Assembly (NCBI RefSeq): GCF_000447755.1
Contig: NZ_AUNE01000045.1
Location: 124,001-188,000, forward strand
Length of the DNA stretch: 64,000 nt
Direction of reading: 5' to 3'
From: Bacteriovorax sp. BSW11_IV
GTDB lineage: Bacteria; Bdellovibrionota; Bacteriovoracia; Bacteriovoracales; Bacteriovoracaceae
The notes beneath the pieces were generated by a model that saw only the letters and a program-made list of their open reading frames with translations, made no database searches and was not told the DNA's origin. A program made the position numbers and the translations under genes. Below are positions 1 to 64,000 of this stretch, piece after piece; the first letter of the stretch is position 1, and each line of letters begins with the position of its first letter.

Positions 1-13
1 GAGGGAGGGGGAA

Positions 14-370
14 ATGAAATTTTCAGTTATTTTTCTGGCCATGATTTTATCAATGCTTTCTCATGCAAATGAAAAGATGAGAATTACTGATCGAGAACTT
101 CAAAGTGCAAATCTTTGCTCACTTTATGCCGTTTATAAAAATGGCAGTGAATTCAGTGAGGGGATCCCAAAAGTTGATTGCGATAATGGATCTTATATTC
201 TGCCAATGACAGGAGTCATAATGGGCGGAGATCAAGATGCGGTACTTAGTGAAGTGAACATGAAAATGGAAACGGCCGGACTTTCTTATAAAGGCAAATT
301 ACCAATTACGCCTACAGAGTCAGACATCGAGAAAGATCAAAAAGTCGTCCAGCATCTATTTATGCGTTAA
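14..370 (+). CDS. Hypothetical secreted protein, 118 aa
   Basis: I do not recognise the family. The first ~18 residues (KFSVIFLAMILSML then SHAN) are a typical Sec signal peptide, so the protein is probably periplasmic; the mature part is about 100 residues, hydrophilic, with two cysteines (in NLCSLY and VDCDNG) that could form a disulfide. A strong purine-rich ribosome binding site (GAGGGAGGGG) lies just before the ATG. The gene converges with rlmH, with only two bases between their stop codons. Any promoter lies outside the window. It is a real gene judging from its start context and signal peptide, but its function is unknown. Confidence 0.7.
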   Translation: MKFSVIFLAMILSMLSHANEKMRITDRELQSANLCSLYAVYKNGSEFSEGIPKVDCDNGSYILPMTGVIMGGDQDAVLSEVNMKMETAGLSYKGKLPITPTESDIEKDQKVVQHLFMR

Positions 371-372
371 GA

Positions 373-834
373 CTATTTGTGGTAAGGGTGGCCTTGATAA
401 ATTGTCTGAGCACGATAAAGCTGCTCAATGAGAATTAGCCTGGCCATCTTATGTGGAAATGTTAACGGCGATAGCGAGAGTTTTGCGTTTGCCCTCTCGA
501 TAACCTTAGGTCCATGCCCTGAAGCGCCACCAATGACCAATACGATTGTCTCACTACGATTTTCTATTAGATCGTAATACCATTTTGAAAATTGCGGACT
601 ATCATAGATTTTGCCATTCTCTGCAAGAAGAATGACGTAGGCGCTGCCACCTTTACAAATGTCATCTATTCTTTTTAAAACCTCATCACCTTCAAGAGTG
701 AGATTTTCTGCGTGTGATTTAACTTCGTGGAGTTTTAAAAGAGGATTCTTGAGGCGCTTTAAATAATCGGCCTCAAGAATATCTATATTTTTATCTTTGA
801 TTTTTCCAACAGAGATAAGGTGAACTTCTTTCAT
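373..834 (-). CDS. rlmH: 23S rRNA pseudouridine-1915 N3-methyltransferase
   Basis: RlmH is a small SPOUT (trefoil-knot) methyltransferase that uses S-adenosylmethionine to methylate pseudouridine 1915 in helix 69 of 23S rRNA. The 153-residue length fits the family (about 155 in E. coli). Visible hallmarks are the N-terminal strand HLISVGKIKD, the glycine-rich GGASGHGP cofactor loop (family GGPEG-like) and the C-terminal tail RAQTIYQGHPYHK, whose HPYHK end is diagnostic. It lies three bases downstream of rsfS and is last in a run obgE-rsfS-rlmH, the usual bacterial order, so the three are probably co-transcribed. No anomaly seen. Confidence 0.96.
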   Translation of the reverse strand: MKEVHLISVGKIKDKNIDILEADYLKRLKNPLLKLHEVKSHAENLTLEGDEVLKRIDDICKGGSAYVILLAENGKIYDSPQFSKWYYDLIENRSETIVLVIGGASGHGPKVIERANAKLSLSPLTFPHKMARLILIEQLYRAQTIYQGHPYHK

Positions 835-837
835 TTA

Positions 838-1299
838 CTAAAAGTAGCCTCTATCATTGCTAGATGATGATGGGTTTTCATCAGAAGAGAAGTAGTATGA
901 TTGTGGGATCTCAACAGTCGGAGCACCTGTCCATAGATTATCTAGGTCATAAACATCTCTAGATGATTCAAGGAATACGTGAACGATGATGTCACCAAAA
1001 TCGATAAGAATCCAATCAGCATCACTCATACCTTCTTTAGAAAGAACTTCGTGACCTCTTCTTCTCATTTGGAAACCAATTTCTTCTGCCATTGATTTTG
1101 CTTGAGTTAAGTTCGTAGCAGAACCTAAAACATAGTAATCAGCAAGAGAGCTTGTTTTAGAAACATCTAGGATTTTAAGATTAATCCCTTTGAAATTTCC
1201 TAGTACCCAAGCGGCCGATAGGGCCATATTTTTTGGGAAAGATAAATTTTTATCTTCAAAAATTTTATCAACTTCTTTTGTAATGAATTCTCTACTCAT
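838..1299 (-). CDS. rsfS: Ribosomal silencing factor RsfS
   Basis: RsfS (Iojap family) binds ribosomal protein L14 on the 50S subunit and blocks subunit joining when cells starve. The 153-residue protein shows the family core: ILDVSKTSSLADYYVL, SATNLTQAKSMAEEI and the highly typical block DADWILIDFGDIIVHVF followed by RDVYDLDNLW. The C-terminus carries a Ser-rich tail (SSDENPSSSSND) of about 20 residues that is not part of the core fold. It sits between obgE (14-base gap) and rlmH (3-base gap) in a translation-related operon. The identity is secure from sequence and context. Confidence 0.95.
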   Translation of the reverse strand: MSREFITKEVDKIFEDKNLSFPKNMALSAAWVLGNFKGINLKILDVSKTSSLADYYVLGSATNLTQAKSMAEEIGFQMRRRGHEVLSKEGMSDADWILIDFGDIIVHVFLESSRDVYDLDNLWTGAPTVEIPQSYYFSSDENPSSSSNDRGYF

Positions 1300-1313
1300 A
1301 ATTAATTTTTTCC

Positions 1314-2315
1314 TTAACCGTTCAAGCTTGTAAGCATGAGGCCTTTGAGTATATCTATATTTCTTCCAGAACTAGATGAGATCGGAAGGACTTTTCTATC
1401 AATTTGTTCTTCGAAGAATTTTACAAATTTTTCAATTTCTTCTTCGGTCATAGCATCGATTTTTGTGAGGCAAACAATTTCACGCTTATTCAAAAGCTCT
1501 TCGTTATATTTTCCAAGCTCTTGTCTAATTATAACATATTGCTCAAACGCCTCAAATTCATCCAAACACCAAGAAACGTCTACTAAATGGACAAAGGCCT
1601 TAGTTCTTTCAATATGTTTTAAGAATTTAATTCCTAATCCTTTACCCTCAGAAGCATCTTCAATCAAGCCCGGAATATCGGCCACAACATAAGAAACTTC
1701 CTCGTCCATTTTAACAACCCCAAGATTTGGCTCTAGGGTAGTGAATGGATAGTCTGCGATTTTAGGCTTCGCCGCAGAAATTCTTGAGATTAGAGTTGAT
1801 TTACCTGCATTTGGTAGACCGATAAGAGCGATATCAGCAAGAAGCTTGAGTTCAAGTTCTAGTTCAAACGTTTCACCTTCTTTACCTTCTTGGGCATAAC
1901 GAGGGGCCTGGTTTGTAGAAGACTTGAAATTCATATTTCCTAAACCACCACGTCCACCTTGAGCGATAAGAACCTTCTCTTCGTGGGCCGTTAGGTCAGC
2001 AATAATTTCACCAGTATCAGCATTGCGAACGATAGTTCCTACTGGAACTTTTAGAATAAGATCTTCACCGTAACGACCATGCATTTGACGGTTCATACCA
2101 TTCTCACCATCTTCAGCTTGATGGTGTTTTTTTCCGCGGAAATTTACCAGTGTGTTTACACCTTCATCAGCTTGGAAATAAACGTTTCCGCCACTTCCGC
2201 CGTCTCCGCCATCTGGACCACCGAATGGTACATATTTTTCCCTACGGAAACCTACGCAACCATTACCGCCACGTCCTGAACTTACAACAATTTTAACTTC
2301 ATCTATAAAGCGCAT
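1314..2315 (-). CDS. obgE: Obg/CgtA ribosome-assembly GTPase
   Basis: Obg is a GTPase acting in late 50S assembly and stress control. Residues 1-158 form the Gly-rich Obg fold (FVDEV-type start FIDEVKIVVSSGRGGNG, GGPDGGDGGSGG). The G domain follows: G1 GLPNAGKST near residue 167, the PFTTLEPN switch, G3 DIPGLIEDAS, G4 LTKID (Thr replaces the common Asn) and a Ser-rich G5. At 333 residues it lacks the C-terminal OCT domain found in some longer homologues and ends soon after the G domain, as in E. coli-type short variants. A purine-rich site (GGAAGAG) precedes the ATG. It is separated from rpmA by a terminator, so it probably has its own promoter near 2330-2370. Confidence 0.97.
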   Translation of the reverse strand: MRFIDEVKIVVSSGRGGNGCVGFRREKYVPFGGPDGGDGGSGGNVYFQADEGVNTLVNFRGKKHHQAEDGENGMNRQMHGRYGEDLILKVPVGTIVRNADTGEIIADLTAHEEKVLIAQGGRGGLGNMNFKSSTNQAPRYAQEGKEGETFELELELKLLADIALIGLPNAGKSTLISRISAAKPKIADYPFTTLEPNLGVVKMDEEVSYVVADIPGLIEDASEGKGLGIKFLKHIERTKAFVHLVDVSWCLDEFEAFEQYVIIRQELGKYNEELLNKREIVCLTKIDAMTEEEIEKFVKFFEEQIDRKVLPISSSSGRNIDILKGLMLTSLNG

Positions 2316-2373
2316 AATGTCTCTTCCGTCTCATCGACTGTAGATATAATATTTAGGGGCGTTATATAATAAA

Positions 2374-2400
2374 AAAGGGGAATCTAAAAGATTCCCCTTT
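2374..2400 (-). terminator. Rho-independent terminator after rplU-rpmA
   Basis: A perfect 12-bp stem (AAAGGGGAATCT / AGATTCCCCTTT) with a 3-base loop is followed, on the minus strand, by six U residues. It ends the rplU-rpmA transcript before obgE. The plus-strand reading also gives a short U run, but no plus-strand gene enters here. Confidence 0.9.
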
Positions 2401-2429
2401 AATTATTATAACCTTTTTAGGTTTTTTAA

Positions 2430-2684
2430 TTAAGCATCTACAACAGAAACGATTTTTGTAGTTTTGTTGTAGTAAGAGAACTTAACAACTCCATCTTTAA
2501 GAGCGTAAAGTGTCTTATCTTTACCAGTTCCTACGCCTTGTCCAGCGTGGATTTTAGAACCTTTTTGTCTAACGATGATGTTACCGTTAATAACTTTTTG
2601 ACCACCGTAGATTTTTGTACCTAGCATTTTTGGGTTCGAGTCACGTCCGTTACTTGTTGAACCACCGGCTTTTTTGTGTGCCAT
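2430..2684 (-). CDS. rpmA: 50S ribosomal protein L27
   Basis: L27 sits near the peptidyl transferase centre of the 50S subunit. The 84-residue protein begins [16 protein letters not shown], the family signature, followed by [15 protein letters not shown] and [11 protein letters not shown]. The start has no N-terminal cleavage extension of the Firmicutes type. It lies 26 bases after rplU, the conserved L21-L27 pair, and is followed by a strong terminator. A good ribosome binding site (AGGAG) precedes the ATG. Codon choice is that of a highly expressed gene and, unlike many neighbours, the gene contains no GGCC tetramer that I can see. Confidence 0.98.
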
Positions 2685-2710
2685 TATATTACTCCTGGAT
2701 CTTCTTTAAA

Positions 2711-3076
2711 TTATTTTAAAAACTTCTTAGCTTCTTTAGAAGCTGCGTCGATTTTAACTGCGTTTCCGTTACCATCATTTACTTCAGTAATTAGAAGGGC
2801 CGTGTAGTGTTGACGGTGACCATTCTTTCTTCTGTAAGCACCTGGCTTTCTTTTGAAAACGATTACTTTTCTAGATCTGTCGTGCTTAATAACTTTAGCA
2901 ACTACTTTAGCGCCGTTTACAGTTGGAAGACCAACTACTGGCTTCTCTCCACCAATGAAAAGAACGCTTGAAAACTCAACAGTAGATCCAGCTTCGTTAG
3001 CTAGTTTTTCTACGTCAAGTACGTCGCCTGCTTGAACTTTGTATTGGTGTCCAGCGATTTCTACTACTCCGTACAT
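2711..3076 (-). CDS. rplU: 50S ribosomal protein L21
   Basis: L21 is a structural protein of the large subunit. The N-terminal YGVVEIAGHQYKVQAGD and the C-terminal RKNGHRQHYTALLI block are characteristic (the latter matches the family's K-x-GHRQ-x-T motif). I choose the ATG at 3076 rather than the in-frame TTG one codon upstream, because the AGGAG site is well placed for it. The C-terminus has an extension of about 25 residues (EVNDGNGNAVKIDAASKEAKKFLK). It is the first gene of rplU-rpmA and has a leader of roughly 90 bases able to fold, described separately. Confidence 0.97.
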   Translation of the reverse strand: MYGVVEIAGHQYKVQAGDVLDVEKLANEAGSTVEFSSVLFIGGEKPVVGLPTVNGAKVVAKVIKHDRSRKVIVFKRKPGAYRRKNGHRQHYTALLITEVNDGNGNAVKIDAASKEAKKFLK

Positions 3077-3103
3077 CAACTTCTCCTATTTTCGACAAAC
3101 CAA

Positions 3104-3140
3104 GGGGTCCAGTCGGTATGACCAGAAGCTTTTAGGCCCC
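3104..3140 (-). promoter_or_regulatory. Possible folded rplU leader
   Basis: Within the rplU leader the segments at 3104-3110 and 3135-3140 can pair (GGGG with CCCC plus one more pair), enclosing a small GTC/GAC hairpin at 3112-3122. Ribosomal protein L21 operons have structured leaders in other bacteria; whether this one is a regulatory element or chance pairing cannot be settled by eye. Confidence 0.35.
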
Positions 3141-3173
3141 AGATTTGAGTCATTTTAGCTTATGAACCTATGA

Positions 3174-3202
3174 CTTTTATTAATTTTTTGGCCCTATGTC
3201 AA
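3174..3202 (-). promoter_or_regulatory. Probable promoter of rplU-rpmA
   Basis: Reading the minus strand, a consensus -35 TTGACA (plus-strand 3197-3202) is followed 15-17 bases later by AT-rich -10 candidates (TAATAA/TAAAAG). The -35 is perfect and the -10 is weak, so the exact transcription start is uncertain. It would give a leader of about 90-95 bases before rplU. Confidence 0.6.
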
Positions 3203-3261
3203 GACAATTAAGTTGTGTAGGCAGGAAAAGCCTACCCTTAAGAAAAATTTATTTTGCGATG

Positions 3262-3313
3262 CCTTATCTCTGAAAGCAAGGCTCCGATAAGACCTATTGA
3301 GTAGGATAAGGTC
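3262..3313 (+). promoter_or_regulatory. Leader with mutually exclusive stems
   Basis: Upstream of the gene at 3340, CCTTATC (3262-3268) is complementary to GATAAG (3286-3291) and also to GATAAGG (3305-3311), while GACCT (3291-3295) can pair with AGGTC (3309-3313). The alternatives exclude each other, the arrangement expected of an attenuator or riboswitch. It does not match any riboswitch consensus I know. A separate hairpin GTAGGC/GCCTAC lies at 3217-3235. Confidence 0.35.
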
Positions 3314-3339
3314 CTAAATTAATGGACGAGGATAGGTGA

Positions 3340-4173
3340 ATGACAACAAGCAAAACAAATTTTGATGAAGGTATTAAGTATACTTACTTTCAATATTTCA
3401 AAGACTTAGAGTTTCCAATATATATTAGAGTCTGTCTTGCGGACTTTGATCCTGACCTTGAAGGCTTTGTGCGAGAGATTGGCTTTACGGAGCTAAAGGA
3501 AGCGGAAGAGCAAAGAGTGTGGTCTGATTTAAAGATGCGCTCTTCAAGCCGTCTTTTGACAATTTCTGAGGCCTCAACTGTGGTGGCCAAGCAAATTGAA
3601 ATGGCCCAAGAAAGTGATAAGTATGGCCATGAAAGTATTATTCCAAAAAATGGTTATGGTGTTTACCGCTATAAAAATGTGGCCATGATGGTTTATTCAT
3701 TAGCTTCACATGAGTGGCAACTTGGGGTCTTTTCAGATTTTGGGAGTCCACGAGTTGAGTTTGCAAGCCGTGCTGTATTGAATCGTTTTCTTGCTTGGGC
3801 ACTTAGTCCGCTTGGTATTGTCGGCTTTTGGGGATCATTAGTAGACGAAGGCGCAGTTGTGATGAAGCAATCAGAGGCCAAGGGAGAAGTTGTCTTTTTT
3901 GATATAGTAAAAAAAATGACTTTTTCAATGGATGGTCATAAGAAAATGAGAAGACGCTTTAAAATGATGAAGTTAAGCGAGTCTTTAAAGAATAGAAATA
4001 TGCCAATGTCGCCAGAAGAGTTAATGAGCTTTTTGTCGGTGAATTGTTGTTACTTTGATCATAGAGGTCAAAGTGTCGCTATAAGACAATTGATTCAAAC
4101 TGTTGCGCGAGAGTGTGAAGGACTCATTCATCCAAAAGAGAGTTTCGCCCCTAGAGCAAGCGCAAATAGATAA
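3340..4173 (+). CDS. Hypothetical cytoplasmic protein, 277 aa
   Basis: I do not recognise a family. There is no signal peptide or membrane helix; the protein is mixed alpha/beta in character with two Trp-containing segments (SHEWQLGVF, LGIVGFWGSLVDEG), a basic helix (KKMRRRFKMMKLSE) and a Cys pair in VNCCYFDH. The middle portion (residues ~105-195) is the most hydrophobic. The ATG follows a purine-rich GAGGATAGGTGA site. It is the first plus-strand gene after the rplU divergent region and may form an operon with lgt 44 bases downstream. Probably a lineage-specific gene; no function is assigned. Confidence 0.7.
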   Translation: MTTSKTNFDEGIKYTYFQYFKDLEFPIYIRVCLADFDPDLEGFVREIGFTELKEAEEQRVWSDLKMRSSSRLLTISEASTVVAKQIEMAQESDKYGHESIIPKNGYGVYRYKNVAMMVYSLASHEWQLGVFSDFGSPRVEFASRAVLNRFLAWALSPLGIVGFWGSLVDEGAVVMKQSEAKGEVVFFDIVKKMTFSMDGHKKMRRRFKMMKLSESLKNRNMPMSPEELMSFLSVNCCYFDHRGQSVAIRQLIQTVARECEGLIHPKESFAPRASANR

Positions 4174-4217
4174 TTCCTAACATTTACATGGTGAGTGCTC
4201 GGGGTTAAGATTTTGGA

Positions 4218-5012
4218 ATGAATTATCCAAATATTGACCCCACTCTTTTTTCTTTAGGCCCATTACATGTTCGTTGGTACGGACTTATGTATGTGGTTGG
4301 CTTTGTCATTGCAAACTACCTTTTGAAAGTTCTTGTCCGAAAAGGATTTTTTAAAGTTACAGAACAAAAAATTGATTCACTAATAACTCATATGCTTATT
4401 TGTATGTTTATTGGTGCAAGATTTTTCTATGTGTTCATTTATAACTGGGATTATTACTCACAAAACCTTGGAGATCTTCTCGCTGTTTGGAAGGGAGGAT
4501 TAAGTTTTCATGGTGCCCTCGTTGGACTTGTTGTTGGTGGAATCATTTTTGCGAGAAAGAATAATATAAGCTGGCTGCAAGTTTTGGATTCAGTAAGTCT
4601 TGCAGGAACTCCTGGACTATTTTTTGGAAGGATGGGAAATTTTATAAATGGCGAACTTTTCGGAAGAATAACGGATTCACCAGTTGGTATGATTTTTCCC
4701 GATGGCGGACCTTATCCTCGACACCCTTCACAGTTATATGAAGCCTTTTTAGAGGGTCTTCTTCTCACTTTGATTCTTTGGTTTATTATGAAAAAGTCAA
4801 AGACTTATGGAGTGGTGTCAGCATGCTTTTTAATTGGATATGGATTTTTTAGATATATTGTAGAGTTTTTTAGAGAGGCGGATGCGCAGCTTGGTTATTA
4901 CTTTGGTGGAACTACAACAATGGGTCAGATTCTGTGTCTACTGATGATTTTCGCAGGATGTGGTCTTCTTGTATTTGTTCTTAAAAGTAAGCAACGTTTA
5001 CTTCGTTCTTGA
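4218..5012 (+). CDS. lgt: Prolipoprotein diacylglyceryl transferase
   Basis: Lgt transfers diacylglycerol from phosphatidylglycerol to the lipobox cysteine of prolipoproteins in the inner membrane, the first step of lipoprotein maturation. The 264-residue protein has about seven hydrophobic segments and the family signature GRMGNFINGELFGR (residues ~140-153), the upstream WKGGLSFHGALVG containing the conserved H, and RHPSQLYEAFLEG. Several of the window's proteins carry lipoboxes and are its likely substrates. The end overlaps the convergent gene at 4998 by 15 bases. Family assignment is secure. Confidence 0.96.
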   Translation: MNYPNIDPTLFSLGPLHVRWYGLMYVVGFVIANYLLKVLVRKGFFKVTEQKIDSLITHMLICMFIGARFFYVFIYNWDYYSQNLGDLLAVWKGGLSFHGALVGLVVGGIIFARKNNISWLQVLDSVSLAGTPGLFFGRMGNFINGELFGRITDSPVGMIFPDGGPYPRHPSQLYEAFLEGLLLTLILWFIMKKSKTYGVVSACFLIGYGFFRYIVEFFREADAQLGYYFGGTTTMGQILCLLMIFAGCGLLVFVLKSKQRLLRS

Positions 5013-5537
5013 TCCTGACATAATTTCTTTAATGAGCGGGGGAGTTGCTCCCGCTTGATCATTTTTAAAAATCGTTAAATATACAGGGAAGCATATAATG
5101 GTACATCCACCATTATAGATAATTTTATTATTGTCCTTATTGTTCCATACATACACTGCATGGTTTTCTTTTTTAAAGTAATGATCTTGTTTACCGAAGC
5201 GATTAATCAAAGCTTGATGAAAAAGATCGTGAGAGAAGTAACTAGGAAGTGTTGCGTAAAACCCTGTAGATTTTCCATTATCCGTTTGCAGATAAATAGG
5301 AAAGTTATAACGAATATGTCTTAGATAATATTTCGTTAGTTTCTGTTGGCCATTCTCTTTAATGATTTCGCCAATACCAAAGTCTTTCTCCACGGCTTTA
5401 ATATCGCCATCAGGATAGAAAGGTTTAAGCATATCTAGACTGAAGTTATAGTTAGGCGCTTCGACCAAAGAATTTGCCGAGTTTACAAAAAACCAGTTGG
5501 CCAGAATAATTGAAAGAATAAAACATCTTTTATTCAT
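4998..5537 (-). CDS. Hypothetical secreted protein, 179 aa
   Basis: Unknown family. Residues 1-23 (MNKRCFILSIILANWFFV, then NSANS) form a signal peptide, so export is likely. The mature part is rich in aromatic residues and includes NKIIYNGGCTIICFPVYL with two closely spaced cysteines, which may be disulfide-bonded. Its tail overlaps the 3' end of lgt by 15 bases on the opposite strand, so the two transcripts converge. It lies 47 bases from the start of the divergent symporter gene, with which it may share a promoter region. Confidence 0.65.
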   Translation of the reverse strand: MNKRCFILSIILANWFFVNSANSLVEAPNYNFSLDMLKPFYPDGDIKAVEKDFGIGEIIKENGQQKLTKYYLRHIRYNFPIYLQTDNGKSTGFYATLPSYFSHDLFHQALINRFGKQDHYFKKENHAVYVWNNKDNNKIIYNGGCTIICFPVYLTIFKNDQAGATPPLIKEIMSGSRTK

Positions 5538-5584
5538 AAGTCACATCATAAGATTTTATTAACCATTAGGGAAAGGGGAAATAA

Positions 5585-6868
5585 ATGCAAGAAGCTTCAA
5601 AAAGTGAGGCAAAGTTAATTGGACTTGCAATGTTAGCAGGTCTTATTGTTGGTCTTATACTCTATTTCACTGGAACAGGTGAATATGTTGAATACGTAAA
5701 ACCCATTGGAACTATCTTTGTCCGACTATTGAAGATGGTTATTATTCCACTCGTGTTTTCATCAATTTTTATGGCAATGTTTCACCTTGGAACACCTGAG
5801 GCCCTAGGGTCAATGGGAAGAAAAGCCGTTGCTTATTATTTCATTACAACTGTATGTGCAGTTTTTCTTGGAATCGTTTTTGTTAACCTTATCAATCCCG
5901 GAGTAGGGGCGGATTTAGGAGCAGCAGGGATTCATGGTTTAAACTCAACAATGCAACAGAAAGTAACTTCAACTCAAGGTCTTTGGTCGACAGTTATTGG
6001 TGTATTAGTTGATGCTATACCAACGAACCCATTTGCATCTATGGCAGATGGTACTGTGTTGCAAGTAATCGTGTTTGCAATCATGTTTGGTATCGTCGCT
6101 CTTTATCTTCCAAAAGAAAGTGAAGCTGTGATCAAATTCATGAAAAGTCTTGAGGCCATGACTCTTAGACTTACTCATGTGATTATGAAGTTTGCACCTA
6201 TTGGTATCTTTGTACTGATGTTAGATGTCATGGCAAAGACAGGCTTTGATGCTGTTATTTCGCTTTCAAAGTATATGGCGACAGTTATCCTAGGTCTTGC
6301 TTGTCACTTTGTGATCTTACTTCTTATTGCAGCTTGGAGACTTAAAAAGAGTCCCGCGTTTATTTTAAAAAGTCTAAGTTCACCACTTCTTACAGCATTT
6401 TCAACTTCTTCATCGGCCGCAACATTACCAATTACAATGACAACTGTTGAAGAGAATCTAGGTGTTAGAAAAGATACAGCGAAATTTGTTCTGCCACTAG
6501 GAGCGACTATAAATATGGATGGTACTGCTCTTTATGAATCAGTTGCTGCAATTTTTATTGCTCAGGCCTACGGGATTCATTTAGGAATTGATAAACAAAT
6601 CATCGTCTTTATGACAGCATCACTTGCGGCGATTGGAGCGGCGGCAATTCCGGGCGCAGGTCTTATTACAATGTCAATTGTTTTAGGAGCGGTTGGACTT
6701 CCTATCGAAGGTATTGGACTTATCCTTGCCGTTGATAGAATATTAGATATGTTCAGAACAACGGTTAATGTTTTTGGCGATTGTGTAGGAACAATTGTTG
6801 TAGATTCACTTCTTGAAGAGAATGATTTTCAAGAGGACGAACCTGAGGGTGAAGTTGTAACACCTTAG
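5585..6868 (+). CDS. Dicarboxylate/amino acid:cation symporter (DAACS)
   Basis: A sodium- or proton-coupled transporter of acidic amino acids or C4-dicarboxylates in the inner membrane (GltP/GltT/DctA family, 427 residues as expected). The re-entrant loop FSTSSSAATLPITM (Ser-rich HP1) and the NMDGTALYE motif of TM7 are plain, followed by AAIPGAGLITMSIV (HP2) and VDRILDMFRTTVNVFGD. The acidic C-terminal tail (EENDFQEDEPEGE) is cytoplasmic. The ATG follows GGAAAGGGG. The exact substrate cannot be read from sequence; glutamate, aspartate or succinate are typical. For an organism feeding on amino acids such an importer is sensible, but that is inference. Confidence 0.93.
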   Translation: MQEASKSEAKLIGLAMLAGLIVGLILYFTGTGEYVEYVKPIGTIFVRLLKMVIIPLVFSSIFMAMFHLGTPEALGSMGRKAVAYYFITTVCAVFLGIVFVNLINPGVGADLGAAGIHGLNSTMQQKVTSTQGLWSTVIGVLVDAIPTNPFASMADGTVLQVIVFAIMFGIVALYLPKESEAVIKFMKSLEAMTLRLTHVIMKFAPIGIFVLMLDVMAKTGFDAVISLSKYMATVILGLACHFVILLLIAAWRLKKSPAFILKSLSSPLLTAFSTSSSAATLPITMTTVEENLGVRKDTAKFVLPLGATINMDGTALYESVAAIFIAQAYGIHLGIDKQIIVFMTASLAAIGAAAIPGAGLITMSIVLGAVGLPIEGIGLILAVDRILDMFRTTVNVFGDCVGTIVVDSLLEENDFQEDEPEGEVVTP

Positions 6869-6914
6869 AAACAGATAAAGCTTAATCGTGGTTTTTTGTT
6901 TATATGGTAAAATT

Positions 6915-6941
6915 CAGGAGGCTTTAGTTGACTGCCTCCTG
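6915..6941 (+). repeat. Perfect inverted repeat over the mltD promoter
   Basis: CAGGAGGC (6915-6922) and GCCTCCTG (6934-6941) are perfect 8-bp arms around an 11-base loop. There is no U run, so it is a poor intrinsic terminator for the symporter gene, but the right arm begins next to the -35 hexamer proposed for mltD. It may be an operator or a weak terminator. Confidence 0.55.
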
Positions 6942-6955
6942 CCATAGTATAAAAT
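6928..6955 (+). promoter_or_regulatory. Probable promoter of the MltD-type gene
   Basis: TTGACT at 6928-6933 and TAAAAT at 6950-6955 are separated by 16 bases, close to a sigma70-type consensus. The -35 lies inside the loop of the inverted repeat at 6915-6941. A start near 6962 would give a leader of about 35-55 bases. Confidence 0.55.
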
Positions 6956-6997
6956 ATGATGATTAATTGACCCTTCAGGAAGATAAAGGGTTTATCC

Positions 6998-8509
6998 ATG
7001 GAAGTAGAAAAAGTGAATATGAAAATAAGATCAATTAGTTTATCAGTTTTGTCTGTTATTCTATGTAGCTGTGCTTCAGTTAAGAAAACGGAAACTCCTC
7101 AAAAGCCAGTTGAAACAGCAGACTATTCACAACACAAGGCCTGGACTGTTGAGGCCCAAGGTCGTGTTGAGAAACATTCGGAATCAACAATTGTTGGTTC
7201 TGCCGTAATTTCAAAACCTGAACAATATGATGGAAAAACATATTTTCTCTACGGTGCTGAACATCTTAATCTAGAAAACTATTATTTTGATATCCCTGTT
7301 GTTTACAATGCAGCAGTTAAAAAGTGGATTAACTACTTTTTAAATCGCGGTAGGGGATTCTTTGAAAGATACGGTGCTAGAGCAGGTCGTTATGCTCCAG
7401 TTCTTGGAAAAATTCTTGAAGATCACGGACTCCCAAGGGACCTAATTTTCTTAGCTATGGCGGAGAGTGGGTTTCAAAATAAGGCCAAGTCATGGGCCCG
7501 TGCCGTTGGTCCTTGGCAGTTCATGCCTTACACTGGAAAGCGTTATGGTTTGAAAATAGATTGGTATGTCGATGAAAGACGTGACCCAATTAAAGCGACT
7601 ATTGCAGCTTCAAAATATCTAAAGAAACTTTACGGTGATTTCGGTGCTTGGGAATTGGCCGCTGCCGCGTACAACGCAGGTGAAGGTAAAATGTCTCGCG
7701 CCATTCGTCGCTATAAGACAGAAAACTTCTGGCACTTAACGAAAGGTCGCTACCTTAAAGCTGAAACAAAAAACTATGTTCCTAAGATTATGGCCCTTGC
7801 TATTATCGGAAAGAACTTAAAGTCATTTGGATTTGATGAAATCAATTTTCACGAGCCCTTGGACTTTGAAGAAATTAAAGTTCCAGGCAATACAGATATT
7901 ATGTTAGTTGCTGAAGCTCTTGGAACAGACTTTGAAGAAATGCAAAGATTAAATCCAGAAGTTCTAAGATGGTTTACTCCACCAAATATGGAAGAATATG
8001 TTCTTCGCGTACCTGTTGGAACTAAAGTTGCTTGGGATGATTGTTGTAAAGATGCAAAGCTCTTAGCATCTGATTACCAACAGTATAAAATTCTTGGAAG
8101 TAAAAGTGATCTAGAAGATGTGGCCAGAAAATTTAAAATTAAGGATCCGAAAGTTCTTTTAGCACTAAACCCTGACTTTTCTTTGAAACAAAGATTACCT
8201 AAGGGAGCAATGTTAACATTGCCATTTAGAAGTGGTCAGAGCAAACAAGATGAAATGTATGCAGATCTTTATGAGAAGCCTCGTAAAGAAGTAGTAAGAA
8301 AGAAAAACTACAAGAGAAGAATCTCGGTGGCCAAATCTCGAGCAAGACCAATTACGAACCCATCGCGCTATTATGTCGTGCAAAAAGGTGATTCTTTATG
8401 GGCCGTTGCAAAAAAGACTGGAATTAGCTTAGACACACTGATCGTATCTAATTTAAAAATCCTACAAAATAGAATGATAAGGGCCGGCGATAGGCTGGTT
8501 GTTGAATAA
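6998..8509 (+). CDS. mltD: MltD-like membrane-bound lytic transglycosylase lipoprotein
   Basis: This enzyme cleaves the MurNAc-GlcNAc bond of peptidoglycan, forming 1,6-anhydro ends. The lipobox LCSC ends a signal peptide; with an ATG at 7019 the peptide would begin MKIRSISLSV, whereas the ATG at 6998 has the better Shine-Dalgarno (AAAGGG), so the start is uncertain by seven codons. The GH23 domain shows the catalytic Glu in MAESGFQNKA, then AVGPWQFMP and AAAYNAGEGKMSRAIRR. Downstream come two degenerate and one clear LysM repeat (YYVVQKGDSLWAVAKKTG at the C-terminus), which bind glycan. A basic stretch (RKEVVRKKNYKRR) separates them. A strong terminator follows. Confidence 0.93.
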   Translation: MEVEKVNMKIRSISLSVLSVILCSCASVKKTETPQKPVETADYSQHKAWTVEAQGRVEKHSESTIVGSAVISKPEQYDGKTYFLYGAEHLNLENYYFDIPVVYNAAVKKWINYFLNRGRGFFERYGARAGRYAPVLGKILEDHGLPRDLIFLAMAESGFQNKAKSWARAVGPWQFMPYTGKRYGLKIDWYVDERRDPIKATIAASKYLKKLYGDFGAWELAAAAYNAGEGKMSRAIRRYKTENFWHLTKGRYLKAETKNYVPKIMALAIIGKNLKSFGFDEINFHEPLDFEEIKVPGNTDIMLVAEALGTDFEEMQRLNPEVLRWFTPPNMEEYVLRVPVGTKVAWDDCCKDAKLLASDYQQYKILGSKSDLEDVARKFKIKDPKVLLALNPDFSLKQRLPKGAMLTLPFRSGQSKQDEMYADLYEKPRKEVVRKKNYKRRISVAKSRARPITNPSRYYVVQKGDSLWAVAKKTGISLDTLIVSNLKILQNRMIRAGDRLVVE

Positions 8510-8536
8510 AAGCTCCCGAAAGGGAGCTTTTTTTTT
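8508..8536 (+). terminator. Rho-independent terminator after mltD
   Basis: Stem AAAAGCTCCC / GGGAGCTTTT closed by a GAAA tetraloop and followed by a run of T. It overlaps the last base of the MltD stop codon region and should end that transcript. Confidence 0.93.
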
Positions 8537-8603
8537 GTCAGTAGACTACTTCTTGTTGTACACTCTGGGCCTTGAAACATTGATTCTAAGAGGGGATTAA
8601 GGC

Positions 8604-9743
8604 ATGGCCTATAGCGAGTTAAAGAAACTTAAAAAAGTTGAAGCAAATGAAAATGAGAGATTTTTTATTCGCTATCTCGTCGTTGGAAATGACTTATTTG
8701 CAGTGGAAACTTACCGCTCTTTAGTTGCTAAACATGGTGAAGAAAATGTTCGTCTTCTTACTTCAGTTGAAATCACCAAAGAGCTTTTACGTGTAAAAGG
8801 TCCTAGCACAATTCGTGGTGAACAAAATATTTCATATATTGAAAGAAACGCAGAAGAATTAATCACTTTCAAATCAGATAAGATGTCTCGCTTTTACAAA
8901 GAACTAAAGTTTAAAAAGTTTGGAGGTCGTTCGAAATCTGAAACTTTACTTTGGGGTGAAGAGTATTACACAACTCCAAAAATCACTATCGATTTAGAAA
9001 AGAAATTTCCGATTCTATCAGATGAAGAACTTGTTAAAGAAATTAATAACAAGGCCGTTAAGAATTACATTCGTTCAGTGAATAGAGTTTTAGCAAATGA
9101 TCTTGTAGATAATGCAAGTTATGAAGTTGAATGTGCTAACGGAAAAATGTTTGCCTGTGAAAAGTTGTTTTGGTCGCTTGGTCCATCACAATTTCTTCAT
9201 TTTTTTGAAGCTAAAAACAAATTAAGTGATGGTTTCATTGAGTTTTGTGAAAGTACACAAACGCCTTCTGCGCTATATATTCGTTATATTTTTGATAAAC
9301 CAATTTGCGAAAAAACATATACGATGTTTGTTCCATTAAGTTATACGCATGAATGGGGTCATTTCATTGGTGATTTTGAAGAAAAAGAAGGGAAGCAAAC
9401 AGTAGAGTTTGTTCACTTTATTGATAAAAATAATACGACTGATGAAGAAATAAGCAGAAAAATCAAACTTTTGAAAAAAAATATTGAAAAAATTTTTCCT
9501 GATTCTAAAAATATTTCGTCTCAAGAATTCATCACAATCACTGACGAGACGATGAGTCTAAAAATTGACGACACTCTCTATGAAACTCTAAAGGGTGAGC
9601 ATACGAACCTTACATTTATCAGCTTTAATGCACCTCTTGTTGTTTCAGCCGATAAAAACGAGGAGTGCGCAGATTCCAGTGAAAGTGTTTCGCACCTTGT
9701 TAGGGCGATGAAGGTTCAGTCAGAGTTGGCGAATATTCTCTAA
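8604..9743 (+). CDS. Hypothetical protein, 379 aa, possibly flavoprotein-like
   Basis: No firm family. The N-terminal strand-loop-helix YLVVGNDLFAVETYRSLVAKHG, followed by VRLLTS, resembles the start of FAD- or NAD-binding Rossmann proteins, but the usual GxGxxG glycines are missing (GNDLFA), so a nucleotide-binding role is only a suggestion. Later segments (EKLFWSLGPSQFLHFF, near residue 185) recall the FAD-dependent oxidoreductase layout. There is no signal peptide or membrane segment. It stands alone between the MltD terminator and the beta-barrel cluster, with AAGG ahead of its ATG. Probably conserved only in close relatives. Confidence 0.65.
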   Translation: MAYSELKKLKKVEANENERFFIRYLVVGNDLFAVETYRSLVAKHGEENVRLLTSVEITKELLRVKGPSTIRGEQNISYIERNAEELITFKSDKMSRFYKELKFKKFGGRSKSETLLWGEEYYTTPKITIDLEKKFPILSDEELVKEINNKAVKNYIRSVNRVLANDLVDNASYEVECANGKMFACEKLFWSLGPSQFLHFFEAKNKLSDGFIEFCESTQTPSALYIRYIFDKPICEKTYTMFVPLSYTHEWGHFIGDFEEKEGKQTVEFVHFIDKNNTTDEEISRKIKLLKKNIEKIFPDSKNISSQEFITITDETMSLKIDDTLYETLKGEHTNLTFISFNAPLVVSADKNEECADSSESVSHLVRAMKVQSELANIL

Positions 9744-9852
9744 AGATTTACCAAAAACACAGTGATTCTAGAGTATTGACAAAATTTCAAAAGGCCTTGA
9801 AGATTTAAGGTAATAACAAACTGAATTATTTCGTACTGTTTTTAACTTAAAC

Positions 9853-9875
9853 GATTACAAACTAGGGATGTAATC
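9853..9875 (+). repeat. Inverted repeat upstream of first beta-barrel gene
   Basis: GATTACA (9853-9859) and TGTAATC (9869-9875) are perfect 7-bp arms around AACTAGGGA. The right arm contains TGTAAT, a possible -10. A similar arrangement (arms flanking a loop containing CTTAGGG/CTAGGG) occurs before metK. It may be an operator or simply promoter composition. Confidence 0.4.
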
Positions 9876-9897
9876 AAATCAATCAAGGAGATGATCG

Positions 9898-10932
9898 ATG
9901 AAAAAGCACGTACTACTAGCAACTGGTCTTGCAGTACTTTCAACAAGCGCTTTCGCTACTAAAGCTAGAATGGAAGCTCTTGGTCAAGACAACAACGGTG
10001 GATTTTACATTCAAGACGACAGAAACGTTTTCAGAAATGCTTCTGCTCTTAACAACACAAAAAACTACCTAGTTACTGAATGGGGTCAAGATTCTAAAGC
10101 TGAAGGTGGATTCTTCAGAGAAATGGGATCTTTCGCTTACGGTTTATACCTAGGTAACGACGGTGACGATAGACCAACTACTCCAGCTGGTTTCGAAAAT
10201 CAACAAAACTCTATTGACCTTATGTTCGCTGGTGACATGGGTGTTAAATGGGGTGCTAGAGTTCATTACTCTGACTTCGATAACAAATCAACTAACAAGT
10301 CTGCTGAAGGTATGGGACTTGGATTTGGTATGGAAATGGGAGACATCAAAGCTTACGCTAACCTAACTCTTAAAGATGAGTCTAAAGGTTCTACAGCTCT
10401 AGCTGCTGATAAATTTGACGGTGACCGTATGAACGTTGGTGCTTCATACATGTTCTCTGGAATGACTTTCTTTGCTGACTACGACAAGTCTACAAAAGAA
10501 GTTACAAACAACGCTGTTAAGTCTGAAACTGATTACACTAACCTAACAATTGGTGTTGGTAAGATCATGGAAGTTTCTTCAACTGCTAGAGTTTTCACAG
10601 ATGTTGCTTACGCTACAACTGAAGAAAAAGTTAAGTCAGGAACTAAGACAACTACAACTTCACTTCCACTTACTATCGGATTTGAAGCAGATGCTACTTC
10701 TTGGTTAACTCTTAGAGGATCAATCTCTCAAAACGTATTCATCAACGAGAAAAAAGTTGGTTCTGTTAAGGAAACTCAAGGTAACACAACTGACGTAGCT
10801 GCTGGTGCAACTCTTAACTTCGGAAAACTTAAAGTTGACGGTGTTATCGGTAACGACACTACAAACGGTGAAAACGGTGCTCTTAGAACTGACGAACTTA
10901 TGTCAAAAGTTGCAGTTCACTACTGGTTCTAA
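9898..10932 (+). CDS. Outer-membrane beta-barrel protein, paralogue 1
   Basis: A 344-residue exported protein with a clear signal peptide (KKHVLLATGLAVLSTSAFA). The mature part has alternating-residue beta strands throughout and ends in HYWF, the terminal Phe recognised by the BAM machinery, so an outer-membrane barrel is expected. It is clearly homologous to the next gene: both have the Y-I-x-D-x-RN-x-F motif near the N-terminus, a WLTLRGS block and a FGKL-x-VDG block near the C-terminus. Codon use is restricted and GGCC-free, as for highly expressed genes, and an AAGGAG site precedes the ATG, so it is probably abundant. Whether it is a pore is not shown by sequence. Confidence 0.82.
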   Translation: MKKHVLLATGLAVLSTSAFATKARMEALGQDNNGGFYIQDDRNVFRNASALNNTKNYLVTEWGQDSKAEGGFFREMGSFAYGLYLGNDGDDRPTTPAGFENQQNSIDLMFAGDMGVKWGARVHYSDFDNKSTNKSAEGMGLGFGMEMGDIKAYANLTLKDESKGSTALAADKFDGDRMNVGASYMFSGMTFFADYDKSTKEVTNNAVKSETDYTNLTIGVGKIMEVSSTARVFTDVAYATTEEKVKSGTKTTTTSLPLTIGFEADATSWLTLRGSISQNVFINEKKVGSVKETQGNTTDVAAGATLNFGKLKVDGVIGNDTTNGENGALRTDELMSKVAVHYWF

Positions 10933-10949
10933 TTTAAATAAAAAATCGA

Positions 10950-10977
10950 GCCTCCAAGTTTGACTTGGGGGCTTTTT
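10950..10977 (+). terminator. Terminator between the two barrel paralogues
   Basis: Ten-base arms GCCTCCAAGT / ACTTGGGGGC (one G-T pair) with a 3-base loop and a run of five T. It lies between the two tandem barrel genes, so the second gene either depends on read-through or has its own promoter in the short 35-base space. Confidence 0.9.
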
Positions 10978-11012
10978 AGCATTCGCGGATTTAATATTCA
11001 CGGAGGAATGAA

Positions 11013-12347
11013 ATGAGAAAGCTTCTTTCTACACTAGCGATCGCAGCAGTTTTTGCTCCTGCAGCTAATGCCACAACTGCGAGAATTCTAGCTCTTGGTA
11101 ATCAAGAAATTGATGTTGAGGGTTCATACTATATTGAAGATAACAGAAATATCTTTTTAAACGTTGCTAATATGCACGACTTTGCTGACCAAGTAATTAT
11201 CGAATGGGGTAAGAACGGTAAAGTAAACTCTGGTGATAGCGCAACTAACAACACTGTTGTTACAGATTACGCTCCAAAGGCCCAAGGTGGGATGCTTAAG
11301 AAACACGGAAACTTCGTTTACGGGGTTTACCTTGGTAATGAATCAAATACTTCTTCTATGCTAAGAATTCTTGGTTCTTCTCAAGCTGCTATTGTTGCAG
11401 GTGCTGCAACAAACAGTTCTGCTACAAGTCCACACCTTTTAGACACAACAGATAACCAACTTGATCTATTTTTTGGTTGGGAAGCTGCTGGTCTTAAATG
11501 GGGTACAGGATTCCTTTACTCTAAAGACGAAAACAAAGGAACTCAAAAAGAAGAAGATAAGGCCATGGCAGCTCGCTTTGGTGTAAAAGCTTCTAATTGG
11601 GATGCTCACGTTAACCTTTCACTTGCTTCAACGTCAAAAGAAACAGTTGCTTTCACGGGAGCTCTTTCTGGTCTTGGATCATTTGATCATGAGTTTGACG
11701 GAAAGTTTGGTATTCATGCTGGTGGATCATACCACATGGGTAAAAACACTCTTTGGGGATATGTAAAACACTTCTCTTGGGAACAAAAAGATTCTTTTGA
11801 TTGGGCAACTAAAGGTGCAACAGTTAACTCTGCATCAGCTGGTTCATCTGCTAGAGCTAAAACAGGTACTTCAGAAGGTGAATTCACAACAATCCAAGTT
11901 GGTTGGGGTGCTAAGCACGAAGTTGGTGAAGGTACACTATTTACTTCAGTTCACCTAGACAAGAAAGATATCGAATTAACTCTTGCTTCAAAAGCTGAAG
12001 TTTCAGTTACTAAGATTCCTCTAGTTCTTGGTTACGAAGCAAAAGCTACTGAGTGGTTAACTCTTAGAGGTTCTGTTACTCAAAACCTTTATGGTAAATC
12101 AGACAACAAAAACCTAAGTAAACTAAATGCTGCTGCTGAAAATTTAGCTAAAGCAACTTTTGGTGGAGAAGGTAAGACAACTATCGCTAACTCAACAGAT
12201 GTTAGAGCTGGTGCTACACTTACTTTTGGAAAGTTAGCAGTTGATGGTTTAATTGGTGCTACAAACACTAATTCAGCTACTACTGAAGCTGGTACATTAA
12301 GACTTGATGAGCTTATGTACAGAGTGGGTATGACTTACAAATTCTAA
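11013..12347 (+). CDS. Outer-membrane beta-barrel protein, paralogue 2
   Basis: A 444-residue exported barrel, about 100 residues longer than its tandem neighbour. Signal peptide RKLLSTLAIAAVFAPAANA; mature start ATTARILALG parallels the neighbour's ATKARMEALG. Extra length comes from insertions in likely surface loops (around NSGDSATNNT, GSSQAAIVAGAATNSSAT, NSASAGSSARAKTG). It ends TYKF, the expected terminal aromatic. GGAGG precedes the ATG. A terminator separates it from paralogue 1 and a bidirectional terminator follows. The pair looks like a duplication whose loops have diverged. Function unproven; porin or adhesin are possible. Confidence 0.82.
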   Translation: MRKLLSTLAIAAVFAPAANATTARILALGNQEIDVEGSYYIEDNRNIFLNVANMHDFADQVIIEWGKNGKVNSGDSATNNTVVTDYAPKAQGGMLKKHGNFVYGVYLGNESNTSSMLRILGSSQAAIVAGAATNSSATSPHLLDTTDNQLDLFFGWEAAGLKWGTGFLYSKDENKGTQKEEDKAMAARFGVKASNWDAHVNLSLASTSKETVAFTGALSGLGSFDHEFDGKFGIHAGGSYHMGKNTLWGYVKHFSWEQKDSFDWATKGATVNSASAGSSARAKTGTSEGEFTTIQVGWGAKHEVGEGTLFTSVHLDKKDIELTLASKAEVSVTKIPLVLGYEAKATEWLTLRGSVTQNLYGKSDNKNLSKLNAAAENLAKATFGGEGKTTIANSTDVRAGATLTFGKLAVDGLIGATNTNSATTEAGTLRLDELMYRVGMTYKF

Positions 12348-12373
12348 TTAAGTAATTTACACGTCATAAAAAG

Positions 12374-12400
12374 AAGGCCTGGAGAAATCCAGGCCTTTTT
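12374..12400. terminator. Bidirectional terminator between convergent barrel genes
   Basis: Stem AAGGCCTGGA / TCCAGGCCTT with a GAAA tetraloop, T-rich on both sides. It lies between the convergent genes ending at 12347 and 12405 and probably serves both. Confidence 0.92.
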
Positions 12401-12404
12401 GTTT

Positions 12405-13496
12405 TTAGAATATGTAACCAAGATTAATACTTAATGTATGTCCGTCAGCATCGTATTCAGGAGCACTCTTTTCTTTATAAGTACCCGTTAGGAATCCGTA
12501 TTTTGCGTTGAATTCAATATTTGATGTTCTAAATCCTGCACCAATTCCATAGATTGAGTAGAATTCTTCTTCCTCTGATTCTGATGATGTTGATTTAGTT
12601 ACTTCAACTTCTTCAGAGTTTAAGGCCAGAGCTGGTTTAATGTAGAAGTTTTCATTGATTTTGTATTCAAGCTCAAGTTCGATAGTTGAAATTGTCGTTT
12701 CTTTTTCGTAACCAGATTCTGTAACTTCACCTGATTCGTTTGAAACACTTGCTGTGAATTCAAGATTATCTAATGCATAGAGGTAGTTGATTTCAACGAT
12801 TGATCTAGATGGTTGAATTAGGAATTTCCCACCGCTTTCATCACCTCTATTTTCAGAGTTCAGTTTAATGAAACCTTCAATTTGGTAACCATTATCATTT
12901 TCAAAGTTCTCATGACCAATACCAGCAAAGAAAGTTGTCGTTGAAACATCGTAGCTTGGGTTTGTCATTGGTACCTTTTCAGTTCTCTTCGAGCCAATTC
13001 CAAAACCAATGTAAGTTCCATTTTCAAGATTAATTGAAGCTCCTAGATCAACATCAGAAGCCGTTGTTTCATCTCCATTTTGTTCTTCACTACAAATAGA
13101 ATTCACACCAAGAGATAATCCGAATGTCTCAGTTAGTTTGAATCCCATATTGGCAAGAACGACTGTGGAATCATTTGTTGATCTTGTTGATGAAGTTTGA
13201 GACTTAATACGACCAGATCCTAAAGCGTATTCGATTGAGAAAATCTCTCCGCCATATCCACCGCTGATAGAACCAATTTTTGTGTCTCCATTGGCCAGAT
13301 TATTACCATTTTGTTCGATGTCATATTTAATGACATCATAACCTGCGCCTATAAAAGTTTTTTTCGTCCAGATTGTCGAAAGCGAATGCGATCCCGTTGT
13401 AAGGCGGTCACGGCTTCTCGTTGGTAGGATATTGTTGTCGGCGATGGCCGATACAGATGCGCACGCCAAGCTTGCACATACGATTGCTTTTCTCAT
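12405..13496 (-). CDS. Outer-membrane beta-barrel protein (porin-like)
   Basis: A 363-residue exported protein. Residues 1-19 (RKAIVCASLACASVSAIA) form the signal peptide. The remainder is strand-rich with repeated alternation such as SISGGYGGEIFSIEYALG, FGLSLGVNSICSEEQ, TYIGFGIG and KYGFLTG, and ends in GYIF, an outer-membrane barrel signature. Acidic low-complexity loops (SESEEEE, ESGEVTESGYEKE) are probably surface-exposed. It is not visibly homologous to the two barrel genes it converges with apart from general barrel character. A GGGAGAG site precedes the ATG and a 9-bp inverted repeat lies 20 bases upstream. Confidence 0.78.
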   Translation of the reverse strand: MRKAIVCASLACASVSAIADNNILPTRSRDRLTTGSHSLSTIWTKKTFIGAGYDVIKYDIEQNGNNLANGDTKIGSISGGYGGEIFSIEYALGSGRIKSQTSSTRSTNDSTVVLANMGFKLTETFGLSLGVNSICSEEQNGDETTASDVDLGASINLENGTYIGFGIGSKRTEKVPMTNPSYDVSTTTFFAGIGHENFENDNGYQIEGFIKLNSENRGDESGGKFLIQPSRSIVEINYLYALDNLEFTASVSNESGEVTESGYEKETTISTIELELEYKINENFYIKPALALNSEEVEVTKSTSSESEEEEFYSIYGIGAGFRTSNIEFNAKYGFLTGTYKEKSAPEYDADGHTLSINLGYIF

Positions 13497-13515
13497 CTTC
13501 TCTCCCTGAAAATAA

Positions 13516-13541
13516 TCTTTTATTTATTTTGGAATAAAAGA
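13516..13541 (-). repeat. Inverted repeat upstream of porin-like gene
   Basis: TCTTTTATT (13516-13524) and AATAAAAGA (13533-13541) are perfect 9-bp arms with an 8-base spacer, 20 to 45 bases before the start codon of the minus-strand barrel gene. Position fits an operator or a 5' UTR hairpin. Confidence 0.5.
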
Positions 13542-13582
13542 CGAGAAATAACAATCTTCATTTTGAATTTGTCTTAAGTTAG

Positions 13583-13780
13583 TTAGCTTTTCTTACCAAG
13601 TTTGCAAGTGTTTATCCCAAGCAAATGATAAGGTGGACACCAACCAACAAGTCCTGTCGCAACTGGTACAAGTCCCAATAAGAACCATAAATTTTGCGGG
13701 CCAATAAAGGCCATTGAACACAGTCCTAGACCAATAATGACTCGTGCAGCTCTTTCAATAGGATGAATATTTTTTGTCAT
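13583..13780 (-). CDS. YgaP-like small inner-membrane protein (DUF2892)
   Basis: A 65-residue protein with two hydrophobic segments (RVIIGLGLCSMAFIG and WFLLGLVPVATGLVGW) and the family ending GWCPPYHLLGINTC. The N-terminal NIHPIERAARVIIG is typical of DUF2892. In YgaP this unit is fused to a rhodanese that handles sulfane sulfur; here it is free-standing, 65 bases downstream of a sulfide:quinone reductase-like gene on the same strand, which supports a role in sulfur handling. The three cysteines (one in segment 1, two in the C-terminal loop) could be functional, but this is inference. Confidence 0.88.
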   Translation of the reverse strand: MTKNIHPIERAARVIIGLGLCSMAFIGPQNLWFLLGLVPVATGLVGWCPPYHLLGINTCKLGKKS

Positions 13781-13845
13781 AATAAACCCCTCTTAATAAT
13801 TATTATCTCGCAAATTAATGATCTCCACACTTAATTTAGGAAAAA

Positions 13846-15045
13846 TTAAGCGCGGCCTTTTAACATACCTTCCCAATACAGAAGTGGTAGCCCATAGAGT
13901 TTTAGAAGATACATAGAATATCTTTCTTGGGCCTGATCAAAAGGAAAAGTTTCGGCCGGGGTTCCATCGTAATCGAATTCCGCAAGAATCAGTGAACCGT
14001 ATCCAGTTACAATCGGACAAGAAGAGTAACCATCATATTTAGCATTTAGAGGTTTTCCGTCCATGTATGAAATTAAGTTTTCAACTAACACCGGCGCTTC
14101 TTTTCTAATGGCCGCACCAGTTCTAGATGTCGGAAGTGAGCTGGCATCCCCGAGAGAGAAAATATTTTTAAAAGTGTTGTGTTGGGTAGTGTATTTATCA
14201 ACGTCGACCCAACCATCTTTATCAGCAATTTGAGATTGTTTAATAAAATCAGGTGAACTCATTGGGGGAACAGCGTGGAGCATATCAAACTTTTTAACGA
14301 CTTCTTTTTGATTTTTTAAATCCATAAAGATTGCTTCTTTTGATTCTCCTCGAACGGCAATGAGGTTGTGCTCATAAAAAGGATTGATCTCTTTTCTTTC
14401 GAGTACGTGCTCAAGGGCATTTCTATACTTTTCAACGCCGAAAATACGGGGGCCAGCGAGAGCGAATTGTACATCTACTTTATTTCTTAAATTATTTTTT
14501 CTGAAATAGTCTTCGGCCAGATAGAGTGCTTTTTGAGGTGCTCCTGCACATTTGATTGGCATTCCTGGTTGGGTAAATAGAGCAACTCCTTCTTTTAAAG
14601 AATGGATATTCTCCCAGGTTTTGTGAACCGTTTCGTATGAATAGTTGCTACATACTCCGTTTTTTCCAAGAGTATCTGTGAGTCCGTCAATCTTATGCCA
14701 ATCAATTTGAATTCCTGGACAGACGATGAGAAATTCGTAAGCAACTTTATCGCCGCTACCGAGTTCTATAAAATTGTCAGTTGGGTGAAAACCTACAACT
14801 TTTTCTTTTAACCATTTAACGTTTTGAGGGATGTAATCTTTTTCATCTCGACATGATTTTTCTTTTGGAAAAATTCCGCCACCAACTAAGGTCCACATCG
14901 GTTGGTAGTAATGTTTTTCAGAAGGTTCAATGATAACAATGTCGAAATTTCTGTCCTGATGTTTTCTCTGTAGTTGTGCGGCAACTGTAATACCTGCTGT
15001 TCCGCCACCAACGATTACGATTTGATGTTTGTGAGTTGTCGTCAT
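13846..15045 (-). CDS. sqr: Sulfide:quinone oxidoreductase-like flavoprotein
   Basis: A FAD-dependent disulfide oxidoreductase that would oxidise sulfide (or a related thiol) and pass electrons to quinone. FAD site IVIVGGGTAGITVAAQL at the N-terminus. The block IKCAGAPQKALYLAEDYFRK matches mitochondrial-type SQR, and its cysteine together with the Cys of SSCPIVTGYG would be the active-site pair. FSLGDASSLPTSRTGAA is the second FAD motif. I choose the ATG at 15045 because GGGAGG lies five bases ahead of it; an in-frame ATG at 15063 lacks this spacing. It heads a two-gene unit with the DUF2892 protein. A generic NADH dehydrogenase is the alternative, less likely given the cysteines. Confidence 0.87.
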   Translation of the reverse strand: MTTTHKHQIVIVGGGTAGITVAAQLQRKHQDRNFDIVIIEPSEKHYYQPMWTLVGGGIFPKEKSCRDEKDYIPQNVKWLKEKVVGFHPTDNFIELGSGDKVAYEFLIVCPGIQIDWHKIDGLTDTLGKNGVCSNYSYETVHKTWENIHSLKEGVALFTQPGMPIKCAGAPQKALYLAEDYFRKNNLRNKVDVQFALAGPRIFGVEKYRNALEHVLERKEINPFYEHNLIAVRGESKEAIFMDLKNQKEVVKKFDMLHAVPPMSSPDFIKQSQIADKDGWVDVDKYTTQHNTFKNIFSLGDASSLPTSRTGAAIRKEAPVLVENLISYMDGKPLNAKYDGYSSCPIVTGYGSLILAEFDYDGTPAETFPFDQAQERYSMYLLKLYGLPLLYWEGMLKGRA

Positions 15046-15112
15046 AAAAGCCTCCCATGTCATATTATAATCTCATGACCGTCAGGTTTTTAATGATGAT
15101 TAAGATCAAACT

Positions 15113-15586
15113 TTATTTATAATAAATTTGTCGTAAGGCTTCGTAAGCCGCTGAAGTTGCAGCATTCGCAAGGTTTAGTGATCTTATGTGTTCACTGAAC
15201 ATTGGAAGTGCGTAGGTCTTGGTGGCGAATCTCTCAAGAATATCTTCAGGAAGTCCCTTGGTTTCACTACCAAAAACAAGATAGCAGTTCTCTTTGTAAG
15301 GAGCTTCATAGTAGGGGCTTTGTTGTTTGAAGCGGCTAAAGAAAATCAGATTGTCTGGTGATTCATTGGTAATGAACTCATCCCAGTTTTTATATTCAAC
15401 AATCTCTACATACTTCCAGTAGTCAAGGCCAGCTCTTCTAACAGCTTTCTCTGAGAGGTCAAAGGCAATAGGGTGAATGATGATGAGACGTAAATTGAGT
15501 GCGACACACGTTCTCCCGATACTCCCGGTGTTGCCGGGAATTTCAGGAGAATAGAGAACTATATTAAAACGTGTGTCGTTACTCAT
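15113..15586 (-). CDS. trmL: tRNA (cytidine/uridine-34 2'-O)-methyltransferase
   Basis: TrmL is a SPOUT methyltransferase modifying the wobble base of tRNA-Leu isoacceptors. The 157-residue protein shows YSPEIPGNTGSIGRTCVA near the N-terminus, RRAGLDYWKYVE, YLVFGSETKGLP (motif 2) and SLNLANAATSAAYEALRQ (motif 3), all diagnostic of the family. It is three bases downstream of the pepA stop, so the two are probably co-transcribed. Length matches the family (about 157 in E. coli). No anomaly. Confidence 0.96.
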   Translation of the reverse strand: MSNDTRFNIVLYSPEIPGNTGSIGRTCVALNLRLIIIHPIAFDLSEKAVRRAGLDYWKYVEIVEYKNWDEFITNESPDNLIFFSRFKQQSPYYEAPYKENCYLVFGSETKGLPEDILERFATKTYALPMFSEHIRSLNLANAATSAAYEALRQIYYK

Positions 15587-15589
15587 AAA

Positions 15590-17113
15590 TTAGCTATTTT
15601 TTAAAAAATCAACAAGTGTTCTAACGATTAGACCAGAAGCGCCTTTAGCTGGACAGTATGGTAGGTGTCCTTGGCTATCACCGATACCTGCGATATCTAA
15701 GTGGGCCCATGGAATATCATTCTTAACGAATTCACCAAGGAAAGATGCTGCTTTTGCAGATCCACCGAAGCTTGATTTTCCAATATTTCTTAGGTCGGCA
15801 CAGTTCGATTTAATATCGTCACCGAATTCTTTAATAACTGGAAGTTTCCACATGTATTCATCAGTTGCTTTCGCACTTGCGATAAGCTTGTCTTGAAGTT
15901 TGTCGTCGTTACCCATAAGACCACAAATTTCAGAACCAAGAGCAACAAGAACTGCTCCAGTAAGAGTTGCAGCGTCGATGATTGCATCTGGGTTTTGATC
16001 ACAAGCGTAGTCAAGACAGTCAGCAAGAACAAGTCTTCCTTCAGCATCTGTATTTAGAATTTCAACAGATTTACCATTTCTACCGTGAACGATTGAATCT
16101 GGCATTGTTGCAAATGAGTTTACTGCGTTGTCTGTGATACCAAGAATACAAGTGATTTTAACATTAAGTCCAAGTTCAGCAGCAGCTCTGAAAGCGGCAT
16201 AAACAGTAGCTGATCCGGCCATGTCAAATTTCATATTCATCATTGAGCCACCTGGCTTAAGTGAGTAACCACCTGTATCGAATACAAGTCCTTTACCTAC
16301 TAGAGCGATGTGCTTAGTATTTTTTGTTGCTTTTGCTGGAGTATAAGTTAGGTGAACTAGTTGTGGTTCAAATCCCGATCCTGAGTTAACAGAAAGGAAT
16401 AGTCCCATCTTTTCTTTTTCAAGTTCTTTCTTTCCAAGAACTTTGCACTTAACACCTTTGAGTTTTGCAACGTCAGCTTTAATTCTTTTTGAGTACTCTG
16501 TACTTCTAAGAACGTTTGGTGGTTCGTTAACAAGATCTCTTGCGTAGTTGATTGCAGCAGTAACTGTTTTAGCTTCGTTAAGAGCAGCTTCTAGTTTTTT
16601 TGCTGCAGTTTTCTTTTCAGCTGAATCAAAAGTTACAACTTCAAGAGCTGTTTTTGTTTTTGCAGAAAGGTATTTATCAAAACTGTATGAAGTAAGGTAA
16701 AGAGATTCAGCAATGGCCTGAAGTGTTTCAGCATTGTGAGATCCTTTTACAAATCCATCAAGCTCAACAGAAACATTTGTGTATTTCTTATTGATTGCTT
16801 TGTAGATATTTGCAAAAGTTTTTCTTAGTGATTCAAGTTCAAGATCTTTCTTGTCACCAAGACCGATAACCATAACTTCTCTTCCATCAGCAAGAGCGAA
16901 GAAATAGTTTTCACCTTTTCCAGCTTTGAAAAGCTTTGAAGATTTTTGAGCATCAAAAGAAGTTTTGAATTCTTTTGCCCAGTGAGAAGATACTACTTCA
17001 GTAGTTGCTTCTTTCTTTTTTCCTTTTGCTTCAGTTTTCTTTTGAAAAGCTGAAACAATAACAAGTTCTTTTCCAGAACTTTCTTTTGCGCCTAGATTTA
17101 ACTTTAATTCCAT
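15590..17113 (-). CDS. pepA: Leucyl aminopeptidase (M17)
   Basis: A two-metal (Zn/Mn) cytosolic aminopeptidase, 507 residues, that removes N-terminal residues from peptides, useful to an organism living on protein. The C-terminal catalytic domain shows the metal ligands in GKGLVFDTGGYSLKPG and the signature NTDAEGRLVLADCLDYA with its catalytic Arg; MKFDMAGSATVYAAF adds the second Asp. The N-terminal macro-like domain carries a Lys-rich insertion (KKTEAKGKKKEATTE) near residue 25-40. An AGGAGA site precedes the ATG. The PepA homologue of E. coli also acts in site-specific recombination; no evidence bears on that here. Confidence 0.95.
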   Translation of the reverse strand: MELKLNLGAKESSGKELVIVSAFQKKTEAKGKKKEATTEVVSSHWAKEFKTSFDAQKSSKLFKAGKGENYFFALADGREVMVIGLGDKKDLELESLRKTFANIYKAINKKYTNVSVELDGFVKGSHNAETLQAIAESLYLTSYSFDKYLSAKTKTALEVVTFDSAEKKTAAKKLEAALNEAKTVTAAINYARDLVNEPPNVLRSTEYSKRIKADVAKLKGVKCKVLGKKELEKEKMGLFLSVNSGSGFEPQLVHLTYTPAKATKNTKHIALVGKGLVFDTGGYSLKPGGSMMNMKFDMAGSATVYAAFRAAAELGLNVKITCILGITDNAVNSFATMPDSIVHGRNGKSVEILNTDAEGRLVLADCLDYACDQNPDAIIDAATLTGAVLVALGSEICGLMGNDDKLQDKLIASAKATDEYMWKLPVIKEFGDDIKSNCADLRNIGKSSFGGSAKAASFLGEFVKNDIPWAHLDIAGIGDSQGHLPYCPAKGASGLIVRTLVDFLKNS

Positions 17114-17227
17114 GAATAATCTCCTAGGATATTTACTAAAAAGCTTGCGCTTTATTGTTTATTGCTATTTGGCGGTATAAACTATCATAGTACATTTCAA
17201 ATTGCCATTTTTGAGGTAAAACGAAAC

Positions 17228-18376
17228 ATGCTTAAGGTTTCAGAGCGCTATTTAGTCGCATCTTTCATTCCGCCCTTTATTTTTAGTACCCTGTTTTTCG
17301 TGGTCTTTCTACTGACGTCACAACTCTTTCGCATAACACGTGTTGTTACAAAAAAAGGCGTCGAGTTTGGGCAGGTCATAGAGATCGTGACCCAAATTGC
17401 AGTTTCATTTTTACCGATGGCGATTCCCTTATCGGCTTTTTTCTCAATTATCTATACTCTAAATAAAATGAGTGAAGACTCTGAGGTTGTGGCCATGAGA
17501 TCGTTTGGGATGACTAAATTCGATCTTTTTAAGCCTTACCTGATTATCGGTGCGTTTATTTCCATGGCCGTTTTCTCATTGAATGAGAGTCTGATTCCAT
17601 ACTCAAGAACTCAATACCAGAATACTTTAATCAAACTTACGTCAAAAGGGGTTTTGATTGATATTAAGCCTGAGCAGTTTTTTACGGAGATTCCAGGTGT
17701 CACTTTATTTGCTGAGCACGTTGAGGAAAGCGGTGAGACCTTAAAGAATGTCTTCATTAAATTTGCGCGCAGTAGGGATGGCTCAGAGCAGATTATTATG
17801 GCGAAAAAAGGTGTGATCATTAAGCACACAGACGACGAGTGGGATGTGCCAACTCTAAGAATGAGACTTATTGATGGAAATATCTTTAAAACAACTGTCA
17901 GTGGAAAAAAAGAAAAAGTTGTTTTTGAGAAGTATGAATTCCCCATTATCGAAGGGGGAGGAAGTATTGGACTGGTTACTAAAACAAGTATGAAGACCAA
18001 TAGTGAGCTGTCGCGAGAGATTCAAGAGATTGAAGGAACTTTAAAGACAAATATCTCAGAAAAAGAAAAGGACGATCTAGAAGGTGATTTGGCCAAACTC
18101 CAAAAGGAGTATTGGGAAAGATTCAATATGCCAGTTCAGTGTATAGTTTTTATTTTTCTAGGTTTTTGTCTTGGTATTAAGCAGGCAAGAGGCAAGGGCA
18201 GAAATACTTCGGCCATTGGTCTAGGCCTGATTATTTTATATTACACTCTATATTTTACAGGTGTGTCACTTTCGAAAAAAGGGGTTATCCCCGCAAGTGC
18301 CGCGGCCCTAGTTCCAAGCTTTATCGTTTTAATTATTTCTGTTTATTATTATCGAAAACTAGATTGGGCGAGTTAA
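17228..18376 (+). CDS. LptF/LptG family LPS export permease
   Basis: An inner-membrane permease of the YjgP/YjgQ family, part of the LptBFG ATPase that extracts lipopolysaccharide and passes it to the Lpt bridge. Two N-terminal helices (FIPPFIFSTLFFVVFLLTSQ; ITQIAVSFLPMAIPLSAFFS) with the family motif MSEDSEVVAMRSFG, a long periplasmic beta-jellyroll, and three C-terminal helices are visible. I start at 17228 (MLKVSERYLV) because family members begin immediately before helix 1; an in-frame ATG at 17162 would add 22 unlikely residues. LptF and LptG cannot be separated by eye; LptF is favoured by the start. It is divergent from pepA. Confidence 0.88.
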   Translation: MLKVSERYLVASFIPPFIFSTLFFVVFLLTSQLFRITRVVTKKGVEFGQVIEIVTQIAVSFLPMAIPLSAFFSIIYTLNKMSEDSEVVAMRSFGMTKFDLFKPYLIIGAFISMAVFSLNESLIPYSRTQYQNTLIKLTSKGVLIDIKPEQFFTEIPGVTLFAEHVEESGETLKNVFIKFARSRDGSEQIIMAKKGVIIKHTDDEWDVPTLRMRLIDGNIFKTTVSGKKEKVVFEKYEFPIIEGGGSIGLVTKTSMKTNSELSREIQEIEGTLKTNISEKEKDDLEGDLAKLQKEYWERFNMPVQCIVFIFLGFCLGIKQARGKGRNTSAIGLGLIILYYTLYFTGVSLSKKGVIPASAAALVPSFIVLIISVYYYRKLDWAS

Positions 18377-18384
18377 CCTCGCCC
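18366..18384. terminator. Possible weak terminator between convergent genes
   Basis: GGGCGAG / CTCGCCC hairpin with a 5-base loop spans the permease stop codon, between the convergent genes ending at 18376 and 18395. No T run follows on either strand, so termination activity is doubtful. Confidence 0.4.
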
Positions 18385-18394
18385 ATATTAAGAA

Positions 18395-19588
18395 TTATTC
18401 TTGCTCAATCTCATCAGAAGTAGAAACTGAACCATCTTTGTTGAAAACAAAAAGTGGTAGTCTGTATTTTTGAACACTTTCGTTAGGAAAAACTAAGCTC
18501 TTCACGCCAGATTTAGATGAAATATCAAGGAGCTTGTTGTTTAGGAAAATCTTAGTAACGTGTACATTTCCTAAAAAGACTCTGACTTCATCACCGCGGA
18601 TCATGAGCATTTTACCTTCTTCAAGGACAAATTTCTTCACAGGATCATTGTCTGCTTTATAAGTAATCCAAGAGCTTCCTTCGACAGCATTGATGAAGAT
18701 ATTTTGCTTACCTTCTACAACTGAGTTTTTAAAATTCTCAGGGAGCCATTCTGTGAGTTCATCAGTTGATTTTTTGCTGATGGAGTAAAGAGGGGTTGGG
18801 ATGGGGCGAAGTTCGAGTTTTTCGTCTTTCTTTTCATCCTTTTTTTCTTCTTTCTTTTCTTCTTTCTTTGGCTCTATTTTAGCTTCTACTTTCGGAGCTT
18901 CGACCTTTGTAACTTCAATAGGAGTTTCTTTTTGTTCTTCAATTTTTGCTAATTCTTCTTTTGCCTCGGCCAAGTTTTGAACTTCAACAGAAGGTCCATT
19001 TGTATCAACAACTGTTTCAGTTGTTTCTGGAACAACTTCATATTCTTTTTCTTGGAGAGTATTATTTGAAGCGGCCTCATTGGCCTGTTCATTATTTGAT
19101 GCATTTTTGAATAAATAGAAACTAAGCATAACCGCTGCGACAATCACTCCAGCGATCTTTACAACTTTATTACTTGTCTCTTGCTTAATTTCAGTCTCAA
19201 GTGGATGTGGCGCTTCAACTTTAATCTCAGTTTCAGGAGAAGGCATGTGGAATTCTTCTTCATCTTTTCCATATGTCTTAATCAGCACATCTACAGCTTG
19301 GTCTTGGTTAAGACCAAGGATCTTAGCGTAGTTTCTTACGAAACCTTTTAAGTAAGCAATGTTTGGCAGTTCTTCAAAACGATTTGACTCTAATAGTTCT
19401 AGATTCGTTACACTGATTTTAGTATGGCTTGCTACAACTTTAATTGAGAGCTTCTTTTCTTCTCTCACTGATTTAAGATAGCTACCAATTGATTGTCTTG
19501 TTACGACAGCAGAGTGATCGTGTGAGTTTGTATTCACCTCGTTTTGCGTTTCGATAATTTCCTCGTCTGTTTTTTTGTCGTTAGTCAT
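18395..19588 (-). CDS. rodZ: RodZ-like cytoskeleton-membrane linker
   Basis: RodZ connects MreB filaments to the cell-wall elongation machinery. Domains in order: an acidic N-terminus; an HTH_25 domain at residues ~33-105 (SIGSYLKSVREEKKLSIK, SVTNLELLESNRFEELP, YLKGFVRNYAKILGL); a transmembrane helix at ~145-165 (VVKIAGVIVAAVMLSFYLF); a long acidic/basic periplasmic linker with repeated KKEEKKEEKKDEKKDEK; and a C-terminal beta domain (FINAVEGSSWITYKAD to SLVFPNE) of the DUF4115 type. At 397 residues it is longer than E. coli RodZ (337), from the linker. It lies just downstream of a TPR lipoprotein gene (10-base gap), probably one operon. Confidence 0.87.
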   Translation of the reverse strand: MTNDKKTDEEIIETQNEVNTNSHDHSAVVTRQSIGSYLKSVREEKKLSIKVVASHTKISVTNLELLESNRFEELPNIAYLKGFVRNYAKILGLNQDQAVDVLIKTYGKDEEEFHMPSPETEIKVEAPHPLETEIKQETSNKVVKIAGVIVAAVMLSFYLFKNASNNEQANEAASNNTLQEKEYEVVPETTETVVDTNGPSVEVQNLAEAKEELAKIEEQKETPIEVTKVEAPKVEAKIEPKKEEKKEEKKDEKKDEKLELRPIPTPLYSISKKSTDELTEWLPENFKNSVVEGKQNIFINAVEGSSWITYKADNDPVKKFVLEEGKMLMIRGDEVRVFLGNVHVTKIFLNNKLLDISSKSGVKSLVFPNESVQKYRLPLFVFNKDGSVSTSDEIEQE

Positions 19589-19598
19589 AATTTTGATC

Positions 19599-20477
19599 TT
19601 AGAAATTTGGAGATTCGAAGGTCTCTTCGTTTAACTCATCACCATTTTTTTCTTTTTCTAAGTTGTATTTTCGCCTAATTTCATCATTTTGTTTAATGGT
19701 GAACATTTCTTCCCTTTTTACCTTCTTCAATTCTAGATCGGCAGTAATTGCATAGGGGCTTTTTGGGAAGTTCTCTTTGATCTCGATGAATTTTTTTGTC
19801 GATAGATCATATTGGCGAAGATCTCTGTATGTCAGTGCCATAGCAAAGTGAGGCTCTACATTCGTTGTGCATGTTCCTTGAATAGAGCTTTTATACCACT
19901 CAAGGGCTTCTTGGTATTTATGTTCACCACGATAGATATTACCTAATTGGTAATTAGCAGCACAGTAATCTTGCTTAAGTTCAGATGCTTTTTTGAAATG
20001 CTTTATGGCCAAAGCGGTATCGTTTTTTCTCTTAGCGATAAGCCCAAGATTAAAATATGTTCTGAATTGATGTTGATAAATAAGATCAGATAAAACTAAT
20101 TCATACTGTTCTTGTGCCTTATCAATATCTCCAAGAGTTAAGTAGATTGAAGCTAGATTATTGCGAGCATCTGAATTCTTCGGATCAACTTCAATAGCTT
20201 TTTTCAAATTAGTAAGGGCCAAATCATTTCTTTTTTTAAAAAAGTAGGCCATTCCTAAATTGTTCAAAATTTTTGAATCAACTGGATTTAATTCATTGGC
20301 CTGAAGAAGTAGAGCAAGAGCTTCCGTATAATCTTCAGACATTAATTTCTCAGTTCCATGAGTATAAAATATTTCTGCTTTTTTTGCTTCTGTACTATTT
20401 TCTTTTGGTGCATGAGCACAAGAAAATGCAAATAGAATTGTCAAAACTAGTCCTAATGACTTTCTCTTAATATTCAT
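19599..20477 (-). CDS. TPR-repeat lipoprotein (PilW/Tgl-like)
   Basis: A 292-residue lipoprotein: signal peptide MNIKRKSLGLVLTILF with lipobox AFSC, then about six tetratricopeptide repeats (for example ALALLLQANELNPVDSKILNN, ALTNLKKAIEVDPKNSDARN, ALEWYKSSIQGTC), and a charged C-terminus. The layout resembles PilW/PilF and Tgl, outer-membrane lipoproteins that assemble the type IV pilus secretin, but generic TPR lipoproteins look alike, so this is a suggestion. It precedes rodZ with a 10-base gap and likely shares its transcript. Type IV pili matter in predatory bacteria, which would fit, though no pilus gene is in the window. Confidence 0.82.
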   Translation of the reverse strand: MNIKRKSLGLVLTILFAFSCAHAPKENSTEAKKAEIFYTHGTEKLMSEDYTEALALLLQANELNPVDSKILNNLGMAYFFKKRNDLALTNLKKAIEVDPKNSDARNNLASIYLTLGDIDKAQEQYELVLSDLIYQHQFRTYFNLGLIAKRKNDTALAIKHFKKASELKQDYCAANYQLGNIYRGEHKYQEALEWYKSSIQGTCTTNVEPHFAMALTYRDLRQYDLSTKKFIEIKENFPKSPYAITADLELKKVKREEMFTIKQNDEIRRKYNLEKEKNGDELNEETFESPNF

Positions 20478-20538
20478 AGTATCTAACTCCTGATGACACT
20501 TTGTTTAATTTTAGTTGATTGCCTCTTGGAATGCAATT

Positions 20539-21645
20539 CTAGAGGCGCTTAAGAGTAACAATTGTTTCAAAGTGTCTCGTGCCTGGAAAAAGGTCTACGA
20601 TATATATTTTATCTAGAGCGTACTGGTCAGTTATTGTCACAAGATCTCTTACAAGATTTGGACACTCACATCCGATGTAGATGATAAACTCTGGGCCTTT
20701 GAGCTCATTAACAAAATCTTTTATATTCTTAACACCACTGCGAGGTGGATCAAAAATTACAACATCAGGTTTTTTTGTAACAAGGGATGAAACTTGCTTT
20801 GGAGCATTTTTTCCATACAAATTGATTCGTTTGTAAGTTTGATGCTCTTTCGTTTTGATATGCTTTTCTTCGGTAGCATCTACAACTAGCGTCTCTAGGT
20901 GAGGGCTTTGTGCCGTTAGATTTCCACTTCCACCAAAAAGATCGAGGGCCGCTCCAGATCGCGTTGCTAGCATTTCTTTAACAAGCTCAATCATCTTCTC
21001 ATTCATTTCTTGATTAACTTGAGTAAAACCACCTTCAGCATAGGGTTTGTTGAAAGAGATACTGACTTTTCCGTTTCTCTCGTAAAGTTCAATATGGCCT
21101 TCAGTCTTTGCGTCTTTTGGAATTATAGATTTCCAATTTTGGTAGAGATTTTTTAGCTCAACTTCTATGGCCTTTGTGGGCAGAAGACAATCTTTGGCAC
21201 TAACAACAGATTCTTCCATGACATTTAAGTAGCCAAGTGTGTCTGCCTCAAGGTCGTAATGGAGTTGGATTCTGTTGCGATAATGATAACGCTCGGCAGC
21301 TTCTATGAAAATAATATCGTCAACTTTTAGCTCTCTAGAAAGAGGGATAAAGTGGCGAAGAAGAGCATTTTTCTTAAATAAAACTTCGTTATTATAGCCC
21401 GTGTGGAGGTAGTGACATCCTGGGCAATTTTCAAAAACAGGGCAGTCTGATTTTTGGCGTAAAGGCGAGTGTTCATCGATCTTTGCAACTTTTGCAAAGG
21501 CCACTTTCTTTTTCGTTCTAAGGATCTCACAAGTACCCGACTCATTTGGTAGAGTTTTAGGGATGAAGATGATTTGATCGTCTATTTTACTAACGCCTTG
21601 ACCTAGAGGGTCAATATGAGCAATTGAAAACTTTTGTTCTTTCAC
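20539..21645 (-). CDS. RNA 5-methyluridine methyltransferase (RlmD/TrmA family)
   Basis: A SAM-dependent enzyme of the TrmA/RlmC/RlmD family that methylates uridine C5 in rRNA or tRNA. A short TRAM domain at the N-terminus (residues 1-55) is followed by an iron-sulfur cluster motif CPVFENCPGCHYLHTGY and the class I methyltransferase motifs LDLFGGSGNLT, VIFDPPRSGVK and YIGCECPNLVRDL, where the family's usual SCNP is IGCECP with the nucleophilic Cys kept. At 368 residues it is shorter than RlmD (433). The start codon is GTG at 21645. Which RNA position it modifies cannot be told. It is divergent from ktrB with 75 bases between. Confidence 0.9.
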   Translation of the reverse strand: MKEQKFSIAHIDPLGQGVSKIDDQIIFIPKTLPNESGTCEILRTKKKVAFAKVAKIDEHSPLRQKSDCPVFENCPGCHYLHTGYNNEVLFKKNALLRHFIPLSRELKVDDIIFIEAAERYHYRNRIQLHYDLEADTLGYLNVMEESVVSAKDCLLPTKAIEVELKNLYQNWKSIIPKDAKTEGHIELYERNGKVSISFNKPYAEGGFTQVNQEMNEKMIELVKEMLATRSGAALDLFGGSGNLTAQSPHLETLVVDATEEKHIKTKEHQTYKRINLYGKNAPKQVSSLVTKKPDVVIFDPPRSGVKNIKDFVNELKGPEFIIYIGCECPNLVRDLVTITDQYALDKIYIVDLFPGTRHFETIVTLKRL

Positions 21646-21705
21646 GTTGACTCTTCTTTTTAAAGGGTGGAAAAAGTAACCCTAAGCATACTTTTACTGA
21701 ATTAG

Positions 21706-21721
21706 TATTATCATTAAGTTA
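21706..21721 (+). promoter_or_regulatory. Possible leaderless start of ktrB
   Basis: A TATTAT -10-like hexamer (21706-21711) lies only nine bases before the ATG of ktrB and no Shine-Dalgarno is visible in between. If this is the promoter, transcription would begin two or three bases before, or at, the start codon. Confidence 0.35.
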
Positions 21722-23460
21722 TGTACCAAATATTACAGAAAATTCCGTTTTTGTTTGAACTCTTTTTCAATGGAACTTTTATCCTCTTTTATTCAATGAG
21801 GACAATGAATCGCGTTCCTGCGAACTGGAGTATTGAGCTCATTGATAATGGGCTGAAGTTTGGTGCAAAAGTTGTCCCTTTCATAATACTAATGTCGATG
21901 ATTGTAAATTTTATCTCAGGTAAGGGGATAGAAGACTTTTTAAGAAAGCACGTTTTTTCAATTTTAGTCTTTGTTCCATTAATGATTACTTGGGGTGATT
22001 TAGAGTTTGCCTTCGGCCTTTGTTCGGCCCATCTCATTGCATCCGTTCTTTCTTTATATGATGACGATAAAGGGGGAACGATAGATCTTATTGAAGAGAA
22101 AGTGATTAGATCTTCATCTGAGATTTTAGGTGTTAAACTAAAACCGGCCCAGCTTGTTCTTCTTTCATTTGCAGCAGTTATCTTTATAGGGGCCTTTTTA
22201 TTAAAGCTGCCAGTATCAAGTGCGACAGGAAAGAGTATTGATTTTATCGACGCCCTTTTTATGGCCACGTCAGCAACCTGTGTTACTGGACTTGGTTCAA
22301 TTTCATTGGCCTCAGACCTGTCCTTATTTGGACAAATTGTCATTCTTATATTGATTCAAATTGGTGGACTTTCAATTATGACGCTTTATTCTTCAATGAC
22401 TATCCTCCTTGGAAAGTCCATGAGAATGAAAGACCGTATCATTATGCAAGACCTTCTCGATGTCTCTTCGTTAGAAGAACTCTTCAGAATGATCATTGAT
22501 ATTATTACTTATACTCTTATGATTGAGCTATGGGGTGCGATTGTTTTGACGATTGCTTTTACTTTTGAAGGTTTTGAATTCTCAAAGGCCATTTACTTTG
22601 GATTCTATCATTCGATATCAGCTTTTTGTAATGCGGGGTTCGCGTTATTTGATAACTCTCTTGAGAGTTATGCTACGTCACCTCTTATCCATGGAACAAT
22701 TGCTATTTTGATTACTCTTGGTGGTCTTGGCTTCATTACTCTAAAAGAATTAAAAGAAGTAATCGTTAAAAAGAAGTCTATCGTTAGACTAGGAGTTCAC
22801 TCGAAAGTTGTGCTTGTAACTTCATTCTTTTTAACAATGTCTGGTTTTGTGATTATCTTTTTTGGAGAGTTCTTAAATGCACTCGACAATTATACTTTGT
22901 GGGAAAAAATCCAGATATCAATGTTCCAATCAGTAACGCTCAGAACTGCGGGATTTAATACAATCCCAATGACATCACTAAACAATTATACAATTTTTGC
23001 GATGATTCTTTATATGTTTATCGGGGGTTCTCCGGGATCAACTGCTGGTGGTATTAAAACGTCAACTTTGGCGATTCTTGTTCAATCAATTCGATCGACA
23101 CTATCAGGTCATAAAGACGTTACAGTTTTTGATCGCAAGATTCCTTCGCAGATCGTTGTTCGCTCAATTGCACTGACGTTCATCTCTGTTTTCATTGCTT
23201 CATTCTTTGTCTTTCTAATGATGAAGTTGGAGCCTGAGCAAGGATTCTTGCCGCTCGTTTTTGAAGTTTTCAGTGCTTCGGGAACAGTTGGCCTATCTCT
23301 AGGGATTACAGGTTATTTAAGTTTTATGGGTAAATTAGCTATATCTGTCTTAATGCTTATTGGAAGAATTGGGCCACTAACTCTAATTCTTGCTATTGGT
23401 GAGAAGAGTGCGGGTCAGTCAAAGGCCGACTATCCTCACGGGCGTATTATGATCGGATGA
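21721..23460 (+). CDS. ktrB: Ktr/Trk-type potassium uptake channel subunit
   Basis: An integral membrane K+ transporter (Trk/Ktr/HKT superfamily) of 579 residues. The four pore loops are recognisable: TSATCVTGLGSISL, ISAFCNAGFALFD, QSVTLRTAGFNTIP and FSASGTVGLSLGITG, each with the selectivity-filter glycine. It is about 120 residues longer than typical KtrB, from N-terminal hydrophobic segments (FLFELFFNGTFILFYS; FGAKVVPFIILMSMIVNF; FSILVFVPLMITWGDL) before the first canonical helix. It is followed after 16 bases by ktrA, so this is a Ktr operon. No ribosome binding site precedes the ATG; the start may be leaderless. Confidence 0.93.
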   Translation: MYQILQKIPFLFELFFNGTFILFYSMRTMNRVPANWSIELIDNGLKFGAKVVPFIILMSMIVNFISGKGIEDFLRKHVFSILVFVPLMITWGDLEFAFGLCSAHLIASVLSLYDDDKGGTIDLIEEKVIRSSSEILGVKLKPAQLVLLSFAAVIFIGAFLLKLPVSSATGKSIDFIDALFMATSATCVTGLGSISLASDLSLFGQIVILILIQIGGLSIMTLYSSMTILLGKSMRMKDRIIMQDLLDVSSLEELFRMIIDIITYTLMIELWGAIVLTIAFTFEGFEFSKAIYFGFYHSISAFCNAGFALFDNSLESYATSPLIHGTIAILITLGGLGFITLKELKEVIVKKKSIVRLGVHSKVVLVTSFFLTMSGFVIIFFGEFLNALDNYTLWEKIQISMFQSVTLRTAGFNTIPMTSLNNYTIFAMILYMFIGGSPGSTAGGIKTSTLAILVQSIRSTLSGHKDVTVFDRKIPSQIVVRSIALTFISVFIASFFVFLMMKLEPEQGFLPLVFEVFSASGTVGLSLGITGYLSFMGKLAISVLMLIGRIGPLTLILAIGEKSAGQSKADYPHGRIMIG

Positions 23461-23476
23461 TTGGATTGGAGTTTTT

Positions 23477-24172
23477 ATGTTAGTTGCCGTTATTGGGCTA
23501 GGAACATTTGGTGCGAAAACAGCTGTTAGACTTTATGAAAAAGGTGCAGAAGTTATTGCTATCGATAAAGATCAAGAGCTTGTTGATAAAATTAAAGATA
23601 GAGTAACTCACGCAGTTGCTCTAGATGTTACAGAGGAGAGATCACTTCGCTCTGTACACATTTCAGATGTAGACGTTGCCGTTGTTGCAATCGGGGATTC
23701 AATTGAAAACTCAATTATGGCCGTAACGATGCTTCGTAAACTTGGGGTTGGTCGTGTAATTGCCAGAGCTACTTCAACTCTACATGAGCACGTTCTTCAT
23801 GAAATCGGTGCATCTGAAATTATTAAAGTTGAAGAAGAAATGGGTGAGATCATTGCTTCGAAGATTGTTGCCCCACACGTTCTTCAGCGCTACAACTTCG
23901 CTGCAGGATATTCAATTGTTGAGATCAAGCTTGGGAAGAAGTTTGAGGGAAGAACTCTTGTAGAGAGTAAGATTCGTCAGAACTATAACTTAAATATTGT
24001 CGCTCTTCAGAAGAAAGTTCCTTTTATTTCTGAAGATGGAAAATCTGCTTACAGAATCGACATCAATGACTGTCCAATGCCTATGGATGTTATTGAGGCC
24101 GATGATATCGTTGTTCTTGTTGGGAGTGAGAAGAACTTCAATAAACTATTTGCAGATCTAGCAGAGGGGTAA
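23477..24172 (+). CDS. ktrA: Ktr/Trk potassium uptake regulatory subunit (RCK)
   Basis: A 231-residue cytosolic RCK protein that gates KtrB in response to nucleotides. TrkA_N Rossmann domain: MLVAVIGLGTFGAKTAVRLYEKG with the GxGxxG motif, VIAIDKDQEL and the acidic residue binding the ribose. TrkA_C at residues ~140-225 (AAGYSIVEIKLGKKFEGRTLV ending LVGSEKNFNKLFADL). The length is that of KtrA rather than the double-domain TrkA. A GGAG site six bases before the ATG. It ends three bases before the downstream sensor gene, which uses a GTG start and whose ribosome binding site (GAGGGG) is inside ktrA. Confidence 0.95.
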   Translation: MLVAVIGLGTFGAKTAVRLYEKGAEVIAIDKDQELVDKIKDRVTHAVALDVTEERSLRSVHISDVDVAVVAIGDSIENSIMAVTMLRKLGVGRVIARATSTLHEHVLHEIGASEIIKVEEEMGEIIASKIVAPHVLQRYNFAAGYSIVEIKLGKKFEGRTLVESKIRQNYNLNIVALQKKVPFISEDGKSAYRIDINDCPMPMDVIEADDIVVLVGSEKNFNKLFADLAEG

Positions 24173-24175
24173 CAA

Positions 24176-25393
24176 GTGAATTTATCACTTAAAAATCGTG
24201 TTGCAGCAAGTTTTGGTATTGCAACGATCGTCGTACTTATTCTGATTTTTATGGTTTTTCATTTTCTAAATTCATTGAATAAAGAAATTGAAATCATCAC
24301 AGTAAAGTCAAATAAGACATCAATTTCGGCCGACCAAGTAAGAATATCAGCTGTTATGATTATGAAAAGATCGAGAGAGCTTCTTACTAAGAAGAATAGA
24401 GCTGAGACGATTGAAAAGTTAACAAATCTTTGTGACAACATGACCTCTGAGCTTCAGGCCCTAGATGCGCTTTACCGTGACGGGGAAGCAAAGCAAATCG
24501 TGAAGCAAATGCTCTCATATGTTGATTCACTAAAAATTGTTCTTTCTAAATCGAGTGTATTCAATAGAGATGATCCAAATTTGGCCTCGATTGGTGATTT
24601 GGCCGATAAGATTTTAGATGCCTTTTCTGAGTTTCAAGATATTCAAAGTGAGTTTAATAACGAACGAGAGCGCAAGTTTAAGAGTATTATTGAAGAGACA
24701 AAAAAGAATATGATGATCACTCTCATCATTGGATTTTTAGGTTCAATCATTCTTGCACTTGTTGTTCCAGGAAAGATTGCACTACCGTTCAAGAAAATTA
24801 AAGATGCCATTCGTGAGCTTCAAGATTGTAACTTTGACGTTTCAATCTATTATTCACAAGACGATGAGATCGGTGAGATTGCTCGCGAGATGAATAAAAT
24901 GATTCAATCGTTCAAGGTTTTTGAAGAACTTCGAACAGATAGAATTGGTTTAGAGAATAGAAAGTTCGACGTTCTTGCAAATATGGTTAAAAGACCAGTT
25001 TTAATTGCCAATGCTAATGGCGAACTTATTTATATGAACAACCAGCTTTACTCCCTTCTTCAGGTACAATCTGTGGAAGTTATCGGTAAACAAATGGTTG
25101 ATACGGTTATGCCGAAGTCAATTATCGAGACATTTGAAATTGCGATTAAGAGAAGGTCAAAAATTGAAAATGCTCAGGTTGCTATTGAGGCCAAGCGTGA
25201 AGAAGAAAAAGATATCGCTGAGGCCATCCATAGCGAGCTTGATGAAGATGGAAAAGAAGTTGTTGCTGGTGAAGAGGAAGAAGAAGTTGTTGAGTATGTC
25301 TATCAAGGGTATGCCAACGTTATTCCAATTCGTGGTAAAGACAGCTCCCTAGATTATTACCTCATGGTACTTTCGAAAGAAGTTTACGTATAA
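24176..25393 (+). CDS. Membrane HAMP-PAS protein without output domain
   Basis: A 405-residue inner-membrane sensor-like protein. TM1 at ~10-30 (GIATIVVLILIFMVFHFL), a helical periplasmic domain, TM2 at ~180-200 (MMITLIIGFLGSIILALVV), a HAMP linker (IKDAIRELQDCNFDVSI to SQDDEIGEIAREMNKMI), then a PAS domain (VLIANANGELIYMNNQLYSLL). The PAS appears interrupted by an acidic insertion (EEEKDIAEAIHSELDE, GEEEEEVVE) before the final strands ANVIPIRG and YYLMVLSKEV. There is no histidine kinase, methyl-accepting or GGDEF domain after it. GTG start, three bases from ktrA, so it is part of the Ktr operon; a role in sensing for K+ transport is inferred. A strong terminator follows. Confidence 0.85.
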   Translation: MNLSLKNRVAASFGIATIVVLILIFMVFHFLNSLNKEIEIITVKSNKTSISADQVRISAVMIMKRSRELLTKKNRAETIEKLTNLCDNMTSELQALDALYRDGEAKQIVKQMLSYVDSLKIVLSKSSVFNRDDPNLASIGDLADKILDAFSEFQDIQSEFNNERERKFKSIIEETKKNMMITLIIGFLGSIILALVVPGKIALPFKKIKDAIRELQDCNFDVSIYYSQDDEIGEIAREMNKMIQSFKVFEELRTDRIGLENRKFDVLANMVKRPVLIANANGELIYMNNQLYSLLQVQSVEVIGKQMVDTVMPKSIIETFEIAIKRRSKIENAQVAIEAKREEEKDIAEAIHSELDEDGKEVVAGEEEEEVVEYVYQGYANVIPIRGKDSSLDYYLMVLSKEVYV

Positions 25394-25420
25394 AAAAGGG
25401 CCCAATTTGGGCCCTTTTTT
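25392..25420 (+). terminator. Terminator of the ktrBA-sensor operon
   Basis: Near-palindrome with arms AAAAAAGGGCCC / GGGCCCTTTTTT and a short AATTT loop, ending in six T. It overlaps the stop codon of the HAMP-PAS gene and closes the Ktr operon. Confidence 0.93.
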
Positions 25421-25455
25421 GTGTTGCATTAAATATATTAAATAATTTTTCCTCT

Positions 25456-25500
25456 AAAACCTGCGCTTTACGCTGTGCTCAGCGGTTTTGCTTTGCAAAA
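25456..25500. repeat. Two adjacent hairpins upstream of lepA
   Basis: CGCTG-TGCT-CAGCG (25471-25484) is directly followed by TTTTGC-TTT-GCAAAA (25486-25500). An outer pairing AAAACC (25456-25461) with GGTTTT (25484-25489) competes with the second hairpin. No U run follows, so these are not standard terminators. Role unknown. Confidence 0.45.
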
Positions 25501-25558
25501 TGACCCATCTAAAGTATAGAGTTTTCTTCACTTCTTTATTAATAAATTCAGTAACCTT

Positions 25559-25567
25559 TGCTAGAAT
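25559..25567 (+). promoter_or_regulatory. Extended -10 promoter of lepA
   Basis: TGCTAGAAT is a good extended -10 element (TGn plus TAGAAT). No convincing -35 is visible, as is common for extended -10 promoters. Transcription would begin near 25574, giving a leader of about 35 bases before lepA. Confidence 0.5.
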
Positions 25568-25609
25568 AACGGAACTTATTTTGCTTTATAGTTTGAGGAT
25601 AAAATCAGC

Positions 25610-27418
25610 ATGATCGACAGAAAATTCATTAGAAACTTTTCAATTATTGCCCATATCGACCATGGTAAGTCGACTCTTGCTGATCGTCTTATCGAGCAGA
25701 CTAATTCCATTACAAATAGAGAGAAGAAAGATCGTCTTCTCGACAATATGGATCTTGAAAAAGAAAGAGGGATTACGATTAAGGCGCAAACGGTGCGTAT
25801 TAAGTATAAGGCCCAAGATGGCAATGAATACTTTCTTAATCTAATCGACACTCCGGGACACGTTGACTTCTCTTATGAAGTTTCACGCTCGCTCGCTTCA
25901 TGTGATGGAGCACTACTTGTCGTTGATGCTTCTCAAGGTGTTGAAGCGCAAACTCTTGCAAACGTTTATATGGCCATGGAAAATGATTTAGAAATCGTTC
26001 CTGTCCTAAATAAGATTGATCTTCCTCATGCCGATCCTGAGCGTGTGAGAAAAGAAATTGAAGATGTCGTTGGAATTGAAGCAGTAGATGCTGATGAGGT
26101 TTCTGCAAAATCAGGTATAGGAATTGATGGTCTTCTTGAAACAATCGTAAGAAGAATTCCTTCACCAAAAGGAAATCCAGAAGCTCCACTTCAGGCCATG
26201 ATTTTCGACTCGTGGTTTGACCCATACCAAGGTGTTGTGTTCATCGTTAGGGTTGTTGAAGGAACGATGAAGAAAAAAGAAATGATCCATTTAAAGCACT
26301 CGGATGAGAGCTACGAGATTTTAAAACTTGCAGTTAACACACCATTTTTCACAGAGCTAGAAGAAATTGGCGCTGGTGAAGTAGGGATGGTTATTTGTGG
26401 TATTAAAAATATCCGTGACGTCAAAGTTGGGGATACTGTAGTTCACGCAAAACAAAAAGATAAAACACCATCTCTTGGTGGTTATGAAGAAGTTAAGCCA
26501 ATGGTATTTTGCGGGATCTTCCCAGTGGATTCTGTAGATTATGAAAACCTAAAAGACGCACTAGAGAAGCTCGCTCTAAATGATTCATCATTTACATATG
26601 AACCAGAAACTTCGCAGGCATTAGGTTTTGGTTACCGTTGTGGTTTCCTTGGTCTACTTCACATGAATATTATTCAAGAGCGTTTAGAGAGAGAGTTTAG
26701 TTTAAACCTTCTTTCCACGGCTCCATCGGTTTCTTACAAAGTAACTTTGAATAGTGGTGAAATGAAAGAAGTTTCAAACCCTTCTGAAATGCCAGATCCA
26801 TCAAAGATTATGAAAATTGAAGAGCCAGTAGTTGGTCTTTCAATTCACGTACCAAATGAATTTGTTGGAAAGATCATCAAACTTTGTGAAGAAAAGCGTG
26901 GAATTCAAACAGACATGAAGTACATCACACCTGAAAGGGTTCAAGTAATGTACGATCTTCCACTTTCTGAAATGGTTTTTGATTTCTATGACAAGATGAA
27001 AGGGATGACTAAAGGTTATGCCTCACTTGATTACGAACTTAAAGACTACCAAGAAGCTGATCTTGTTAAAGTAGATATACTATTAAATGGTGAACAAGTT
27101 GATGCTCTTTCTATTATCTGTCACAGAGCTTCTTCTTTCTATAAAGGAAGAGATCTAACTGAGAGACTTAGAAAAGTAATTGATAGACAACAATTTGATA
27201 TTGCAATTCAAGCTTCAATTGGAGCGAAGATTATTGCAAGAGAAACAGTTAAGGCCCTAAGAAAGAACGTTCTTGCAAAATGTTACGGTGGTGACGTTTC
27301 AAGAAAGAGAAAGCTTCTTGAAAAACAAAAGGCCGGTAAGAAGAGAATGAAGATGGTTGGAACTGTTGAAGTTCCTCAAGAGGCATTCCTTGCTGTTCTT
27401 AGTATGGACGAGGATTAA
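25610..27418 (+). CDS. lepA: Elongation factor 4
   Basis: A 602-residue translational GTPase that back-translocates or remodels ribosomes, most relevant under ionic or other stress. GTPase motifs: [16 protein letters not shown] (G1), [11 protein letters not shown] (G2), [13 protein letters not shown] (G3), [12 protein letters not shown] (G4). The C-terminal domain shows the EF4-specific [13 protein letters not shown] and the end block [25 protein letters not shown]. The ribosome binding site is weak (GAGG eleven bases away). Next to the Ktr operon, which would suit a salt-related role, but the two are separated by a terminator. It is followed two bases after its stop by an unknown gene. Confidence 0.97.
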
Positions 27419-27420
27419 AA

Positions 27421-28050
27421 ATGGATGTTGCATTAAGAGAGCATCTTGAAAAAGCACTAACTAAGTATACTTCAGAAGAGTATTTCAAAGATCTAGTGTC
27501 TGCAAAAGATGAATACTTTGCCATGGCGGGAAAAGTTCTCGAAGAAGATGATGATTTTGAAAACAGGATGAGTTCTTTCAATCTTTGGTATTTAATGCAA
27601 AGAAGAGCTAATGAAAAGAGCTCAACTTATATTGAAACGTACGTAAAAGAAAATGAACTTGAAGAAGATGTTGGTAACGCTCTGGTGGGCGCGAACCACT
27701 CTTTGTTTGAATATAGTGGAACTAACTTTAGAAAGAAGCATGTGATTAAAGATATTCTTCACGATAGAAAAATCTATCTTGAAAAAGATTACATCATGCC
27801 TTCAATTGTAAAAGACGATATTTTCATTGGACGTACTCTTGATTTTAAAGAGAAATCATTTCTCCTAGATGGTATTACTGTAGTACCAGGGGATGTGAGA
27901 AGTGTTCTTGTAAAAGAATCGAAGAAAGTAAGAAAGCTTCAGGATCTTAAAAGAGACTTTCAATTTCTTATGCAGATTGAGGCCTTTAAAACTAAGTGGC
28001 GTCGCTACGGCCACATTGATGCGAAAAAAATATTTCAATTCAGAATATAA
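27421..28050 (+). CDS. Hypothetical protein, 209 aa, co-transcribed with lepA
   Basis: Not a family I know. A soluble, helix-rich and highly charged protein (EEYFKDLVSAKDEYFAMAGK, LKRDFQFLMQIEAFKTKWRR) without signal or membrane segments. The centre has a strand-rich portion (MPSIVKDDIFIGRTLDFKEKS). Its ATG starts two bases after the lepA stop, so translation is likely coupled and both would be made together; no ribosome binding site other than sequence inside lepA's end. A terminator follows. Lineage-specific partner of EF4 is a possibility, not evidence. Confidence 0.7.
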   Translation: MDVALREHLEKALTKYTSEEYFKDLVSAKDEYFAMAGKVLEEDDDFENRMSSFNLWYLMQRRANEKSSTYIETYVKENELEEDVGNALVGANHSLFEYSGTNFRKKHVIKDILHDRKIYLEKDYIMPSIVKDDIFIGRTLDFKEKSFLLDGITVVPGDVRSVLVKESKKVRKLQDLKRDFQFLMQIEAFKTKWRRYGHIDAKKIFQFRI

Positions 28051-28052
28051 AA

Positions 28053-28074
28053 AAAAGGCCCATTCGGGCCTTTT
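28053..28074. terminator. Bidirectional terminator
   Basis: AAAAGGCCC / GGGCCTTTT stem with an ATTC loop lies between the convergent genes ending at 28050 and 28076. Both strands give a T-rich tail, stronger on the minus strand. Confidence 0.88.
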
Positions 28075-28075
28075 C

Positions 28076-28837
28076 TTATTCGAGGATTCTGGCCTCGACT
28101 TTAAGTGTTGCTCTACTTCCTTTTAAATTATTTGATACTGCTGTGATACGAATGGCCTGAATATTTCTGCCATTAGGGGCAATAATTGTATGTCCTTTTG
28201 AACGACCTTCTTGCAGTCTTCCTTCAAGTTCTCCGATTTTTTGAACTTCACCATTTCCAAAAAGAATTCTTGCATCAGTAATTGTTACATCAGCAGTTTG
28301 CGCCTCAAGGCGAATGGCCTTTACTCTTTGACCTTGAACTTCAATCTCTTCTGAAGATTCGAAAAATTTAGAAACTCTAAATTCTTTTAAAGTCACAACG
28401 CGTGCTCTTGGAGCAGGAGTTCTTTCTTCAAGAACGATAGCAATTCTTTTGATTTTGATATTTCCTTGAAGAGCTAGTTGCCATACACCTTTTGAGTCTC
28501 GTGATGGGTTATCTAGAACAATTTTTGAATATGTATCAATATTGTTGTCTTGGAAATCGTAAGGTCTGCCATCAATAATTTCGCGAAGAGAGTGATCATC
28601 TCCAACAGTTAAAGAAATTTTTCCTTGTCCTTGTTTACTTTTGGCAAAGACTACAACTTTTACGAGTTCTTGATTTTTAATTTCAATTCGATGTTGTTGT
28701 TTGAGTTCTTGTTTTAATTTAATAGTGTTTTGGCCTTGTAGATGTAAGTCGTTCATCTGTAAAACAAGCCGTTCATTTGCAAGTGTATTTACACAAGTTG
28801 ATAAAATAACAAAGGCCGTAATTAAAAATGTCTTCAT
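28076..28837 (-). CDS. Hypothetical secreted beta-rich protein, 253 aa
   Basis: Unknown function. I take the ATG at 28837 (MKTFLITAFVILSTCVNTLAN) because a strong GGGGAGAGGG site lies just before it and the result is a clean signal peptide; an in-frame ATG at 28879 would add 14 unlikely residues. The mature part seems to hold repeated beta units with the theme I-K-x-I/A-I-x-x (IKIKRIAIVLEE, VKAIRLEAQT, IQAIRITAVS), suggestive of three related domains of about 75 residues. Probably periplasmic or on the cell surface. It converges with the lepA operon across a bidirectional terminator. Confidence 0.65.
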   Translation of the reverse strand: MKTFLITAFVILSTCVNTLANERLVLQMNDLHLQGQNTIKLKQELKQQHRIEIKNQELVKVVVFAKSKQGQGKISLTVGDDHSLREIIDGRPYDFQDNNIDTYSKIVLDNPSRDSKGVWQLALQGNIKIKRIAIVLEERTPAPRARVVTLKEFRVSKFFESSEEIEVQGQRVKAIRLEAQTADVTITDARILFGNGEVQKIGELEGRLQEGRSKGHTIIAPNGRNIQAIRITAVSNNLKGSRATLKVEARILE

Positions 28838-29031
28838 CCCTCTCCCCTTAGTTGGACGTTTACAAAAGCATTTCATCAATTCATTCGATGAGTGGCGGTA
28901 GTTTGTAAGAGAGCAATGAGCGTGCCAAAACGGCTACAAGTGATTTTAGTTAGAAGACGCGTTGCTAACTATTATTTATTGGGGCATTTTGCTACTGATG
29001 GCCACAATGATACTGGTGCAATTTGTTGAAT

Positions 29032-30006
29032 TTAAAAGTTTTCAGCTTCTTTAAGATTATGGTGCTTACCAAAGAAAAGGTAGGGAATCACACCAAGAAG
29101 GTTCACACAAACAGCGGCCAAGAAGTAAAGATTGAATAAACTGGCCCCGCCTGAAATTCCTACGAAACCAAAAAGTTCATTAAAGATAAGGTGACCTACT
29201 CCGGCCCCAGAAGGTGAAATTGGTATGGCCACTGCAATAAGTCCGGCCGGAACGAATGTGAAAACTTGAGATAAGAGAAGATCTTTACCGTAAAAGTTTT
29301 TCGTTAATAACCAAAAGGCCATGATATTGAAAAATTGCATAACCATACTTAGTGCTAAACATGTAAGAAGGGTTTTCTTGTTGCTGCCAATGAGCCAAAC
29401 ATCGCTCATAACTTTTGAAATCTTTGCTCCGACAACAGGAATCTTATTAAACAAATTCAAGAAAAGAGTTTGTAATTTTTTTGGAATAAAAAGGAGCATG
29501 ATAAAGACAATTGCACCGAAAAAAAGTACGAGATTAAAACTTACAATACTCTTCATACCTTTAGAAATTGAAAACATTTCTTCAAAATGAGTAAGAGTAA
29601 AAATCCCACTTAGAAAAAGTAGTCCCATGAGTCCTAAAATTCTATCCAGCATAACTGAAGAAAATAAAAAACTGCGAGTAAGATTTTTATCTATATCTTT
29701 AGCATAAACGAGCTTTAATAAATCACCTGTTACAGCACCTGGAAGAACAGTATTAAAGAACAGACCAATCCAAGTTAGAGCAAGAGCGCTAAGTTTTGGA
29801 ATAGGTGAAGAGGCCTTTAGGTCCAATAGCATTTTCCAGCGGTAACTAGAAATCATGGCCTGGGTGAAAATAATTGCAACGCCAATATAAGCAATAAATC
29901 CACTAGAAAAAGCTCTTTTGACTAACGAGAAGTCGAGCTTACCGCTTGCCACCATCCAAATGATGATGCCGAGGGCCAGTGCAATTTTTGCAATAGTTTT
30001 TAACAT
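29032..30006 (-). CDS. Flippase-like/LPG-synthase transmembrane-domain protein
   Basis: A 324-residue polytopic membrane protein with eight or so helices of the UPF0104/AglD-like family (the transmembrane domain of MprF). Typical features are the start LKTIAKIALALGIIIWMVASG, SSYRWKMLLDLK, the FNTVLPGAVTGDLLKL motif of a conserved helix, LSMVMQFFNIMAFWLL and IAVAIPISPSGAGVGHLIFNELFG. Family members move lipids or lipid-linked sugars across or within the membrane; the substrate is unknown here. Its C-terminus lacks the MprF synthase domain. It is divergent from ugd (94 bases between), so both may respond to the same signal. A role in envelope glycolipid modification is inferred. Confidence 0.85.
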   Translation of the reverse strand: MLKTIAKIALALGIIIWMVASGKLDFSLVKRAFSSGFIAYIGVAIIFTQAMISSYRWKMLLDLKASSPIPKLSALALTWIGLFFNTVLPGAVTGDLLKLVYAKDIDKNLTRSFLFSSVMLDRILGLMGLLFLSGIFTLTHFEEMFSISKGMKSIVSFNLVLFFGAIVFIMLLFIPKKLQTLFLNLFNKIPVVGAKISKVMSDVWLIGSNKKTLLTCLALSMVMQFFNIMAFWLLTKNFYGKDLLLSQVFTFVPAGLIAVAIPISPSGAGVGHLIFNELFGFVGISGGASLFNLYFLAAVCVNLLGVIPYLFFGKHHNLKEAENF

Positions 30007-30100
30007 TTTAGAGTTGCCTTGCGTTATTTAGGGTCTTTTCACTCCATATTGCGAAAAGATGATGGTATTGTAAACAGGTTATTTTAATGAAGGAGCTAAG

Positions 30101-31414
30101 ATGAAAGTATCAGTTATTGGAACTGGTTATGTGGGCCTAGTTAGTGGAACTTGTTTTGCTGAAATCGGTCACCATGTCACATGTATTGATATTGATGAAA
30201 ATAAAATTAAAACTCTTAAAGATGGAAAGTCACCAATTTACGAACCAGGACTAACTGATCTTTTAGAAAGAAATATCAAATCAGGGCGCTTACTTTTTTC
30301 TACAGGTTATGAATCTGTAAAAGACGCCAAATCTATTTTCTTAGCTGTAGGAACTCCTTCAAGTGATGATGGTCAGGCCGATCTACGCTATCTTGAAGCA
30401 GCTGCTGTTGCTGTTGCAAAAGAGCTTAGTGATGATGCAATCATCGTTATCAAGTCAACTGTGCCAGTGGGAACTTGTGAAAAAATTAAGGCCCTTGTTG
30501 CAAAAAATACGACTAAGAAATTTCATATCGTAAACAATCCTGAATTTTTGAAAGAAGGTTCAGCAGTTGAAGATTTTATGAAACCAGATAGAGTTGTTAT
30601 TGGGCATGCTGATGAATATGCAGCAAGCGCAATGGCCGAGCTTTATGAGCCACTTGTTCGTCAAGGCAATCCCATTTATATGATGTCAAATCTCTCTGCA
30701 GAGATGACGAAATATGCAGCGAACTGTTTTCTTGCAACTAAAATCTCATTCATCAACGATATTGCAAAACTTTGTGATTTCACAGGTGCTGATATTAATG
30801 AAGTTAGAAAAGGGATTGCTTCAGATCAAAGAATTGGTGGGCACTTCCTATATCCAGGTCCTGGTTATGGGGGGAGCTGTTTTCCAAAAGATGTTAAGGC
30901 CCTTATTTTTACGGCCAAAGAATATGGAACTAATCTAAGAGTTGTTGAAGCGACTGAAGATGTAAATGACGATCAGAAGGTTCGTATGTTTGAAAAAATG
31001 AAAAAACACTACGGAGATCTGAAAGGTAAAACTTTTGCTTTTTGGGGTGTTGCCTTCAAAGCAAATACAGATGACGTAAGAGAAACTTCTGCAATCTATA
31101 TGGCAAAAGCACTAATTGAAGAAGGTGCGACTGTTCACTTCTTTGATCCTGTCGCTTCTGAAAATTTCTTAAAAATTATGGATCACAATCCAGCACTTAA
31201 GAAATTTGATAACAAGTACGACGCCTTAACTGGTTGTGATGCACTAGTGACAATGACTGAATGGAGAGAATTTAGTTCACCAGATTTTGAAGAAGTTAAA
31301 AATCGTTTGAAAGCTCCTGTTCTATTTGATGGAAGAAACCTTTATGACACTCATAAAGTTCTTGAACTTGGGTTTAAATACTTTGCCATCGGTAAATATA
31401 TTCCTGCATTATGA
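30101..31414 (+). CDS. ugd: UDP-glucose 6-dehydrogenase
   Basis: Oxidises UDP-glucose to UDP-glucuronic acid with NAD, feeding capsule, LPS or lipid A sugar synthesis. 437 residues; NAD site VSVIGTGYVGLVSGTCFAE, then VTCIDIDENK, central SNLSAEMTKYAANCFLATKI, and the catalytic cysteine in PGPGYGGSCFPKDVKAL (residue ~260). A GAAGGAG site precedes the ATG. The stop codon overlaps the start of the downstream nitrilase-type gene in an ATGA arrangement, so the two are translated together. The divergent flippase-like gene suggests a shared envelope polysaccharide role. Confidence 0.96.
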   Translation: MKVSVIGTGYVGLVSGTCFAEIGHHVTCIDIDENKIKTLKDGKSPIYEPGLTDLLERNIKSGRLLFSTGYESVKDAKSIFLAVGTPSSDDGQADLRYLEAAAVAVAKELSDDAIIVIKSTVPVGTCEKIKALVAKNTTKKFHIVNNPEFLKEGSAVEDFMKPDRVVIGHADEYAASAMAELYEPLVRQGNPIYMMSNLSAEMTKYAANCFLATKISFINDIAKLCDFTGADINEVRKGIASDQRIGGHFLYPGPGYGGSCFPKDVKALIFTAKEYGTNLRVVEATEDVNDDQKVRMFEKMKKHYGDLKGKTFAFWGVAFKANTDDVRETSAIYMAKALIEEGATVHFFDPVASENFLKIMDHNPALKKFDNKYDALTGCDALVTMTEWREFSSPDFEEVKNRLKAPVLFDGRNLYDTHKVLELGFKYFAIGKYIPAL

Positions 31415-32199
31415 AAATAGCATTAATTCAAATCACATCAGTTTTAGATTATAAAATCAATCTGGAGAAGATTCAAAACCTTCTCCAGAAGGCCAAAAGC
31501 GAAGGGGCGAAAATAGCTTTTTTACCAGAGTGTTTCTACTCTATGTCAGATGGAAAAAAACCTACGCCTTATTTGATTGAAGACAATAATGAGCACTACA
31601 ATAATATTAAAAATCTTGCCGTTGATTCAGGTCTATATATTATTGGTGGAAGTGCCGCAACTTTAGTTAATGGAAAAATTATTAATAGGGCCTTTAACTT
31701 TTCTCCAGAAGGAAAGGACATTGGTCACTACGATAAAAGAAAACTCTTTTCATGTGATATCGTTAAAGAGGGTGTGAGAAAGAAAGTTGACGAAGGTGAT
31801 ATCTATACTCCTGGTAATGATGGAAAAATCATAGACGTTGAGGGGTGGAAGATTGGTTTAGGAATTTGCTTTGATGTAAGGTTTAGCGCATTTGCAGATC
31901 AGTACAGAAAAAGTGATGTCGATATTCTTACTTATGCATCGGCCTTCACTGTTCCAACAGGAATGGCCCATTGGCATTTATTAAATCGTGCAAGAGCAGT
32001 TGAGAGTCAATGTTATGTTGTTTCAAGTGCACAAACTGGACAGAATTCTGAAGTTGTTTCAACTTACGGTCATTCTTTAGTTGTTGATCCATGGGGAGAT
32101 ATTCTCTCAGATTGTGGAGAAAAAGAGGGCATGAGTGTTGTTGAATTATCTAAAGAGAGAAAAGATCAGGTTCGCAAGCAAGTTATAATGACTTTTTAA
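31411..32199 (+). CDS. Nit-type carbon-nitrogen hydrolase
   Basis: A nitrilase-superfamily amidase, 262 residues, with the Glu-Lys-Cys triad in FLPECFYSM (Glu), YDKRKLFSCD (Lys) and LGICFDVRFSAFADQYRK (Cys), matching the Nit1/NitFhit subgroup that hydrolyses deaminated glutathione and related omega-amides. It starts four bases inside ugd, a translational coupling. Whether it acts on deaminated glutathione or on an amide from another pathway cannot be decided from sequence. Its 3' end overlaps the convergent lipoprotein gene by 17 bases. Confidence 0.9.
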   Translation: MKIALIQITSVLDYKINLEKIQNLLQKAKSEGAKIAFLPECFYSMSDGKKPTPYLIEDNNEHYNNIKNLAVDSGLYIIGGSAATLVNGKIINRAFNFSPEGKDIGHYDKRKLFSCDIVKEGVRKKVDEGDIYTPGNDGKIIDVEGWKIGLGICFDVRFSAFADQYRKSDVDILTYASAFTVPTGMAHWHLLNRARAVESQCYVVSSAQTGQNSEVVSTYGHSLVVDPWGDILSDCGEKEGMSVVELSKERKDQVRKQVIMTF

Positions 32200-32512
32200 A
32201 AAGCGTATAGTTGCTTCCGTTTTTTCCAATAAGTTCTATGCTATCGCCCGTGAAATTTTTAAAGAACGTGCGATAGCTCATTTCTTCATTATCATTTCCA
32301 AAAATAAGTAACTTTCTAGCAATATTAATTTCTGCCATTGAGTATTTCTCAATATGGCCATTTTGGTTGTAGATTTCAACTTGGTCTTTAAAGATTTGAA
32401 AGTGAGTTTTTCCAGTTGCATCCACCCATTTGCCTTCAAGACTTGAAGTTAGTGGGCCACATGACGCCAGTGTAAATAAAAAAAAGTGTAATAAAATCTT
32501 AGCTTTGCACAT
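32183..32512 (-). CDS. Hypothetical small lipoprotein, 109 aa
   Basis: Unknown. Signal peptide CKAKILLHFFLFTLASC ends in the lipobox LASC, so a lipoprotein of about 90 mature residues. The mature domain resembles a small lipocalin-like or DUF-type beta sheet (SLEGKWVDATGKTHFQIFKDQVEIY; a start G-K-W is common in such folds), but no specific family is claimed. The 3' end overlaps the Nit gene by 17 bases. No Shine-Dalgarno is visible before the ATG. Confidence 0.65.
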   Translation of the reverse strand: MCKAKILLHFFLFTLASCGPLTSSLEGKWVDATGKTHFQIFKDQVEIYNQNGHIEKYSMAEINIARKLLIFGNDNEEMSYRTFFKNFTGDSIELIGKNGSNYTLFKKSL

Positions 32513-32654
32513 ACTAGGTTAATTAAACATCTATTTGGAAAATTTTTAAAGACTTTTCTTGAGTTTCTTTTAAGATTTGTTTCGCAATGTGAAAAATTGT
32601 GTAAAGAACTCAGGTAATCGTGACGAAGAGTATAATAGAATAAGGAGTGATTCT

Positions 32655-32861
32655 ATGGGAACTCTAGAAATGATTATTATTGGATCTGTTGCAGCACTTT
32701 GTTTTGGTGGCGGGGCCATTTTTATGACTCTTCGTTATTATTCAGAAGAGATGCATGAGTTTGAAGAAGAGGCCAAAAACTTACACGCCCCAATTCGTCC
32801 GCATGAAAATTACTTCACTGACGCTGAGGCGCGATTGTCAGAAGAGAAGAGATCGGCCTAG
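32655..32861 (+). CDS. Small single-pass membrane protein, 68 aa
   Basis: A 68-residue protein with one N-terminal membrane helix (MIIIGSVAALCFGGGAIFMTL) and an acidic soluble tail (EEMHEFEEEAKNLHAP). I start at the ATG at 32655 because AAGGAG lies seven bases upstream; an upstream in-frame start at 32577 lacks one. Reminiscent of small membrane components of respiratory or transport assemblies, but I do not recognise it. The end is four bases from the convergent nfu gene. Confidence 0.65.
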   Translation: MGTLEMIIIGSVAALCFGGGAIFMTLRYYSEEMHEFEEEAKNLHAPIRPHENYFTDAEARLSEEKRSA

Positions 32862-32864
32862 GGC

Positions 32865-33119
32865 CTACATGAAGGGATTTGCACCCGCAGCGTGATCTGT
32901 AACATCAACAACTTCTTCGATTTCAGGAAAGTTGCGCTTAATTAATGTCTCAATTCCATCTTTAAGAGTTGCCGATGAGCTTGAACAGCCTTGGCAACCA
33001 CCTTGTAGTCTTAAAAAAACTTTGTTGTTATCAATATCTACAACTTCAACGTTACCACCGTGAGCGGCAAGGGCCGGTCTTACTTGTTCGTCTAATAGGG
33101 CCTCAATTTTTCTAAACAT
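32865..33119 (-). CDS. NifU-like iron-sulfur cluster scaffold domain protein
   Basis: An 84-residue stand-alone NifU C-terminal domain (Nfu type). The CxxC cluster ligands are in LQGGCQGCSSSSATLKDGIE, preceded by RPALAAHGGNVEVVDID and followed by IETLIKRNFPEI. It would carry a 4Fe-4S cluster for transfer to apo-enzymes. Short form, without the HesB-like N-terminal domain of E. coli NfuA. A GAGGTAA site precedes the ATG. It is downstream of rsmE on the same strand (22-base gap), so the two may be an operon. Confidence 0.94.
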   Translation of the reverse strand: MFRKIEALLDEQVRPALAAHGGNVEVVDIDNNKVFLRLQGGCQGCSSSSATLKDGIETLIKRNFPEIEEVVDVTDHAAGANPFM

Positions 33120-33141
33120 ATTTACCTCATTAATACTTTAA

Positions 33142-33888
33142 TCATATCACATTTTTCTTGGATTTCATTGCTAACAAATCAAGTTGTCCAAGTGCTGCAA
33201 ATGTTGCGATTTCCACTCTTAAAATTGATGGGGAAATCTTAATTTCTTTGTAGCCCAACTCTTTAAAGATTTCTACCTCTTTCGAAGTAAAGCCGCGCTC
33301 AGATCCCAAAGCAAGTGTAATCGGTCTATCAAAATCTAAGTTCTCATCTAAGAATGTATTTTCTGTGAATGGAGAAAGAATATATTTTTGATTCTTTGAT
33401 TGGAATAGCTCTCTATTAATGTGTTTATGCACTCTCAGTTCAGGAGTTTGATAAAGGCCATTTGATTGAGAAATTCCCAAGTGAAGTAGCTCTTCGTATT
33501 CTTTTTCGGAAAATAATTTTGCATTAGCATAGCTTTTTTCACTCAATGCACCTGTGAAAAAATCGAATGAGCTCACGCCCATACTTGTTGCGTGCTCGAT
33601 GACTTTTTTACAAGTTTGAGGTCTGCTAAGGCCAACGATGAGATGGATATTTCCTTCTTTGCCGCTAAATTGTTCAACGATATTTAAAGTTAATGAAGAC
33701 TCATTTAAGGAAATCACTTTACCAGTTGCGAGTCCTTTGTTCTCTAAAACGATTTTAATATCGTCCCCAATACTTAGTTTTAAAATATTGCGAACATGGT
33801 TAACTCTAAGGCGATCACTTAGTGTGATTGCTTGGAGAGTAGGTAAATATTTAGAGTACTCTCGTTCAAAGATAACGAGTCTATTCAT
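33142..33888 (-). CDS. rsmE: 16S rRNA (uracil-1498 N3)-methyltransferase
   Basis: RsmE, a SPOUT enzyme that methylates U1498 of 16S rRNA. 248 residues with an N-terminal PUA-like domain (NHVRNILKLSIGDDIKIV) and the knot domain motifs SRPQTCKKVIEHATSMGVSSF, LALGSERGFTSKEVEIF and SPSILRVEIATFAALGQL (motif LR-x-ETA in the family; here LRVEIATFAAL). Ends in MKSKKNVI. Family length is about 243. Upstream of nfu in a minus-strand pair. No anomaly. Confidence 0.95.
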   Translation of the reverse strand: MNRLVIFEREYSKYLPTLQAITLSDRLRVNHVRNILKLSIGDDIKIVLENKGLATGKVISLNESSLTLNIVEQFSGKEGNIHLIVGLSRPQTCKKVIEHATSMGVSSFDFFTGALSEKSYANAKLFSEKEYEELLHLGISQSNGLYQTPELRVHKHINRELFQSKNQKYILSPFTENTFLDENLDFDRPITLALGSERGFTSKEVEIFKELGYKEIKISPSILRVEIATFAALGQLDLLAMKSKKNVI

Positions 33889-33952
33889 TTAAACCTCAAA
33901 GATTCAATAGGTTATTTAATTGATTTCATACAATAATTTTGAATAGGAGGCC

Positions 33953-35092
33953 ATGGATAACAGCAATATTTTTACTTCATTAACCCTAATTCCCTCATCT
34001 TTCACACTTATGATTGCGCCCACAGGTTGGGGAAAGACAACTCTAGTCCTTGAGTTGGCCAAAGTTCAAAAAATTGTCTTTATTTCTCCCCTTAGAATAA
34101 TTGCACAAGAGTTTGAACAACGTGCGGCCCGAACTCATAACATCTTTTCAACATGCCATACGAGTACACCAGAAGTCCTTTCAAGGTTCTTGAAGGCCAA
34201 GAGAGGGATTCTTATAACAACGGCCGAGAAAATTTATGATTATCTAGAATGCTTCAATGATAAAAGCATCTTATTTGTTTTAGATGAAATCCATCTTTTT
34301 TGGCACTGGGGAAAAGATTTTCGACCGGTATTAAAAGAAGTTCTGATGGGCGTTTGTGGGCAAGGTTTTAAATTGTTAGGTCTTAGTGCAACGATTGATA
34401 AATCAATTATTGATAAAGAGTTGCCTCTCTATGGCGCTGAATATGAACATTCATATCTTATCGATCTTACTCAGACACAAAAATCTAGGCCAACAAATCG
34501 AATTTTGGGAATGAAGAATGTCCCCAAAAATATTTTTCATAACCTTGTGTTGAATGAGGCCCTAAAAAACAAAGAAAATACACTCTTGTTTGTGAAATCT
34601 CGAAAGGAAGTGGATTTCTATTGTGACTTCTATGCAAAAAAAGGTCTGCAGGTTCTTGGATGCAAAGGAGGAGAAGTTTATAAATTCTATTTGGAGTTAA
34701 TTAAAAAGTCAGGTCCGATGTTAATTGTATCAACGACAGCGCTTAGTCATGGTGCGAACTTACCCGTAATTAGAAAGGTTTTTATAAATTATGAAGTCAC
34801 AGAAAATGATTTCTTTGTACAAATGAAAGGGCGTGGTGGGCGAGATGGTGGGGGATTTGATTTCTTTCATTGTAATGAATTTGATCTTTCCTTCAAAGAG
34901 AGCTTGAAAATAGGACTTATAAGTGTTTTATTGAAAGGAAGATTTATTTGGCAAAAATATGAAGACAAAAGTAGAAGGGATTCTCTTATCGAAAACTCCC
35001 TATCAAGAAAGACACGTTATTGGAAAAGTTCTGCTAAGAAGTGGCAGAAATATTTCTGTAGTTTTCTTTGGTGGTCAAGGTGGGGGAGCTAA
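33953..35092 (+). CDS. DEAH-type SF2 helicase-like protein
   Basis: A 379-residue superfamily 2 helicase-like protein. Walker A APTGWGKTT (residues ~22-30), motif Ia ISPLR (~44-48), DEIH at ~111-114 (motif II), SAT at ~145-147 (motif III), then a C-terminal RecA-like lobe with VSTTALSHGANLP (motif V) and MKGRGGRDGG (motif VI). It is compact, with no extra domain recognised. The last ~44 codons overlap the start of recO in another frame, giving a tail (YWKSSAKKWQKYFCSF and so on) that looks unlike a folded domain. AGGAGG is very close to the ATG. A repair role with RecO is inferred from the neighbour. Confidence 0.82.
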   Translation: MDNSNIFTSLTLIPSSFTLMIAPTGWGKTTLVLELAKVQKIVFISPLRIIAQEFEQRAARTHNIFSTCHTSTPEVLSRFLKAKRGILITTAEKIYDYLECFNDKSILFVLDEIHLFWHWGKDFRPVLKEVLMGVCGQGFKLLGLSATIDKSIIDKELPLYGAEYEHSYLIDLTQTQKSRPTNRILGMKNVPKNIFHNLVLNEALKNKENTLLFVKSRKEVDFYCDFYAKKGLQVLGCKGGEVYKFYLELIKKSGPMLIVSTTALSHGANLPVIRKVFINYEVTENDFFVQMKGRGGRDGGGFDFFHCNEFDLSFKESLKIGLISVLLKGRFIWQKYEDKSRRDSLIENSLSRKTRYWKSSAKKWQKYFCSFLWWSRWGS

Positions 35093-35756
35093 AAAACGAT
35101 CGAGTATTTTAGAAGTGGGCCATATGCTCTCTATTGAGCTGTCTCATTCAAAAAATACGACAACTGTTTATCAGGCCAAAGAGACTTCTCTCATGTGGGC
35201 CCATAAAAATATAAGATTAAACCACCGTGCATTTTATCTTATGTGTTTCTATTTGGAACTTGCCCAAAAAATTTCTCTTGAAGATAATCTACATGATGAA
35301 CACATGGATTTTGATGATTCTACACTCGGTGTTTTTCGCGTACTAAGTAATGCACTATTTTTTTTAGATAAATCACTCACAGATAATAATTTTAAAGATA
35401 CTTCTGAACTTGTGACTTACTTAGCAAAGGTTGCTGTAGAGACGGGAGTTTTTCCAGATATAAAACATTGTGTTGTTACAGGGGCTCCACTTGATCAGTT
35501 TAAAACAATCGTCCTTCTTGCTGAACAGGGTGGATTTGCAGACTACGAGTGTTTAAATATTGATGAAAAAAGAAGTTACGCAACTAACGATACCGCACTT
35601 CTGGTTGCGATGAGAAAAGTTGCGAATTTAAAATATGGGGAGCTTCCTGTATTTGATTTTATTTCGATGGATCATGCGAGATCTCTTCTTTCATTCCTAT
35701 GCTTTCAGCACCATCTCGAAAGAAGAGACTTTAAATCTTTGAGTTTACTTCTTTAA
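34959..35756 (+). CDS. recO: DNA repair protein RecO
   Basis: RecO, which helps RecR load RecA onto SSB-coated single-stranded DNA. 265 residues. The N-terminal OB fold starts EGILLSKTPYQERHVIGKVL (the family's G-I-x-L-x-x-x-x-Y pattern), continues ISVVFFGGQGGGAKKRSS and SIELSHSKNTTTVYQAKE, then the helical C-terminal part (FYLMCFYLELAQKI, FRVLSNALFFLDKSL, FADYECLNID). The OB start shows the ATG at 34959 is right even though it lies 134 bases inside the preceding helicase gene and lacks a good ribosome binding site; coupling to the helicase is likely. The end overlaps the convergent gene by 12 bases. Confidence 0.85.
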   Translation: MKTKVEGILLSKTPYQERHVIGKVLLRSGRNISVVFFGGQGGGAKKRSSILEVGHMLSIELSHSKNTTTVYQAKETSLMWAHKNIRLNHRAFYLMCFYLELAQKISLEDNLHDEHMDFDDSTLGVFRVLSNALFFLDKSLTDNNFKDTSELVTYLAKVAVETGVFPDIKHCVVTGAPLDQFKTIVLLAEQGGFADYECLNIDEKRSYATNDTALLVAMRKVANLKYGELPVFDFISMDHARSLLSFLCFQHHLERRDFKSLSLLL

Positions 35757-36320
35757 ACATTCAATCGAATTTAATGTTCCTTCAATTGAATCTTTGTAAA
35801 GTTCTGCATGCTCTTTTGTTGCAAGTGTGGAGATATTGTAAATTAATCCGTTACAGTTAAAGAAATACATCTTTTCAATATAGGTAGAACCTAGGCCTGA
35901 GTATGTATGGCCAAAGATTACCGTAGTTCCCAATTTACCGAATGTTTTAGTTTCAGGATCAAAAAAACCTAGAGATTTGGCATTATTAAGTTTCAACCAT
36001 TCAAAGCGTGACTTTTTATAGTCTTCAAAATCCCCCCAAAATTTAGGGTTTTCAAGCTTCTTGGCGTCTTGTTGAGTATGGCTAATACTGATGGCCGGGC
36101 GCTTGTCTCCATCATAGGGACCAAAGAGCATTAGTGGGGCAGAAAGGAATGCCTCAGCGTATTGCCAATTTTTTTGGATGCCTAACTGAATTTTGTTTGG
36201 ACCTATTTCAAAGGTTTTAACCTCTTTACCTAAACATTTACCTGAGTGAAGAACTCCTGTTAATACGATTACTTGTAAAGACGACTTTAAGATTTTGGCA
36301 GCAATTTTCTTGTTCAACAT
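35745..36320 (-). CDS. Hypothetical secreted protein, 191 aa
   Basis: Not a family I can name. An N-terminal hydrophobic stretch (SLQVIVLTGVLHSG) suggests a signal peptide with a short basic start. The mature region resembles small alpha/beta proteins of the PsbP/DcrB type (IQLGIQKNWQYAEAFLSAPLMLFGPYDGDKRPAISISH, then SIEGTLNSIECLKK near the end) in layout, but that is a weak impression. Two cysteines (MYFFNCNG and IECLKK) could pair. The 3' end overlaps recO by 12 bases. It is divergent from the large secreted protein at 36477. Confidence 0.6.
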   Translation of the reverse strand: MLNKKIAAKILKSSLQVIVLTGVLHSGKCLGKEVKTFEIGPNKIQLGIQKNWQYAEAFLSAPLMLFGPYDGDKRPAISISHTQQDAKKLENPKFWGDFEDYKKSRFEWLKLNNAKSLGFFDPETKTFGKLGTTVIFGHTYSGLGSTYIEKMYFFNCNGLIYNISTLATKEHAELYKDSIEGTLNSIECLKK

Positions 36321-36394
36321 AATTTACTCACTTTTTTAAGAAAATGAATTCTTTGTCATATGGCACACTATCGTAATTATAAGAGAAAAAATTA

Positions 36395-36426
36395 GTAAGT
36401 TTTTCTTAAAGATTTTTTAAACTTAC
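36395..36426. repeat. Inverted repeat upstream of the large secreted gene
   Basis: GTAAGTTT (36395-36402) and AAACTTAC (36419-36426) are perfect 8-bp arms around a 16-base spacer in the 156-base divergent region before 36477. It may be an operator. An 8-bp repeat in such AT-rich DNA is not strong evidence alone. Confidence 0.4.
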
Positions 36427-36476
36427 GACGATTAATCTCAAGAGAATGTTAAGGTAGAGGAAAGAGAAAGTTAAGT

Positions 36477-39400
36477 ATGCTGAAGAAAATTAAAACTGCC
36501 ATTTTAATGACGACTTTAACCCTCAATGCTTCGTTAGCAATTGCTACAGAAGTTATTCCAGATGCTGGAATATCTTCAGAAGAAGCACTGGTGAAGGCCT
36601 TTGAAGACACATACAAAAAGTTTGCAATTGAGTGTGTAGATTCAGAAGCGGAGTCAATTGCGCCATCTGTATTAATTGATGGGAAACTAGAAGAGTGTCA
36701 ACAAAAAGCAAAAGAAGTTGAAGCTCTTTATCTCGATACAAAAGAGAAGATTGGAGAGCTTGATAAAGTTCAAGTTGCTTGGGCACAATGTAAGGAAGAC
36801 GGTAAGTATAAAACGATTAAAGATCTTATCGATTCTGTAAACAACGTGAGTTCAAAAGTCTCTTGTGTAAAAGAAGAACAAAGATCTTGTATGTCAGATC
36901 TAGGTTGTAATGTTGTTCGCTCTTTCGATTCAATGATTCGTAAAGGAGGAACACTTCTTTCTGCACTGTCTGACAAAATCCAAGATAAAATGATTGATTC
37001 TGGTGCTGCTGACAAATCTTGTTTCGACAAGAAAAATGGTAACTGTCTAGAAGAGCTTGTTGGTGCAGCAGTTGGAAACTTAATTAGTACAGGTCAGAGT
37101 TTGTGGTCTGTTGCTAAATCAATCTGGGGCTTCTTTAGCTCTGGTTCTAAAATGGTTAACACAACATCTAATAATCTTCATACTGCGGTAACAACTTCAG
37201 TTAATGGTGTTAAAAACTTCGCATCAAATCCAATTGCGTGGATGATAAACAAAGTAAACTCAATGATCACTGGGGTTAAAACTTGGTTGAAGTCAGAAGT
37301 TTTCTGCCAAAAATGGGAAGGCCTTGCACACGCAAGTACTTGTGAAGAGCCAATGGATTCATTTGAGTGTCTTGATTGTAATGATTCTTTAAATGCTGTT
37401 TGTGCTGCCGGTGGTTTTGCAATCTCAGAGCTTGGAATTATGGTTTTAACTGGTGGTACTGGAGCCATGGTTTCTGTCGGAGCTAAAATCGCTATCAAAG
37501 GAGCTGCAGTTTCAACAGCTAAGATGTCTGCAATGTCTGCGAAGGCCATGGCCAAAGTTGAAAGTATTGTTCCAGAAATTAGAATGCTTAAGAAGAAAAA
37601 AGAAGCTCAAAAACATGATGCTGCATCAAAAATCAAAGCATTTGAAATGGCCCAAGGTGCGATTAAAGCATTCCAAAATCTTGATATTAATAAAATGAAA
37701 GAAAGAGTTGCGCTATTTTCAAAAGAAAAAGTTGCCCTCGCAAGAGCGAAGTCAAAAACACTTGATAAGGTTGCATCCGCTGCAATTGTTACAGCTAAGA
37801 CAACACAAAAAGTTGTTAAAGTTGGAACAGATACAGTTGCAAAAGTAAAAGGTGTCTCAGATGGTGCTTTAGAGAAAGCATACAATGCTGGTGGTAAAAT
37901 TGCGGAAAAGGCCCTAGAAAAAGCTACGGGTGGAAGACTTCGTGTAACTCATAAAGCGGGTTCTACGAAAACAGTTGCTATCACAAATGGTGGAATTGTT
38001 GTTAATAATGCCTTTGGTACTAAAGTCACTGGTACATCGGCAAAAGTCGTGGCCGCTGGAAGATTACCGTCTTCAGTAAAAAGAAATGTACGTGAAGTGA
38101 AAGACGATAAGTTTAATTTAGAAAGATTTAAAGAACAAACAAGCGGCCAAGCACAATCTGCTAGAAAGCCTGGTGATAATAGTTGGGAACACCCAACGGC
38201 AAGCAACCAGTCTCAAACGCATAATAACCAACAATCGAATAATACAGTTGGTGGACCAAGTGCTTACTCACTTGCAAATGAGTCTAAAATTATCGGCCAG
38301 GCCGCAAGAGAATTTGGAAGACAAACAGCTGATGTTGCTTCTGCTGTAGCGGGTGAAGCTGTAAAAGGAAAACCAAGTCGCTTTGTAAAATATGCTGATA
38401 GTCGCAAGAAAGATTATATGACTGCAGCTGTCGCTGGTGCTGGTGTATATAAAGGTTTTAAAAGTAATGAAGAAGTAAAAAATGACACTTTTGATAGTTA
38501 CTTGAAAAAACTTGAACAAAAGAAAATTGCTAAGATTGCTGTTGAAAAAGTTATTAAGACAAACGATTCAGTAAGTTTTGATAGACTTGGTGATTCAGAA
38601 AAATCAATTCACAAAGCAAGTAAAATCCTTGGTGTTGATAATTCAACAGATATATCGAACACGACTTTTTTGAATCAGAAGTATAATGAACAACAAAAAA
38701 TCTTCTCTGATGAAAATAAAGAGAACTTTGCAAAAGAATATTCACAAAGAACTGGTGTTAGTGAAGACGTTGCAAAAGATGTATTTGATACTAGAAAAAG
38801 AGAGCTGAGTGCAGCTAAAGAATACCTACAAAGTTATTCTAAAACTGTTGCAAGTACAATTTCACAAGGAGCAAGAACAACAGCTTCAACGAATCTTTCG
38901 CAACCGATAAATTCATTTAATGCTCAAGAAGCAAAAGCTAAAGATCTTGAGTCAAAAATTGCAGCAATGGAAGCATCACTAGATGATCTTTCTAAAGAAG
39001 ATAAAAAACTTGATGCTACTAAAGTTGCAAAAGAAGTTGTTGCTAAAAAAACTGATGAGCAAACTCCAAGTAGAGCTCCTGCAAGTGCTCCGGTACGCAA
39101 GTCTTCATCTGTGGCCTCAGCGGCTCCAGTGAGCAGTGGTGCAAGCTTTGGTTCAGGACCATCTTTTGCTAGCTCAAACTCTGAAGCTGCTCCAACGATA
39201 GCTTCATCTGCCCCTGCGGCCAATAACTTTGCGGGTGGGGATAGAAGTGTGGCATCTACGGATGTTAAGGCCCAGGCTCAAGAGGCAGTAAAAGAAGAAA
39301 GCGTTAAAGCTAAAATGATTACGGCCACAAAAGAAGAAGCCCCTAAGAAGTCTCGTGCTGAGAGCTTAAGTAAACTTCTTAATATCAAAGGTCAGAAGGC

Positions 39401-39671
39401 CAAGATATCTGAGAATGAAGAACTTCCTTGGACACTTGCCGAGATCCTAAAGGGTAAAGGTGACAAGCAAGATAAGGATAGATTAGCGGCCCTGATTAAT
39501 AAAAAAGAGAAGTTTAAGAAGATGGAAGAATTTGATGGTGGTAACTTTAAGCTGCACATCATCGAACTTTCAACTGGGGATAAATTTTCTGTAAAGGTGC
39601 AAGGCCGTTCAATGGAAATTATCGAAATGAAGAGTGCTCTTGAATTAAAAGATAAAATATTAGCTAAATAG
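36477..39671 (+). CDS. Large secreted protein of unknown function, 1064 aa
   Basis: No family recognised. Signal peptide at residues 1-23 (KTAILMTTLTLNASLAIA). Residues ~50-310 hold all 13 cysteines (53, 74, 105, 130, 138, 144, 182, 190, 277, 289, 298, 301, 309, including C298-x2-C301), suggesting a disulfide-rich domain. A hydrophobic, Gly/Ala-rich segment at ~305-345 (FAISELGIMVLTGGTGAM) could enter a membrane. Beyond it lies an Ala/Lys-rich helical region, a Gln/Asn-rich stretch (~570-600), coiled-coil-like helices (~790-860), an Ala/Ser/Pro linker (~860-930) and a small C-terminal domain (~990-1064) with ELSTGDKFSVKVQGRS. Exported; role in prey interaction is speculative. Confidence 0.8.
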   Translation: MLKKIKTAILMTTLTLNASLAIATEVIPDAGISSEEALVKAFEDTYKKFAIECVDSEAESIAPSVLIDGKLEECQQKAKEVEALYLDTKEKIGELDKVQVAWAQCKEDGKYKTIKDLIDSVNNVSSKVSCVKEEQRSCMSDLGCNVVRSFDSMIRKGGTLLSALSDKIQDKMIDSGAADKSCFDKKNGNCLEELVGAAVGNLISTGQSLWSVAKSIWGFFSSGSKMVNTTSNNLHTAVTTSVNGVKNFASNPIAWMINKVNSMITGVKTWLKSEVFCQKWEGLAHASTCEEPMDSFECLDCNDSLNAVCAAGGFAISELGIMVLTGGTGAMVSVGAKIAIKGAAVSTAKMSAMSAKAMAKVESIVPEIRMLKKKKEAQKHDAASKIKAFEMAQGAIKAFQNLDINKMKERVALFSKEKVALARAKSKTLDKVASAAIVTAKTTQKVVKVGTDTVAKVKGVSDGALEKAYNAGGKIAEKALEKATGGRLRVTHKAGSTKTVAITNGGIVVNNAFGTKVTGTSAKVVAAGRLPSSVKRNVREVKDDKFNLERFKEQTSGQAQSARKPGDNSWEHPTASNQSQTHNNQQSNNTVGGPSAYSLANESKIIGQAAREFGRQTADVASAVAGEAVKGKPSRFVKYADSRKKDYMTAAVAGAGVYKGFKSNEEVKNDTFDSYLKKLEQKKIAKIAVEKVIKTNDSVSFDRLGDSEKSIHKASKILGVDNSTDISNTTFLNQKYNEQQKIFSDENKENFAKEYSQRTGVSEDVAKDVFDTRKRELSAAKEYLQSYSKTVASTISQGARTTASTNLSQPINSFNAQEAKAKDLESKIAAMEASLDDLSKEDKKLDATKVAKEVVAKKTDEQTPSRAPASAPVRKSSSVASAAPVSSGASFGSGPSFASSNSEAAPTIASSAPAANNFAGGDRSVASTDVKAQAQEAVKEESVKAKMITATKEEAPKKSRAESLSKLLNIKGQKAKISENEELPWTLAEILKGKGDKQDKDRLAALINKKEKFKKMEEFDGGNFKLHIIELSTGDKFSVKVQGRSMEIIEMKSALELKDKILAK

Positions 39672-39682
39672 CCTATATCTCG

Positions 39683-39735
39683 AATCATGCCCTCGTTTAC
39701 GAACGCTATCGTTCAAGCTAAACTAGGGCATGATT
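39683..39735 (+). promoter_or_regulatory. Long hairpin covering the MsbA-like start codon
   Basis: Three nested perfect stems form one imperfect hairpin: AATCATGCCCT (39683-39693) with AGGGCATGATT (39725-39735), GTTTA (39695-39699) with TAAAC (39719-39723), and GAACG (39701-39705) with CGTTC (39710-39714) closing a 4-base loop. In total 21 pairs. The ATG of the ABC transporter (39730-39732) lies in the right arm, so folding should hide it. No T run follows. Confidence 0.8.
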
Positions 39736-41442
39736 AAATTACTTAGAAACCAATTATTTCCATATATAATTCCTCATAAATCTAAAGTTATCGGCACGAT
39801 TCTTTTATCGTTTGTTATCGCCGGAGCAGGTGCGTTGCAAATTAGGCTTGTAAAGCCCATATTTGACCACGGTCTCAGTCCTAATGCTAATTGGGAAGAA
39901 GTCGTTTATCTAGCAGGGGCCCTGTTATTAATTGGTCTTATTCACTTTCCAGCTCGTTTTTTTCACTTTTACTGGATTCGCTACATTGTTGATCGCGCGA
40001 CTTGTTCAATTCGTGAAGATATTTTTAGAAAGATGCAACATCTTCCAACGGCATACTTTGCAAAGAGTAAACAAGGGAATTTGATTTCAAGCATCGTTAA
40101 CGATACTCAGGTTTTCTCCCTTGGTTTTAAATCAATTGTCGATTTAGTGCGTGAGCCATTAAAGGCCGCTGCATTCTTGGGAATGGCCTTTTATAGTGAT
40201 TGGCAATTAACTCTTGTGATTTTTTTAATTGCACCTTTCTTAGTTCTTATTTTTGATATCAGTGGAAAAAAAGTTAAGAAGAATCAAGGAATTGTTCAAC
40301 ATGAACATTCTGAGTTGACTCACGCCATTGCAGAAGGACTTTCTGCTCATAAATTAACGAAGGCGTTTAATCTACAAAATTTTATTACAACAAGATTTGT
40401 AAAGGCCCAAGACCATTTCTTTAATGCTCAAATGAAAACTTCTCTTGTTGAAGAGCTTGCGCACCCTCTTGTTGAGCTTGTGGGGACTCTTGCATTTGCG
40501 GCAACGATTTTATTTGCTCACTATCGTGTAAGCACTGGAGCAACAACTGTAGGGGACTTTGTTTCTTTTGTGGCGGCCCTTGCACTATTCATGGACCCAA
40601 TCAGAAAATTTTCTCAGGCCAATGTAAAGTTGTCACAGGCAAAGGCCGCTTCTGATCGCATCTTTGAAGTTTTAAAACTGGAAGAAGAAAAAGATGAAGG
40701 CGTAAAAGAAGTCACTTCATTTGAAAATGCTATCGAAGTTAAAAATCTTTCATTTGCCTATGGCGAAAGTGATGTCATTAGAAATTTAAACCTTTCAATT
40801 AAAAAGGGAGAGAAAGTTGCCCTTGTGGGACTTTCCGGTTCTGGAAAATCGACACTGATTAATCTTTTATTGAGACTATATGATGTTGATAGAGGTGAAA
40901 TTCTTATTGATGGTACGCCAATAAAAGATATTAAGCTGCGCTCACTACGCGACCTCTTCGGTTTAGTGAGTCAGGATATTTTCCTCTTTCACGATACGAT
41001 CAAACATAACTTAATGCTTGCTAAAGATTTCTCTGATGAGCAGATCTTAAGGGCCCTAAAAGTTTCGTACGCTGATGAATTTGTCGATAAACTTCCAGGT
41101 AGAGAGCAAACTGTTGTCGGTGACCGCGGGGCCAGACTTTCTGGCGGGCAGCAGCAGCGAATTACAATTGCAAGGGCCTTCCTGCAAAATACAGATATCC
41201 TACTCTTTGATGAGGCCACATCGGCCCTTGATAACGAGTCGGAGAAGGTTGTTCAAAAGGCGCTTGAGAGTATTGCTGGGGATAAAACTGTTATTGCAGT
41301 GGCCCACCGTCTAAGTACAATTGCCCACTTTGACCGTATTTATGTGATGAGAGAAGGGGAAGTTGTCGAGGAAGGAAACCATGAGGCCCTTATGGCCAAA
41401 GGCGGCGAATACTCTAAACTTTACGAGTTGAGTCAGAAGTAA
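39730..41442 (+). CDS. msbA: MsbA-like ABC transporter (lipid/LPS export)
   Basis: A 570-residue fused permease-ATPase exporter of the MsbA type, which flips lipid A-core or other lipids across the inner membrane. Six-helix domain at residues ~10-320 with typical PTAYFAKSKQGNLISSIVND and YRVSTGATTVGDFVSFVAAL. The nucleotide-binding domain has LVGLSGSGKSTL (Walker A), VSQDIFLFHDTI (Q loop), LSGGQQQRITIARAFLQNTD (signature) and LLFDEATSALD (Walker B). The start codon is within a long hairpin. Together with the LptF/G permease, it fits LPS biogenesis; a general lipid or drug exporter is the alternative. Only AGGG, one base away, precedes the ATG, a poor ribosome binding site. Confidence 0.88.
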   Translation: MIKLLRNQLFPYIIPHKSKVIGTILLSFVIAGAGALQIRLVKPIFDHGLSPNANWEEVVYLAGALLLIGLIHFPARFFHFYWIRYIVDRATCSIREDIFRKMQHLPTAYFAKSKQGNLISSIVNDTQVFSLGFKSIVDLVREPLKAAAFLGMAFYSDWQLTLVIFLIAPFLVLIFDISGKKVKKNQGIVQHEHSELTHAIAEGLSAHKLTKAFNLQNFITTRFVKAQDHFFNAQMKTSLVEELAHPLVELVGTLAFAATILFAHYRVSTGATTVGDFVSFVAALALFMDPIRKFSQANVKLSQAKAASDRIFEVLKLEEEKDEGVKEVTSFENAIEVKNLSFAYGESDVIRNLNLSIKKGEKVALVGLSGSGKSTLINLLLRLYDVDRGEILIDGTPIKDIKLRSLRDLFGLVSQDIFLFHDTIKHNLMLAKDFSDEQILRALKVSYADEFVDKLPGREQTVVGDRGARLSGGQQQRITIARAFLQNTDILLFDEATSALDNESEKVVQKALESIAGDKTVIAVAHRLSTIAHFDRIYVMREGEVVEEGNHEALMAKGGEYSKLYELSQK

Positions 41443-41530
41443 ATTCTCTTCATTTTAAAGCTTATCAACTAGAAGGTGTTTTGATACACTTATGCCGTAT
41501 TATGCCTATGAATTAGTTAAGGGGTGCATT

Positions 41531-42856
41531 GTGTCAGAAACAAACCTAAAAGACATGCAAGATTTAGTGAGTCTTTGTAAAAGAAGAGGATTCATTTTTC
41601 AAAGTTCTGAGATTTATGGTGGTCTCGCTTCATGTTGGGATTACGGTCCCCTTGGTATCGAACTAAAACAAAATATTAAAAATTCTTGGTGGAAGGCCAT
41701 GACGTTAAGAGATGACGTTGTTGGTGTTGATGCTTCTATCTTTATGCACCCAACTGTTTGGATGGCCTCTGGTCACGTTGAAGGCTTCAACGATCCTATG
41801 GTTGATTGTAAGCAGTGTAAGTCACGCTTTCGTGCAGATAAAATTGATCTAGCAAAAGCTTGTCCTGTATGTGGTAGCTCTGGCACATTTACTGAGCCAA
41901 GAGATTTCAACTTAATGTTTAAAACACAAATGGGTCCTGTAGAAGATTCTTCTGCACAAGTTTATCTAAGACCAGAAACAGCTCAAGGGATTTTCGTAAA
42001 CTTCTTGAACGTTCAACAAACAATGAGAAAGAAACTGCCATTTGGTATTTCTCAAATTGGTAAAGCTTTTAGAAATGAAATTACTCCAGGTAACTTTATT
42101 TTTAGAACTCGTGAATTCGAACAAATGGAAATGCAATACTTCATCAAGCCAGGTACTCAAAAAGATGCAATGGAGATGTGGAAAGAAATTCGTTGGAACT
42201 GGCACGTAAGTAACGGTATTCGTCCAGAGCATTTAAGATGGCATGAGCACTTAGGAAATGACCTTGCTCACTATGCAGATGCTGCTTTTGATATTGAGTA
42301 CAAGTATGCAATGGGTTGGGGTGAGATGGAAGGTATCCACTCAAGAACTGACTTCGATCTTAAGCGCCACGAAGAATTTTCTAAGAAAAATCTTAAGTAT
42401 CTTGATGCTGAAGATGGCAATAAAAAATATCTTCCATACGTACTTGAAACTTCTGTTGGATGTGACAGATGTCTTCTTGCAGTTCTTTCAGATGCCTATA
42501 GAGTTGAGAATGAAGGACAAGGAGAGGCTGAGCGTGTGGTAATGAAATTTCACCCAAGACTTGCACCAGTTAAAGTTGCCGTTCTTCCTCTTGTTAAGAA
42601 AGAGCCGGTTGAAGTTCCTGCAAGAAAACTTTTTGAAGAACTTCAAAAGAAATATCCAGCTGAATACGATGTATCGGGTTCAATTGGTAAACGTTATAGA
42701 AGACAAGATGAAATTGGTACTCCGTTCTGTATCACATTTGATTTCGATTCCCTTGAAGATAACGCTGTTACGATTAGGGATAGAGATACAATGGCCCAGG
42801 AAAGAGTATCTCTTGATAGGGTACAAGAATATCTAGACAATAAACTAAAAATGTAA
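41531..42856 (+). CDS. glyQS: Glycyl-tRNA synthetase, homodimeric type
   Basis: Class II synthetase charging tRNA-Gly, of the single-chain alpha2 type rather than the alpha2beta2 type of E. coli. Class II motifs are visible: [19 protein letters not shown] (near the start), [37 protein letters not shown] (motif 2 area), and [14 protein letters not shown]-like [19 protein letters not shown] (motif 3). I favour a GTG start at 41531, ahead of [19 protein letters not shown], because AAGGGG precedes it at good spacing; an in-frame ATG at 41492 would add 13 atypical residues. A zinc-like Cys set is in CKQCKSRF and CPVCGS. A terminator follows. Confidence 0.93.
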
Positions 42857-42862
42857 TGATTG

Positions 42863-42888
42863 AAGGAGGCACGGTTGCCTCCTTTTTT
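42863..42888 (+). terminator. Terminator after glyQS
   Basis: AAGGAGGCA / TGCCTCCTT stem with a CGGT loop followed by T5-6. It is between glyQS and ppdK, only 20 bases before the latter's ATG, so ppdK needs a separate promoter or read-through. Confidence 0.9.
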
Positions 42889-42910
42889 ATGAGCTCAAGC
42901 AGAGGTAAAA

Positions 42911-45568
42911 ATGACAAAATGGGTTTATTTATTCAGTAAAAACAAAACTGAAGGTGATCGTTCAATGAAAAACCTTCTTGGTGGTAAGGGTGCCAACCTC
43001 GCAGAGATGTCTTCTCTTGGCCTCAATGTTCCTCCAGGTTTCACTGTAACTACTGAAGCATGTATCAATTATCAAAATAACAATTCAACGATTTCAGAAG
43101 ATATTAAAAAAGAAGTTCTCCAAGCTTTAAAAGAAGTTGAGGCTGCCACTGGAAAAAAATTTGGCGATGCTTCTAATCCACTTCTTTTCTCTGTTAGATC
43201 AGGAGCAAGAGTTTCAATGCCAGGGATGATGGACACAGTTCTAAATCTTGGGATGAACGATTCAACGGTTGAAGGAATGGCGAAGCTTACTGGTGACGCT
43301 AGATTCTCTTGGGATTCATACAGAAGATTTATTCAAATGTATGCTAACGTTGTTATGGGATTTAACCACTCACTTCTTGAAGCGACTCTTGAGGATCTAA
43401 AAGATGCTAGAGGAGTTCACGAAGATACACACCTAACGGCCGAAGATTGGAAAGAGCTTGTTAGTGTTTATAAGAGAATTATTCTTGAAGAAAGTGGGAA
43501 GTCATTTCCAACTGATCCAATGGAACAATTGTGGCAAGCAGTTGCTGCAGTATTTAGATCGTGGAGTAACCCAAGAGCTTTCAAATACCGCGATATCAAC
43601 GGAATTGATCACAACTGGGGAACAGCTGTAAACGTTCAGGCCATGGTCTTTGGAAATATGGGTGATGATTGTGCTACAGGTGTATGTTTTACTCGTGACC
43701 CTTCTACTGGAGATAAGCGCTTTTTCGGAGAGTATCTTATCAATGCTCAAGGGGAAGACGTGGTTGCCGGTATAAGAACACCACAACCAATCAACAATGA
43801 TTCTAAAAACGATGCCAACCAAAGTTTGAGAACACTTGAAGAAGTGATGCCTGAAACATTTGCTGAGCTTACTCGTGTTTATAAAATTCTTGAGTCTCAC
43901 TATAAAGACATGCAGGATATCGAGTTTACGATTGAAAAAAATGTTCTTTATATTCTTCAAACAAGAAATGGTAAAAGAACAGCTAAGGCCGCAATTAAGA
44001 TCGCTTCAGATCTTGTTTCTGAAGGACTTCTGTCTAAAGAAGAAGCGATTCTTAGAATCGATCCAGAAATGCTTAACCAACTTCTTCACCCAGGACTTGA
44101 TCCAAAAGCGAAGAAGAATGTTCTAACTAAAGGTCTTCCTGCATCTCCTGGTGCGGGTGCTGGTATGATCGCTTTCACTGCAGATCAAGCGGTAACTTGG
44201 GCCGAGTCTGGTAAGAAGGTTCTTCTTGTTAGACAAGAGACATCACCTGAGGATATCGGCGGAATGCACATGTCAAAAGGTATTCTAACTGCTCGTGGAG
44301 GGATGACTTCTCACGCGGCCGTTGTTGCTAGAGGGATGGGAAAGCCATGTGTAGCTGGTTGTAATGATCTAGTCATCGATTACAAAACTAAAACGATGAA
44401 AGTAAAAGGTATGACTTTCAATGAAGGTGATTACCTAACAATTGATGGTGCTACTGGTGAAGTTATTGAAGGTCTTGTGCCAACAATTGATGCTGAAATC
44501 ACGGCCGAGTTTTCAAACTTTATGAAATGGGCCGATGAATTTAGAAAGCTTGGTGTAAGAACTAATGCGGACAACCCAGAAGATTCTGCTGTTGCTAATA
44601 AATTTGGTGCAGAGGGGATTGGTCTTTGTCGTACAGAGCACATGTTCTTTGAAGCAGAGAGAGTACTTGCTGTTCGTGAGATGATCTTTGCTGAAAATAA
44701 AGCAAATAGAGAAAAGGCGCTTGCTAAACTTCTTCCATTCCAGAAAAAAGATTTCCTAGGAATCTTTAAAGAAATGAAAGGCAAGCCTGTTAATATCAGA
44801 CTTCTTGATCCACCTCTTCACGAGTTCCTTCCTCATTCTCAAGATGAGAAAGCTGAGCTTGCAGAATATCTTGGAATTGATATTCGCGAAGTAGAAGATC
44901 GTGGTGAAAAACTTCATGAGTTCAACCCAATGCTTGGACACAGAGGTTGTCGTCTTGGTGTAACTTTCCCTGAAATTTACAATATGCAAGTTCGCGCCAT
45001 TATGGAAGCGGCGGTGGAGTGTTCAGAAGCAGGTGTAGAAGTATATCCTGAAATTATGATTCCACTTGTGGCCGTAGATAAAGAGCTTTCAACTCTTCGT
45101 GGTGAAGCTGAGAACGTAATCAAAGCAGTATTTGCTGAGAAGAAAAAAATAATTAAGTATAAAATTGGTACTATGATTGAGCTTCCTCGTGCCGCAATCA
45201 CTGCTGGTGAAATTGCTCCTCACGCTGAGTTCTTCTCATTTGGTACAAACGATTTAACTCAAACAACTTTTGGTCTTTCTCGTGATGACGCTGGAAAGTT
45301 TCTTCCAGAGTATGTTGGTCGTGGAATTTTAGGAGTTGATCCTTTCGTTTCTCTTGATCAAAATGGTGTTGGCTTTCTTGTGAAGCACGCCGTAACAGAA
45401 GGAAAGAAAGTAAATCCAAATATGCACATGGGTATCTGTGGAGAGCACGGAGGAGAGCCTAAGTCTGTTGAGTTCTGTCACCATGCTGGACTTGATTACG
45501 TAAGTTGTTCACCATACCGCGTACCTATTGCAAGACTTGCAGCTGCACAAGCGGCCCTTCGTAAGTAA
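42911..45568 (+). CDS. ppdK: Pyruvate, phosphate dikinase
   Basis: PPDK interconverts pyruvate, ATP and phosphate with PEP, AMP and pyrophosphate. 885 residues: the ATP-grasp N-terminal domain (MKNLLGGKGANLAEM, RSGARVSMPGMMDTVLNLG), the swivelling phosphohistidine domain GGMTSHAAVVARGMGKPCVAGC with its catalytic His, and the C-terminal PEP/pyruvate barrel ending CGEHGGEPKSVEFCHHAGLDYVSCSPYRVP. Full length. The direction in this organism is not known; PPDK can drive gluconeogenesis from pyruvate or run pyrophosphate-based glycolysis. The downstream serine hydrolase starts 15 bases later and may be co-transcribed. Confidence 0.97.
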   Translation: MTKWVYLFSKNKTEGDRSMKNLLGGKGANLAEMSSLGLNVPPGFTVTTEACINYQNNNSTISEDIKKEVLQALKEVEAATGKKFGDASNPLLFSVRSGARVSMPGMMDTVLNLGMNDSTVEGMAKLTGDARFSWDSYRRFIQMYANVVMGFNHSLLEATLEDLKDARGVHEDTHLTAEDWKELVSVYKRIILEESGKSFPTDPMEQLWQAVAAVFRSWSNPRAFKYRDINGIDHNWGTAVNVQAMVFGNMGDDCATGVCFTRDPSTGDKRFFGEYLINAQGEDVVAGIRTPQPINNDSKNDANQSLRTLEEVMPETFAELTRVYKILESHYKDMQDIEFTIEKNVLYILQTRNGKRTAKAAIKIASDLVSEGLLSKEEAILRIDPEMLNQLLHPGLDPKAKKNVLTKGLPASPGAGAGMIAFTADQAVTWAESGKKVLLVRQETSPEDIGGMHMSKGILTARGGMTSHAAVVARGMGKPCVAGCNDLVIDYKTKTMKVKGMTFNEGDYLTIDGATGEVIEGLVPTIDAEITAEFSNFMKWADEFRKLGVRTNADNPEDSAVANKFGAEGIGLCRTEHMFFEAERVLAVREMIFAENKANREKALAKLLPFQKKDFLGIFKEMKGKPVNIRLLDPPLHEFLPHSQDEKAELAEYLGIDIREVEDRGEKLHEFNPMLGHRGCRLGVTFPEIYNMQVRAIMEAAVECSEAGVEVYPEIMIPLVAVDKELSTLRGEAENVIKAVFAEKKKIIKYKIGTMIELPRAAITAGEIAPHAEFFSFGTNDLTQTTFGLSRDDAGKFLPEYVGRGILGVDPFVSLDQNGVGFLVKHAVTEGKKVNPNMHMGICGEHGGEPKSVEFCHHAGLDYVSCSPYRVPIARLAAAQAALRK

Positions 45569-45582
45569 AGGAATGAGAGGCA

Positions 45583-46482
45583 ATGATTAATAAGTTAAGA
45601 AACATTTGCCTTGAAAATTTCGATAAACAGAACTTCGATCGCCTAGCGTTCGGAGTTCTGGATTTTAAATCTCATACATTTGAAACATTTGAAATTCACG
45701 AAGGCCATGAAGTTGATTCTGGCCTTTGTCTTTTTGATCTTGCTAGTTTAACGAAGGCCCTAACTCTAGGATTTTCTTTCGCTAAATTTAGAAGTGACAT
45801 CGACCATAAAATTTTAAGTTTAATTGAGCACAGAGCGGGACTTCCTGCCTTTGGTCGTCTTTCCAAAAAAGATTGGAAAGAGCAAATTCTAAACTACAAA
45901 ATCATAGAGGATACTCAAACTGTCTATTCAGATTATTCAGCTTTAAGAGCAATGTTAGAGCTTGAAAAAAAATGGGGAACTTCACTTTACGAAAAAGTCT
46001 CTCCTCTATGGTCAAAAGGCCTTATTCACTGGAGTGACATCACTGATTGGACAGATTGTCCCATCACTGGATGGCGCCAAGGAAAAGTCATTCAAGGTGA
46101 TGTAAATGATGACAATGCCTTTATCATAAAAGAAAAACTCACTCACGCAGGACTTTTTTCCAATATCAACTCTCTTTGTGAAACTCTCATTAACATAGAT
46201 AAAAATCACGACCTGATTGCAACCATGATGAAAGAAGAGTTTTCGCGTGGCCGTTTTATCGGTGGTTTTGACACTGTTAAAGACCTCGAAAATACGCTCG
46301 CAGGCAAAGGGGCATCTCTTTCTACCTTCGGTCATCTTGGCTTTACAGGAACTTCATTTTGGATTGATGGAGAGAAAAAGCTTGGCCACGTTCTTTTAAC
46401 AAATGAGACGAAGAAGTATTGGTATGACCGTGCTCGTTTGAATGAGCTTCGTCGCAACTTAGGTCAGATGGTATTTAATTAA
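45583..46482 (+). CDS. Beta-lactamase-related serine hydrolase
   Basis: A 299-residue protein of the class C beta-lactamase/PBP-like superfamily. The SxxK motif is in ASLTKA (residues ~55-60), IEHRAGLP is the typical family pattern after it, YSDYSALRAML supplies the Y-x-N-like site (here YSD), and GDVNDDNAFI and GHLGFTGTSFWID resemble the usual later blocks (HTGFTGT). No signal peptide, so a cytosolic or unconventional location. Family members include esterases and D-Ala-D-amino acid peptidases; the substrate is not inferable. GAGAGGCA precedes the ATG. Confidence 0.83.
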   Translation: MINKLRNICLENFDKQNFDRLAFGVLDFKSHTFETFEIHEGHEVDSGLCLFDLASLTKALTLGFSFAKFRSDIDHKILSLIEHRAGLPAFGRLSKKDWKEQILNYKIIEDTQTVYSDYSALRAMLELEKKWGTSLYEKVSPLWSKGLIHWSDITDWTDCPITGWRQGKVIQGDVNDDNAFIIKEKLTHAGLFSNINSLCETLINIDKNHDLIATMMKEEFSRGRFIGGFDTVKDLENTLAGKGASLSTFGHLGFTGTSFWIDGEKKLGHVLLTNETKKYWYDRARLNELRRNLGQMVFN

Positions 46483-46483
46483 A

Positions 46484-46783
46484 ATGCTGAAATTTATTTT
46501 AATTCCTTTATTCACTCTTTTTTCTCAATATTCTTTTTCAAATGAAGAGAAAGTTGAGTGCGTCTTAGTGGATAGAGTAAAATGTATGTGTCATGCACCC
46601 TTGATCGTTAAATGTGGTTTAATTGAGGGCCATATTGAGGCGCAGGCCTTATCTGTGAATAAAAAGTTGCCTAAACTTGGAAGTAAAATTTTCTTATCAA
46701 TAGATTCTATTCTTTATCTTGGGCCCAATGATAGAAGGCCCTTGGGAAGCTTAAAAAGCTTAATTAAAAAGCCTCAACCATAA
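46484..46783 (+). CDS. Hypothetical secreted protein, 99 aa
   Basis: Unknown. An N-terminal hydrophobic stretch (LKFILIPLFTLFSQYSFS) is a signal peptide. The short mature part has four cysteines (VECVLVDRVKCMCHAPLIVKCG), probably disulfide-bonded, and ends in a basic helix (LKSLIKKPQP). The ATG lies one base after the preceding stop, so translation may be coupled to the serine hydrolase. No terminator is seen before the next gene, 64 bases on. Confidence 0.65.
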   Translation: MLKFILIPLFTLFSQYSFSNEEKVECVLVDRVKCMCHAPLIVKCGLIEGHIEAQALSVNKKLPKLGSKIFLSIDSILYLGPNDRRPLGSLKSLIKKPQP

Positions 46784-46847
46784 TTGACATAAACTTTACT
46801 TTTAATGCTTCACTTTTCATTTATCCTGTTAGCTATTAGGAGGATAT

Positions 46848-47855
46848 ATGAAAAATATTAAGTTAATAACTTTAACTTTTGTCGTCGCTCTTCTTGGAGC
46901 AAGTTGTGCTGCACCTACGGCCAAAAAAGAAGGGGCGCAAGTATATAATGCTGTATTAGATGGGTATGAGTACCCACATGATGTGCATTTGTTTGAATTT
47001 GATAGCCAAAAACAAAAACTTAAAATGGCCTATATGTACCTTACAAACGAAGGTGCAAAAAAGACAGTCGTGCTTTTACATGGAAAGAACTTCTCAGGTT
47101 TTTATTGGGAGAAGACGGCACAACTTCTTCTAAAAGAAGGTTACAATGTTTTGATTCCAGATCAGATTGGATTTGGAAAATCGTCTAAACCAGAAAATTA
47201 TCAATATAGTTTTTCCCAGCTTGCTCTTAATACTAAAAACTTAATGGATAGTTTAAAAATTGAGAACGCGACAATTATTGGTCACTCAATGGGTGGGATG
47301 CTTGCCACAAAATTTAATAAAATTTATCCAACTTATGTAAAAAAACTCATTCTTGTTAATCCAATTGGTCTAGAAGATTATCTGCGCTACACAGAATATA
47401 AAGACGTAGAATTTTTCTATAAGAATGAGCTTAAGAAGTCGGCAGAAGGTATTCGTAAATATCAAATGGCCAACTACTATGATGGAAAATGGAGTGATGA
47501 GTATGAGGAACTTATTAAGTTTCAAGTTGGTCAAACGCTTCACAAAGACTGGCCAGTTGTTGCTTGGAATAATGCTCTAACTTATGATTTGATTTTTTCT
47601 GAACCTGTCGTAGATGATTTTAAATTTATTAAAAATCCTACTGTTCTGATTTTAGGAACTCGTGACCGTACGGGACCAGGTAAAGGTTTTATGAAAAAAG
47701 GCGAAAGCTATAAATTAGGTCAATATCAAAATCTAGGCAAAAGAGTTGTGAAAAACTTTAAAAATGCGAAGTTGATTGAGCTTGATGGTCTAGGACATAT
47801 GCCTCAGTTTGAAGATTTCGATCGCTACCAAAAAGCACTTTTAAAATCGTTATAA
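46848..47855 (+). CDS. Alpha/beta hydrolase lipoprotein
   Basis: A 335-residue exported alpha/beta hydrolase. The signal peptide ends in the lipobox LGASC, so the protein is probably lipid-anchored in the envelope. Catalytic features: oxyanion block VVLLHGKNFSGFYWEKTA, nucleophile Ser in GHSMGG, the acid in LILGTRDRTGP and His in LDGLGHMPQFED. The fold is that of lipases, esterases and haloperoxidase-type enzymes; the substrate is unknown. AGGAGGA precedes the ATG. A hairpin of unclear direction lies downstream. Confidence 0.87.
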   Translation: MKNIKLITLTFVVALLGASCAAPTAKKEGAQVYNAVLDGYEYPHDVHLFEFDSQKQKLKMAYMYLTNEGAKKTVVLLHGKNFSGFYWEKTAQLLLKEGYNVLIPDQIGFGKSSKPENYQYSFSQLALNTKNLMDSLKIENATIIGHSMGGMLATKFNKIYPTYVKKLILVNPIGLEDYLRYTEYKDVEFFYKNELKKSAEGIRKYQMANYYDGKWSDEYEELIKFQVGQTLHKDWPVVAWNNALTYDLIFSEPVVDDFKFIKNPTVLILGTRDRTGPGKGFMKKGESYKLGQYQNLGKRVVKNFKNAKLIELDGLGHMPQFEDFDRYQKALLKSL

Positions 47856-47868
47856 TATTTTTTAAAAA

Positions 47869-47890
47869 CTCCACCCAGAAATGGGTGGAG
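47869..47890 (-). terminator. Hairpin with U run only in the minus direction
   Basis: CTCCACCCA / TGGGTGGAG stem with a GAAA loop. The T run follows it only when read on the minus strand; yet both flanking genes are on the plus strand. It may terminate antisense transcription or act by the stem alone. Confidence 0.5.
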
Positions 47891-47993
47891 AGTGCTCTTA
47901 AACTTTCTTTTAAGTAAATAGTCTATATAGTTGAAAGTCTCCGAAATTATTGATGTTTATGGGAACTTCCGTGGTGTTAAATGTATTTCGTGT

Positions 47994-48008
47994 GATAATA
48001 TATTTCGA
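47994..48008 (+). promoter_or_regulatory. Possible leaderless promoter
   Basis: A GATAAT -10-like element (47994-47999) ends eight bases before the ATG at 48008 and no Shine-Dalgarno is visible. Transcription would begin at or within two bases of the start codon. Confidence 0.35.
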
Positions 48009-48727
48009 TGCTTTCAAAACTTTTTTTCACATTGTTCTTTCTTCTCAGTGGCCTTGGGGCCAACTCGAGTGAATTTACTAAATTGTGTATTGCCTCTGAT
48101 GTAGATGAAGTCGTCCCCAAATTAAGGTTTATTCTAAGCGATATTTATAATGATATTGGAATTAAGGTTAGTGTAAGGGCCTTACCTTCGGCCCGTATGA
48201 TTAAAGACTTTAGAAGTGGTGATTGTGATTCAATTGCGATTCTTTCAAAAGTTATTGAAGGGGATGAATTTATTTTCGTAGGAGATCCTGTGTTCGGCCA
48301 ACTTCCTTATGGGTTGTGGAAAAGAAAAGACTCTCATCCAGTAGATATAAAGAAGGCAAAGATAATAAGAACTCGAGGCAATATTTATGCTGACTACTAT
48401 ATGGCAAAATTTGGTTATAAAAATGCCGTTGAATCAATAGATATACCTAATGGATTTACTCTACTAGAAAAAGGAAGAGGGGATTTTTTGATAGCTGCTC
48501 AAACAAGTATTATCTTTGCCAAAGACAAAGATAAATTTGTCTTTGTTGAAGATAATGTTGAAAAGCTGGACCTCTATCACGTCATTGGACGTAAAATTTC
48601 ACGTTACGAAAAAAGCTTGGCCGTTGAAATAAAAAAGAGAATTGATAAAGGGGCCTTTGCCGTCAAGAATATTGTCGGTCAAGTTGATGATAATTATATT
48701 GAGTATTATAGAAATAATCTTAAATAG
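48008..48727 (+). CDS. Periplasmic substrate-binding-like protein
   Basis: A 239-residue exported protein of the periplasmic solute-binding type (SBP_bac_3-like layout). Signal peptide LSKLFFTLFFLLSGLGANS, then two-lobe features: KLCIASDVDEVVPKLRFILSDIYNDIGIKVSVRALPSARM (strand with the ligand loop), FRSGDCDSIAILSKVIEG, and NGFTLLEKGRGDFLIAAQTS. There is no neighbouring permease or sensor kinase, so it may be an orphan or a receptor. No ribosome binding site; the message may be leaderless. It converges with icd across a terminator. Confidence 0.75.
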   Translation: MLSKLFFTLFFLLSGLGANSSEFTKLCIASDVDEVVPKLRFILSDIYNDIGIKVSVRALPSARMIKDFRSGDCDSIAILSKVIEGDEFIFVGDPVFGQLPYGLWKRKDSHPVDIKKAKIIRTRGNIYADYYMAKFGYKNAVESIDIPNGFTLLEKGRGDFLIAAQTSIIFAKDKDKFVFVEDNVEKLDLYHVIGRKISRYEKSLAVEIKKRIDKGAFAVKNIVGQVDDNYIEYYRNNLK

Positions 48728-48738
48728 TTTAACAAAAA

Positions 48739-48765
48739 AAAGGCCACGCAAAATGCGTGGCCTTT
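48739..48765. terminator. Bidirectional terminator before icd
   Basis: Perfect 12-bp stem AAAGGCCACGCA / TGCGTGGCCTTT with a 3-base loop, T-rich on both sides. It separates the convergent genes ending at 48727 and 48770. Confidence 0.93.
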
Positions 48766-48769
48766 ATTA

Positions 48770-51025
<2,256 letters not shown>

Positions 51026-51079
51026 CTATTCGCCCCTAGAATATACTAAATCACCCCATAGTTGAATGGTTAATTTTTG

Positions 51080-52303
51080 CTACAACAGGACTTCTTTGAC
51101 CCTTTGGCGCTCATTGTAAGTCGATGACATGGTATGACCATAGGCCCCTGCATTATCAATGACTACAAAATCCCCATTTTTCATTGGGGGAAGCTTCATC
51201 GCACTACCAAAGCAGTCTGCGCTCTCACATATTGGCCCCACAATATCAGTGGAAATCTCTTTAGTTTTACGCATGACAGGATAAATATCATGGTGGGCCT
51301 CATAGAGGGCCGGTCTAATCAGATCGTTCATACCTGCATCAATGATGGTGAAATGATTGCCGCCAGAGACTTTTGTGCGGATAACTTTAGATATAAGAAT
51401 TCCCATTTTACCAACGAGAATTCTTCCTGGCTCAAAGACAATCTTTGGTCTTTCATCAGTTTTCTTGTAATAAAAAGCGTCTAAGGCCTCATGAATGGCC
51501 TTCATATACTCGGCCGTAGATGTGAGCTCTTTTCGTTCTTCTTCAGTGTAGTCGATACCAAGGCCTCCACCTAAATCTAAAAACTCTAGAGGCCTGTTTA
51601 TTTTCAAGGCAAGATCTGAGAGTTCTTTAATGGCCTCTTTTGTTGCCTTCATTTCTGTGAGCTGACTTCCGATGTGGATACTAAGGCCCACAAGTTTTGA
51701 ATGTGACCAGTATTTTTTTGACTTCAATCCTGCCAAGATGTCTTCGGCAAGAATTCCAAACTTATGAGTTTTATTTCCAGTCGCAATGTAGCGGTGGGTT
51801 TTTGCGTGGACTTGTGGATTTAGTCGAAACGCCACTCTTGCAACTTTGTTTAACTTCTTCGCGATGCGATTGATATCTGCGAGTTCTTCAAGGGATTCAA
51901 CATTAAATGAAAAGATTCCATTCTTATGGCATTTAAGGGCCATTTCAATTTCTTCATCAGTTTTTCCAACGCCTGAAAAAACAATCTTAGAAGGGTGAAT
52001 GCCTGCCTTGAGAGCAAGTTTAAGCTCTCCGCCAGAGACGACATCTGCACCTGAACCAAGTTTCCTTAACAATTTTAAGACATCTTTGTTGTTATTAGCT
52101 TTGATAGCATAGCAAATCAAAATATCGTCTAGACCTTGTTCTTGGGCCTTTAAAGTAAAATCATTGTAATAAAACTCTATGGTCTTTTTGCTGTAGAGAT
52201 AAAAAGGTGTTTGCCATTTCTGTGCAATCAAATTGAGAGATTGGCCATCAAAGTGGAGTGTGTTTTTTTTATATTCAAGTGGGGATTTCATTTTGTTTTT
52301 CAT
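51080..52303 (-). CDS. lysA: Diaminopimelate decarboxylase
   Basis: Converts meso-diaminopimelate to lysine; PLP-dependent, alanine-racemase-like fold. PLP Lys in CYAIKANNN (~residue 45), GSGADVVSGGELKLALKAG, SIHIGSQLT, DLGGGLGIDY and the second-domain CESADCFG and GAYGHTMSSTYN. The true start is uncertain: the reading frame extends to 52402, overlapping the divergent mpl start, and the ATGs at 52303 and 52291 are more likely; neither has a good ribosome binding site. Divergent from mpl, so synthesis of lysine/DAP and recycling of murein peptides share a control region. Confidence 0.9.
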   Translation of the reverse strand: MKNKMKSPLEYKKNTLHFDGQSLNLIAQKWQTPFYLYSKKTIEFYYNDFTLKAQEQGLDDILICYAIKANNNKDVLKLLRKLGSGADVVSGGELKLALKAGIHPSKIVFSGVGKTDEEIEMALKCHKNGIFSFNVESLEELADINRIAKKLNKVARVAFRLNPQVHAKTHRYIATGNKTHKFGILAEDILAGLKSKKYWSHSKLVGLSIHIGSQLTEMKATKEAIKELSDLALKINRPLEFLDLGGGLGIDYTEEERKELTSTAEYMKAIHEALDAFYYKKTDERPKIVFEPGRILVGKMGILISKVIRTKVSGGNHFTIIDAGMNDLIRPALYEAHHDIYPVMRKTKEISTDIVGPICESADCFGSAMKLPPMKNGDFVVIDNAGAYGHTMSSTYNERQRVKEVLL

Positions 52304-52416
52304 GAATTCATTATGAAGGAGATTTGGATTTCGTGAAAGAGTAACATTGAGAAAAGTTGCTAGCTCCTTTAGTAAAATGCCTATAGAATAATATGAAGTC
52401 ACTTAAGGAAGTAAAA

Positions 52417-53856
52417 ATGGATTTAACTAATAAAATTAGTGCGGCTGAATTAAAAAAGGGTAAAGACTCTTTTAAAAAAATATTTTTCTATCGCGTTTGT
52501 GGAACTGGAATGGGCGCCGCTGCCTGTTTACTCAAAGAAAAAGGCTACGATGTTGAGGGGGGAGATACAAACTTTTACCCACCGATGAGTACTTATTTGA
52601 AGTCCACAAAAATTCCTCTCTATAATCTTGACAGTTTTGATCATGAATTGCTTAAGAATTACGATTTGATTGTTGTCGGAAATGTTGTACCTGGTTCATC
52701 TGAACAGGCCCGTGCAATTGAATCTTTAGGCGTTCCATTTACCTCTTTTCCAGAGGCCCTTGGAACTCTTGTTCTTGATGATATTAATGTTATTGGAATA
52801 GCAGGAACTCACGGTAAAACGACAACGACTTATCTTGCAACTCAGGTTTTTGAAAACCTTGGTCAAAGACCGGGGTATTTTATTGGCGGAGTCATTAACG
52901 ATAGACCTTCTTCAAAATTGGGAGAGGGAAAATACTTTTTCATTGAATCGGATGAATATGATAGTGCGTACTTTGAGAAAATTTCAAAATTTCGTCTCTA
53001 TGCTTTAAAAAATATGATCCTCACTTCTCTAGAATTTGATCACGCCGATATTTTTAATTCTATCGAAGATATTAAAGATCAATTCAAGGCGACTCTAAGA
53101 GGACTTAAAGGTCAAATGATCTTCAATGATTCATACAAGGCCATCGATGAGCTTGTTCATGAACTAAATCTTAATGTTCAATATTATGGGCTTAATCATG
53201 GAAATGGACCTCGTATTCTAAAAGAGTCTCCTGATGGAAGTGAGTTCGAAATCACATTGAATGATAAGAACTATTCATTTAAAACAAATCTGATCGGAAA
53301 GCACAATATTCTCAATCTTTCTTCCGTAATTATTTATGCCCTTAATGAAGGCCATACTGTTGAAAAAATTCAAGATGCTATTAAAAATCTTAGCCTTGTA
53401 AAAAGAAGACAAGAAGTTCGTGGGTTTTATAAGGGTGCGCCAGTTATTGATGACTTTGCCCATCACCCTAAGGCCGTAGAGTTAACGATTGATTCAATTA
53501 AAACGAAATATCCCAACAAAGAAATTGTTGTTGTTATGGAGCCAAATTCTGCAACAGCAAGAAGTGCTATCTTTCAAAATGAATTTCGCGATTCTTTAAT
53601 GGCCGCAGACACCGTGATTTTCACTCGCCCAATGAGACCGACTTCAGTTAAAGGAGTGGGGGATTTGGATTGTGCAAAAATTGTGAATGAGCTGAAAGAA
53701 AAAGGCAAAAAGGGAGCTCTTGCAAAAGATCTTTCAGAGCTAATGTCTTGCTTTGAACAATTTGTGGATGAGAATAAAGTTTTATTAATTTTAAGTAATG
53801 GTACATGTCTTGGACTGTGGGAGTCGAGTTTCGTTGAGGATATTCAAAAGTCTTAA
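52417..53856 (+). CDS. mpl: Murein tripeptide ligase
   Basis: Mpl ligates UDP-MurNAc to the tripeptide L-Ala-gamma-D-Glu-meso-DAP, recycling peptidoglycan. Mur-ligase features: GTGMGAAACLLKEKGYDVEGGDTNFYPPMS, ATP site GTHGKTTTTYL, EFDHADIF and later HPKAVELTID, LRGL. I place the start at the ATG at 52417 (MDLTNKISAAELKKGKD) since AAGGAAG lies five to seven bases before it, while the in-frame ATG at 52393 has none. The product is about 479 residues. The 3' end overlaps the next gene. Consistent with heavy murein turnover in the organism. Confidence 0.9.
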   Translation: MDLTNKISAAELKKGKDSFKKIFFYRVCGTGMGAAACLLKEKGYDVEGGDTNFYPPMSTYLKSTKIPLYNLDSFDHELLKNYDLIVVGNVVPGSSEQARAIESLGVPFTSFPEALGTLVLDDINVIGIAGTHGKTTTTYLATQVFENLGQRPGYFIGGVINDRPSSKLGEGKYFFIESDEYDSAYFEKISKFRLYALKNMILTSLEFDHADIFNSIEDIKDQFKATLRGLKGQMIFNDSYKAIDELVHELNLNVQYYGLNHGNGPRILKESPDGSEFEITLNDKNYSFKTNLIGKHNILNLSSVIIYALNEGHTVEKIQDAIKNLSLVKRRQEVRGFYKGAPVIDDFAHHPKAVELTIDSIKTKYPNKEIVVVMEPNSATARSAIFQNEFRDSLMAADTVIFTRPMRPTSVKGVGDLDCAKIVNELKEKGKKGALAKDLSELMSCFEQFVDENKVLLILSNGTCLGLWESSFVEDIQKS

Positions 53857-55549
53857 ATATTTATTGATTTCAGGCCTAATTCTCCACTGTTCTCAGGGGA
53901 TGGCATTGCCATCTCCAATTTTTCCAATTGATGGAAAAGAAAAAACGATTCTTAATCGCTATCTTGCACTTCATGAGAGATTTTCAAAAATTCACTGCAA
54001 ACCAGGCGTTGAGCAACACTTTAATAAACTTGACCATAACTATAAAGGTGATGGCCACTTTATCCCTCTTAACCTAGACGGGACCCTTGATAAAGAGAGT
54101 GTTTCAAAAAATATTTCTCAAATTGAAAATAAAGAGAAATATATTTTAACTCTTATTGAAAAATTGAAAAAGGTAAAAAGCTTCAAGGGTGAGTTAAATC
54201 TTATAAAGAGTTTGCAATCTGATATAACGAAGCTCTTGAACTTGAAGTACGAGTATAAAAATCTGACTTCTGTTGCGGCCAAAGAGAAGTTAATCATTAA
54301 AGCTAAAAATGATTACGATACATACAAGAAAAACTTGCGCCATCTTTTTTCTAAAACACCCCACTTACTTTCATTCAATTATCCAGTAGATCATTTTAAG
54401 CTTCGAATGGAATACGATAAATATAAAAGTGGCAAAGATGATCTTAGTCGTCAAAAGATGAATGAGATTTATCTCTATCGCAAAATCGTAGAAGACGGTG
54501 CACAAGACAAAGATCATACGAGAAATGATATTTATCTGAGGGCCTTAATTAGTACGATTACAAAACGAATTTCAGGACCCGATGTTTTTATTTCTGAAGA
54601 TGTTCGATATGATATCGATTCCGTATTAGAGGGAATTGAGCATCAGTTGCGTTTAAGTAAAAAGAAAAAGCTCGAGCGATTAACCGAATGGCATGAAAGA
54701 ACAAAACGATCATTAGATTTCTATAAAATGCTAGTTGATGACAAGGTTGTCCTCGACGGCAAAACAATCAACGCATCTGAGCTTATTGGTGAGAAGGCCA
54801 AGGCACGTTATCTTCTACAAGAATTTGTCCTAAAAAAAGAAGCAGAAACTTATCACTTTTGGAGTGATCAAGAAGAAATTTATCGCGCACTTTTCTCGCT
54901 TGAAACAATTCTTTTTAATGAAGTAGGAACTATCGACTCTGTAGGTGCTCCCGAACGAAAAGATGTTACTCAGGTTGTAATTAACAGACGCTTCTTACCG
55001 AAGTATTCAATTATGACTTCGGAAACAGATTTATTTAATATCTTAGAAAAAGAAAAATTAAAGACAAAATCTTATCCTTGGTTAAATACGATGTTCAAAC
55101 AAGGAGAGTTCTCTTTTACATATTTTTTTATCTCAGGAAATTTAAGAATTTATTGTCCTGATTTATCGAGAAGAGGGAAGAAGCTTAGATTCGATAATCT
55201 CAATATTATTCTCGATGCCCTTCGAGCTCCGAAGTATTCTTTCCAAGCTCTTCGTTATTTCTCACGAGCTTCTATGCTTGGAAGAATTGATATGGATGAT
55301 CTTTGGGAAGATTACACTCCAATTAACGAAACCCCTGGCCAGAGAATTACAAATGACAAGGCCATCAAACGTATGGTGGGCCTTGGACGCTATCAGTATT
55401 TATACGATTTTGTAGGCACAGATGGAAGGCCATATTTAGTCATACGAATCGGTCATAAAGTTTATGTAAAATCTGAGAGTGAAGACACGTTTTATTATTA
55501 CAGAAATCCTCATTATTTTCGCTACTTTAAGCCCATTGCCGTAAAGTAA
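53834..55549 (+). CDS. Hypothetical exported protein, ~571 aa
   Basis: Unknown. With a TTG start at 53834 the first residues (LRIFKSLKYLLISGLILHCSQGMA) make a signal peptide; an in-frame ATG at 53798 would precede this by 12 codons and has no ribosome binding site. Either start overlaps the mpl end. The protein is hydrophilic, with many Lys- and Glu-rich helices (for instance LEGIEHQLRLSKKKKLERLTEWHERTKRSLDFY) and a C-terminal portion with strands (SFTYFFISGNLRIYCP; RPYLVIRIGHKVYV). Only four cysteines visible. Likely a periplasmic or surface protein of close relatives. Confidence 0.65.
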   Translation: MRIFKSLKYLLISGLILHCSQGMALPSPIFPIDGKEKTILNRYLALHERFSKIHCKPGVEQHFNKLDHNYKGDGHFIPLNLDGTLDKESVSKNISQIENKEKYILTLIEKLKKVKSFKGELNLIKSLQSDITKLLNLKYEYKNLTSVAAKEKLIIKAKNDYDTYKKNLRHLFSKTPHLLSFNYPVDHFKLRMEYDKYKSGKDDLSRQKMNEIYLYRKIVEDGAQDKDHTRNDIYLRALISTITKRISGPDVFISEDVRYDIDSVLEGIEHQLRLSKKKKLERLTEWHERTKRSLDFYKMLVDDKVVLDGKTINASELIGEKAKARYLLQEFVLKKEAETYHFWSDQEEIYRALFSLETILFNEVGTIDSVGAPERKDVTQVVINRRFLPKYSIMTSETDLFNILEKEKLKTKSYPWLNTMFKQGEFSFTYFFISGNLRIYCPDLSRRGKKLRFDNLNIILDALRAPKYSFQALRYFSRASMLGRIDMDDLWEDYTPINETPGQRITNDKAIKRMVGLGRYQYLYDFVGTDGRPYLVIRIGHKVYVKSESEDTFYYYRNPHYFRYFKPIAVK

Positions 55550-55591
55550 ATTTCGTTACGAATTTCTTTTTTAGTCATGCACAATTTTTAA

Positions 55592-55621
55592 TTGTCTGAC
55601 TATAACTTAGGGTGTATAGTC
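55592..55621 (+). promoter_or_regulatory. metK promoter with overlapping inverted repeat
   Basis: TTGTCT (55592-55597) and TATAGT (55615-55620) are spaced by 17 bases, a good sigma70-type promoter. The perfect repeat GACTATA (55598-55604) and TATAGTC (55615-55621) covers the spacer and the -10, where a repressor could block RNA polymerase. Leader of about 55 bases. Confidence 0.6.
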
Positions 55622-55682
55622 CCACGACTTACTAGAGTATTATTTATTTAACAAAAAGTGTTTACTATAACTGGAGTAAAAA

Positions 55683-56849
55683 ATGCTTAAAGATTACGTT
55701 TTTACATCTGAGTCGGTAACTGAAGGTCACCCAGATAAAATCGCAGATCAGATTTCTGATGCTGTACTAGATGCTATGCTTGCACAAGATCCTGCTTCAC
55801 GCGTTGCTTGTGAAACTATGATCACTACTGGTCTAGTTGTTCTTGCAGGTGAGATTACTTCTAAAGCTAACATCGATTTCCAAGATGTAGTTAGATCAAA
55901 AATTAGAGATATTGGTTACGACCATTCAGATAAAGGTTTTGACTGTAATACTTGTGGTGTTATGGTTGCCCTTGATAAACAATCTCCTGACATCGCTCAA
56001 GGTGTTGATGAAGGTGCTGGTACATTTACTGAAATGGGAGCTGGTGACCAAGGTCTAATGTTTGGTTATGCAATTAACGAAACAGAAAGCTTCATGCCAC
56101 TTACAATTGATCTTTCTCACAGACTTGCTGAGAGACTTTCTTTTGTTAGAAAAAATGGAATCATTCCTAATCTAAGAGCTGACGGTAAAACACAAGTTTC
56201 TGCTCAGTATGTTGACGGAAAAATTTCAAGACTTGATGCAATCGTACTTTCTACTCAGCACTCTGCTGATATGACTCTTGCTCAAGTTCAAGAAGCTGTA
56301 ATGGAAGAAGTTATTAAGAAAACTGTTCCAGCACACCTTATTGATAACAACACAAATATCTACATCAACCCAACTGGTAAATTCGTAATTGGTGGACCAA
56401 TGGGAGACTGTGGTCTTACTGGTAGAAAAATCATCGTAGATACTTACGGTGGTCACGGTGCTCACGGTGGTGGTGCATTCTCTGGTAAAGATCCTTCAAA
56501 AGTTGATAGATCTGCAGCTTACGCTACAAGACAAATTGCTAAGCACATTGTTGCTGCTGGTCTTGCTGATAGAGCTCTAGTACAAGTTGCTTACGCAATT
56601 GGTGTTGCAAAGCCAATGTCGCTTCTTGTTGATACATTTGGAACTGAAAAAGTAGATATTAAGAAAATTCAAGGTGCAGTAAACGAGATCTTCGATATGA
56701 GACCAAAAGCAATTATCGACAGACTTGATCTTCTAAGACCTATCTACTCTAAGTCAGCGGCTTACGGACACTTCGGACGTGTTGCTGAGAATGGTCTATT
56801 CCCATGGGAAGACCTAAAGTATGTTGATCAATTAAAATCACTTCTTTAA
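55683..56849 (+). CDS. metK: S-adenosylmethionine synthetase
   Basis: Makes S-adenosylmethionine from ATP and methionine; cofactor source for the many methyltransferases nearby. 388 residues: [23 protein letters not shown] at the start, [33 protein letters not shown] and [19 protein letters not shown], all signatures. Restricted codon use typical of highly expressed genes, with no GGCC tetramer noticed. Own promoter with an inverted repeat, and a strong terminator. A GGAG site precedes the ATG. Confidence 0.98.
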
Positions 56850-56858
56850 TAAATAAAT

Positions 56859-56884
56859 GGCCTTCTTCGGAAGGCCTTTTTTTT
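56859..56884 (+). terminator. Terminator after metK
   Basis: GGCCTTC-TTCG-GAAGGCC followed by eight T. The UUCG tetraloop stabilises the stem. It is only bases from the end of the convergent methyltransferase gene. Confidence 0.95.
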
Positions 56885-57596
56885 ATGCTTTTCTGAAGTA
56901 TATTTTCGAATCATTCTTTTTGAAATCGTGAAATACCGAGTATTTATACCTAAGCGCTTGGTTTACGCGCTCGCCTCGTGCAACGATGTAATAATCATTC
57001 TCTGGGTAGGTTTGTTCGATTCTATAGATAATGTGTCGAATATCATCAACTTCACTAAAGTCGTAGATGAAGTAGACATCGGCCTGTGGTACAGGAAAAT
57101 CATTATCTAAAATATTGCAGGTAAGGATTTTTGCTTTTTTAAGATTGTATTTATCAAAGACCCTGTGTGCTTCATTGGCCCTTTCATCAAGAATCTCATA
57201 TCCAATAAAATTGTATTTATTAGATAAGCAACTAAGAACAAGACCCACTCTTCCGTAAGCAGCACCGAAATCAACAATTGTTTTCACATGCTGCTTTTCT
57301 AGAATTTTAAAAATTTCGAGAATGTCAGAGTAGGGCGTCTGTAAAATTTGGGGATGAAGACCAATCCAAGTTTGTGTTCCCTTGAAGTGGTCTTTCTTAT
57401 TTGAACGGTCTGCTCTTTGCTCGTATGAGCGAAAGTTTTTGAGTAGCTTTTGTTCAATCTTAGGAATTTTGTATCCTAAAATTTTATCAACATTTTTAGA
57501 ATGCAACCTTGGGTGAATACCCCTTGGTGATTCGAATAAAGCCATTTCAAGTTTAGGCATTTTGTCTATTGCAGAAACTTGCTCACTAGCAGACAA
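56883..57596 (-). CDS. Class I SAM-dependent methyltransferase, substrate unknown
   Basis: A 237-residue methyltransferase. The SAM-binding motif I is VDFGAAYGRVGLVLS (residues ~112-126), then NFIGYEILDERANEAHRVFDKYN (acidic end of beta 2) and TCNILDNDFPVPQADVYFIYDF (post-motif II/IV). The N-terminal ~100 residues (ALFESPRGIHPRLHSK, KLLKNFRSYEQRADR) are not of a known type. The substrate could be RNA or protein. It is the second gene after the RRM protein (four-base gap) and is probably expressed with it, which would suit an RNA substrate, but this is inference. Confidence 0.8.
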   Translation of the reverse strand: MSASEQVSAIDKMPKLEMALFESPRGIHPRLHSKNVDKILGYKIPKIEQKLLKNFRSYEQRADRSNKKDHFKGTQTWIGLHPQILQTPYSDILEIFKILEKQHVKTIVDFGAAYGRVGLVLSCLSNKYNFIGYEILDERANEAHRVFDKYNLKKAKILTCNILDNDFPVPQADVYFIYDFSEVDDIRHIIYRIEQTYPENDYYIVARGERVNQALRYKYSVFHDFKKNDSKIYFRKA

Positions 57597-57600
57597 TTAA

Positions 57601-57882
57601 TTACCATCTTTTAGCGAATGATTTTTGCTTTGGAGCTTTGTCTTCTGCTGCATTAACTTTTAGGTTTCTTCCGTCTGAGCTAACACCATTTAGGCCTTCG
57701 ATTGCTTCTTCAGCTTCACTGCTTGTAGACATTTCTACAAAGCCAAAACCTTTGCTTCTACCAGTGTCTCTGTCCATAATGATTCTTGCTGAAAGAACTT
57801 CTCCGTATTGAGAGAATAGTTCTCCAAGTTGGTCATTTGATAGATTGTAAGACAGGTTTCCTACATAGATTTTTGTAGTCAT
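57601..57882 (-). CDS. RRM-type RNA-binding protein
   Basis: A single-RRM protein of the cyanobacterial/bacterial Rbp kind, 93 residues. RNP-2 is KIYVGNLSYNL (residues 4-14) and RNP-1 is RSKGFGFVEM (~43-52), with aromatic residues positioned to stack RNA bases; the rest ends in a short basic tail (KAPKQKSFAKRW). I use the ATG at 57882 because AAAGGATC lies ahead of it; an in-frame ATG at 57900 would add six residues. Proteins like this rise in the cold and act in post-transcriptional control in other bacteria. First gene of a pair with the methyltransferase. Confidence 0.93.
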   Translation of the reverse strand: MTTKIYVGNLSYNLSNDQLGELFSQYGEVLSARIIMDRDTGRSKGFGFVEMSTSSEAEEAIEGLNGVSSDGRNLKVNAAEDKAPKQKSFAKRW

Positions 57883-57894
57883 AATTGATCCTTT

Positions 57895-57912
57895 GACCAA
57901 TACTTATTGGTC
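57895..57912 (-). promoter_or_regulatory. 18-base palindrome at the RRM gene start
   Basis: GACCAATA and TATTGGTC (57895-57912) are perfect 8-bp arms separated by two bases, just upstream of the RRM ribosome binding site. A TAATAT -10 candidate (minus strand, 57916-57921) would place the transcription start in or near this palindrome. Likely an operator or a 5' hairpin. Confidence 0.6.
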
Positions 57913-58110
57913 GCTATATTAAATAAATACTGAAATTGAAGCTGAAAAAAGACTTGATTGGAAATTTAGTCAGAAACTAATAGCAGTAAGCACAACCTAA
58001 CACATTACTCAATTAAAAGATAGTCGTTTGAGTAATGTTCTTCTAATTAGTCTATTTTTCTATTATTTTAAATAATTGCATTCAGTGAAAAGTGAAATTA
58101 CTATTAAATA

Positions 58111-58335
58111 ATGTTAGATATTTTGTTTTTTATTATTAAGTACATTCCTTTTTGGGCAACTCCAATCATGCTCATATCTCTATCTTTTGCATACGTTTAT
58201 TGGATTAAGGATGTTAGGGATATTTCGACTTATTTTGTATTGGTCGCGATTTTTTGCTTCTTTTGTAATACCTATTGGATTTTAACAGGTGGACCGAAAG
58301 GGAGCGTAGAGTTTCTTTTTCGTTTTATCTACTAA
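58111..58335 (+). CDS. Possible small membrane protein, 74 aa
   Basis: A short reading frame with two hydrophobic helices (ILFFIIKYIPFWATPIMLISLSFAYVY and YFVLVAIFCFFCNTYWIL) and a Gly-Pro-Lys turn near the end. The aromatic content fits a membrane peptide, and it fills the only stretch of about 600 bases otherwise free of genes, between the RRM gene and the sigma54 regulator. No ribosome binding site is visible (ATTAAATA before the ATG). Family unknown; it could be spurious. Otherwise this stretch holds only AT-rich sequence. Confidence 0.45.
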   Translation: MLDILFFIIKYIPFWATPIMLISLSFAYVYWIKDVRDISTYFVLVAIFCFFCNTYWILTGGPKGSVEFLFRFIY

Positions 58336-58518
58336 AATTTTTTTGCCCACGATAAATTTCATATGAATTTAACCCTTTGAAACTACTGATGAAATTCTCC
58401 GGTAAGAAAGTGTAACATTCTAAGAGTGCCAGTAATTTGACACTCACATTTGAATTGGCTAGCATTTTTTAAGGCCAATAATTTTGGTCTCACACACACC
58501 TAAATGGAATGTTGCATA

Positions 58519-60066
58519 ATGAATGACTTTGATTTCCTTTATTCGAATCTAGATCAATTTTCTGACCAGAATTCAAGTGATTTTGAAATAGAGGTTCCCG
58601 ATATTGTCCTAGTAGAAGACGATGTCGTTCTAGGGAAAACAATCAAAAAGTATGTTGAAAAAACCACCAAACTCAATGTTCACTACGTAAAAGGTCCATC
58701 AGAGTGTTTAGAACTACTCGCAGATGTTGATAAGAGTTCTAATTTTTGTTTAATTTCAGATATTAGTTTTGAAGATGGTGGAGCGGATGGACTCCTTCTA
58801 ATTGACCTTCTAAAAGAGCGTGGCCTTAAATTTACTTCTATTGTTATGACTGGCTTTGCATCAATTGAAACAGCGATTAATGCCACTAAAAAAGGTGTTT
58901 ATCACTATCTAACTAAACCATTTGATCTCGATGTTCTTACAGAACTTATTCTTAAGGCCTATGAAGAAGTTTATAAAATTGATAAGAAATATCTGACGTC
59001 TGATAAGGCACAAGTTGAGGTGGTTAGGGAAGAAAGAAGAGAGAGGAGAAACTCTTTCAAAATTGAGGCCCCAACTAAAGATGATATGTTTTGTGGGATG
59101 ATTGGTCGCTCAAAAGTTATGAGAGATGTTTTCGAGCGCATTCAAAAAGTTGCTGCATCAGATTCTACTATTTTGATTAATGGACCATCGGGAACAGGTA
59201 AAGAACTCGTGGCCAGTGCCGTTCATAAACTATCTCCACGAAACAGTGGAGGAATTGTCTCTGTGAACTGTGGAGCTATTCCTGGTGAGCTACTTGAGAG
59301 TGAGCTCTTTGGTCACGAAAGGGGCGCTTTTACGGGTGCCATTTCTGCACGTAAAGGACGCTTTGAAATTGCAGATAAAGGAACAATTTTTTTAGATGAA
59401 ATTGGTGATATGCCACTGCTACTTCAAGTAAAACTTCTTCGTGTTCTTCAAAATAGAACTATTGAAAGAGTGGGAAGCACTTCTTCAATGCCCGTTGATG
59501 TTAGGATCATCACCGCTACACACAGAAATTTAGAGCAAGCAGTATCTGAAGGAAATTTCAGAGAAGACTTATATTATCGCCTTAATGTTATTCCGATTAA
59601 AGTTCCGTCCCTCTCAGAAAGAAGGGAAGACATTCCATTGCTCATTTCATATTTCCTATCGCGATTTGTGAGTGCTGATGGAAGAAACAATGTTGAGTTT
59701 GATGATGATGCTCTAGAAGTCCTTATGACTTATGATTGGCCAGGTAACGTAAGAGAGCTAGAAAATTTAATGGAGAGACTTGTTATCCTTAAAGGTGGAT
59801 CTCTTGTTAAGGCCTCTGATCTTCCTGGTAAATTTCTTACTCATTGTTCAAAGCGTTTTTCATTCTCGAATGCTGAAACAATGATCTCTCTTCCTGAAGA
59901 TGGAATTGATCTTAAAAAAGTATTATCTGAAATTGAGGACTCTCTTATTGAGCAGGCCCTAGAGAGAACTTCAGGTAATAAGAATCAAGCATCACGCTTA
60001 CTTTCAATGAATAGAACAACCCTAATTGAGAAAATGAAGAAAAAAGGTCTCTCTTTAGAGGTCTAA
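58519..60066 (+). CDS. NtrC-family sigma54-dependent response regulator
   Basis: A 515-residue transcription activator: receiver domain (residues ~25-140, phosphoacceptor Asp in LISDISF, acidic pocket VEDD, TGFAS, LTKPFD), AAA+ domain with Walker A GPSGTGKEL, sigma54-contacting GAFTGA in ERGAFTGAISARKG, Walker B GTIFLDEIGDMP, R-fingers in FREDLYYRLNV, and a C-terminal Fis-type helix-turn-helix (NKNQASRLLSMNRTTLIEKMKKK). The start is taken at the ATG at 58519 (MNDFDFLY) rather than 58504, which has no ribosome binding site. It should activate sigma54 promoters; partner kinase is not in the window. Flagellar or stress control is possible from the flgB edge. Confidence 0.94.
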   Translation: MNDFDFLYSNLDQFSDQNSSDFEIEVPDIVLVEDDVVLGKTIKKYVEKTTKLNVHYVKGPSECLELLADVDKSSNFCLISDISFEDGGADGLLLIDLLKERGLKFTSIVMTGFASIETAINATKKGVYHYLTKPFDLDVLTELILKAYEEVYKIDKKYLTSDKAQVEVVREERRERRNSFKIEAPTKDDMFCGMIGRSKVMRDVFERIQKVAASDSTILINGPSGTGKELVASAVHKLSPRNSGGIVSVNCGAIPGELLESELFGHERGAFTGAISARKGRFEIADKGTIFLDEIGDMPLLLQVKLLRVLQNRTIERVGSTSSMPVDVRIITATHRNLEQAVSEGNFREDLYYRLNVIPIKVPSLSERREDIPLLISYFLSRFVSADGRNNVEFDDDALEVLMTYDWPGNVRELENLMERLVILKGGSLVKASDLPGKFLTHCSKRFSFSNAETMISLPEDGIDLKKVLSEIEDSLIEQALERTSGNKNQASRLLSMNRTTLIEKMKKKGLSLEV

Positions 60067-60076
60067 TATCCGAGTA

Positions 60077-60099
60077 TACCGCTCTTTTTGAGGGCGGTA
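60077..60099 (+). terminator. Weak hairpin after the sigma54 regulator
   Basis: Arms 60077-60086 and 60090-60099 (TACCGC / GCGGTA plus wobble pairs) form a hairpin 10 bases after the stop codon, but no T run follows directly. May be a weak terminator or a pause site. Confidence 0.4.
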
Positions 60100-60290
60100 A
60101 CCCTTTGTTAATTTGATAAAAAAATCAATGTCAAAGTTTTGAGCAGAAAAAAAATCCCCTGAGCAAATTTTTCCTTTAAAATTTTCTAAAACCCTGTAGA
60201 ATTATTTTTGAGGACAGACTTTAGGAAGAAGTCAAAATTATCCTCATAACTTATCTTACGACTATTTTGAAACAGGAAGTTTCAGGAAGT

Positions 60291-62933
60291 ATGAATAAAA
60301 CAATTTTCAAACTTTTGACATTCACATGCCTTTTTGCACCTTGCCGAGCAGGATTTGCCCAATATATTGAGCAAACAGAGAATAATGATTTCTTCAGGCT
60401 TGCAATCCACTCTGAGGCCCCTGAACAACTTATCGTAAGAAAGAAGGGCAGCACTGTAGAGATTAAAACTCTTAATATGGAACTCTTTGATAAGATCGTT
60501 GAAGATATGAAGAAGATTTCATTAAATAAGAAGTACTTCTCTAACTTCAATGTTCTAGAGCCTAATAGCGAATCTAATGTTCCTTCAATTGTTATTAATC
60601 TATCTCAAAGTTCTGTTGAACTATTTAGTTTCTATAAAGATAGAGAGAAAAAGAAAGTTATCGATTTTTGGATTGATGCCGACGCAGTAGGAACTAAAGA
60701 AGCAGCAACAGCTCCTGCTCAAGTTGCGAAAGCTGAGCCGAAGAAAGTTGTTGTAAAGACGGCGGTAAAAAAAGAAGCTCCTGTTCAGTCACAAAAAATT
60801 GCTATTCCATCTAATAATGATGATTTCAAAGATTTCAGATATGGTGCTTCATTCATTTGGGATTATGAACCATTGTCACCGCGAATTGTTAAACCTTTAA
60901 ATCTAGAAAGAAAAACTCCAGAATATTTCTATCCAATTAAAGAGAGAGATTTCAAAAAGAGTGAGAAAGAAGCACATCTACAATTGGCCATTAATCTTTA
61001 CAATAAGAAGAAGTGGGGGCTTATGTATAAGTCCATTACTCTTTTTCAAAAAAAATATGGTGATGAAGAGCAGATTGATCTTATCGAATACCTGAAGGCC
61101 AATGCAATATTGCGTGAAGAGCTTGAGAAGGGAAAAACGAAGCCAGTTAAAATGGCCATTTCAATGTTCCAAAACATTGTAAGTCGTACTAAAGACTATG
61201 ACATGAGAAAAGGGGTTAGTAAGTATCTACTGGCCTACTATTTTGAAAATAAAGAGTATGTACAATCTCTCGACCTTGCGAAGAAACTTTATGTTGATTC
61301 AAAAGAAAATTTTGACTATGAACAATCTGATTCAGCTGCAGAGTATATTCTATTTTCACTGGCCAACTTAAATCAGGTAGAACAAGTTAAGCAACTTGTG
61401 AGTGAAAAAACGATTCAGAAGCTTTTACCAAAACAAGTTTTAATGGCCTATGAAATGTTTTCTATGATGAAGCTTGGTGAAGTTGAAGAAACTATCAAAT
61501 ACTTCGAAAAAGTAGAGAAGACGCTTACGAAACCAAGACATGAAGCCATTCTTTATAATGCAGCTGAAGCCTACTTTAGAATGGGGAATTACGATAAGGC
61601 CGTTCGTCTATATGATGATTTCTTAGCTGAACATTCTTACCATATCAAATCATCAGAAGCTCGTTTAAGAATTGCACTATCGTATGATCTTCTAGAACGT
61701 GACCCTTATAAAGTAGAAGAACTCTACAAGAATGCAATTAACAGATCTCAAATTCCAGATATTAGCTATGAAGCACGTATTCGTTATGTCGGTCATAGAA
61801 GTGTTAGAAAGAAGAAAATTGATAATTCAGATAGAGAAATTCGTGTTTTCTTAGATAACGATAATATTGAAAAACTAGATAAAGACCTTAAAAAACTACT
61901 TTGGTTAACAAGGCTGAGAATCTTTATTAAAGATCAAAAATTTGAAGAGGCCCTTAGCTTCTTGAGTGCTCTTCCTCTTAAAACAATGAAGGAAGAAGAA
62001 AGAAGAGTGTATGAAGCTGACGGTGCTGAAATCGTTTACGGAATTATTGAACATAATTTTAAGGCATCAGAATATGCTAAATCTTTCAGGGCCTACGAAA
62101 TTTATAAAGACACTTATGTGAATAAAGTGGCCACTGATCCTTACTTGAATTACATCGTTGCTAAAAGTCTATTGAAATTAAAACTGACTGACCAATTTGA
62201 AAAATTTATGACTCATCTAAGAACACTAAAAGATGAAGAGCAAAAAACTTTTCCAATTTGGGTAGAGAGAAATGAGTTATTTAAAATAAATGATGTTATT
62301 GGTGAACTTACTCTTCTTAAAAACTTACAAATGGGTGAGTGGGATGAGGCTGAAAAGAGTCTTGCTAAAGTAACGTTAAGTAATGAGCTTAAGAAGTTTT
62401 ATTTCAGCGGTCTTATTGATTATAACTTAAAAAAATACGCTTCTGCAGAAGAGGCCTTTGAGAAGTATATGACAGCTCCAGGTGCGAGAATTGCAACTGA
62501 ACCAATCGAAGTCGCAGAGCTATTGAAGGCCTATACTGACTCAATTTATGAGCAAGGAAAGTCTGAAAAATTCAAGAAAGTAGCTAGGGCATTACTTGAT
62601 GATACGGAGTCGTTAAAAGGCTCAAATACCTATGTTCAAGGGGTTAGAGAGAGATTGCAATACCTCTACCTTGAAATGACTGGTGCCGAATTGAAACCGG
62701 ATTTTGTAACTTTTTCAAAAGATATTACAGCGTTCAAAAAAGACTACCCTTCTTCCCAATATCAAGGGAGAATAAACTACCTTCAAGGCATGATGTTCGT
62801 GAAGGAAGGAAAGTTTAAGGAGGGAAGATTAGTATTTGAGGAGATTTTGAAGGATTCAGAATCGAGTGAATATCTAAAAGAAATGGTGAGGGCGGAATTA
62901 TCCCTACTACAAATTAAAGAAAGAAAAATATAA
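60291..62933 (+). CDS. Large exported TPR-repeat protein, 880 aa
   Basis: An exported protein of about 880 residues. I use the ATG at 60291 (MNKTIFKLLTFTCLFAPCRAGFA, a signal peptide); an in-frame TTG at 60267 has weaker support. After a basic linker with Lys/Ala/Pro-rich stretches (KEAATAPAQVAKAEPKKVVVK, ~residues 125-175), many degenerate helix pairs of TPR type follow (for example YNAAEAYFRMGNYDKAVRLYDDFLAEH and FYFSGLIDYNLKKYASAEEAFEKYM), up to the last unit LQGMMFVKEGKFKEGRLVFEEILK. It lies between two sigma54-type regulators and before flgB; it might be a scaffold of a periplasmic complex, but function is unknown. Confidence 0.8.
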   Translation: MNKTIFKLLTFTCLFAPCRAGFAQYIEQTENNDFFRLAIHSEAPEQLIVRKKGSTVEIKTLNMELFDKIVEDMKKISLNKKYFSNFNVLEPNSESNVPSIVINLSQSSVELFSFYKDREKKKVIDFWIDADAVGTKEAATAPAQVAKAEPKKVVVKTAVKKEAPVQSQKIAIPSNNDDFKDFRYGASFIWDYEPLSPRIVKPLNLERKTPEYFYPIKERDFKKSEKEAHLQLAINLYNKKKWGLMYKSITLFQKKYGDEEQIDLIEYLKANAILREELEKGKTKPVKMAISMFQNIVSRTKDYDMRKGVSKYLLAYYFENKEYVQSLDLAKKLYVDSKENFDYEQSDSAAEYILFSLANLNQVEQVKQLVSEKTIQKLLPKQVLMAYEMFSMMKLGEVEETIKYFEKVEKTLTKPRHEAILYNAAEAYFRMGNYDKAVRLYDDFLAEHSYHIKSSEARLRIALSYDLLERDPYKVEELYKNAINRSQIPDISYEARIRYVGHRSVRKKKIDNSDREIRVFLDNDNIEKLDKDLKKLLWLTRLRIFIKDQKFEEALSFLSALPLKTMKEEERRVYEADGAEIVYGIIEHNFKASEYAKSFRAYEIYKDTYVNKVATDPYLNYIVAKSLLKLKLTDQFEKFMTHLRTLKDEEQKTFPIWVERNELFKINDVIGELTLLKNLQMGEWDEAEKSLAKVTLSNELKKFYFSGLIDYNLKKYASAEEAFEKYMTAPGARIATEPIEVAELLKAYTDSIYEQGKSEKFKKVARALLDDTESLKGSNTYVQGVRERLQYLYLEMTGAELKPDFVTFSKDITAFKKDYPSSQYQGRINYLQGMMFVKEGKFKEGRLVFEEILKDSESSEYLKEMVRAELSLLQIKERKI

Positions 62934-62975
62934 CCAAGGATAATAGGTTAAGTTTTATTCAAGACAGGAGGTCAA

Positions 62976-63908
62976 ATGAATAATGTTAATGTCGAACTTT
63001 TTGGAAAAGACCCTAAAGTAACAAAAGCGCTTTCTATCGCCAGAAACGTATCAGTTACAAAGGCTCCAGTTCTAATCACAGGTGAAACTGGTATTGGAAA
63101 GAAAACTCTAGGTCAGTACATTCACCAAAATTCTACTCGTGCAAATGGTCCATTTATTGTTGTTGATTGTGCAGAAGATGCGCAAACAGTAGAAAACAAT
63201 ATTCTTGGTCACAGAGATGATGAAACAGGACGTTTCAACAAAGGTGCTCTAGAAGCTGCAAACGGTGGAACAGTTCTATTTGCAAACATCGACGGTCTTG
63301 AAGACGAATTCCAAAAGAGAGTACACAAAATCCTTACTGAACTAAGCGATTACGATATCGACGTAAGAATTCTTGCAACAACAACTAAGAACCTTTCAAA
63401 ATTAGTTGGAGCTGGAAGATTTTACAGAGGTTTATATACATTTATTTCTCCAAACTCAATCAACCTAACTCCACTAAGAGAAAGAACAGCTGATCTTGAA
63501 ATGATCGCTAGACACTTCATCACTGAAAATGCTGAAGCAACAGTTGAGCTAGATGATTCTGCACTTAATAAAATTCTTAATCACTACTGGACATACAATA
63601 TTCAGGAACTAAAAGCAGTTATTGAAAATAGTCTTGAAAACCTTGAAGAAGATTTCGTACTTAACGAAGAAGCTCTAGAAATTGGTGAAAAGAAAGCTGT
63701 AAGTATGATCTCTGAAGAAGATTCAGAAGGTATTAGACTTATGTCTCTTAAAGAAGCTGAAAGACTACTTATCAAAAAAGCTCTTGTTCACACAAGTGAA
63801 AACAGAACACAAGCAGCTAAAATTCTAGGAGTATCAATTAGAACTCTTAGAAACAAAATCAATGAGTACAGAAATTCTGGGAACTCATATTTTGTAAATT
63901 TAAGATAG
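62976..63908 (+). CDS. Degenerate sigma54-activator homologue (AAA+ and Fis HTH)
   Basis: A 310-residue member of the NtrC-type family without a sensing domain. The AAA+ core starts at residue ~9 with Walker A GETGIGKKTL. The sigma54-contacting GAFTGA loop is absent: the corresponding part reads HRDDETGRFNKGALEAANGGT. Walker B, usually FLDEIGDM, is LFANIDGLED, having lost the Asp-Glu pair. The C-terminal helix-turn-helix (NRTQAAKILGVSIRTLRNKI) is intact. So it probably binds DNA but neither hydrolyses ATP nor contacts sigma54. AGGAGG precedes the ATG and flgB begins 22 bases on, suggesting a flagellar regulator. Confidence 0.88.
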   Translation: MNNVNVELFGKDPKVTKALSIARNVSVTKAPVLITGETGIGKKTLGQYIHQNSTRANGPFIVVDCAEDAQTVENNILGHRDDETGRFNKGALEAANGGTVLFANIDGLEDEFQKRVHKILTELSDYDIDVRILATTTKNLSKLVGAGRFYRGLYTFISPNSINLTPLRERTADLEMIARHFITENAEATVELDDSALNKILNHYWTYNIQELKAVIENSLENLEEDFVLNEEALEIGEKKAVSMISEEDSEGIRLMSLKEAERLLIKKALVHTSENRTQAAKILGVSIRTLRNKINEYRNSGNSYFVNLR

Positions 63909-63930
63909 TAATTGGAGATAGGGGTATCCC

Positions 63931-64000
63931 ATGATTTCAGACGACAAAACTCTACAAGCACTGGCAGCGTCACTGAACTTTAGACAGATGAGACAGGAGA
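63931..64000 (+). CDS. flgB: Flagellar basal-body rod protein FlgB (partial)
   Basis: The last 70 bases encode an open N-terminus reading MISDDKTLQALAASLNF, then RQMRQE, with no stop before the window edge. The pattern (D-K-T-L-Q-A-L-x-x-S/A-L-N-F-R) is that of the FlgB start, which builds the proximal rod of the flagellar basal body. AGGGG lies seven bases before the ATG. Only the first ~23 codons are visible, so identification is from this N-terminus plus the adjacent regulator. Downstream sequence would normally bring flgC and fliE. Confidence 0.72.
   Translation, partial: MISDDKTLQALAASLNFRQMRQE

Follow-up and report, generated by a model that had tools for sequence, protein, structure and literature searches.

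Results

The window, i.e. the whole stretch of 64,000 nucleotides from Bacteriovorax sp. BSW11_IV that was analysed, ends in an operon whose first gene encodes a TPR protein (60291..62933, forward strand, as are all window features described here). It is followed by an open reading frame for a protein of 310 amino acids (62976..63908), which we refer to as the slot gene and which stops 22 bp 5' of flgB, as the first-pass annotation had reported. The flgB gene has its ATG at 63931 and continues beyond the window (63931..64000), being the first of flgB-flgC-fliE-fliF-fliG and then more flagellar genes. The order TPR gene, bEBP gene, flgB and flgC was conserved throughout the Bdellovibrionota. 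Upstream of the operon lies a gene (58504..60066) for an intact FleQ-like activator with a receiver, an AAA+ and a Fis-type domain. All six catalytic and contact features are present in this protein, in agreement with the intact activator noted earlier at this place, its best solved relative is FleQ (331 bits) and its HTH is also closest to that of FleQ.

The slot protein matched the Pfam models Sigma54_activat (88.6 bits), AAA_lid (AAA_lid_14, 33 bits) and HTH_8 (39.4 bits) well above the cut-off, and based on Pfam, alignment and an AlphaFold model it is a degenerate sigma54-activator homologue with an AAA+ domain, a lid and a Fis-type HTH, and without a receiver domain. The AlphaFold2 model, made with 26 orthologues in the alignment, had a mean pLDDT of 85.7 and in Foldseek matched NtrC1, PspF, FlrC (4qht among the top matches), FleQ and VpsR, indicating that the NtrC-type AAA+ fold has been kept. 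As Sigma54_activat and similar Pfam models still match such proteins well, their misannotation as sigma54 activators is likely.

Walker A (GETGIGK, aa 36-42, 63081..63101) is retained, and its pattern G-E-x-G-x-G-K is invariant in 68/68 orthologues. The Fis-type HTH (aa 255-299, 63738..63872) is homologous to Fis and intact, with 35 of its 45 positions invariant among the 68 orthologues and SIRTLRNK kept in most other families too. Alignment with intact activators revealed the losses. Where the L1/GAFTGA loop should be (aa 78-87, 63207..63236), about 8 residues of the intact slot proteins are missing and the sequence is GHRDDETGRF, compared to 'GYEKGAFTGADQRKIGKF' in the slot protein of G055. 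Walker B (aa 100-106, 63273..63293) is V-L-F-A-N-I-D instead of the x-F-L-D-E-I-G of intact activators, the Asp being replaced by Ala103 and the Glu by Asn104. Both arginine fingers have disappeared from their helix (aa 149-157, 63420..63446), where FREDLYYRL has become FYRGLYTFI, and the sensor II Arg is gone with the change of GNVREL to NIQEL. The first-pass annotation had called Walker A and the Fis-type domain intact and the GAFTGA loop and the Walker B LDE box lost, and the alignment bore this out; no equivalents of DE or GAFTGA were found elsewhere in the domain. Its expectation, from family knowledge, that the protein does not remodel sigma54 holoenzyme is supported by these motif losses, and the slot protein is, as judged from its sequence, unable to work as a bEBP by the requirements that are known.

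The families of the Bdellovibrionota are given here as anonymous codes (f1-f25), and named relatives (Halobacteriovorax marinus and other Bacteriovoracaceae) place f1, the family of the window, in the Bacteriovoracaceae, bacteria of the predatory type. A genome search found a close slot orthologue (49-84% identity) in nearly all sampled f1 genomes, and a related-locus search gave 38 additional loci. The orthologue of Halobacteriovorax marinus (L045) is 73% identical. When f1 members were scored for the six features, Walker A alone was kept in 43/43, save for one member that also has the sensor II Arg (lost in 42/43). GAFTGA was deleted and the arginine fingers were lost in all 43, and none of them has the DE of Walker B, where Asp is changed to Ala, Val, Ser or Lys and Glu to Asn; this Asn was found in 67/68 orthologues of the wider alignment. 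Between slot orthologues the pairwise dN/dS of the AAA+ core was 0.016-0.12 and the dN of the HTH was near zero (mostly <0.06), and the core has acquired invariant residues of its own in the 68 orthologues, e.g. K138-N139-L140-S141-K142 and R151. The slot protein is functional and under strong purifying selection, and the dN/dS together with the invariance of the HTH rejects a pseudogene. The invariance of Walker A reflects this selection and, as a sequence pattern, is suggestive of ATP binding.

The FleQ-like gene, the TPR gene and the slot gene remain linked in f1, even in aflagellate relatives, which makes a functional pairing of the slot protein with the intact activator plausible. Genus g32, where FlhA is missing in three nearly complete genomes, keeps the slot gene, a degraded FliF and both of the O2 sites described below, with O1 down to background. 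As the aflagellate genomes keep the FleQ-like gene as well, this co-retention singles out neither protein. The loci without FlhA and FlgC (L142:4642-7081, L081:4989-7235, L345 and L346) have a linked FleQ-like gene, a truncated TPR gene, the slot gene and a degraded FliF-like protein.

Of the 36 genomes whose slot gene is intact, 32 have a -24/-12 sigma54 site immediately 5' of the TPR gene. The same position carries one in 20 of the 21 genomes outside f1 with a degenerate slot gene and in 3/3 without the gene, at a background of about 5%, and in none of the 33 f1 promoters. Among the families with a degraded slot gene, f1 is thus the only one in which the sigma54 promoter has, by its sequence, clearly been lost. 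The RpoN gene is still present in the window genome, and TGGCAYN6TGCW sites occur there 47 times (6 in a reversed control), so that sigma54 is, to judge by these sites, still in use elsewhere in this genome. Most of the sites (L256-L285) lie between genes, and the closest gene downstream often starts with a signal-peptide-like sequence, which agrees with sigma54 control of exterior functions.

The operon of the TPR, slot and flgB genes has a sigma70-type -10 element (TAGAAT, 60197..60202) and no sigma54 site. In the second flagellar operon of f1 (fliL to fliA; fliL-flhA) TTGNNN-N15-18-TATAAT was present in 15/22 fliL promoters, in 18/22 TATAAT was followed by TTTTTGAC, and no sigma54 promoter was found in any of the 22. 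The candidate target promoters read TTGANN-N17-TATAAT at fliL and TANAAT at the TPR gene, and both main flagellar operons of f1 appear to be transcribed from sigma70-type promoters. Outgroup fliL promoters, a small sample (n=5), had sigma54 sites at three loci, in f6, f3 and f9, and no clear site in those of f7 and f8. The 5'UTR of the TPR gene contains two hairpins with AGGA in the loop, one at 60217..60233 and one (GAAACAGGAAGTTTC) at the ribosome-binding region of the gene (60269..60283), both of them possible CsrA sites by sequence. The two hairpins are conserved in most of f1 (equivalents in L045-L082), and a CsrA gene was present in every genome tested.

Two elements, O1 and O2, are common to the TPR-flgB and fliL operons of f1. 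O1 is a FleQ-type box, GTCA-N6-TGAC, which corresponds to the published FleQ consensus GTCaNTAAAtTGAC (PMC6120874, PMC10723142); in the TPR promoter of the window (60130..60143) the dyad is imperfect (GTCAAAGTTTTGAG). O2 is represented there by two GGNAAANTTTNCC-type sites, O2a (60146..60158) and O2b (60162..60174), the latter exactly 22 bp 5' of the -10, and the order O1 - O2a - O2b - 22 bp - TANAAT is rigid in TPR promoters. The GTCA-N6-TGAC box was found at exactly this spacing in 13/22 f1 fliL promoters (shuffled 0.03; other spacings 0-1). Sites scoring at least 9/10 for O2 were found in 26/33 TPR promoters (shuffled 1.2) and 15/22 fliL promoters (shuffled 0.7), and as both patterns were first seen in TPR promoters the shuffle test there is post hoc and the fliL tests are the independent ones. 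In four f1 genomes the arrangement O2b-N22-TANAAT had no second exact match beyond this operon. Genome-wide, GTCA-N6-TGAC was not enriched (31 vs 27 in the control) and therefore cannot be used alone for calling a regulon. Most outgroups had a weak O2 or none, although the HTH of their slot proteins is very similar.

O1 was first favoured as the site of the slot protein itself. The published FleQ consensus and the FleQ-like neighbour made this doubtful, and further against it are the TGTCA dyad that persists in the f6 genome L161, which has no slot gene, and the loss of O1 from aflagellate genomes in which the slot gene is retained. The simplest assignment would place the FleQ-like protein on O1 and the slot protein on O2, where another regulator could also bind. 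In the f1 fliL promoter (L291:317-440, L300-L321) a conserved TTTTTGACA comes right after TATAAT; it resembles the FleQ box which in the Pseudomonas pel promoter lies across the start site.

The slot protein is fully intact in ten families, f3, f8 (13/14), f11, f14, f15, f18, f19, f21, f22 and f25. It is degenerate in f1 (43/43), f6 (16/16), f12, f20, f23 and one f8 genome (L173), and the gene is missing in f24 and two further f6 genomes. Sequence comparison across these families shows that the f1 slot gene goes back to an intact sigma54 activator, which is still found in the same slot elsewhere in the Bdellovibrionota. The lesions vary: f1 has kept Walker A only, f6 proteins mostly have finger 1 and often sensor II, and f23 has both fingers and sensor II. 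Within f6 the protein shrinks stepwise down to an HTH-only form of 141 aa in one genome (L165:6104-6529, after orientation), essentially the HTH with a short leader. This form possibly represents a stage on the way from an enhancer-binding protein towards a Fis-like protein.

The best tree of flgB and flgC needed 6 changes. With the TPR gene included, f6 grouped with the intact f11 (SH-aLRT 97) and f23 with the intact f14/f18 (89), giving 5 changes. AU tests on flgB and flgC, which are short markers, did not reject joining f1 with f6 (p 0.32) or f6 with f23 (p 0.46). As these tests do not exclude fewer changes than the 5-6 of the best trees, we claim, on these sequences, at least three independent losses (L173 of f8; f12/f20; and f1, f6 and f23 counted as one), and five are likely.

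Discussion

We consider it probable, from the sequences compared here, that a protein which was once a sigma54 activator is now a catalytically dead regulator, bound to DNA at sigma70-type flagellar promoters, and that it probably works beside the adjacent FleQ-like activator. Such a protein would neither hydrolyse ATP in the manner of bEBPs nor contact sigma54, and would probably still fold and bind nucleotide; an invariant Walker A together with a dead Walker B may fit an ATP-bound state that does not cycle. DNA would be bound via the almost unchanged Fis-type HTH, and the protein would most likely be an ordinary transcription factor at sigma70-type flagellar promoters. Its best candidate site is GGNAAANTTTNCC, which the promoter of the TPR-flgB operon carries twice, with the nearer copy at a fixed distance of 22 bp from the -10, and it may act jointly with the FleQ-like activator on GTCA-N6-TGAC. 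For its own operon, the rigid, class-II-like placement of O2b close to the -35 region, together with a poor -35, speaks slightly for activation. At fliL, which has a good -35 and -10 and a TTGACA half-site beside the start, it would be as likely that the FleQ-like protein represses or forms a loop. In the literature on sigma54 and flagellar regulation in Bdellovibrio we found no paper on the slot gene.

The linkage of the FleQ-like, TPR and slot genes in f1 and its aflagellate relatives might also be expected if the slot protein were a hetero-oligomer partner of the FleQ-like protein, needed for its full activity and not opposing it, for which FleT of FleQ in Rhodobacter sphaeroides is a precedent (PMC7277832). 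However, FleT is described as a sigma54 activator at sigma54 promoters, and no flagellar sigma54 promoter was found at the two main operons of f1, which leaves this reading doubtful.

The first-pass annotation had suggested that the protein is kept as a DNA-binding antagonist or co-regulator of flagellar genes, possibly as an antagonist of the intact activator nearby. The selection on the protein agrees with its being kept, and a flagellar co-regulator is the best reading, whereas a sigma54 antagonist, alone or paired with its neighbour, does not fit f1 (0/33 TPR and none of 22 fliL promoters). Such an antagonist would keep flagellar sigma54 promoters down by occupying the enhancers of the intact activator or by joining it in dead mixed rings. 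A dead active site with DNA binding kept and an intact FleQ-like activator close by are consistent with it. However, the flgB and fliL operons of f1 both lack a sigma54 promoter, and with the finger arginines and Walker B lost the protein is not likely to complete the active site of a neighbour in trans, and we hold the idea to be unlikely. In f6, where the operon retains a sigma54 promoter and an upstream TGTCA dyad while the slot activator has decayed, such a role is possible.

The shrinkage seen in f6 would also suit a repressor or a nucleoid-type, Fis-like protein that uses only its HTH, with the AAA+ domain as a dimerisation scaffold. The HTH resembles that of Fis, and GGNAAANTTTNCC is similar to a Fis site. 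In f1, however, purifying selection on the AAA+ core is strong and Walker A is fully conserved, which exceeds what a bare scaffold needs, and in the four f1 genomes O2b-N22-TANAAT is confined to one promoter, making this explanation improbable. That the gene is a decaying relic without function might be thought from its many missing catalytic motifs and its absence from f24 and two f6 genomes, and is ruled out for practical purposes by a dN/dS far below 1, the 35/45 invariant HTH positions, the new invariant core residues and its retention in aflagellate genomes.

A dead, DNA-bound regulator of sigma70-type promoters, the reading that we prefer, has relatives among known proteins. GAFTGA-less relatives of bEBPs regulate sigma70 promoters without sigma54 contact (PMC10274813), and TyrR, DhaR and HupR form a recognised group of GAFTGA-defective homologues (PMC3162934). 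Like the slot protein, NtrC of Rhodobacter capsulatus, HupR, TyrR, VpsR of V. cholerae and Caulobacter NtrC combine an NtrC-type AAA+ domain and a Fis HTH and lack GAFTGA; they act at sigma70 promoters (PMC10274813, PMC3162934), the type that the candidate targets of the slot protein carry, and the L1 deletion of Caulobacter NtrC, 8 residues, is of the same size. ATP binding is required in R. capsulatus NtrC and hydrolysis is not, whereas Caulobacter NtrC requires both Walker A and Walker B (PMC10274813). Unlike this group, the slot protein also lacks Walker B, both arginine fingers, sensor II and a receiver and has a predicted flagellar target, and its intact syntenic orthologues and the promoter switch are visible inside one phylum.

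With FlrC, FleR, FlbD and FlgR the slot protein shares the position in a flagellar locus and the AAA+ fold, but it has no receiver, no predicted catalysis and no sigma54 promoter on its operon. FlgR of H. pylori is the mirror case, having lost its DNA-binding domain and kept its activator function (PMC3930126). Pseudomonas FleQ, which the adjacent gene product resembles, also acts at biofilm-gene promoters via GTCA-N6-TGAC-type boxes, sometimes with one box upstream and one over the start (PMC10723142). However, FleQ retains its ATPase, and the slot protein, whose HTH differs, is not FleQ. FleQ and FleT of R. sphaeroides are likewise two flagellar bEBPs in a single flagellar system, but both are described as sigma54 activators in a complex (PMC7277832), whereas in the present case one of the two is dead and the promoters are of another type than sigma54. 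Fis is similar in its homologous HTH and in the f6 forms that shrink towards a small HTH protein, and differs from the window protein in that the latter has a folded AAA+ domain under selection.

Tentatively, the locus may be seen as a natural experiment on the scale of the phylum: a single flagellar sigma54 activator would have been stripped of its remodelling machinery in several independent events, with its DNA-binding end left fixed. In f1 this would have gone together with a sigma70-type replacement at the main flagellar operons and a nucleotide-binding, dead AAA+ factor, and in f6 with sigma54 promoters that were kept and a protein shrinking to a Fis-like HTH. Sigma54 control of flagella is generally regarded as a stable module. 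In this one slot three states are seen, an intact activator with a sigma54 promoter, a dead protein with a sigma54 promoter and a dead protein with a sigma70-type promoter, and these allow one to read and test in what order enhancer-dependent control is lost and at what cost. They also trace in concrete terms how an AAA+ enhancer-binding protein could become a conventional or Fis-like transcription factor, and in an AAA+ protein that is dead yet invariant at Walker A the role of the nucleotide can be asked directly.

The window genome encodes other degenerate activator homologues. The second one (L085:4659-6257, contig C13; L007) is a GAF-AAA+-Fis protein of 532 aa, in which AGIVAG replaces GAFTGA and Walker B is LFLNNVD, with FREDLSYSL; its gene lies downstream of TolQ/R/A/B-like genes. 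A third (L086 / L009, C43:37261-37719) has a PilZ-like N-terminus followed by GAF, AAA+ and Fis domains, with LLHEV at Walker B and without GAFTGA.
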